Assembly (NCBI GenBank): GCA_029884335.1
Contig: JAOUIA010000045.1
Coordinates: 1-32,340 of the forward strand
DNA from: Betaproteobacteria bacterium
GTDB taxonomy: Bacteria; Pseudomonadota; Gammaproteobacteria; Burkholderiales; Casimicrobiaceae
Length of the DNA: 32,340 nt
Reading direction: 5' to 3'
Below, piece after piece: positions 1-32,340 of the stretch (position 1 is its first letter; each line of letters begins with the position of its first letter). The notes under the pieces were generated by a model. The model saw only the letters and a list, made by a program, of their open reading frames with translations. It was not told the origin of the DNA and did no database searches. The position numbers and the translations under genes are program-made.

Positions 1-1069
1 CGACGAGCAGCGCGGCCCCGCACGCGAGGTTGAACACGCCGAACGCAGTGCCGCGTAGGTCGGCAGGCGCGACACCCGCGACGAGTGCCGACAGGAGCCC
101 CTGCGTGAGCGCGAGGTGCAGCCCCCACAGCGCCGCACCGATCAACACGCCGGCGGCCGCGCTTGCCTGCGCGAGCACGAGGTCGCTCGCGATCAGCGCC
201 AGCATGCCGGCCGCGATGAGCCATCCGGCATGCCCGCGATCCGCCCACGCGCCGGCAGGAAACGCCAGCAACGCGTAGACGAGCGTCATCGCCACCATCA
301 CCCACGGCGCTGCGGCGAGCGGCATGCCGACATCCTGCGCCCGCAATACGAGAAACGCCTCGGAGAAGCGCGCCAGCGTCAGCACCACGGCGATCGCGGT
401 GACGATGGCGAAACGGCGGTCGAGCCGGCGCACATCGGCGAGCGTCAGCCGCGGCTTGCTCGCGTCCGCGGGTGCGCCGTCCGGCTCGCGCACGCCCACG
501 ACGATCAACAGCACGCACAGCGCCGCGGGAACCACGGCGACCCAGAACGCCGCGCGGATGTCACCGGCGAACCACGCCAGCGCCGCGACCGCGAGCAGGG
601 GACCTGCGATCGCGCCTACGGTGTCGAGCGCCTGCCTCAGCCCATACGCCGCACCCCGCGCCTCGCGCGGGGTGAGGTCCGCGATCAGCGCATCGCGCGG
701 CGCGCCGCGGATGCCCTTGCCGATGCGGTCGACCACACGCGCGCCGACGACCCAGCCCAGCGTGGTCGCCAGCGGGAAGGCGAGCTTCGACAGCGCACCC
801 AGCCCGTAACCCGCGAGCACGAGCGGCTTGCGCTTGCGCGTGAGGTCGGAGGCATAGCCGCTGAACACCTTGACGGCGAGCGCCGTCGCCTCGGCCACGC
901 CCTCGACGACGCCGACGAAGAACACCGAGGACCCTAGCGTGGCGACCATGAACAGCGGCAGCAGCGCGTGGACCAGCTCGGAGGAAGCGTCCATCAGCAG
1001 GCTGACGAAGCCCAGCACCACCACGCCGCGCGGCACGCGGCGCCACGCGTCGATCAGGCCTCGAGTCAA
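1..1069 (-). CDS. MFS transporter, C-terminus beyond window edge
   Basis: A multi-pass inner-membrane permease of the major facilitator superfamily. The reading frame is open from 1069 to the left edge (about 356 codons), so the C-terminus is missing only because the window ends. Alternating hydrophobic segments fit an N-terminal six-helix half plus most of the second half. Between helices 4 and 5 lies a DRIGKGIRGAPRDAL stretch followed by a RGAAYGLRQALD motif, typical of the MFS branch with a conserved R-G-A-P-R-D signature. The likely start is TTG at 1069-1067, which overlaps the TGA of the M14 peptidase gene as TTGA, so translation is probably coupled; the next in-frame GTG codons fall inside the first hydrophobic segment. 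Co-transcription suggests export or import of peptides or peptidase products, but the substrate cannot be read from sequence. Confidence 0.85.
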   Translation of the reverse strand, partial: MTRGLIDAWRRVPRGVVVLGFVSLLMDASSELVHALLPLFMVATLGSSVFFVGVVEGVAEATALAVKVFSGYASDLTRKRKPLVLAGYGLGALSKLAFPLATTLGWVVGARVVDRIGKGIRGAPRDALIADLTPREARGAAYGLRQALDTVGAIAGPLLAVAALAWFAGDIRAAFWVAVVPAALCVLLIVVGVREPDGAPADASKPRLTLADVRRLDRRFAIVTAIAVVLTLARFSEAFLVLRAQDVGMPLAAAPWVMVAMTLVYALLAFPAGAWADRGHAGWLIAAGMLALIASDLVLAQASAAAGVLIGAALWGLHLALTQGLLSALVAGVAPADLRGTAFGVFNLACGAALLV

Positions 1070-2751
1070 GCCAGGACGACGCTCGCGCGCACGACGCCCG
1101 CGCGCTCGTGGCGCGCGGTGAGCGTCACCGTGTCGCCCGTCTTGCCGGCCACCACCCACTCGAGCTTGAGCCTGTCGTCGGTGATGTTGCTGTCGGGCCA
1201 GAACGAGACGCCGGTGTGCTTGTACGCCTTGCCTTCGAGCTGCCCGTGGTCGTCGCGCACCTTGCCGGTGACCAGGCTCGCTCCTGCCGGCAGCCCGACG
1301 TCCACCATCAGGCCGCGCGTCACCTTGCGCGCCAGCGCCCGCTTGCTGACGTAGCTCGGCAGCCAGCCCTCGTTCTGCACGACCAGCGTCACTTTCCACG
1401 TGCCCTCGCCCGCGCGCGCGGCGCCCGCGTGCACGAGCGCGAGACGCGGCGAGATCAGCGCCTGCCAGACGAGCCACTTCGGGAAGCGCTGCAGCTCCTT
1501 CTCCAGGAACGCGGGCGGCGGGTTGGAGAACGCGTGGAAGCGGTTCCAGCCGCCGATCTCGACGGGGCCGAGCTGTGGGTGGTCGAACGGCTTCCAGCCC
1601 CGGTGCGCGACGCCGCCGAGCTTCTCGTCGCTCCAGCGGATGAGCTTCACGTCGTCCTCGACCGGATGGTCGCGGAACCAGTCGATGTACTTGTAGCCCG
1701 TGATGCCCGCCTCGCGCATCGGCGACCAGATCTCGACGACCCACGCGAACATGCCCATGTGCTCGTAGATCCAGTCGAACGTGCCGCCGATCACCTGCTT
1801 GGGGTGGTAGCGGAACTCGTGGTAGACCGAGATCGCCGGGTAGCCGGTCAGCTCCGTGCCCTTCTTCCCCACCGCCTGGTAGACCCACAGGTCCTCGGCG
1901 TCCATCTCCTCGTCGGGCATGTGCTCGAACGGGCGCAATAGCACGCCGCTCCACGTGTGGAACGTCGTGCCGCCGGTGATGTTGCGGTGCCTGGCGACGA
2001 AGTCGACGACCGCGCGCACTTCGGGCTCGGAAGTGGGGTACGGCCCCGCGCCGAGTTGCTCGAACTCCTGCCGCCAGCTCGCCGGGAAGTTGCGGTTGAG
2101 GTCGAGGCCCTGCGGCGGCTTCCTGTGCTTGAGCGTGTAGCCATCGTAGTTTTCGACGCGCCCCTCGGGGATCACGCGGTAGTAGGTGCCACCGGTCTCC
2201 GTGGGATCGCGGCGGACCATCAGCCGAGGCTCGTCGGGGTGCGCCTTCCACAGCCCGTTCGCATCGGGGATGCGCATCTGCAGGATGAGTCCGTCGCCGT
2301 CGACGTCCTCGACGACCAGCCCCTCGATCTCCTCCTCGTCGAACGGGTACGGGCGCGTCGACGAGCGGATCCACTTCGGCTTCGCCGCCAGCGCCCACTC
2401 GGCGCCGTCGGGGTTGATGCGCGGGCAGACGTAGAACGCGCGCGTGTCGAGCGCGCGCGTGATGTCAGCATCGCTGCCGTAGCCGGTGACGAGCGTGTGC
2501 AGGAAGTAGAGGTTGGCGGCGGACGCGGCGACCTCGGTCGCGTGGATGTTGCCGTCGACCCAGAACGCCGGCTTGTCGGCCGCGGGACCCGTCGCCGTGT
2601 TGGTGACCGTCGCCACCCAGATGTCGCGGCCCTCGTGGCTGCGGCCGATGGACTCGAGCGACACGAGCTGCGGGTACTCGTCGGCGAATGCGCGCAGCAG
2701 CGCGGTCAGCTCGTCGTAGCGGTAGAAGCGGTCGAAGGCGATGGCGGGCAT
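1066..2751 (-). CDS. M14-family zinc carboxypeptidase
   Basis: A metallocarboxypeptidase of 561 residues. The M14 pattern is complete: the zinc motif HATE (H70, E73) after WVDGN, the substrate-binding DLNRNFP motif (residues 217-223), the third zinc ligand in TFHTW (H265), and a catalytic glutamate candidate E340 in VVEIW. After the catalytic domain, about 200 residues end in a beta-rich segment that looks like an appended domain. ATG at 2751 begins MPAIAFDRFYRYDEL, which matches the family's usual N-terminus; an open frame continues upstream to 3084 but runs into dnaE2 and has low-quality sequence, so I reject it. No signal peptide is obvious, so a cytoplasmic role is possible. It is divergent from dnaE2 and coupled to the downstream MFS gene. 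Peptide specificity is unknown. Confidence 0.9.
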   Translation of the reverse strand: MPAIAFDRFYRYDELTALLRAFADEYPQLVSLESIGRSHEGRDIWVATVTNTATGPAADKPAFWVDGNIHATEVAASAANLYFLHTLVTGYGSDADITRALDTRAFYVCPRINPDGAEWALAAKPKWIRSSTRPYPFDEEEIEGLVVEDVDGDGLILQMRIPDANGLWKAHPDEPRLMVRRDPTETGGTYYRVIPEGRVENYDGYTLKHRKPPQGLDLNRNFPASWRQEFEQLGAGPYPTSEPEVRAVVDFVARHRNITGGTTFHTWSGVLLRPFEHMPDEEMDAEDLWVYQAVGKKGTELTGYPAISVYHEFRYHPKQVIGGTFDWIYEHMGMFAWVVEIWSPMREAGITGYKYIDWFRDHPVEDDVKLIRWSDEKLGGVAHRGWKPFDHPQLGPVEIGGWNRFHAFSNPPPAFLEKELQRFPKWLVWQALISPRLALVHAGAARAGEGTWKVTLVVQNEGWLPSYVSKRALARKVTRGLMVDVGLPAGASLVTGKVRDDHGQLEGKAYKHTGVSFWPDSNITDDRLKLEWVVAGKTGDTVTLTARHERAGVVRASVVLA

Positions 2752-2875
2752 GAGCGAAGGAAGGCGGGGAGCCTGCCCGGACGCGCGGCAGGCGATGGCG
2801 CATCTTACCGTCGCCCCTTGCAGGCTTCGCCAAGGCATTGATTCCACGCGGAAGCGACCCATCGCCAAGGCGCGG

Positions 2876-2905
2876 GTGACGCCCGGGATCGCGATACCGT
2901 ATATT
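2876..2905 (+). promoter_or_regulatory. Candidate dnaE2 promoter inside the operator
   Basis: GTGACG (2876-2881) and TATATT (2900-2905), separated by 18 bp, resemble sigma-70 -35 and -10 elements. The -10 lies within the LexA-like palindrome, so repressor binding would block it. Transcription would start near 2912, only about two bases before ATG 2914, and no Shine-Dalgarno sequence is visible, so the transcript could be leaderless. The -35 match is weak. Confidence 0.35.
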
Positions 2906-2915
2906 TGTACGGTAT
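2894..2915 (+). promoter_or_regulatory. LexA-like palindrome overlapping the dnaE2 start
   Basis: The 22-bp sequence has perfect 8-bp arms, ATACCGTA-N6-TACGGTAT. Its core CCGTATATTTGTACGG has the layout of the proteobacterial SOS box CTGT-N8-ACAG, with C/G in place of T/A at the second position of each arm. dnaE2 is typically SOS-controlled, so a LexA operator is the natural reading. The right arm ends in the A and T of the ATG at 2914. Binding by LexA itself is inferred. Confidence 0.65.
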
Positions 2916-5900
2916 GCCGCCGGACCTCCTCCCGCCCTACGCCGAGCTGCACGCGCTGACGAACTTCTCGTTCCTGCGCGGCGCCTCGCATCCCGAAGAG
3001 ATGGTCGAGCGCGCGCACGCGCTGGGCTATGCGGCGCTCGCCATCACCGACGAGTGCTCGCTCGCCGGCAGCGTGCGCGCGCACCTCGCCGCGAAGGACC
3101 TCGGCATCAAGCTGATCGTCGGCAGCGAGTTCGCGCTCGACGACGGCGTCAGGCTCGTGCTGCTCGCGACCGACCGCGCGAGCTACGGCGACCTGTGCCA
3201 GCTGATCACGCGCGGCCGGCGCTCCGCGACCAAGGGCACGTACCAGTTGACGCGGGCCGACGTCGCCGAACTCGCGTCCAATTGCCTCGCCCTCCTCCCC
3301 GGAAAAGTAGGGTCAGACTCGACTTTCGCAAAGGCAGGGTCAGACTCGACTTTCGCCGACCGGAAAGTCGAGTCTGACCCTACTTTTCCGGCCGATGCGG
3401 CCCGCTGGGTGCGGGCGACGTTCGGCGAGCGCGCGTGGCTCGCCGTCGAGCTCTTCGCCGGCAGCGGCGACGCGGCGCGTCTCGCGCGCCTGCAGGCGCT
3501 GGGTCGCGCGAGCGGGCTGCCGCTGGTCGCGGCCGGCGACGCTCACATGCACGTGCGCGCGCGCCGCGCGCTGCAGGACACGCTGACCGCGGTCCGCCTC
3601 GGCCGGCCGGTCGCTGAGTGCGGCTACGCGCTCTTTCCCAACGGCGAGCGGCACCTGCGCTCCCGCGGGCGGCTCGCGACGATCTACCCGCGCGAGCTGC
3701 TGGCAGCGACGGTCGACGTCGCCTCGCGCTGCGCGTTCTCGCTCGACGAGCTGCGCTACGAGTACCCGCGCGAGATCGTCCCCGAGAACGAGACGCCGGC
3801 CTCGTGGCTGCGCAAGCTGACCGAGCAGGGGCTCGCGCGGCGCTACGGGGGCCCCTCACCCCAACCCTCTCCCCGCTCGCGCGGGGAGAGGGAGCACATC
3901 CGCGGCGACGCGCACTCTCCCTCTCCATGCTCGCGCGGGGATAGGGAGCACATCCGTGGCGACGCGCGCTCCCCCTCTCCATGCTCGCGCGGGGAGAGGG
4001 AGCACGCCGATTCGCCGTCGGGCTCCCCTCTCCCGCCGTCAGGTGGGAGAGGGGCCGGGGGTGAGGGTCACGTCCTGCGCGGAGACGCCACGTTCCGCTG
4101 CACCGCCGCCCCGCCCGACGTGCGCGAACTGATCGAGCACGAGCTGGCACTGATCGCCGAGCTCCGCTACGAGGCGTACTTCCTCACCGTCCACGACATC
4201 GTCGCGTTCGCGCGCTCGCAGGGCATCCTCTGCCAGGGCCGCGGCTCGGCGGCGAACTCGGCGGTCTGCTACGCGCTCGGCATCACCGAGGTCGACCCGG
4301 CGCGCATGTCGATGCTGTTCGAGCGCTTCATCAGCAAGGAGCGCAACGAGCCGCCCGACATCGACGTCGACTTCGAGCACCAGCGGCGCGAGGAGGTGAT
4401 GCAGTACGTCTACGGCAAGTACGGGCGCGACCGCGCCGCGCTCGCGGCCACGCTGATCACCTACCGCCCGAAGAGCGCGGTGCGCGACGTCGGCAAGGCG
4501 CTCGGCCTCGACACGGCGCAGGTCGACCGGCTCGCCGGCGTGTTCGCCTGGTGGGACGGGCGCGTCGTACAGGCCGAGCGCCTGCGCGAGGCAGGCTTCG
4601 ACCCCGACAGCCCGGTGATCCGGCGGCTCGCCAAGCTCACCGGCGCGCTGATGGGCTTCCCGCGCCACCTCTCGCAGCACGTCGGCGGCTTCGTCATCGC
4701 GCGCGACCTGCTCGAGCGCATGGTGCCGGTCGAGAACGCCGCGATGGCCGACCGCACCGTGATCCAGTGGGACAAGGACGACCTCGACGCGATGGGCCTG
4801 CTCAAGGTCGACTGCCTCGCGCTCGGCATGCTCTCGGCGATCCGGCGCGCGCTCGACTTGGTCTCGAAGAAACCGGCTGCGGCGAAAGTAGGGTCAGACT
4901 CGACTTTTCATGGTCGGGATGCGGGGCCGCCTGATCCGTGGGAAAAGTCGAGTCTGACCCTGCTTTCGATGCAGGACATCCCGCCCGAGGACCCGGAGGT
5001 CTACCGGATGATCCAGCGCGCCGACACGGTCGGCGTGTTCCAGATCGAGTCGCGCGCGCAGATGTCGATGCTGCCGCGCCTGCGGCCGGCGAACTTCTAC
5101 GACCTGGTCATCGAGGTCGCCATCGTGCGCCCCGGGCCGATCCAGGGCGGCATGGTGCACCCGTACCTGCGCCGCCGGCAGGGGCTGGAGCCGGTGACGT
5201 ACCCGTCGCCTGCCGTGCGCGCGGTGCTCGAGCGCACGCTCGGCGTGCCGATCTTCCAGGAGCAGGTGATGCAGCTCGCCATCGTCGCCGCGGGCTTCAC
5301 GGCCGGCGAGGCGGACCACCTGCGGCGCTCGATGGCGGCGTGGCGGCGCAAGGGGGGGCTCGAGAAGTTCGAGGAGCGGCTCGTCGCCGGCATGGCGCAA
5401 CGTGGCTACCACGAGCAGTTCGCGCGGCAGATCTACCAGCAGATCCTCGGCTTTGGCGAGTACGGCTTCCCCGAGTCGCACTCGGCCTCGTTCGCGCTGC
5501 TGGTGTACGTGTCGTGCTGGCTCAAGCGCTACCACCCGGCGGCGTTCACCGCCGCGCTGCTCAACTCGCAGCCGATGGGCTTCTACGCGCCCGCGCAGCT
5601 CGTCGCCGACGCGCGACGGCACGGTGTGCCGGTGCGCAACGTCGATGCCATGGTGAGCGAATGGGACTGCGTGCTGGAACCCGATGACGAAAGACGCTGG
5701 GTCCCCGCCTTCGCGGGGACGACGACATCCCAACTTCGTCGTCCCCGCGAAGGCGGGGACCCAGCGTCTTCTCCTTGTGCCGACGACACCCCCGAGCGCT
5801 GGGGCGCACACGGCCCCGCGCTGCGCCTCGGCCTGCGGATGATCGCCGGGCTGACGGAGGCCGGCGCGCAGCGCCTAGTCACCGCCCGCGCGGCGCGTCC

Positions 5901-6519
5901 GTTCGCAAGCGTGGCCGACCTCGCGCACCGCGCGCACCTCGACAAGCGCGATCTCGCCGCGCTCGCCGACGCGGGCGCGCTCGCCGCGCTCGCCGGCCAC
6001 CGCCACGGCGCCGTGTGGGAGGTCGCCGGCGTGGAGCGCCTGCCCGCGCTGATCGCCGGCAGCGAGTTCGCCGAGGAGGCGCCGCAATTGCCGGCGCCCA
6101 CGGAAGGCGAGGACGTCGTCGCCGACTACCGCCGGCTCGGCCTCACGCTAGGCCGCCATCCGCTCGCACTGCTGCGCGAGGAGCTCGCAAGGCGAAGGCT
6201 CGTCACGTCCGGGCAGGTGCGTTCGATGCCGCACGGACGCCTCGCCCGCACCGCCGGCATCGTCATCGGCCGGCAGCGGCCCGACACGTCGAGCGGCGTC
6301 GTGTTCGTCACGCTGGAGGACGAGAGCGGCACGACGAACGTGATCGTCTGGCGCGACCTCTCCGACCGCCAGCGCCGCGAGCTGCTCGGATCGCGCCTGC
6401 TCGCGGTCTACGGCAAGGTCGAGCGCCAGGGCGAGGTCGTGCACCTGATCGCCGGCCGGCTCGTCGACTTGACCCCGCTACTCGGGCAGCTGCAGACGCG
6501 GTCGCGGGACTTCCACTGA
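2914..6519 (+). CDS. dnaE2: Error-prone DNA polymerase DnaE2 (ImuC)
   Basis: A C-family DNA polymerase III alpha-like enzyme that performs translesion synthesis, normally with ImuA and ImuB; neither is beside it here. An N-terminal PHP domain starts with [18 protein letters not shown]. The polymerase core has PDIDVDFEH (D482, D484, D486) and the third acidic residue in [10 protein letters not shown] (D633). A helix-hairpin-helix region and an OB fold ([20 protein letters not shown]) close the protein. It has 1201 residues against roughly 1030-1070 for the family. The surplus of about 160 residues is four repeat-derived, in-frame insertions at nucleotides 3299-3391, 3849-4077, 4883-4968 and 5691-5770, each between conserved blocks. 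ATG 2914 is preferred over TTG 2905 because the family begins only a few residues before PYAELH. All catalytic motifs are intact, so it is probably functional. Confidence 0.93.
3299..3391. repeat. In-frame palindromic repeat insertion 1 in dnaE2
   Basis: Perfect 29-bp inverted arms at 3299-3327 and 3363-3391 carry the core GTAGGGTCAGACTCGAC. A second direct copy with one change (GCA for GTA) lies between them at about 3331-3355. The length is a multiple of three and contains no stop in the dnaE2 frame. It encodes [15 protein letters not shown] and KVESDPTF within the PHP region, between LALLPG and ADAARW. Confidence 0.9.
3849..4077. repeat. In-frame repeat insertion 2 in dnaE2, 54-bp tandem copies
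   Basis: The segment begins and ends with C-rich/G-rich repeats of the type CCCCAACCCTCTCCCC and GGGGGTGAGGG. Between them a 54-bp unit is repeated with onsets at 3876, 3930 and 3984, the third copy being partial. The unit encodes 18 residues ([18 protein letters not shown] and a near-copy). It separates the PHP domain from the [20 protein letters not shown] block that starts the polymerase core. No stop or frameshift is introduced. Confidence 0.9.
4883..4968. repeat. In-frame palindromic repeat insertion 3 in dnaE2
   Basis: Inverted arms at 4883-4909 and 4942-4968, 27 bp with one mismatch, belong to the same family as insertion 1 (core GGGTCAGACTCGAC). About 32 bp of unrelated sequence separates them. 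It encodes KVGSDSTF on entry and EKSSLTLLS on exit, just before the conserved block [20 protein letters not shown]. Confidence 0.88.
5691..5770. repeat. In-frame palindromic repeat insertion 4 in dnaE2
   Basis: A perfect inverted repeat with 34-bp arms (5691-5724 and 5737-5770) and a 12-bp loop. Each arm contains a smaller palindrome around CCCCGCCTTCGCGGGG. It encodes [20 protein letters not shown] plus GGDPAS, the peptide signature of a repeat that is widespread between proteobacterial genes. The same family occurs at 9494-9569 and in the tandem array at the right edge. Confidence 0.92.
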
Positions 6520-8040
6520 CACCGCTCGATCCTGCAGCGGCACGCACGCGAACGCCCGTGTCGTCGCCTCCCCCTCCATCGTCCACCCCTGCGCGATCAT
6601 CTGGTCGAGCAGCGCGGGATCGGTCGTGTAGCGGTGGTTCGGCGCGCCCGACAAGTTGTTGTTGTACGCGCGGTACAAAGGCTGCGTGCCCGACGGACAG
6701 GCCTTCGACCCCGGTGTGCCTTCCGGCAGCCGCAGGCTGAACATCTCGCCCTCGTAGCGCCACGTCGTGCCCGCCTTCAGCAAGTCGCACTCGTGCACGT
6801 ACGGCGTGTAGAAGTGCGACGACTTCGGCGCGAAGCTCTGATCGCTCCAGAAGCGGCACACGGGTGCGAGCGGCGCGGGGCCTTCGTCGAAGACGTTGAA
6901 GGTCCGGCCGGTGCGCGTCCACGCCGAGCTCGGCGCGGTGTCGAGCGCGGCGATCTCGCCCTCGATGGCCGTGATGAAGTAGTGGCCGAAGCCGGCGTGA
7001 AAGTACTCGACTGCGCGGCGCTCGCGCAACGGATCGAGCCGCAATGCCTGGCAACTGTCGACGTTGCATCCATGGGCGGTGATCTGATCCCGGCCGTTGA
7101 TGCCCTTGGCCGAAGTGACGTGCCAGCCCAGAGCGTCAATGTCGGCGCTCCCGGAGGCGAGATCCCACAGCAAGAAGCGGCCGAATTCTCCAGGAATGAC
7201 CGAGCGGGAGACACCCGCGAGCATGCGCCCGGCATCGTTGAGCCCGATCGGGACGCAGCGCCAGGAGCGGCAGTCGACGGGAATCTTGCGCCCGTCCATG
7301 TAGAGCCAGACGTCAGTGAAGGTCCCGGGCAGCGTGATCGACACCCAATTCTGGAAACCGGCGATCTGTCCGCTGTTATTGATCGCAATCGCACTGCTGT
7401 TGGTGGAGAAGAACGACCTGTCGGCAAGATCGATCATCGTCCCGCGGGCGTAGAGGAACGCCTGGCTCGGGTGGCTCGCAGTGTCGGCTTCGCCGACGAC
7501 CTGCCCTGCGTCGTTGATCGCACGTGCAGCGCTGTTGCTGCCACCGAGCGTGCCAAGATCCCACATCGTCCGGCCATCGTGCAGGAACGCACGGTTGTAC
7601 CCGCCGGCTCCTCCTGCGCGCGAGGTGCCGACCACCCACCCTGCATTGTTCAATCCGCTCGCGAAGCTGTCCGCGTGGCCCGGGAGCGTACCGAGGTCGT
7701 ACACGCGCCCGTCGCGCCAGAGCCACGCGCGCGTCCGGCCGCCCGCCGCCTCCATGTGGCCGGCGACCTCGCCGCGATCGTTGATCGCCGTGGCCCAGGA
7801 CTTCGGGTCACCCGGAATGCCGAGGAGCTGGAGTTCGCCTCCGGTCCACAGGAACGCCCTGGGACCGCCGGAAGTCTCCACAGTTCCGACCACGTGACCG
7901 GCTGCGTTGATGCCGTTCGCCGTGGTCCCCTCTCCCAGGGCAAAGGCGTGGTACCTCGCCTGCCCCAGCGCTTGCGGCATGCCGGCCACCGCGGCGGCGA
8001 ACGTGAGCGCTGCCATGGTCAGAAGTCGCCGCGCGCCCAT
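6478..8040 (-). CDS. Secreted HAF-repeat protein with C-terminal DUF5648 domain
   Basis: A 520-residue exported protein of unknown function. Residues 1-27 form a signal peptide ([20 protein letters not shown] then ALGQA). Residues 43 to about 325 hold repeats of the HAF type, each with an INDAGQVVG-like turn, an AFLY/AFLW strand and a DLGTLGG segment, suggesting a beta-propeller-like fold. Residues 343-501 match the DUF5648 pattern ([40 protein letters not shown]), a beta-trefoil-like or lectin-like domain common on secreted proteins. ATG 8040 is chosen because GGAGGGA (8050-8044) lies just upstream and the signal peptide starts there. The gene converges with dnaE2 and their 3' ends overlap by 42 bp. 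Confidence 0.85.
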
Positions 8041-8275
8041 CAGTCCCTCCATTACCAACCCTGCCGGCCCGAAGTCGCGTGCGGCTGCGGCCTGCGTGCA
8101 TTCCCCGGCTTTCAGTCCCGCATCCGCCGCGCCATGGCCACGCTGACAGCCTCATGCTCCGCGCCGTCCCGTGGAAGAGCTTTGCCCGCCGTCAATGTCT
8201 TGCCCGCACGGGACAGCAGGGCCCGGGCACGGTCGGCGAAACGGCAGCCTGCTGTCGCGAACGGCACCGCGTCGT
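8041..8275. other. Divergent intergenic spacer left of the MITE
   Basis: Apart from the ribosome-binding site of the HAF gene at 8044-8050, I see no gene, hairpin or convincing promoter in this spacer. Together with the MITE and the Bug leader it makes a 465-bp stretch without a gene. A TTGACG hexamer on the minus strand near 8190 has no matching -10. Confidence 0.5.
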
Positions 8276-8472
8276 GCTAGTGTCCCGTACCGGAAGTTCC
8301 TTGCCATATCGCAGCGCAGCAACCACCTCCGCTCGCACAAGGACGACGAAAATGGCGCGCTGCGCGACGCCGGTCGCAGCGGGTATCGCGAATACCCGCA
8401 AGACCGGCAACAATGCAGCGCGTCATTTCTCGCTCGTCCTTGTGCAAGGAACTTCCGGTACGGGACACTAGC
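8276..8472. mobile_element. MITE-like element with 29-bp terminal inverted repeats
   Basis: A 197-bp element bounded by perfect 29-bp inverted repeats, GCTAGTGTCCCGTACC onward at 8276-8304 and its complement at 8444-8472. The outermost CTAG could be a target duplication, as some IS5-group elements produce, leaving TGTCCCGTACCGG as the true tip. The interior is also palindromic: GCACAAGGACGA near 8335 pairs with its complement near 8434, GCCGGTC pairs with GACCGGC, and a central hairpin GCGGGTAT/ATACCCGC lies at 8379-8399. No transposase is encoded, so it would depend on one elsewhere. It ends about 22 bp before the Bug ribosome-binding site. Confidence 0.8.
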
Positions 8473-8494
8473 TTTCGCCCGTCCACGACCCCGC

Positions 8495-8500
8495 AGGAGG
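8495..8500 (+). promoter_or_regulatory. Ribosome-binding site fixing the Bug gene start
   Basis: A full AGGAGG lies five bases before GTG 8506. This selects GTG 8506, directly followed by a signal peptide, over an upstream in-frame start that would begin inside the MITE. Confidence 0.85.
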
Positions 8501-8505
8501 CACCC

Positions 8506-9465
8506 GTGAAACGGTTTCTCGTCACCGCCGCACTCGCCCTGGTCCCGCTCACCGCTGCCGCACAGGCCGACTGGCCCGCCAAGCCCGTCCGCATCGTCGT
8601 GCCGTTCGCAGCTGGCGGCACCACCGACATCACCGCGCGCATCGTCGCCGCCGAGCTCGGCAAGACGCTCGGCCAGACGTTCGTCGTCGAGAACAAGGGC
8701 GGCGCCGGCGGCAACCTCGGCGCGGCCGACGTCGCGAAGAGCGCGCCCGACGGCTACACGTTCCTGATGGGCACGCCCGGCACGCAGGCGATCAACCAGT
8801 TCCTCTACGCGAAGATGCCCTACGACACGCAGAAGGACTTCGCGCCCGTGTCGTTCGTCGTCAAGGTGCCGAACGTGCTGGTGGTCAACCCGGGGCTTGG
8901 CGTGAAATCGGTGCAGGAGCTCATCGAGCTGGGCAAGGCGAAGCCGGGCACGGTCAACTACGGCACGCCTGGCAGCGGCACCACCGGGCACCTGTCGACC
9001 GAGCTCCTCAAGACGATGACGAAGTCCGACTTCACGCACGTCCCGTACAAGGGCAGCGGGCCGATGCTCCAGGACCTCCTCGGCGGCCAGGTGCAGATGG
9101 CGATCGACAACCTGCCCTCGTCGATGCCGCACATCAAGGCCGGCAAGCTGATTGCGCTCGCGGTCACCTCCCCCGCGCCGTCGCCCGAGCTGCCCGGCGT
9201 GCCGGCGCTGGGCAGCGTCGTGCCGGGCTACGTCGCCGAATCCTGGTTCGTGCTGATGGCGCCGGCCGCGACACCGCAGGCGATCGTCGACAAGCTGTCG
9301 GCCGAAGTCGACAGGATCGTGCGCCGGCCCGAGGTCGTCGATCGCTTCAAGGCGCTGGGCGCGGAGCCGGTCGGCGGCACGCCGAAGAGCCTCGGCGACT
9401 TCATCGCCGCCGAGACCGTGAAGTGGCGCGACGTGGTCAAGGCGTCGGGCGCCCGCGTCGACTGA
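8506..9465 (+). CDS. Bug/TctC-family tripartite tricarboxylate solute-binding protein
   Basis: A 319-residue periplasmic binding protein. The signal peptide is MKRFLVTAALALVPLTAAAQA. The mature start WPAKPVRIVVPFAAGGTTD is the classic Bug signature, followed by VVENKGGAGGNLGA, PDGYTFLMG and HVPYKGSGPMLQDLLGGQVQM. Bug proteins present carboxylates and related small molecules to TctAB permeases or act as sensors; no tctA/tctB lies nearby, so this is an orphan, as is common in Burkholderiales. The upstream region is taken up by a MITE, so its promoter must lie inside or beyond that element. The next gene is convergent. Confidence 0.92.
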   Translation: MKRFLVTAALALVPLTAAAQADWPAKPVRIVVPFAAGGTTDITARIVAAELGKTLGQTFVVENKGGAGGNLGAADVAKSAPDGYTFLMGTPGTQAINQFLYAKMPYDTQKDFAPVSFVVKVPNVLVVNPGLGVKSVQELIELGKAKPGTVNYGTPGSGTTGHLSTELLKTMTKSDFTHVPYKGSGPMLQDLLGGQVQMAIDNLPSSMPHIKAGKLIALAVTSPAPSPELPGVPALGSVVPGYVAESWFVLMAPAATPQAIVDKLSAEVDRIVRRPEVVDRFKALGAEPVGGTPKSLGDFIAAETVKWRDVVKASGARVD

Positions 9466-9493
9466 CCGGATTCACGCAACTGCACGACCTTGT

Positions 9494-9569
9494 GCCGTCG
9501 CTCCCGCGAAGGCGGGAGCCCAGCGTCGTTTGTTCGACACTGGGTCCCCGCCTGCGCGGGGACGACGAC
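9494..9569. repeat. Palindromic repeat after the Bug gene
   Basis: An imperfect inverted repeat of the same family as dnaE2 insertion 4: CGCTCCCGCGAAGGCGGGAG pairs with TCCCCGCCTGCGCGGGGA through flanking CCAGCGT/ACACTGGG. It lies about 30 bp after the Bug stop and could act as a transcription end or barrier between the convergent genes, though no U-tract follows. Confidence 0.75.
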
Positions 9570-9619
9570 AGTGGGTTGCTTGCAGCCATCAGCGACTCGT
9601 ACCCGCCTCCGTAGCCCTA

Positions 9620-9711
9620 CCCCGCTCCCCCTTCCCTCTCCCGGCTGACGCCGCGCGAGGGGAGTTCTCCTCACCCCTGACCCCTCTCCCGGCTGGCGCC
9701 GGGCGAGGGAA
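9620..9711. repeat. Paired C-rich repeats at the M81 gene 3' end
   Basis: Two direct copies of a CCTCTCCCGGCTGRCGCCG.GCGAGGG unit at about 9634-9665 and 9681-9710. The right copy is inside the M81 coding sequence and provides its last residues and stop codon. Confidence 0.75.
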
Positions 9712-11161
9712 GTACTTGTACGTTGCGGAACGGGAGCGAGCGCAGGTCCGCGCTGGCCGGTCCCGGACAGTCAACGTCGAAGATCCGCGCGCACAGCGGC
9801 TCGAACGCCGCGCGGAAGTGGTTCTTCGCCTTGGCGCACAGGAGCCGCGTCGCCGCGAGATCGACGCCGTGCGCCGCGAAGAACGCGGGGTCGTTCGCCG
9901 CGCCCACGCGCGACGTGACGATCACCTGCACGCCGTCCACGTCCAGCACCGCGCTGTTGCCCAGGTCGACGGCAAGCCCGCGCTCCATCGGCCCTTCGTT
10001 GACGAAGCGGGCGCGGCACAGCCGCGCGACCCGGGCGCTCGCCGCGACGCCGCTGCCGAACGCCGCGCTGCGCTTGCCGCCCAGCACGACCGCAAGCTTC
10101 GCGCCTTCGCCCGCGGCACGCGCCTGCGCGACGACCGCCTCGTCCGCGAAGTACGCGAACACGGTCGGCGCGCCAGGGCGCACGGCCAACAATGCGCGCA
10201 GCAGCCCCGGCGTGTCCGCCGCGCCGCCGGAGAGCGGGTTGTCGGCGGGATCGGTGACGGCGACCAGCCCCGGCGGCGCGGACAACGCGAGCCGGATGCC
10301 CTCCTCCGCCGCGACGAGCCGTGGCGTGAACTCGTCCGCGCGTGCGCGAAGCATCGTCGCGATCGCCGCCGCGGCTTCGGCAGCAATCGCCGCATCGCCG
10401 TCGGCGACGGCGAGCACCGAGGCCCCGGTCGACGGCGTGTCCGCGTAAGGGAAGCCGCCGAACACGGCGACGTCGAGCACGGAGCCTCGTTCGAGCTTTC
10501 GCGCGGCGGCCTCGGCGTCCGCCATCGGCCCCGCCGAGGTGCGCATGTTGAAGCTGGGCAGGAGCAGGCGCAGCGGGTGCACGACGACCCGCGGCCTGGT
10601 TTCGCCGGCTACCGCGCGCACCAGCTGGTCGAGCACGCGCGCGGCGGTCGCCTTCATGTCGACGTGCGGATAGGTGCGATACGAGGAAGCCGCTGCGAGG
10701 TGTGTGGCGATCGCCGGATCGAGGTTCGCGTGCAGGTCGAAGCTCGCACCCACCGGGCAGCGCGCCGCCGCCGCCGCGGCCCGCACCAGGGCGAGGTCCG
10801 GCGCCGCCTCGCCGCGCGCGATCGCGGCGCCGTGCAGCGAGAGATACACCGCGTCCCAGCGCTGCCCTGTGAGGCCCGCCAGGATCTCGTCGCGGATCGC
10901 GGCATACGCGTCGTCGTCGATCGGCCCGCCGGGATTCGCCGAGCAGCAGCGCAGCACGGTGACTTCCCACTTCGGATGCGCGTCGGCAAACTCTGCGACC
11001 GCGGCCAGCTCCGACTCCGTGCCGCGCGCGGCGCCGAGCGCGGCGCGCCCGCTCGTCCACTCGCGCTCGCGAAACGACGCGAGCGTGGTCTGCAGCGGGC
11101 TGAACGCGTTGCCCTCGAACCAGAAGCGCGCGACCGCGAGGCGCTTCCTCGCCGTGATCAC
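9671..11161 (-). CDS. M81-family metallopeptidase, MlrC-like
   Basis: A 496-residue protein of the M81 family, named after MlrC, which cleaves linear microcystin fragments; most members have unknown substrates. Features include an N-terminal ARFWFEGNAFSP block, ANPGGPIDDDAY, YLSLHGA (H110), FDLHANLDP (D142, H144) and YPHVDM (H166), which supply the expected metal ligands, and a later VAVTDPADNPLSGGAADTPG segment. GTG 11161 overlaps the flavoprotein stop as GTGA. The last dozen residues (LPSPGASRERGQG) are encoded by a palindromic repeat that also supplies the TGA, so the native C-terminus has been replaced. In this operon it may hydrolyse an amide made by the amidohydrolase; that is inference. 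Confidence 0.88.
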   Translation of the reverse strand: MITARKRLAVARFWFEGNAFSPLQTTLASFREREWTSGRAALGAARGTESELAAVAEFADAHPKWEVTVLRCCSANPGGPIDDDAYAAIRDEILAGLTGQRWDAVYLSLHGAAIARGEAAPDLALVRAAAAAARCPVGASFDLHANLDPAIATHLAAASSYRTYPHVDMKATAARVLDQLVRAVAGETRPRVVVHPLRLLLPSFNMRTSAGPMADAEAAARKLERGSVLDVAVFGGFPYADTPSTGASVLAVADGDAAIAAEAAAAIATMLRARADEFTPRLVAAEEGIRLALSAPPGLVAVTDPADNPLSGGAADTPGLLRALLAVRPGAPTVFAYFADEAVVAQARAAGEGAKLAVVLGGKRSAAFGSGVAASARVARLCRARFVNEGPMERGLAVDLGNSAVLDVDGVQVIVTSRVGAANDPAFFAAHGVDLAATRLLCAKAKNHFRAAFEPLCARIFDVDCPGPASADLRSLPFRNVQVLPSPGASRERGQG

Positions 11162-12543
11162 GTCGCCGCCCCCCGCCCGGCCAGGCGCCCGAGCGCGATC
11201 GCGGACAGGAGCCCGTTCCCCGAGAGGTAGCCCCACGCGTGCGCGCCCGAGAGCCCGCGCGCGGCGCCGCCCCCCGCCCAGAGGTTCGGCAGCGCCCTGC
11301 CGACGCCGTCGAGCACGCGCGCGTTCGCGTCGACCGCGAGCCCTCCCTGCGTGTGGAACAGCGCGCCGGTGACTTTCACCGCGTAATAGGGCGGCGCGAG
11401 CGGCGGCGCGTTGCGGAAGTCGCGGCCGAGCGCGTCGTCTGCTTCGCCCCGCGCGCACGCCGCGGCGTGCATCAGCGTCCGCTGCAGCGCGTCGGCCGGC
11501 AGGCCGCAGGCGGCGGCAAGGCCCGCGATGTCGCCGGCACGGCGGATCGCCCCGGCCGCCTCCGCCGCGCGATAGTCGGGAAAGCCGCGCCCCAGCTCGT
11601 GCAGCCGGGCGTCGTAGACGTCCCACGCGACGGCGCCCGGCTGGCTCAGCACCTCGAGGCACTGCTCGGAGTAGCCTGCGTGCTCGTTCGCGAAGCGCTC
11701 GCCGCGCGCGTTCACCTGGATGCCGCCTTCCATCATGAGCGCCCAGGTGATCAGCACGCCGTGCGGAGTGGCGAGCGAACCGTGGCCCTGGTAGGCGCCG
11801 AGGTCGCGCGCCGCGGCGCCGAGCGCAAGTCCCCACGCCAGCGCGTCGCCGCGGTTGCCGGCGTGGCCGAAGTACGGCGCGCCGGCGATCTGGGGAATGT
11901 GCTCGCGCACGAGGTCCGCGTTGCCGCCGAAGCCCGAGCAGGCGAGCACCAGCGCCTCGCAGCCGGCCTCGTCCGTCGTCCCGTCCGGGCGTGCGTAGCG
12001 CACGCCGGCGACGCGCCCGTCGGTGCGCGCGACGAGCGTGTCGACTGTCGCGGACGTCACCAGGGTGACACCGGCCGCCGCGCTCGCCTGCGCGAGGCGG
12101 CGCACGAGCGCCTCGCCGGTGCGCTCGGGCACCGCGTGCATGCGGGTCAATCCGTGACCCGGGTAGAGGAAGCCCTCGACCAGCTCGAACGGAACGCCGT
12201 GCGCGTCGGCGAGCCACTCCAGCGCGGGACCGATCGTCGCGCAGGCGGACGCCACGACGGCCGCATCCGCCTCGCCATTGTTCTTGCGCGCGATGTCGGC
12301 AGCCATCGCCGCGGGCGAGTCGTCCACGCCCGCGGCACGCTGCCAGCGCGTTCCGGCCGCAGGGACGAAGCCCGAGGACATCGCCGTCGACCCCGACGGC
12401 AGCGCGTCGCGTTCCAGCACCAGCACGTCGACGCCGCGCTCGCGCGCCGCGAGCGCCGCAACGAGCCCGCAGGCGCCAGCGCCGACGACGACGACGGGAA
12501 AGCGCGCCGCGAAGTCGGCGCCCTCGTCGCGAACGACGGGCAC
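11158..12543 (-). CDS. FAD-dependent dehydrogenase, fumarate reductase/TcuA-like
   Basis: A 461-residue flavoprotein. A Rossmann FAD site VVVVGAGACGLVAA (residues 17-30) with acidic E44 opens the protein. The C-terminal block LPNLWAGGGAARGLSGAHAWGYLSGNGL is the second FAD contact typical of the fumarate reductase / 3-ketosteroid dehydrogenase / tricarballylate dehydrogenase group. These enzymes add or remove a double bond next to carboxyl or keto groups. There is no heme or Fe-S domain and no signal peptide, so it is cytoplasmic. GTG 12543 begins seven bases after the amidohydrolase stop. With an aconitase-type hydratase in the same operon, a role in oxidising a saturated di- or tricarboxylate to the unsaturated acid is plausible. 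The substrate is not determinable. Confidence 0.85.
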   Translation of the reverse strand: MPVVRDEGADFAARFPVVVVGAGACGLVAALAARERGVDVLVLERDALPSGSTAMSSGFVPAAGTRWQRAAGVDDSPAAMAADIARKNNGEADAAVVASACATIGPALEWLADAHGVPFELVEGFLYPGHGLTRMHAVPERTGEALVRRLAQASAAAGVTLVTSATVDTLVARTDGRVAGVRYARPDGTTDEAGCEALVLACSGFGGNADLVREHIPQIAGAPYFGHAGNRGDALAWGLALGAAARDLGAYQGHGSLATPHGVLITWALMMEGGIQVNARGERFANEHAGYSEQCLEVLSQPGAVAWDVYDARLHELGRGFPDYRAAEAAGAIRRAGDIAGLAAACGLPADALQRTLMHAAACARGEADDALGRDFRNAPPLAPPYYAVKVTGALFHTQGGLAVDANARVLDGVGRALPNLWAGGGAARGLSGAHAWGYLSGNGLLSAIALGRLAGRGAAT

Positions 12544-12550
12544 GGCAACC

Positions 12551-14020
12551 TCAGGCGGCCGGACGCCGCAGGTAGCGGCCCCGCGCCGGGCCGACGACGC
12601 TGCCGCCGTCGTAGACGACCTCGCCGCGCAGCAGCGTCGTCTTGACGCGGCCGGTGAGCTCCTGCCCCTCGAACGGCGTGTAGCCCTGCTGCGACGGCGA
12701 TTCCGCCGCGCGCACGACGAACGACTCGTCGGGGTCCACCAGCACGACGTCCGCGTCGAATCCCGGCGCCAGGTCGCCCTTCTGCCTGAGACCGAAGCGC
12801 TGGGCCGGATTGCGGCACAGGAGCTCGGCGATGCGGCCGAGCGGAAGTCCCCGCTTGCGCCCCTCGGAGAGCACGCCGGAGAGCAGGTACTCGGTGCCGC
12901 CGAAGCCCGACTTCGCGAGCCAGATGTTGCCCGGCTCCTTCGCCGACCACTTCTGCTCGGCCGAGCAGCACGCGTGGTCGCTGACGATCCAGTCGACGTC
13001 GCCGGCCAGCACCGCTTCCCACAGCGCCTCGACGTCCTCGCGGGGACGGATCGGCGGGTTGACCTTCGCGTGCACCGCGCACTCGCAGTCGACGTCGAGC
13101 AGCAGGTGGCCCACGGTCACCTCCCGGCGAAACGCGATGTGCGGGAAGACGTCGCGCATCTTGAGCGCCGCGTCGATCGCCTTGCGCGACGAGAGGTGCA
13201 GCAGGTTGACGTTGAGGCACTGCGTCTCGTAGGCGAGGTAGGCCGCGATCCAGATGGCGAGCCCTTCCGAGTGTGGTGGCCGCGCCGCGCTGTAGGCGCG
13301 AAGACCGGTGAGCGTCGGGTCGCGCTCGACCAGCTTGGTGTACGCGTTCAGGATGTCGGCCAGCTCGCAGTGCAGGCTGACGCTGATCGATTCCGCGCGC
13401 TGCGGAAAGCGCTCCATCAGCCGGCGCGCGCCGCGCATGATGAACTCGAAGTGCGCGATGTCGTAGCGGTCCTCCGGCCCGATCATGAGGAAGTCGTCCT
13501 GCGCCGACGAGCGGCCGTGCAGCCCGTAGCCGCCGTAGAACATGAAGATCTTGAACGAGGGCACGCCCCAGTCGACGAGCAGCGACTCCATCTCGTCGAT
13601 GTGCGATGCGGCGATCGGCGCGACGTGGAAGCCGTAGTCGACCCAGAAGTTGCCCTCTGCCAGCGCAAGCGCCGCGGGCATGAACTGCGCGTACGGCCCG
13701 CCGCGGTTGAGGTAGTACTGCCCCGTGCGCACGTAGTTGAGGCTCGTCGTCACCCCGCCCGACGCCGCCGCCTTGCTCTCGGTGACTGCGTCGCGGTCGA
13801 GCGGCTGGTAGATCCCGACGTGCATGTGCGCGTCCACCACGCCGGGGAACGCGAGGCGGCCCTGGCCGTCGAGCACGCGTTTCGCCTCCTCGGCGCGGAT
13901 CGCGGGAGCGAGCGCAGCCACGCGCCCGTCGCGCACGGCAATGTCCGCGTCGAGCGGTGCGGCGCTGCCGGGACGGACGACGCGGACGTTCTTGACGACG
14001 AGGTCGTAGGGTCGGTTCAT
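12551..14020 (-). CDS. Dihydropyrimidinase/hydantoinase-type amidohydrolase
   Basis: A 489-residue cyclic amidohydrolase that opens ring amides such as hydantoins, dihydropyrimidines, imides or allantoin. The binuclear metal site is complete: HMH (H65, H67), a candidate carbamylated lysine K157 in SFKIFMFYGG, H217 in SLHCE, H275 in LLHLSS and D348 in VSDHACC. The N-terminal small beta domain (DLVVKNVRVV...DIAVRDGRVAALA) and the C-terminal return strand (GFDADVVLVDPDE) are typical. The length matches the family. ATG 14020 overlaps the hydro-lyase small-subunit stop as ATGA. Pyrimidine-pathway partners are absent, so a non-pyrimidine ring substrate imported by the adjacent Liv system is likely. 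Confidence 0.88.
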   Translation of the reverse strand: MNRPYDLVVKNVRVVRPGSAAPLDADIAVRDGRVAALAPAIRAEEAKRVLDGQGRLAFPGVVDAHMHVGIYQPLDRDAVTESKAAASGGVTTSLNYVRTGQYYLNRGGPYAQFMPAALALAEGNFWVDYGFHVAPIAASHIDEMESLLVDWGVPSFKIFMFYGGYGLHGRSSAQDDFLMIGPEDRYDIAHFEFIMRGARRLMERFPQRAESISVSLHCELADILNAYTKLVERDPTLTGLRAYSAARPPHSEGLAIWIAAYLAYETQCLNVNLLHLSSRKAIDAALKMRDVFPHIAFRREVTVGHLLLDVDCECAVHAKVNPPIRPREDVEALWEAVLAGDVDWIVSDHACCSAEQKWSAKEPGNIWLAKSGFGGTEYLLSGVLSEGRKRGLPLGRIAELLCRNPAQRFGLRQKGDLAPGFDADVVLVDPDESFVVRAAESPSQQGYTPFEGQELTGRVKTTLLRGEVVYDGGSVVGPARGRYLRRPAA

Positions 14021-14529
14021 GGCGGGTTCGGGTTGCGTTGGGCGGCGATGCGACGCTCGAGCCAGGGCAGCAGCCCGCCGGCGTCGAGGATTGCCTTGAG
14101 GTGATCGGGCACCGGCGTGCAGGCGAGCACGAGGCCCCGTTCCGGCAACTCCACACATGCGCCGGCAATGTCGACCGCGAGGGCGTCGCCTGCGCGTACC
14201 GCATCCGCGCGCTCGCACTCGAGCACGGGGAGCCCCAGGTTGATCGCGTTGCGGTGGAAGATGCCGGCGAACGAGCGCGCGACGACCGCGGCGACGCCGA
14301 GGTGCCGCAACGCGGCGGCGGCCTGCTCCCGCGAAGAGCCGGCGCCGAAATTGCGCCCGGCGACCACGACGTCGCCCGGGCGCACCCGCGCGGCGAACGA
14401 GGGGTCGAGCGCTTCGAGGCAGTGGCGCGCGATCTCCTCGACGCCGAACTTGATCCACGCGCCGGGGGCGAGCGCGTCGGTGTCGACGTCGTCGCCGAAG
14501 ACGAACGCACGGCCCCTCGTCGCCGTCAC
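14017..14529 (-). CDS. Aconitase-superfamily hydro-lyase small subunit, LeuD-like
   Basis: The 170-residue swivel-domain subunit of a two-part [4Fe-4S] hydro-lyase. The hallmark GRNFGAGSSREQA (59-70) is near-identical to the G-x-NFG-x-GSSRE motif of LeuD and aconitases, which contributes substrate-binding residues. The N-terminal FGDDVDTDALAPG is also family-typical. GTG 14529 overlaps the large-subunit stop as GTGA. A leucine-biosynthesis role is unlikely, since leuA and leuB are absent and the gene sits in a transport and catabolic operon. Maleate, citraconate or 2,3-dimethylmalate hydro-lyases use the same two-subunit design. Confidence 0.87.
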   Translation of the reverse strand: MTATRGRAFVFGDDVDTDALAPGAWIKFGVEEIARHCLEALDPSFAARVRPGDVVVAGRNFGAGSSREQAAAALRHLGVAAVVARSFAGIFHRNAINLGLPVLECERADAVRAGDALAVDIAGACVELPERGLVLACTPVPDHLKAILDAGGLLPWLERRIAAQRNPNPP

Positions 14530-15833
14530 AGGAACTCCCGGGGGTCCGCGATCGTGCCGGCCACCGCGCTGGCCGCGACGGTGTACGGCGAGGCGAGGTA
14601 CACGCGCGAGCCCGGCGCGCCCATGCGCCCGCGGAAGTTGCGCGCGGTCGAGGCGATGACGACGTCGTCGTCGCCGAAGCGGTGCGCGCCGTAGCCCGCG
14701 CAGGCGCCGCACGCCGTCGGCAGCAGCTCGGCGCCCGCCTCGAGCAGCGCGCCGAGCGTTCCCTCCTCGCGAGCGATCGTCTCGTCGCGCCGCGAGGCCG
14801 GCGCGACCATGAGTCGCAGGCCCTCCGCGCACCTGCGGCCGCGCAGGATCGACGCCGCCATGCGCAGGTCGTCGAGCTTCGCGCCCGTGCACGCGCCGAG
14901 GTAGGCGGCCGTCAGAGGGGTGCCGGCGTGGACGTCGACGGGCGCCGCATTCGCGGGGCTGTGCGGCGCGGCGACCTGCGGCGCCAGCGACGAAGCGTCG
15001 AAGCGGTGCTCGGCCAGGACCGCAGCCGAAGGATCGGAGCGCCACGTCTCGACGTCGACTTCGTGCACGCCCGCTTCGCCGAGCCACGCGCGGGTGGTCG
15101 CATCCGGCGCGAACAGGCCCGCCTGCCCGCCCAGCTCCGCCGTCATGTTCGCCATCGTCATGCGCTCGCGCATCGACAGCGCCTCCACCGCCTCGCCGCA
15201 GTACTCGACGGCGTGATAGCCGCCGCCGTCCATGCCGAGCGCGCCGCACAGGCGAAGCATCGCGTCCTTCGCCGACACGCCCGGCCCGAACCGGCCGTCC
15301 CAGCGGATGCGCACCGTGTGCGGCACCTTGAGCCAGATCTCGCCCGTGACCAGCACGCCGAGCATCTCGGTGGCGCCCACGCCGAACGCGTAGCACCCGA
15401 ACGCCCCGCCGGTGGGCGAGTGGCTGTCGCCGCCGACGACGAACATCCCCGGCCGCAGGTGGCCCTGCTCGGGCAGCACGACGTGGCAGATGCCGATGCC
15501 GTCGTGCAGCGCGCGCACCGAGTGCTGCGCGGCGAAATCGCGCGCGACGGCGACGATGCGGCGCGACTCCTCGTCGTGCACCGGAACGTAGTGGTCGGTG
15601 ACCACGACCACGCGCGAGGGGTCCCACGGCTTCGCGCCGAGCCGCTCGAGCATCGGCCCCACGCGCCGCGGACCGCCCGAGTCGTGCATCATCGCGAGGT
15701 CGACGCGGCAGGTCACGATCTCGCCCGGAGTCACGCGCCCGCGGCCCGCGGCGCGGGCGACGAGCTTCTGCGCGAGGGTCTGCGGTGAGGCCGGGCTCAC
15801 GGTGCGGTCCGGATGAGGCGTCGGCACGATCAT
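14526..15833 (-). CDS. Aconitase-superfamily hydro-lyase large subunit, LeuC-like
   Basis: A 435-residue [4Fe-4S] subunit that pairs with the following LeuD-like subunit to add or remove water on a carboxylic acid. Cluster cysteines are C315 in YLGACTGAK and C375/C378 in PTACGACAGYG. Other family blocks are VTDHYVPVHD, GIGICHVVLPEQG, VVGGDSHSPTGGAFG and GVGATEM. The size fits the archaeal-type 3-isopropylmalate/homoaconitate branch rather than full-length aconitase. ATG 15833 overlaps the livF stop as ATGA. Specificity cannot be told from motifs; the neighbours argue for a catabolic substrate. Confidence 0.88.
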   Translation of the reverse strand: MIVPTPHPDRTVSPASPQTLAQKLVARAAGRGRVTPGEIVTCRVDLAMMHDSGGPRRVGPMLERLGAKPWDPSRVVVVTDHYVPVHDEESRRIVAVARDFAAQHSVRALHDGIGICHVVLPEQGHLRPGMFVVGGDSHSPTGGAFGCYAFGVGATEMLGVLVTGEIWLKVPHTVRIRWDGRFGPGVSAKDAMLRLCGALGMDGGGYHAVEYCGEAVEALSMRERMTMANMTAELGGQAGLFAPDATTRAWLGEAGVHEVDVETWRSDPSAAVLAEHRFDASSLAPQVAAPHSPANAAPVDVHAGTPLTAAYLGACTGAKLDDLRMAASILRGRRCAEGLRLMVAPASRRDETIAREEGTLGALLEAGAELLPTACGACAGYGAHRFGDDDVVIASTARNFRGRMGAPGSRVYLASPYTVAASAVAGTIADPREFL

Positions 15834-16545
15834 AGCCCGAGGTAGGCGCGCCGCACTTCCGGATTCGCCGCGAGGTCCGCCGCCGCGCCCGACAGCCGGA
15901 TCGCGCCGTTCTCCAGCACGTAGGCCCGCTGCGCCACCGCCAGCGACTCGGCGACGTTCTGCTCGACCAGCAGGATCGCGAGGCCGTCGGCGTGCAGGCG
16001 GCGCACGAGCGCGAACATCTCGTCGACGAGCTTCGGGGAGAGGCCGAGCGAAGGCTCGTCGAGGATCAGCAGTCGCGGCTCCGCCATCAGGCCCCGGCCG
16101 ATCGCGAGCATCTGCTGCTCGCCGCCGGAGAGCGTGCCGGCGCGCTGGCGCTCGCGCTCGGCGAGCCGCGGGAACACCGCGTGCACGCGCTCGAGCGAAC
16201 GCGCGCGGTGGGCCCGCCCGCGGCGGTAGGCGCCGACGAGCAGGTTGTCGCGCACCGTGAGGTCGGGAAACACGCGCCGGCCTTCCGGGACCTGCACGAG
16301 GCCGGCGGCGACGATCGCCGCGCTGCCCGCCGCGGTGACGTCCTCGCCCGCGAAGCGAACGCTGCCGCCGTGAGCCCGCACGATGCCCGACAGCGTGTTG
16401 TTGAGCGTCGACTTGCCGGCGCCGTTCGAGCCCAGCACCGCGACGATCTCGCCGGGCCGGACGGCGAGGTCGACGCCGCGCAGGATCTCGACGCCGCCGT
16501 AGCCCGAGCGAAGTCCACTGACGTCGAGCAGCGGGCTGGCTTCGG

Positions 16546-16549
<4 letters not shown>
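15830..16549 (-). CDS. livF: Liv-type ABC transporter ATP-binding protein LivF
   Basis: A 239-residue ATPase of the hydrophobic/branched-chain amino acid uptake family. It has Walker A GSNGAGKST (40-48), the signature LSGGEQQ (140-146), Walker B LLILDEP (160-166) and the LivF-typical VEQNVAESL. It pairs with LivG on the cytoplasmic face of the LivHM permease. GTG 16549 overlaps the livG stop as GTGA, and its own stop overlaps the hydro-lyase start, tying transport to catabolism in one transcript. In Liv-like systems the cargo may be amino acids, amides, urea or aromatic acids. Confidence 0.93.
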
Positions 16550-17291
<742 letters not shown>

Positions 17292-17295
<4 letters not shown>

Positions 17296-18254
17296 CGGCG
17301 GCGCAGCAGCCCCATGATGCCGCCCGGCATGTAGCGCACCATCACAATCAGCACGGCGCCGTACAACGCGAGGCTGACGCCGGGGACGTCGGCGACCAGG
17401 TTGCGGGTCGACTCGGAGAGCGCGTGCAGGACGATCGCGCCCACCAGCGGCCCGAACACCGTGCCCATGCCGCCGACGATCGGCCCGAGCAGCGCCTCCA
17501 CCGAGAACGCCGGCCCGAAGGCGATGTTGGGGTCGATGTAGTGCAGGTACTGGACGTAGAACAGCCCGGAGGTGGCGGTCAGCGCGCCGCACAGCACGAT
17601 GGCCGCGAGCTTGACGCGGAACGCGTCCACGCCCAGCGCGGCCGCCGCCGCCTCGTTGTCGCGGATGGCGACCAGCCAGGCGCCGAAGCGCGAGTGGCGC
17701 AGCCAGACGTGCAGCAGGAAGCCGGCGACCGCGAACGCGCCGATCAGGTAGAGGTAGCCGACGCGGCTGGCGAACTGCATAGCCGCCGCCCGCGTGTCCA
17801 GCGGCAGCATCAGCCCGACGCCGCCGCCGGTGAACGGCAGCATGTTGGCGAGGATGCGAAAGACCTCGGCGAAGGCGAGCGTCACCAGCGCGAAGTACGA
17901 TCCCTTGAGGCCGTAGCGGAACGCGAGCGCGCCGACCAGCGCGCCGACCGCGGCGCCCGCCGCCGCCGCGAGCGGCAGCGCGATCCACGCGTTGATCCCG
18001 AGGCGCATCTGCAGCACAGCGGCCGCGTAGGCGCCAACGCCGAAGAACAGCGCGTTGCCGAACGAGAACTGGCCGCCGAAGCCGCCCAGGATGTTCCAGC
18101 CCTGCCCCAGCACCGTGGCGAGCAGCGTCAGGATCACCGCGTGGAGCGCCGCGCCCGACTGCGTGCCAAGCGGCAGCAGCAGGATCGCCGTCGCGATCGC
18201 GGCCACGACCGCGAGGTCGCGGCCGAGACCGGTGGCAGGCGCGCGGCTACCCAC
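17292..18254 (-). CDS. livM: Liv-type ABC transporter permease LivM
   Basis: A 320-residue integral membrane permease. Family blocks include NILGGFGGQFSFGNALFFGVGAY split over the second and third helices, the cytoplasmic coupling segment HSRFGAWLVAIRDNEAAAAALG, and the C-terminal GPLVGAIVLHALSE and GGIMGLL. About nine hydrophobic segments are visible. GTG 18254 overlaps the livH coding end by eight bases. It forms the channel with LivH. Confidence 0.92.
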
Positions 18255-19134
18255 GGGCGCCGAACAGACCCTGCGGGCGGAACAGCAGCACGGCGATGAA
18301 CACGAGGAAGATGCCGAGCTGCCCCATGTTCTCGCCCCAGCCCAGCGTGATGCCGGCGAGCCCGCCCAGCGACTCGGCCAGCCCGACGACGAAGCCGCCC
18401 ACCAGCGCGCCGACGAAGCTGCCCATCCCGCCCAGCACGACGACGGTGAAGGCGATCAGCACGAAGCCGCCGCCGACGGTCGGGTTGACGTAGTACGACG
18501 GCAGCAGGAAGCACGCGGCCGCGCCCACGCAGGCGAGCCCGATCCCGTAGCACAGCGCGAAGACGTGCTCGACGTCGATGCCGCACAGGCGCGCGCCCTG
18601 CCGCTCCTTGGCCACGGCGCGTATCGCGCGGCCGAGGTCGGTGCGCTCGATCAGCCAGAACAGCGCGGCGGTCATCGCCAGCGCGCCGCCGAGCGCCGCG
18701 AGCTTGGGCACCGCGATCAGCACGCCCCCGACGTCGACGGTCGCGAACGCGTAGGGCGTGTCGATCGTGCGCGTGTCCGACTTGAAGGCGACGAGCGCGA
18801 GGTTTTCCAGCAGGATCGCCACGCCCAGCGTGACCAGCAGGATGTTCTCGTCGCGGCCGTGGCTCGCCGGGCCGATCACCATGCGCTGCAGCGCGTAGCC
18901 GAGCGCGAACATGCCCGCGGTCACGATCGGCAGCGCGACGTAGGGGTCGACGCCGAGCCCGGTGAACAGCAGCAGCACCGCGTACAGCGCGGCCATCAGC
19001 GCCGCGCCGTGCGCGAAGTTGATGATGTGCAGGACCCCGTAGATCAGCGTGAGGCCGAGCGCGATCAGCGCGTAGATCGCGCCCTGCGTGGCGCCGTTGA
19101 CCAGCGCCGCGGCGAGGATCGTGGCGTCAGGCAC
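18247..19134 (-). CDS. livH: Liv-type ABC transporter permease LivH
   Basis: A 295-residue permease with the family opening LVNGATQGAIYALIALGLTLIYGVLHIINFAHG divided over its first helices, the coupling segment TDLGRAIRAVAKERQGARLCGID, and the late GGMGSFVGALVGGFVVGLAE helix. GTG 19134 follows the binding-protein gene by 42 bp, the widest gap among the transport genes. That gap has no clear terminator hairpin. Confidence 0.92.
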   Translation of the reverse strand: MPDATILAAALVNGATQGAIYALIALGLTLIYGVLHIINFAHGAALMAALYAVLLLFTGLGVDPYVALPIVTAGMFALGYALQRMVIGPASHGRDENILLVTLGVAILLENLALVAFKSDTRTIDTPYAFATVDVGGVLIAVPKLAALGGALAMTAALFWLIERTDLGRAIRAVAKERQGARLCGIDVEHVFALCYGIGLACVGAAACFLLPSYYVNPTVGGGFVLIAFTVVVLGGMGSFVGALVGGFVVGLAESLGGLAGITLGWGENMGQLGIFLVFIAVLLFRPQGLFGARG

Positions 19135-19176
19135 GCTCGGCGCGGGCCGACCGCCCCGGCGCGCGCGCGCCCCGCA

Positions 19177-20403
19177 TCACCCCTTCCAGGGGAATACCGG
19201 CGCGGCCTGCGCGAGGTGACTGGGCAGCACCACCTTGATGTCCTTGTCGCGCACCTGCATCGTCAGCGGCTCGGCGCCGGCGTTCTGGCCGTTGACGAAC
19301 TGCGTCGGGCCGTAGGGCATGAAGTGCCCGTTCCACGTCGACGACGCCAGCGCGGCGATGATCGCATCGCGCCGCGCCGACTTCGCGCGCTCGAGCGCGT
19401 CGGCGAGCAGGTACACCGACTCGTAGTTGAGGAAGACCTCGTAGGTGAAGTACTGGTCCTTCATCCCCTCGACCTTGCGGCGCAGCGCCGCGGCCGCCTT
19501 GCTGGACGGGTTGTACCAGTGGTTGACGTCGATGATCCCGTTGGCGATGTCGGGGAACTCGGCGACGAACTTGAACGACGACGCCGCGCCCCCCAGCACC
19601 GAGAAGATCGCCATCGGCTTCACCCCCTGCTGGCGCATGGTGCGCACCAGCAGCGCGTACTCGTTGTAGTAGTTCGCCGGGATGACGATGTCCGGGTTGA
19701 CCGTCTTGATGCGCAGCACGATGTTGGCGAAGTCGCGCGTCGGGTTCGCGTGCTTGATGACCTCCTTGACCTCGAACCCCAGCTTGGGCAGCTCCTGCGA
19801 CAGCAGGTTGGCGGTGCCGGTGCCGAACAGCGATTCCTCGTGCACGATCAGCACGCTCTTCGCCCGGTTGCCGGCGAGCGTGTTGAGCGTGTGCAGGTAC
19901 TTGACCGCGTCGGACGTGGTCTTGCGGTAGCCGGGGCCGAAGCGGAACACGTTGGTCAGTCCGCGCTCGACGATCTGGTCGGCCACGCCGACGTCGACGA
20001 GGTGCGGCAGCGAGTGCTTCGCGGCGGCCTGCGTGGTGGCGAGGCAGATTGCGCTCGCGTAGGCGCCGACCACCGCGGCCGCGCCCGCCTCGTTCGCCTT
20101 CTCCACCTCGGCGGTGCCTGCCTGCGGACTCGGCGCGTCGGCGTAGATCGGCTCGAGCTTCGCCCCTCCGAGCGCCTTGATGCCGCCGGCCGCGTTGATC
20201 TCGTCGATCGCGATGCGCGCGCCGAGCCGGCACAGCTGGCCGGAGTACGCGAGCGGGCCGGTCACCGGGTGGATGACCGCGATCTTCACCGGCGCCGGCT
20301 GCGCGAGCGCGAGGCCCGGGAACCCCAGCGGGCTGCCGGCGGCGGCGAGCGCGGCGGACTGCTTGAGGAAGCTGCGGCGTGACGAGCGCGGGCGACGGAC
20401 CAT
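19177..20403 (-). CDS. livK: Liv-type periplasmic substrate-binding protein with Tat signal
   Basis: A 408-residue periplasmic binding protein of the LivJ/LivK type I fold that determines what the transporter takes up. The N-terminus has a twin-arginine motif SRRSFLK (8-14), a hydrophobic stretch and a likely cleavage near ALAQ, so export is probably by Tat and in folded form. Mature blocks include VKIAVIHPVTGPLAYSGQ, GARIAIDEINAAGGI, VVGAYASAICLATTQAA and VIPANYYNEYALLVRTM. ATG 20403 is the first gene of the inferred ten-gene operon. The substrate is unknown; divergence from classical LivK suggests something other than leucine. Confidence 0.9.
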   Translation of the reverse strand: MVRRPRSSRRSFLKQSAALAAAGSPLGFPGLALAQPAPVKIAVIHPVTGPLAYSGQLCRLGARIAIDEINAAGGIKALGGAKLEPIYADAPSPQAGTAEVEKANEAGAAAVVGAYASAICLATTQAAAKHSLPHLVDVGVADQIVERGLTNVFRFGPGYRKTTSDAVKYLHTLNTLAGNRAKSVLIVHEESLFGTGTANLLSQELPKLGFEVKEVIKHANPTRDFANIVLRIKTVNPDIVIPANYYNEYALLVRTMRQQGVKPMAIFSVLGGAASSFKFVAEFPDIANGIIDVNHWYNPSSKAAAALRRKVEGMKDQYFTYEVFLNYESVYLLADALERAKSARRDAIIAALASSTWNGHFMPYGPTQFVNGQNAGAEPLTMQVRDKDIKVVLPSHLAQAAPVFPWKG

Positions 20404-20690
20404 GGCGGGGCCTCGGATCGAAGGGGTCGTGGGCGTTCGCCGCCCTTGGACGGGCGGCGGTGCGCACCATCGTAGCGGAAACGGCCCGCCGCGCCTATCC
20501 GGCCGGGGTGCCGCGGCGCACCGCCGCGGGCGAAGCAAGGGCCGGCCGTGCCGGGGTCCATCGCCCCGGGGTGGCGGGCATGTCATCATCCGCGTGCGCG
20601 ACGCGCGCGAGCCGTAAGTTCCGCTGCGATGCGGCGACCAACCTGCCGGATGCCTTCCACGGTGCGTCATACCACTCCTGCCTCGACGAC
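20404..20690. other. Divergent intergenic region between the two large operons
   Basis: This 287-bp spacer must hold the promoters of the livK operon (leftward) and the oxidoreductase/arsS operon (rightward). It is GC-rich with several short inverted repeats, but I cannot point to a convincing promoter, operator or riboswitch, and no regulator gene lies beside it. Confidence 0.5.
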
Positions 20691-22112
20691 ATGCGTCCCG
20701 ACTTCGACCTCGCAGTGATCGGCGGCGGTGCCGGCGGCCTGGTCGTCGCGGCCGGCGGGGCCGCGCTCGGCGCCAGGGTCGCGCTTGTCGAGAAGCACAA
20801 GCTGGGCGGCGACTGCCTGTGGTATGGATGCGTCCCGTCCAAGACGCTGATCAAGTCCGCGCGCATCGCGCACCAGATGCGCCACGCCGACCGCTGGGCG
20901 ATCGCGCCCGCCGTGCCGCAGGTCGACCTCGCGCAGGTGATGGAACGCGTGGCAGGCGTCATCCGCGGCATCGAGCCCAACGACAGTCCGGAGCGCTTCC
21001 GCGGGCTGGGCGTGGACGTGATCCTCGGCGACGGGCGCTTCACCGCTCCCGACTGCTTCGAGGTCGGCGGGCGGCGGATCACCGCGAAGCACTTCGTCAT
21101 CGCGACGGGGTCGCGGCCGGCGGCCCCGCCGATTCCCGGCCTCGATCGCGTGCCGTACCTCACCAACGAGACCGTCTTCGGGCTGCGCGAGAGCGTGCCG
21201 CACCTGCTGGTGATCGGCGCGGGGCCGATCGGCTGCGAGCTGGCGCAGGCGTTCCGGCGGCTGGGCAGCGAGGTGACCGTCGTCGACGTCGCCGCCGGCA
21301 TCCTCGCGCGCGAGGACCTCGACCTCGCCGAGGTCGTGCATCGTGCAATGCAGTCGGAGGGCGTGCGCTTCCGGCTCGGCGCGGCGATCGCCGGCGCCGA
21401 GGGTCGGGCCGGCGACGTGCGTCTCACGCTGAAGTCGCGCGACGGAACCGTCGACACGCTCGCGGGCTCGCACCTGCTGGTCGCCGCCGGGCGCATTGCG
21501 AACGTCGAAGGCCTCGGTCTCGACGCGGCCGGGGTCGAGGTCGACCGCGGACGCATCGTCAACGCCGACCTCGTGACGACCAACCCGCGCATCCTCGTGA
21601 TCGGCGATGCCGCCGGCGGTCACCAGTTCACGCACGTCGCCGAGCACCACGCCGGCGTCGTGCTGCGGCGGACGCTGTTCCGCATGGGGTGGACGAAGCC
21701 TTCGGCCGTCGTCCCGTGGTGCACCTACACGGACCCCGAGCTCGCCCGCGTCGGGCTGTCCGAGACCGAGGCGAAGCAGCGGGGCGTGGCGCACAGCGTC
21801 TATCGCTTCCCGTTCGCGGACATCGACCGCGCGCGCGCCGAAGGCGAGACCGAGGGCTGCGCGAAGCTCGTCACCGACCCGCGCGGCCGCATCCTCGGCG
21901 CGGCGATCGCCGGAGCGCACGCGGGCGAGCTGATCGCCGAGGCGGTGCTCGCGATGAACAAGCGGCTCAGGGCCTCCGACCTGTCGGCGTCGATCCACGC
22001 CTACCCGACGCTCGCGCAGGTCAACCGCCGCGCCGCCGACCAGCGCCTCAAGGAGGGCTTGACGCCCTCGTCGAAGGCGTGGATCCGGCGCATCTTCCGG
22101 CTGCGCGGATGA
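20691..22112 (+). CDS. Disulfide flavoprotein oxidoreductase, mercuric-reductase-like
   Basis: A 473-residue FAD/NAD(P) pyridine nucleotide-disulfide oxidoreductase. The FAD fingerprint VIGGGAGGLVVA (9-20), the redox-active pair in GGDCLWYGCVPSK (C42, C47), the NAD(P) fingerprint VIGAGPIGCELA and the ILVIGDAAGG segment are all present. The C-terminal active-site segment is HAYPTLAQ (H436), with Gln where lipoamide dehydrogenase has the Glu of its His-Glu pair. There is no HMA domain and no C-terminal cysteine pair for Hg(II), so true mercuric reductase activity is doubtful. Its stop overlaps the TVP38 gene as ATGA; the two are found fused in other bacteria. No clear ribosome-binding site precedes ATG 20691, but the FAD motif fixes the start. 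Confidence 0.9.
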   Translation: MRPDFDLAVIGGGAGGLVVAAGGAALGARVALVEKHKLGGDCLWYGCVPSKTLIKSARIAHQMRHADRWAIAPAVPQVDLAQVMERVAGVIRGIEPNDSPERFRGLGVDVILGDGRFTAPDCFEVGGRRITAKHFVIATGSRPAAPPIPGLDRVPYLTNETVFGLRESVPHLLVIGAGPIGCELAQAFRRLGSEVTVVDVAAGILAREDLDLAEVVHRAMQSEGVRFRLGAAIAGAEGRAGDVRLTLKSRDGTVDTLAGSHLLVAAGRIANVEGLGLDAAGVEVDRGRIVNADLVTTNPRILVIGDAAGGHQFTHVAEHHAGVVLRRTLFRMGWTKPSAVVPWCTYTDPELARVGLSETEAKQRGVAHSVYRFPFADIDRARAEGETEGCAKLVTDPRGRILGAAIAGAHAGELIAEAVLAMNKRLRASDLSASIHAYPTLAQVNRRAADQRLKEGLTPSSKAWIRRIFRLRG

Positions 22113-22813
22113 GCGCCCGGCCGTGGGCGAAGATCGCGGTCGTCGCGGCGTTCGCGGCGGGCATCGCCCTGTTCTTCGCGCTCGACGGCCCGCGCTACCT
22201 CTCGCTCGACGCGATCAAGGCGAACCGCGACGCGTTGCTCGCGTTCGCGCAGGACCACTTCGTCGCCGCGCTGGCGATCGCGTTCCTCGTCTACGCCGGG
22301 GCGACCGCGCTGTCGCTGCCTGGCGGGCTCGCGCTGTCGCTGGCGACGGGCTTCGTCTTCGGCCGCTGGGTCGGGACGGCGCTGGTGGTGGTCGCTGCCA
22401 CGGTGGGCGCGACGCTCGTCTTCCTGGCCGCGCGCTACCTTTTCGCCGACGCGGCGCGCAAGCGGCTCGGCGCGCTCGGCGAGAGGATCAATGCCGGATT
22501 CACCGAGAACGCGTTCTCGTGGCTCCTGTTCCTGCGGCTTGTGCCACTGTTCCCCTTCTTCCTCGTCAACCTCGCGGCCGCGTTCACCTCGGCCCCCTTG
22601 CGCACCTACGTGCTGGCGACCGCAATCGGCATCATCCCCGGCACGTTCGTCTACGTGAACCTCGGCCAGGCGCTCGGCCGCATCGACTCGCTGTCCGGCC
22701 TGCTGTCGCGCGAGACCCTGCTGGCTTTCGGGTTGCTCGGCGTCTTCGCGCTATCGCCCGTGGCGTGGAAGAAGTGGAAGGCCCGCGCTATTGGCAGCGC
22801 AGGACGCCCGTGA
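22109..22813 (+). CDS. TVP38/TMEM64-family membrane protein
   Basis: A 234-residue inner-membrane protein with the VTT/DedA-like fold. It has an N-terminal helix, then LSLPGGLALSLATGFVFG, which matches the conserved re-entrant glycine-rich loop of the family, a FLRLVPLFPFFLVNLAAAF block and IGIIPGTFVYVNLGQAL. The family's biochemical role is uncertain; members are tied to lipid scrambling and to selenite or metal resistance phenotypes. ATGA overlap with the upstream oxidoreductase indicates tight coupling. Confidence 0.9.
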   Translation: MSARPWAKIAVVAAFAAGIALFFALDGPRYLSLDAIKANRDALLAFAQDHFVAALAIAFLVYAGATALSLPGGLALSLATGFVFGRWVGTALVVVAATVGATLVFLAARYLFADAARKRLGALGERINAGFTENAFSWLLFLRLVPLFPFFLVNLAAAFTSAPLRTYVLATAIGIIPGTFVYVNLGQALGRIDSLSGLLSRETLLAFGLLGVFALSPVAWKKWKARAIGSAGRP

Positions 22814-23674
22814 TGCGCCAGCCCACCCCCGCGCCCGTGCGTCCGACGCTGCGCCTTCCCGACGCCTGCGAGCGCATCGCGCTGTGCGGCGGCCTCTACA
22901 GCAATTTCGCCGCTGTCGAGGCATTTCTCGCCGCCACTGCCGGCCGGCCGCGATTCTGCCTCGGCGACCTCGGCGGCTTCGGCCCCCACCCCGACCGCAC
23001 GCTCGATCTCGTGCGCGCGTCGGGCATGGCCTGCATCCAGGGCAACTACGACCGCGCCGTGGGTTTCGACGAGCGCGACTGCGGCTGCGGATACGTCGAT
23101 CCGGAGGACCGGCGCACCGCGCAGGTCTCGTTCGACTACACCGCCTCGCGGACGAGCGAGCGCCACAAGGAGTGGCTGCGCGAGCTGCCGTCGCAGCTGC
23201 TGCTCGAGTGGCGCACAGTGCGCCTGCTGCTCGTCCACGGCAGCCCCGACGGGGTCAACGAGTTCGTCTGGGAAAGCGAAACCGGCGACGCGGCGATCGA
23301 CGCCTGGCTCGCGCGCGAGCGCGTCGACGGGATCTGCGCGACGCACTCGGGCATCCCGTGGATCCGCCGCACGGCGCGCGGCTTCTGGTGCAACGTCGGC
23401 GTGCTCGGGCGGCCCTCGCACGAGCGCTCGCCGCGCGTCGGCTACGCGCAGATCGATTGGGTGCCGGGCTCGCGCACGGCCTCGCCGATGCTCGTGCCGC
23501 TGCGCTACGACGTCGCGCCGGTCGCCGCCGCCATGCGCACCGAGCGCCTGCCCGAGGCCTTCGCCGTCTCGCTGGAGACGGGACTGTGGACCACGTGCGC
23601 GGCGATCCTTCCCGCCGCCGAGCGCGTGCCCGCGAACCGCTACGCGCCGCGAGGCGCGCCAAACGAGGAACCGG

Positions 23675-24634
<960 letters not shown>

Positions 24635-24635
24635 C

Positions 24636-25940
24636 GTGAGTCTCGCCGTCGTCGTTCCGGTGCTCGACGAGGCGGCGGGCATCGCCGCCGCGCTCGACGC
24701 GTTGGCGCCGCTGCGCGCGGCCGGACACCACGTCGTCGTCGTCGACGGCGGCAGCAGCGACGCGACGGTAGCGCTGGCGCGGCCGCGCGCCGACCGCGTG
24801 CTCGTCGCGCCCCGGGGCCGCGCGGTGCAGATGAGCGTCGGGGCGCACGCGGCGCGCGGCGACACGCTGCTGTTCCTCCACGCCGACGTGCGGCTGCCCG
24901 CAGGCGCGGCGGAGGCGGTCGAGCGCGCACTCGGGGCCGGCGCGCAGTGGGGCCGCTTCGACGTCGCGCTCGAAGGCCGCTCGCGCTGGCTGCCGCTCGT
25001 GGCCGCAAGTATGAACGCGCGGTCCGCGGCGACCGGCATCTGCACCGGCGACCAGGCGCTGTTCGTGCGTCGCGACGCCTTCGAGGCAGCGGGCGGATTC
25101 CCGGCCATCGCGCTGATGGAAGACGTCGCCTTGTCGGCGCGGCTGAGGGCGCGCTTCGGCCCGCCCGCCCGGCTGCGCGAGCGCGTCGTCGCCTCCGGCC
25201 GCCGTTGGGACGTACGCGGCGCGCTGCGCACCATCGCGTCGATGTGGCGCCTGCGCCACGCCTACTGGCGAGGCGCCGATCCGGACGAGCTCGCCAGGCG
25301 CTACTACGGCGTGGCGCCGCCCCCGCGTCCGGTGCTGCAGGTCTTCGCCAAGGCCCCCGCCCCCGGGCGCGTGAAGACCCGGCTCGCGCAAGCGATCGGT
25401 TCCGAAGCGGCGGCGCGCGCGTACGCGGCGCTGGCGGAACACACGCTGCGCGTGGCGGCGGCGGCCCGGCGTGCGGGCGTGGTCGGCGCTGTCGAGCTGT
25501 GGGTGGAACCGGGAGCTCCGGTCGGTTCGTTCGACAGTTGGACGGGCGAATTCGACGTGCGGGTGCGCGAGCAGCGCGGCGCGGACCTCGGCGAGCGCAT
25601 GCACGCCGCGCTGCGCGATGCGCTGACGCGGGGCCACCCGGCGCTGCTCATCGGCACCGACGTCCCGGGCTACGACGTGCCCTATCTCGCGCAGGCCGCG
25701 GCCGCGCTGGCGACCCACGACGCGGCCATCGGGCCCGCCGAGGACGGCGGCTACGTGCTGATCGGGCTCGCCCGCGACGTCGACGCGTTCTCCGGCATCG
25801 CGTGGAGCAGCGGCGGCGTGCTCGAAGCGACGCGCGCGATGCTGGCGGGCGCGCACGTTCGATGGCACGAGCTGCCGCCGCTGTGGGACGTGGACACGCA
25901 CGACGACTGGCAGCGATGGCGGCAGGAGATGGTGGCGTGA
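24636..25940 (+). CDS. Fused arsenosugar-type glycosyltransferase, two domains
   Basis: A 434-residue cytoplasmic fusion. Residues 1 to about 225 are a GT2-fold transferase (TIGR04283-like): VVVPVLDEAAGI, VVDGGSSDAT, FLHADVRLP and TGDQALFVRR...GGFP...LMEDV. Residues 233-434 are a second nucleotide-sugar transferase-like domain (TIGR04282/DUF2064): VFAKAPAPGRVKTRLA, GTDVPG and GPAEDGGYVLIGL. The two are often separate neighbouring genes beside arsS; here a short proline linker joins them. They are believed to process the sugar moiety of arsenosugars, though direct biochemistry is scarce. GTG 24636 follows the arsS stop by one base. Confidence 0.9.
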   Translation: MSLAVVVPVLDEAAGIAAALDALAPLRAAGHHVVVVDGGSSDATVALARPRADRVLVAPRGRAVQMSVGAHAARGDTLLFLHADVRLPAGAAEAVERALGAGAQWGRFDVALEGRSRWLPLVAASMNARSAATGICTGDQALFVRRDAFEAAGGFPAIALMEDVALSARLRARFGPPARLRERVVASGRRWDVRGALRTIASMWRLRHAYWRGADPDELARRYYGVAPPPRPVLQVFAKAPAPGRVKTRLAQAIGSEAAARAYAALAEHTLRVAAAARRAGVVGAVELWVEPGAPVGSFDSWTGEFDVRVREQRGADLGERMHAALRDALTRGHPALLIGTDVPGYDVPYLAQAAAALATHDAAIGPAEDGGYVLIGLARDVDAFSGIAWSSGGVLEATRAMLAGAHVRWHELPPLWDVDTHDDWQRWRQEMVA

Positions 25941-26809
25941 CGCGGCCCTCGCACCCGGCCGCACTCCCCGCTGCGCGGGGCGAGGGGAGCAGCGGCTCAG
26001 CCCCGGCTCCCCTGCGCGCCGTGCTTCGCGAGAGGAGACGCTGCTCCCCTCTCCCGCCGCCAGGTGGGAGAGGGGTTGGGGGTGAGGGGCGTCGCCTGTG
26101 CGTTGCGCTGCTCGGCATCGCGGCGCTGTGGGCAAGCGCCGCCGGCGCCCAGGTCGCGATCGCGCCGTTCTCCACAGCGGCCGCCGGCAACGCGCCCCCG
26201 GCGGGATGGTCGGAACTCGCGTTCCCGAAGATCGAGAGGCGCACGCGCTACGAACTCGTCGTCGACGACGGGGCCACGGTCGTTGCTGCCACCGCGGACG
26301 CCTCTGCGTCCGGCCTGATCCGCCGGCTCGACGTGCCGGCCGCAAGCGCGCGCGTGCTGCGCTGGCGCTGGAAGGCGATCGAGCTGCCCGCGGGTTCCGA
26401 CACGCGCGTGAAGGCCGGCGACGACGCCGCCGCCCGCATCTACGTCACGTTCCGCTACGAGTCCGAGCGATTGCCGTGGCTGTTCCGGGTGATCTACGAG
26501 GCCGTGCGGGCGTTGTACGGCGAGTTGCCGCCGCACGCCGCGCTCATGTACGTCTGGGACGCGCGCGCGCCCTCCGGCGCGAGCTTCCCCAACCCCTACA
26601 CCGAACGCGTGCGCACCGTCGTCGTCGAGAGCGGCGCAACGCGCCTGAACCAGTGGCTCGCCTACGAGCGCGACGTGCTGGCCGACTACCGGGCGGCGTT
26701 CGGCGAGGAGCCGCCGCCGATCTCCGGCGTCGCGATCATGACCGACGCCGACAACACCCGCGGCCGCGCCATCGCGCGCTACGGCGACGTCACGCTGTCG
26801 CCGCGCTGA
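25937..26809 (+). CDS. DUF3047 exported protein with repeat-derived N-terminus
   Basis: A 290-codon gene. From about residue 56 it encodes a signal-like hydrophobic stretch (VALLGIAALWASAAGAQ) and then a DUF3047 domain (LRWRWKAIELP, DDAAARIYVTFRYE, LMYVWDARAPSGASFPNPYT, DNTRGRAIARYGDV). The function of DUF3047 is unknown; its location is presumably periplasmic. GTG 25937 overlaps the glycosyltransferase stop as GTGA. Between this start and the hydrophobic stretch lie about 50 residues encoded mostly by palindromic repeats (25961-26090), displacing the signal sequence from the N-terminus. No in-frame ATG or GTG appears between the repeat and the signal. Either the long extension is tolerated or a weak CTG near 26097 is used. 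It ends 3 bp from the convergent XdhC gene. Confidence 0.78.
   Translation: MTRPSHPAALPAARGEGSSGSAPAPLRAVLRERRRCSPLPPPGGRGVGGEGRRLCVALLGIAALWASAAGAQVAIAPFSTAAAGNAPPAGWSELAFPKIERRTRYELVVDDGATVVAATADASASGLIRRLDVPAASARVLRWRWKAIELPAGSDTRVKAGDDAAARIYVTFRYESERLPWLFRVIYEAVRALYGELPPHAALMYVWDARAPSGASFPNPYTERVRTVVVESGATRLNQWLAYERDVLADYRAAFGEEPPPISGVAIMTDADNTRGRAIARYGDVTLSPR
25961..26090. repeat. Palindromic repeats at the DUF3047 gene 5' end
   Basis: Two C-rich/G-rich repeat units in opposite orientation: GCACTCCCCGCTGCGCGGGG onward at the left, and CTCCCCTCTCCCGCCGCC running into GGGAGAGGGGTTGGGGGTGA at the right. GGGAGCAGC near 25986 pairs with GCTGCTCCC near 26040. The right unit matches the end of dnaE2 insertion 2. 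The stretch is open in the DUF3047 frame. Confidence 0.82.
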
Positions 26810-26812
26810 CGC

Positions 26813-27835
26813 TCACGCGTCGCGGGCGACCTCGCACACGGGCGTTGCCGCGATCTGCGCCTTCGCGCCGGCGACCTTCGCGATCTCCGGCAGCGCAACG
26901 CCGTTCTTGACCGCGGTGATCTCGGCGAGGATCGAGATCGCGATCTCGGGCGGCGTGCGGCTGCCGATGTAGATGCCGATCGGGCCGTGCAGCCGGCCGA
27001 TCTGCGCCTCGGTGAGGTCGAACAGCGCGAGCCGCTCCCGCCGCTTCGCGTTGTTCGCGCGCGAGCCCAGGGCGCCCACGTAGAACGCCGGCGACCGCAG
27101 CGCCTCGAGCAGCGCCAGGTCGTCGAGCTTGGGGTCGTGCGTGAGCGCCACGACCGCGCAGCGCTCGTCGAGCTTCATCGATCGCGCGGTGTCGTCGGGC
27201 ATCGTGCGCACCAGCGTGACGCCGTGAATGTCCCAGGTCTCCGTGTACTCCTCGCGCGGGTCGCAGATCGTGACCTGGTAGTCGAGGCCGACGGCGATCT
27301 GCGCCAGGTACTTGGAGAGCTGCGAGGCGCCGATCACCAGCATGCGGTAGCGCGGGCCGTGGATCGTCGTCAGCGTGCGGCCGTCGAACGCAAGCCCGTC
27401 GCTGGCGCGCGCCGGGTGCAGCGTCGCGAAGCCGCTCCCGATGTCGAGCCTGCGCGCGACCAGGTGTCCGGCCTCGATCTCGCGCAGCAGCGCGAGGATG
27501 CCGGACTCGCGCGTCAGCGGCTCCAGCACCAGCTGCAGCGTGCCGCCGCAGGGCAGGCCGAAGCGGCGCGCCTCGTCGGCGGACACGCCGTAGGTCACCG
27601 CCTCGCACTTCGTCTGCGTGAGCCCCTCGCGGCGCACGCGGTCGATGAGGTCGTCCTCGATGCAGCCGCCAGACACGGAGCCGACGACGTGGCCGTCGTC
27701 GCGCACGGCGAGCATCGCCCCCTCGGGGCGCGGCGAGCTGCCCCAGGTGTTCACGACGGTGACGAGCAGCACGCGCCGGCCGCCTTCGACCCACTCGGCG
27801 CTGCGCTTCAGGACTTCGAGATCGACGCTGTCCAT
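26813..27835 (-). CDS. XdhC/CoxI-family molybdenum hydroxylase maturation protein
   Basis: A 340-residue member of the XdhC/CoxI family, whose founding members bind molybdenum cofactor and help its sulfuration before insertion into xanthine dehydrogenase-type enzymes. The N-terminal XdhC domain has VNTWGSSPRPEGAMLAV (28-44) and VGSVSGGCIEDDL (51-63). The C-terminal Rossmann domain has MLVIGASQLSKYLA, ICDPREEY, VVALTHDPKLDD, YVGALGSRAN and IYIGSRTPPEIAISILAEI. ATG 27835 is preferred over ATG 27859 because GAGG (27846-27843) is well placed and the gene then starts just after the CoxG stop. It is the last gene of the kinase-coxE-coxG set. Confidence 0.9.
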   Translation of the reverse strand: MDSVDLEVLKRSAEWVEGGRRVLLVTVVNTWGSSPRPEGAMLAVRDDGHVVGSVSGGCIEDDLIDRVRREGLTQTKCEAVTYGVSADEARRFGLPCGGTLQLVLEPLTRESGILALLREIEAGHLVARRLDIGSGFATLHPARASDGLAFDGRTLTTIHGPRYRMLVIGASQLSKYLAQIAVGLDYQVTICDPREEYTETWDIHGVTLVRTMPDDTARSMKLDERCAVVALTHDPKLDDLALLEALRSPAFYVGALGSRANNAKRRERLALFDLTEAQIGRLHGPIGIYIGSRTPPEIAISILAEITAVKNGVALPEIAKVAGAKAQIAATPVCEVARDA

Positions 27836-27839
27836 GTTG

Positions 27840-28433
27840 TTACCTCGCGCTTCGCGCATAGAGGTACGCGATGAGGCCGATCATCGCGGCGATCGCGATG
27901 ATGCGGATCAGGTGCCGGGAGAGGAAGGCGCCCCGGCCGGCGCCTTGCGGCAACGCGGCAGGCGCCGCGGTCGCGATCTCGGCCTCCACCTTCGGCGCGA
28001 GCGTTGCCGCGAAGCGCTCGAAGAAGTCGTCCGCGAGCTTGGCGGCGGCTGCGTCGACGTGCCGGTTGCCTATCTGGGCGAGCTTGCCGCCAACCTGCGC
28101 CTTCACGGCGTAGGTGAGCGCCGTCTGCCCGCCGTCGGCGGGCGCTAGCGAGACGCGCGCCGTGCCGTTGGCGAAACCAGCAGCGCCGCCCTGCCCTTCG
28201 AACTTCAGCGTGTAGCCGGTCGGCGGCACGACGTCGGCGAGGTCGAGCTTGCCGGAGAAGCGTGCCGCCACGGGCCCCACCTTCGCCGCGACGGTGGCCC
28301 GGTACGCGTTCTCCGCGGTGCGCTCGAACGTCTCGCACCCGGGTATGCAGGACTTCAGCACTTCGGGATCGACGAGCGCTTCCCACACCCGCTCCGGGGA
28401 GGCGGGAACGATGCGGGTCTGGGTGATCTCCAT
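27840..28433 (-). CDS. coxG: CoxG-like SRPBCC protein with C-terminal membrane anchor
   Basis: A 197-residue protein of the carbon monoxide dehydrogenase subunit G family. The START-like fold begins MEITQTRIVPASPERVWEAL and contains IPGCETFE, VGPVAARFSGKLDL and TALTYAVKAQVGGKLAQIG. A C-terminal hydrophobic helix (about 176-192) between basic residues should anchor it in the membrane. CoxG recruits the aerobic CO dehydrogenase to the membrane in the best-known case; related proteins serve other molybdenum hydroxylases. It lies 29 bp after coxE and 4 bp before the XdhC gene. Confidence 0.9.
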   Translation of the reverse strand: MEITQTRIVPASPERVWEALVDPEVLKSCIPGCETFERTAENAYRATVAAKVGPVAARFSGKLDLADVVPPTGYTLKFEGQGGAAGFANGTARVSLAPADGGQTALTYAVKAQVGGKLAQIGNRHVDAAAAKLADDFFERFAATLAPKVEAEIATAAPAALPQGAGRGAFLSRHLIRIIAIAAMIGLIAYLYARSAR

Positions 28434-28462
28434 GCGGCAGCCGTCCTCGTCAAAGGCACATG

Positions 28463-29710
28463 CTACCGCAGCGCACGAGCGGCGGCGCGCGGATGCCGCG
28501 CCCTGGGGCCGCCGCGCAGCGCCGCGCCGACCTGCTCGAGCGAGGCCAGGTTGTGCACCGGCCGGAAGTCGTCGACGTACGGCAGCATCGCGCGGATGCC
28601 GGCCGGCTTCGCCTCGAAGCCCGCGTAGCGCAGCAGCGGATTCAGCCAGACCAGCCGCCGGCAGGACTTCGCCAGCCGCTCCATCTCGAAGGCGAGGCCC
28701 TCGCCCGCGTCGGCGTCCAGCCCGTCGCTGATCAGCAGGGCGACGGCGTTCTGCCCGAGCAGCCGGCGCGACCAGCGGCGGTTGAACTCGGCGAGGCACG
28801 CGCCGATGCGGGTGCCGCCCGCCCAGTCGTCCACCGCCGCCGCGACCTTCGCGAGCGCCACGTCGACGTCGCGATGCCGAAGGTGCCGTGTGATGGGGGT
28901 GAGCCGCGTGCCGAACAGCAGCACGTGCACGCGGTGGCGGTCGTTGGTGATCGCGTGCAGGAAGTGCAGCAGCATCCGCGCGTAGCGGTCCATCGATCCG
29001 CTGATGTCGCAGAGCACGACCAGCGGCGGCGCGCGGCGCGCGCGCTCGCGCCAGGCCAGCGGCGCGGCCATGCCCGCCGCGCCGGTCATCCGCCGCAGGC
29101 TGCGGCGCAGGTCCACGCGCGCACCCCGCGGCGATCCGCGCGTGCGGCGCACCGGCTGCTCCGGCAGCGGCAGCCGCAGCCGCGCCATCATCCGCCTCAC
29201 TTCGGCGAGCTCGGCCGCCGACATCGTCGCGAAGTCCTTGCGCTGGAGCACCTCGCGCGGCGAGAACGTGAACGCGGCGTCGAGCTCGACCTCCTGCGGC
29301 GGCTCGCTCGACGCAGGCGGCCGCGGCGGCAGCAGCGCCTCGGCGAGCCGCGCGGCCACTTCCTGTTCCTCGGCGCCGGCGCGTCCGTGCGCCTGCGGCA
29401 GCAGCGCCGCCGCGATCTTCTCCAGCAGCCGCGGGTTGCGCCAGAACAGCTCGAAGGCCTGCTCGAACAGCGCGAGGTGCTCCTGCCGCGACACGAGGAT
29501 CGCGGCCAGCGCGGCGCGGAAGTCCTCGCGCCGGTCGATCCCGACCGCCTCGACCGCGAGCAGCGCGTCGAGCGTCTTCGCCGGGCCCACCGGCAGTCCG
29601 CACGCGCGCAGCGCGCGCACGAAGTGCAGCACGTTCTCCGCGAGGCGGCCCTTCGGCAGGCCGGCGAGGCCCGCGGCGTCGAGACCGGCCGTCGGCGGGC
29701 CTCCGGTCAT
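28463..29710 (-). CDS. coxE: CoxE-like VWA-domain protein
   Basis: A 415-residue VWA-domain protein. An all-helical N-terminal region (about 20-110) and a basic linker precede the VWA domain from about 229, with the metal-ion-dependent adhesion motif DISGSMD (235-241), the threonine loop (GGTRIGACLAEFNRRW) and ISDGLD. CoxE acts with the MoxR-type ATPase CoxD in maturing the bimetallic or molybdenum centre of CO dehydrogenase-like enzymes. CoxD is not in the window. The gene lies 7 bp after the kinase gene, which suggests co-transcription. Confidence 0.9.
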   Translation of the reverse strand: MTGGPPTAGLDAAGLAGLPKGRLAENVLHFVRALRACGLPVGPAKTLDALLAVEAVGIDRREDFRAALAAILVSRQEHLALFEQAFELFWRNPRLLEKIAAALLPQAHGRAGAEEQEVAARLAEALLPPRPPASSEPPQEVELDAAFTFSPREVLQRKDFATMSAAELAEVRRMMARLRLPLPEQPVRRTRGSPRGARVDLRRSLRRMTGAAGMAAPLAWRERARRAPPLVVLCDISGSMDRYARMLLHFLHAITNDRHRVHVLLFGTRLTPITRHLRHRDVDVALAKVAAAVDDWAGGTRIGACLAEFNRRWSRRLLGQNAVALLISDGLDADAGEGLAFEMERLAKSCRRLVWLNPLLRYAGFEAKPAGIRAMLPYVDDFRPVHNLASLEQVGAALRGGPRARHPRAAARALR

Positions 29711-29717
29711 CGGGCGG

Positions 29718-32138
29718 TCAGAGCGCGAGCTTGCGCAGCGTGTCCGGGTTCTTCACCACACCGCTGGTGCGGCCCGGCGGCGCCGCGTAGAGCCCCGCCG
29801 GCGGATGCGTCTCGAGCCGCGACAGCACGGCGGGGTCGGCGCAGCGCGCGTCGAACGTCGCGCGCACCTCGTCGCCTTCGCTGCCCGAGGCGGCGAGGCA
29901 GGCCTGCCCCAGCTTGCGGTTGAGCGGCGCGAACACGCCGGCCGCGAGGCGATCGGTCGCGCTCCCGCTGCCCCCGAGCTCGAAGTCCCAGACGCGGCGC
30001 GCGCCGTCGGCGCGCGGCTTCGCGGCGATCACCGCGGGCAGGCTCGCGAACTCGCGACCGAAGAGGTCAACCGTGCCCTCGGGCAAGCCGTCGACGACCA
30101 GCGCGACGCGCCGGCTCGCCGGATTGACGTGCGCGAGGAAGAAGTCGCGCGAGAACTCGTCGGCCATCTTGCCGCCGACGGCGCGCAGCGCCTCCTCCTC
30201 GGTCGCCCAGCTGCCGGTTCCCTTCGGCAGCGCCGTGTTGTAGTAGATCTCCTCGCCGGTCGCACGGTCGACGCACTTCACGCTGAGCGCGGTCACGGCG
30301 TACTTCGTCACCGTGATTCCCGACGCCTCGAGCCGCGTCGTCAGGCGCCGCACCTTCGCCTCGCCCGTGACGAGGAAGTCGGCCGCCTGCCCCGGCTCCG
30401 CGGTGTCGCTCCACGTGCGGAAGCCGAACGAGCGCAGGCGGTCCTTGAGCAGGTTCTCCGCCGCCGGCGACGCGCGCGGCGCGGCATTGGGCGCGTCGGC
30501 GTCGCGCACCGAGACCTTGAGGGCGATGCGCGGGTCGCCACCCGCGCGGATCAGCTGGATGCGCTCCTTGCGCGTCATCTCGTTGAGCGACTTCTGCACC
30601 GCCTTCACGTCGACCACGGCCTCCGTGGTCAGCGTGACGAGCCCGTCCTTGCCGGTGCGCGGCGCGCTCTCGCGCACGACGTCGCCGACGAAGCCCGCGC
30701 CCTTCACGGCGAGACGGTCGTTCAGCACGTCGTAGTTCTTCGCCAGCGAGCCCGGCTCGACCATCAGCCCGAGCGCCTTCTGCACCAGCTGGCCGTTCGC
30801 ATCCGCGCGGAGGTCCTTCTGCAACAGCGCGGCGTCGTTCTGGTAGCGCGGGTCCGCCGGGTCGGCTACACCCACCGCCGTGATCACCATCGTGCCCGGC
30901 GCGGCCTTCGGCGCCGGTGCGGCGGCAGGCGCCGGCTCCGCGGAGACGGGGGCCGGCGATGCAGGCGCCGGCGCCGTCGCGGCAGGAGCCGCCTGGACAG
31001 CGGCCGCCACCGGCGGCGTCGCCGGCGGCGTCGCCGGCGCGACGGGTGGCGGCGCGCTCGACGCGGCGACGGTGACCGGCGCCGCAGGCCGTTGCAGCCA
31101 CGTCCACACGCCGACGGCGATCGCCGCGACGACGACGCCGGCCACGATGCCGATCGCCGCGGTCTGCGACTTCGGCTTCGCGTCGGCCGGCGGCGGCGCA
31201 GCCGGGGCTGAGGCGGGCGGCGGACGGACGACCGTCTCGGCCGCCACCGAAGGCACGTGCACTTCGGTAGCCGCGTCCGCCGACACCGCCGCCAACGGCA
31301 GCGGCCCGCTCGCGGCACGGTGCCCCGCGGCGGCCCGCAGCGCGGCGGCGAACTCGGCCGCCGTCTGGAAGCGCTCCTCGGGCCTCTTCGCCAGTGCCTT
31401 GCGCACCACCGCGTCGATCGCGTCCGGCAGCTGCACGTTGAGCGTCGACGGGGGCAGCGGATCCTCCTTCAGCACCTTCTGCGCGGTCGTCGTCGCGGAG
31501 CCGGAGAACGGCCGCTCGCCGGTGAGGAACTGGTAGAGGATCACGCCGGCCGAGAACAGGTCCGAGCGCCCGTCGACCGGCAGCCCCAGCACCTGCTCGG
31601 GCGACATGTAGCCCGGCGTGCCCATCACGGTGCCGGCCTGCGTGAGGCTCGACGACTCGATGTGCGCGATGCCGAAGTCGGCGACCTTGACCGTGCCGTC
31701 CTTCTGCAGGAACACGTTGGCCGGCTTGATGTCGCGGTGGACGACGCCCCGCGCGTGCGAGTACTCGAGCGCCGCGAGGATCTCGCCCATGATGCGGAAC
31801 GCGTCCTTCGCCGCGAAGCGCTCGTTGGCGGCGAAGTAGTCGCGCAGGTCGCGGCCCTCGACGAACTCCATCGCAATGAAGGACGTGCCGGAGTCCTCGT
31901 CGAAGTCGTAGATGGCGACGATGTTCGGGTGCGTGAGGCGCCCGGCGGCCTGCGCCTCGCGGCGGAAGCGCGCGAGGATGTCGGCGGCCTCCTCCTTCGC
32001 GAGCTGGTCGCCGCGGATCGTCTTGATCGCGACCGGCCGCTTGATCATCGGGTCGTAGCCCTCGTAGACCACGCCCATCGCGCCGCGGCCGATCTCGCGG
32101 CGGATCTCGTACTTCCCGAGTTTCTCGATGGCCGGCAT
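29718..32138 (-). CDS. Membrane-anchored Ser/Thr protein kinase
   Basis: An 806-residue PknB-type kinase. The cytoplasmic kinase domain covers about 10-265: glycine loop IGRGAMGVVYEG (16-27), K39 in VAIKT, E61, catalytic HRDIKPAN (134-141, D136), DFG (154-156) and the GTPGYMSPE activation segment. A low-complexity linker leads to one transmembrane helix (about 327-347), then an Ala/Pro-rich stretch and a roughly 370-residue extracytoplasmic region. That region contains VITAVGVADPADPRYQNDAAL, two or three alpha/beta units (including RKERIQLIRAGGDPRIAL and DRATGEEIYYN) and resembles no sensor domain I can name. ATG 32138 starts directly before the kinase domain. Location next to coxE/coxG/xdhC suggests regulation linked to that system. 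Confidence 0.9.
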   Translation of the reverse strand: MPAIEKLGKYEIRREIGRGAMGVVYEGYDPMIKRPVAIKTIRGDQLAKEEAADILARFRREAQAAGRLTHPNIVAIYDFDEDSGTSFIAMEFVEGRDLRDYFAANERFAAKDAFRIMGEILAALEYSHARGVVHRDIKPANVFLQKDGTVKVADFGIAHIESSSLTQAGTVMGTPGYMSPEQVLGLPVDGRSDLFSAGVILYQFLTGERPFSGSATTTAQKVLKEDPLPPSTLNVQLPDAIDAVVRKALAKRPEERFQTAAEFAAALRAAAGHRAASGPLPLAAVSADAATEVHVPSVAAETVVRPPPASAPAAPPPADAKPKSQTAAIGIVAGVVVAAIAVGVWTWLQRPAAPVTVAASSAPPPVAPATPPATPPVAAAVQAAPAATAPAPASPAPVSAEPAPAAAPAPKAAPGTMVITAVGVADPADPRYQNDAALLQKDLRADANGQLVQKALGLMVEPGSLAKNYDVLNDRLAVKGAGFVGDVVRESAPRTGKDGLVTLTTEAVVDVKAVQKSLNEMTRKERIQLIRAGGDPRIALKVSVRDADAPNAAPRASPAAENLLKDRLRSFGFRTWSDTAEPGQAADFLVTGEAKVRRLTTRLEASGITVTKYAVTALSVKCVDRATGEEIYYNTALPKGTGSWATEEEALRAVGGKMADEFSRDFFLAHVNPASRRVALVVDGLPEGTVDLFGREFASLPAVIAAKPRADGARRVWDFELGGSGSATDRLAAGVFAPLNRKLGQACLAASGSEGDEVRATFDARCADPAVLSRLETHPPAGLYAAPPGRTSGVVKNPDTLRKLAL

Positions 32139-32198
32139 CAGCAGTCCATGCGTGCAGAGGAGAGGACGCTCGATACCCGCCCCCCGACCGCAGTACTC

Positions 32199-32340
32199 GG
32201 CGGCAGGCTCCGCGGGGATGACGGAACGACGCTGGATCCCTGCCTGCGCGGGGATGACGCAACGACACTGGATCCCCGCCTGCGCGGGGATGACGCAACG
32301 ACACTGGATCCCCGCCTGCGCGGGGATGACGCAACGACAC
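32199..32340. repeat. 36-bp tandem repeat array at the right edge
   Basis: Three full copies of a 36-bp unit begin at 32232, 32268 and 32304, preceded by a degenerate partial copy. Each unit contains CCCCGCCTGCGCGGGG followed by ATGACGCAACGACA. The last two copies are identical. The array probably continues outside the window. It belongs to the repeat family of dnaE2 insertion 4 and lies upstream of the kinase gene, so any promoter for that gene lies between 32139 and 32198 or beyond the array. Confidence 0.88.

Follow-up and report, generated by a model that had tools for sequence, protein, structure and literature searches.

In this study we show that the dnaE2 gene in a 32,340-nucleotide stretch of a betaproteobacterial genome (contig JAOUIA010000045.1; the window) contains four in-frame palindromic blocks (B1 to B4) out of three repeat families, and that dnaE2 carries repeat inserts in 15 of 22 genomes of the genus, in the same four loops and with repeats that differ between species. 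Probably these are RAYT/TIR-type miniature elements and REPs that have repeatedly entered four permissive loops of DnaE2 and undergone turnover there. A preference of repeats for dnaE2 is partly in print since 2013 (PMC3733652); what is new here are the fixed sites, the turnover and the match to the resident transposase.

Features of the dnaE2 region in the window (block coordinates and residue ranges are approximate)
Feature	Position	Strand	Description
Palindrome-like site TACCGTATATTTGTACGGTA	2895..2914	+	overlaps the dnaE2 start codon; exact or near-exact in most relatives
dnaE2	2914..6519	+	error-prone DNA polymerase, DnaE family (NCBIfam PRK05672, Pfam domains, predicted model)
B1, site S1 (~aa 129-159), family F1	3300..3390	.	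three arms, 3309-3325 (+), 3336-3352 (+) and 3365-3381 (-); single long hairpin
B2, site S2 (~aa 313-386), family F2	3850..4071	.	hairpin cluster; called by eye, whole block not flagged by the insert script
B3, site S3 (~aa 657-685), family F1	4884..4967	.	two inverted arms, 4890-4906 (+) and 4945-4961 (-)
B4, site S4 (~aa 925-953), family F3	5687..5772	.	35-nt arms 5691-5725 and 5736-5770, fully complementary

A sequence-only reading of the window had placed the excess length of dnaE2 in four in-frame, stop-free repeat blocks with the catalytic motifs intact, and this was borne out. The reading frame is open throughout and its product of 1201 aa exceeds the NCBIfam model (length 1047) by ~154 aa, located in B1 to B4. 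The protein is a DnaE2: it scores 1489.9 bits against the PRK05672 error-prone polymerase model (cut-off 939), its polymerase motifs are undamaged (PDIDVDF is present and LLKVDCLAL aligns with LVKFDFLGL of a Pol III alpha chain), and it is distinct from DnaE1, which is encoded separately (G000:C19; G000 is the window's own genome). The predicted structure matches those of Pol III alpha. Confidence in this model falls below a pLDDT of 50 at residues 134-154, 315-391, 655-680 and 927-964, ranges that overlap the inserts; such low values are to be expected wherever the aligned relatives lack the stretch. The DnaE2 core is under purifying selection, with a dN/dS of 0.22 between the window's gene and its nearest relative and of 0.18-0.31 across six DnaE2 pairs, below the DnaE1 value in five of the six. 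Internal stops are absent from the relatives' dnaE2 matches, and a decaying pseudogene, which the same reading had named as a test of itself, was rejected on these grounds.

That several unrelated repeat families entered one gene is likewise what we find. F1 has the arms AGGGTCAGACTCGACTT, F2 reads CTCTCCCC..GGGGAGAGGG and F3 reads GGTCCCCGCC..GGCGGGGACC. Predicted RNA folding is strong for B1 (-66 kcal/mol, z -10.6), B3 (-60, z -9.8) and B4 (-82, z -15.8); three pieces of B2 gave z values of -3.4 to -3.9. Genome-wide, F1 matches 67 times in forward and 66 times in reverse orientation (at most one mismatch) and F3 135 and 126 times (at most three mismatches), with none in the reversed control for either. 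Like RAYT/TIR repeats, F1 has many dispersed copies that are mostly paired in opposite orientation; at least 40 of 42 clusters hold two or more arms among the matches listed. Most REP copies are described as intergenic and close to gene ends, where GTAG repeats provide TAG stop codons (PMC3733652). In a GTAG-tagged REP the tag stands beside a short hairpin unit; F1 contains GTAG, its TAG being the stop of 18 of 50 abutting genes, but a single F1 arm forms no clear hairpin by eye. CGTC-tagged REPs are described as a CGTC tag, a stem of 8-9 bp starting with AT, a loop of 4-5 nt and a CCA tail (PMC3733652). By eye B4 can be written CGTC-GTCCCCGC-GAAG-GCGGGGAC-CCA, its stem starting with GT in the dnaE2 copy and with AT in other copies of the genome, and by this comparison F3 appears to fit the published description.

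A tie to a transposase was drawn for F1 and for neither F2 nor F3. One PF01797 gene (single-tyrosine HUH-type transposase) was found in the window's genome. F1 arms lie on both sides of it as inverted repeats, an inverted 27-nt word spanning the gene, which is the arrangement of a RAYT/TIR (TIRYT) system. At 9 of 14 RAYT-type transposase loci across the genus, the flanks have 20-24 nt in common with dnaE2 inserts of the same genome, and for 10 of the 14 the own dnaE2 gave the row maximum or tied for it. In a permutation test the own-genome sum of 259 was reached by none of 20,000 permutations for dnaE2 (best 248), against 6254 of 20,000 for dnaE1. Three of the 14 loci had no match to their own dnaE2, and the matches in G020 (14 nt) and G001 (16 nt) lie within the dnaE1 background of 11-16 nt. 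A 21-nt match of the G004 transposase flank to dnaE2 of G002 is not in an insert but at codon 98 of the open frame; it seems to be a coincidence. The dnaE2 copies were also considered as special partners of the transposase-flanking copy and were not clearly closer to it than other copies: with ties included, they rank 8 and 29 of 42 (G000), 8 of 21 (G002) and 4 of 20 (G001). By presence and absence, transposase and insert are coupled only loosely and depending on by-eye calls. With these calls included, 10 of 10 genomes with the transposase gene and 5 of 12 without it have an insert (Fisher p 0.005; p 0.033 when G005 and G021, seen at S4 only, are dropped); with script-called inserts alone the two were not associated (6 of 9 genomes and 5 of 10, p 0.65). 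Site occupancy had been fixed ahead of the transposase search.

In total 27 sites are filled, 18 called by script and 9 by eye (S1 in G001 and, at a contig end, G010; S2 in G000; S4 in G003, G004, G006, G008, G013 and G015). Of 29 insert blocks in 19 DnaE2 sequences, 18 were palindromic beyond all 60 shuffles; two of the 29 are located upstream of the start codon. S4 of G012, with 35 aa and a short palindrome only, was counted as empty. In a genus alignment the relatives' inserted segments show no conservation at residue level. This speaks against real domains, the other test that the sequence-only reading had set, so a domain insertion was discarded; its proposal of repeat insertions in loops agrees with the alignment, where these loops vary between relatives, and with the structural model. 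Its suggestion that repeats are copied in during error-prone synthesis is unsupported, explaining neither the hit on the polymerase's own gene nor the match to the resident transposase.

We propose that B1 to B4 are mobile palindromes of a non-autonomous kind, inserted into four DnaE2 loops, F1 as a RAYT/TIR-type miniature element and F2 and F3 as REP-type hairpins. RAYT-driven movement of REP-like repeats has mostly been inferred; here, too, movement is read from sequence, and the transposase would move the repeats as single-stranded copies. An intragenic copy would survive only if it is in frame, free of stops and in a flexible loop, and an occupied loop would go on taking, swapping or losing repeats. 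More speculatively, the excess of repeats in dnaE2 might arise because a polymerase with tolerant loops and only occasional use gets through this filter most easily, and single-strand exposure of the gene during the damage response possibly adds to this.

Alternatively, the transposase might encounter dnaE2 at a higher rate than other genes, for instance if a damage-induced gene is exposed as single strands while transposition is active or if the loop sequences fit its target. Such targeting is a rather doubtful explanation, although it would account for the recurrent hits and for inserts that match their own transposase. Occupancy changed at least 5, 3, 2 and 6 times at S1, S2, S3 and S4 on the DnaE1 tree, with five changes for five filled species at S1, and the palindrome-like site at the dnaE2 start would fit inducible control. 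UvrA is a damage-response gene in many bacteria. Yet UvrA has no room for an insert: all 16 full-length matches span 2760-2799 nt, a set that omits a second copy in G007 and the own genome's UvrA, split over two contigs. Most classified repeat copies, moreover, lie outside genes. In three genomes 9 of 131 clusters were intragenic, 6 of them in dnaE2, which was deliberately included in every set, and 3 elsewhere. F1 clusters came from the best 100 of 133 places, all exact (40 of 41 clusters outside dnaE2 examined), F3 clusters from the best 100 of 261 places (40 stretches examined), and those of G002 from 20 stretches, three listed places being omitted. In the DNA examined, three F2 patterns yielded 6, 2 and 1 clusters, respectively, and a coding cluster came only with the first pattern, dnaE2 included. 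By arms, 30 of 647 fall in dnaE2 where 0.53 would be expected by length, a biased count, as the dnaE2 inserts themselves supplied most of the patterns; the transposase-flank comparison is free of this bias.

It is also conceivable, if unlikely, that hairpins are retained by selection since they alter DnaE2, as a translation brake in the mRNA or as loops that change contacts or fidelity, insertions into this gene being favoured. The mRNA hairpins are strong, the same loops are hit recurrently and control genes are spared. With the insert detection used for DnaE2, 0 of 20 DnaE1 proteins (three of them partial) had an insert of at least 10 aa; the palindrome threshold differed between the two runs, which has no effect with no DnaE1 inserts. 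Complete UvrA copies are spared as well, and CarB has no room for an insert, its 13 complete matches all spanning 3132-3162 nt. The authors of 2013 similarly speculated that hits on repair genes are not random and that their activity is perhaps changed (PMC3733652). Against such tuning, 7 of the 22 genomes have no insert (two of these visible at S4 only), and peptides, hairpin sizes and sites are unlike between sister species.

Similarly improbable is a scenario in which each site received one old insertion that passed down through the genus and was homogenised later through recombination with other copies. S3, filled in one part of the tree only and with a related repeat common to G003 and G020, would suit it. 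However, the changes at S1 equal the number of filled species, the sisters G000 and G003 have S2, S3 and S4 filled in both, each time by a different repeat, and in several species the corresponding loops are short. That DnaE2 simply grew by ordinary domain or low-complexity expansion, or that the gene is decaying, can practically be dismissed: S2 and S4 loops vary in length in outgroups too and non-palindromic inserts occur after aa 61 in G004 and G015, but the families of the window's inserts have many non-coding copies, residue conservation is absent and the dN/dS is low.

A wider occurrence of palindromes in DnaE2 was considered and rejected: in 79 of 80 named outgroup genes examined, the remaining one giving no frame, none of 22 inserts of at least 12 aa was palindromic by the shuffle test. 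Loop tolerance alone does not account for this absence. At S4 of the Thiobacillus L191 protein we noted an insert that is F2-like by eye and not palindromic beyond shuffles.

As for known systems, the sequence-only reading was right about insertions, several families and loops as their sites, whereas a Rickettsia-type family label was set aside, the likeness being one of behaviour: F1 fits RAYT/TIR and F3 probably CGTC-tagged REPs. Rickettsia palindromic elements, as cited in PMC3733652, are likewise in-frame palindromes in proteins that are likely functional. They occupy many genes, whereas most coding hits seen here are in one gene, and one family here is tied to a transposase. The REPs reported in 2013 inside DnaE2, uvrA, uvrB, recBCD and polA-type genes share the in-frame palindromes in DnaE2; within one gene category they are described at differing sites, except in recB of two Xanthomonas (PMC3733652). 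Here, in contrast, the same four positions of a single gene are filled anew across the genus, with three families within the window's dnaE2, paralogue controls and a resident-transposase match. TIRYT/TIR systems share the inverted repeats around the transposase and the dimers; relatives' arms contain GGGGTCAG, fitting the published motif GGGGWSAS, from which the window's F1 deviates at the first base, and TIR repeats within dnaE2 do not seem to be discussed separately (PMC3733652). REPINs and RAYTs (PMC3116915) resemble our case in that a spacer separates two inverted arms, each genome has one or two transposase genes and the repeat type co-varies with the transposase, but here F1 arms alone form no clear hairpins and a coding gene is entered.

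In conclusion, one orthologous gene in which four sites occur both filled and empty across species provides a natural experiment on repeat movement, on the targets that survive and on the way in which proteins accommodate repeats, with many fillings matching the resident transposase. The suspicion of 2013 of non-random hits on repair genes becomes testable, since DnaE1 and complete UvrA are spared and DnaE2 is hit repeatedly. A bolder and tentative idea is that RAYT/TIR systems of the genus preferentially dock in dnaE2, most established transposase families having placed a copy in one of the four loops, via damage-response targeting or selection for a tuned polymerase. If this were true, mobile repeats and the host mutation rate may be coupled. 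The dnaE2 gene itself is a natural record of repeat entry into genes.

The error-prone polymerase gene dnaE2 in the window is intact (1201 aa), and the four repeat blocks that a sequence-only reading had proposed in it are real. All four are in frame and stop-free, as had been claimed, and they fold better than shuffled sequence. The proposal of several repeat types in one gene also holds, with three families present: family 1 (F1), which fits RAYT/TIR-type elements, and families 2 and 3 (F2, F3), which are REP-type hairpins. In a structural model of the first 1190 residues, built with 43 named relatives, mean pLDDT was 81 and the top structural matches were Pol III alpha structures. pLDDT fell below 50 at residues 134-154, 315-391, 655-680, 740-746 and 927-964; four of these five segments overlap the inserts, where low confidence is to be expected because the relatives are without them. 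A palindrome-like site, TACCGTATATTNGTACGGTA, overlaps the dnaE2 start. It has no second occurrence in the window, even allowing 3 mismatches, and an exact match was present in 16 of 315 fetched loci, all 16 of them dnaE2 loci. In layout it is similar to a LexA-type box, for which it is a candidate.

A protein search covering 22 genomes of the genus (G000, the window's own genome, to G021) found dnaE2 in every one, in some cases in pieces. We aligned 20 dnaE2 stretches from 19 genomes and read the partial ends of G005 and G021 separately. In this alignment the repeat inserts of other species lie at the same four places (S1-S4) as those of the window. At least one repeat insert occurs in 15 of 22 genomes. 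The other seven show none: G005 and G021, both visible only at S4, and G009, G011, G012, G017 and G018. The script picked out 18 of the 27 filled sites, which include S4 of G016, a genome outside the tree; the other 9 are by-eye calls. On the DnaE1 tree, occupancy must have changed at least five times at S1, three at S2, two at S3 and six at S4.

Features of the window and insertion sites S1-S4 in dnaE2 (aa numbering of the window protein)
Feature	Position	Filled (scorable tree genomes)	Repeat in G000	Repeat in G003
dnaE2	window 2914-6519
S1 (block B1)	after ~aa 127	5/17	F1
S2 (block B2)	after ~aa 311	6/17	F2	F1
S3 (block B3)	after ~aa 649	4/17	F1	GGGGTCAGAGCC-type
S4 (block B4)	after ~aa 919	11/19	F3	F1-like
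TACCGTATATTNGTACGGTA site	window 2895-2914
More F2 and F3 repeats	window 9493-9712 and 26043-26102
Tandem F3 units, 36-base period, extending into contig end	window 32208-32340

The sister pair G000 and G003 has S2, S3 and S4 filled in both genomes, with a different repeat at each site. Between the two, the DnaE2 core has a dN/dS of 0.22 and a dS of 0.38, and the arms of script-flagged repeats carry at most two mismatches; the inserts therefore look younger than this split, or have been held similar through recombination. G004 and G015 each have a non-palindromic insert after aa 61. The DnaE2 of G007 (L065) carries two palindromic inserts and, immediately ahead of the conserved SHSASF motif, a further insert of 424 aa that contains intein splicing and LAGLIDADG domains. 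The genomes are mostly in many contigs, and a contig end of G010 falls inside the repeat at S1.

Across 19 DnaE2 sequences we counted 29 insert blocks of at least 10 aa, of which 18 were more palindromic than every one of 60 shuffles, and none in 20 sequences (three partial) of the paralogue DnaE1. Full-length matches of UvrA (16, spanning 2760-2799 nt) and CarB (13, spanning 3132-3162 nt) are too short for dnaE2-like inserts; these counts exclude fragmentary copies, including the own genome's UvrA (split over two contigs), and a second UvrA-like gene of G007.

In the own genome, clusters set within a reading frame that is coding on both sides number 3 of 42 for F1 (dnaE2 twice, a UbiH/UbiF-type hydroxylase once), 2 of 41 for F3 (dnaE2 and a fused mutase IcmF) and 1 of 6 for F2 (dnaE2). 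G002 has 1 of 23, in dnaE2. G001 has 1 of 18, in a VIT/VWA gene, where it separates the two domains; one extra G001 cluster, with a variant arm, lies in dnaE2. The in-frame repeats outside dnaE2 lie at L106, L252 and L290. Together, 9 of 131 clusters in these three genomes are intragenic, six in dnaE2 and three in other genes, a tally biased by the deliberate inclusion of dnaE2 in every set. This shows that repeat hits in coding genes other than dnaE2 are rare. Some repeat families are concentrated in dnaE2: in G003 (a genome 85% complete) the F1 word has three exact copies, all of them there, and another word has 3/6 of its copies there in G019 and 2/8 in G006. Elsewhere the dnaE2 share is small (G000 5/107, G002 4/50, G007 4/60, G015 2/69, G004 2/76). 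Many copies adjoin gene ends, and in 18 of 50 own-genome genes running into an F1 cluster (L082-L121) the repeat's own TAG is the stop codon; GTAG repeats supplying this stop are described likewise in PMC3733652.

The own genome has one gene of the RAYT-type transposase family PF01797, with F1 arms on both sides in inverted orientation. Such genes occur in 10 of 22 genomes, at 14 loci, and nine loci have 20-24 nt in common with the dnaE2 inserts of their own genome (G000, G004, G007, one of two in G002 and G006, both in G003 and G015). One G003 locus matches the S2 and S4 inserts and the other S3; one G015 locus matches S4 and the other S2. The G001 locus shares 16 nt with its own dnaE2, its row maximum, and the G020 locus 14 nt; the second loci of G002 and G006 and the G008 locus gave no own match, dnaE2 being incomplete in G006 and G008. 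Background against dnaE1 was 11-16 nt. Cross-species values with dnaE2 were mostly 11-16 nt, with a few pairs at 18-19 nt and a single 21-nt match, which falls outside the inserts. Own dnaE2 was the row maximum or tied for 10 of 14 loci, and its sum of 259 was reached by none of 20,000 permutations (best 248); the same test on own dnaE1 gave 6254 of 20,000. Across genomes, transposase and insert presence are only loosely linked: inserts occur in 10/10 genomes with a transposase vs 5/12 without (p 0.005, by-eye calls included; p 0.033 after dropping G005 and G021), and with script-called inserts alone the association is absent (p 0.65). The flanks of the second G002 transposase (L303) have 16 nt in common with the G020 dnaE2 and resemble, by eye, the GTGGGTC..GGCTTCAGCC repeat at S4 of G020.

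REPs within DnaE2 and other repair genes are reported in PMC3733652, where such genes are sometimes the sole REP-tagged genes of a species and the authors speculate that this is not fortuitous. According to the same paper, RAYT-like genes are surrounded by TIR repeats whose motif is GGGGWSAS. The relatives' repeats contain GGGGTCAG, which agrees with this motif; the window's F1 deviates from it at the first base. Search listings of open-licence literature yielded no publication in which fixed dnaE2 sites are refilled in different species, or in which dnaE2 inserts are matched to a resident transposase. Any reason given for the dnaE2 preference is an inference. In the outgroup Thiobacillus sp. 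RI_561 (L191) an 89-aa S4 insert of DnaE2 looks like translated F2 repeats but did not exceed shuffles. Since no palindromic DnaE2 insert was found in 79 named outgroup contigs by the same kind of shuffle test, the habit of taking repeats into dnaE2 may be restricted to this lineage, or else to the types of transposase that it carries.
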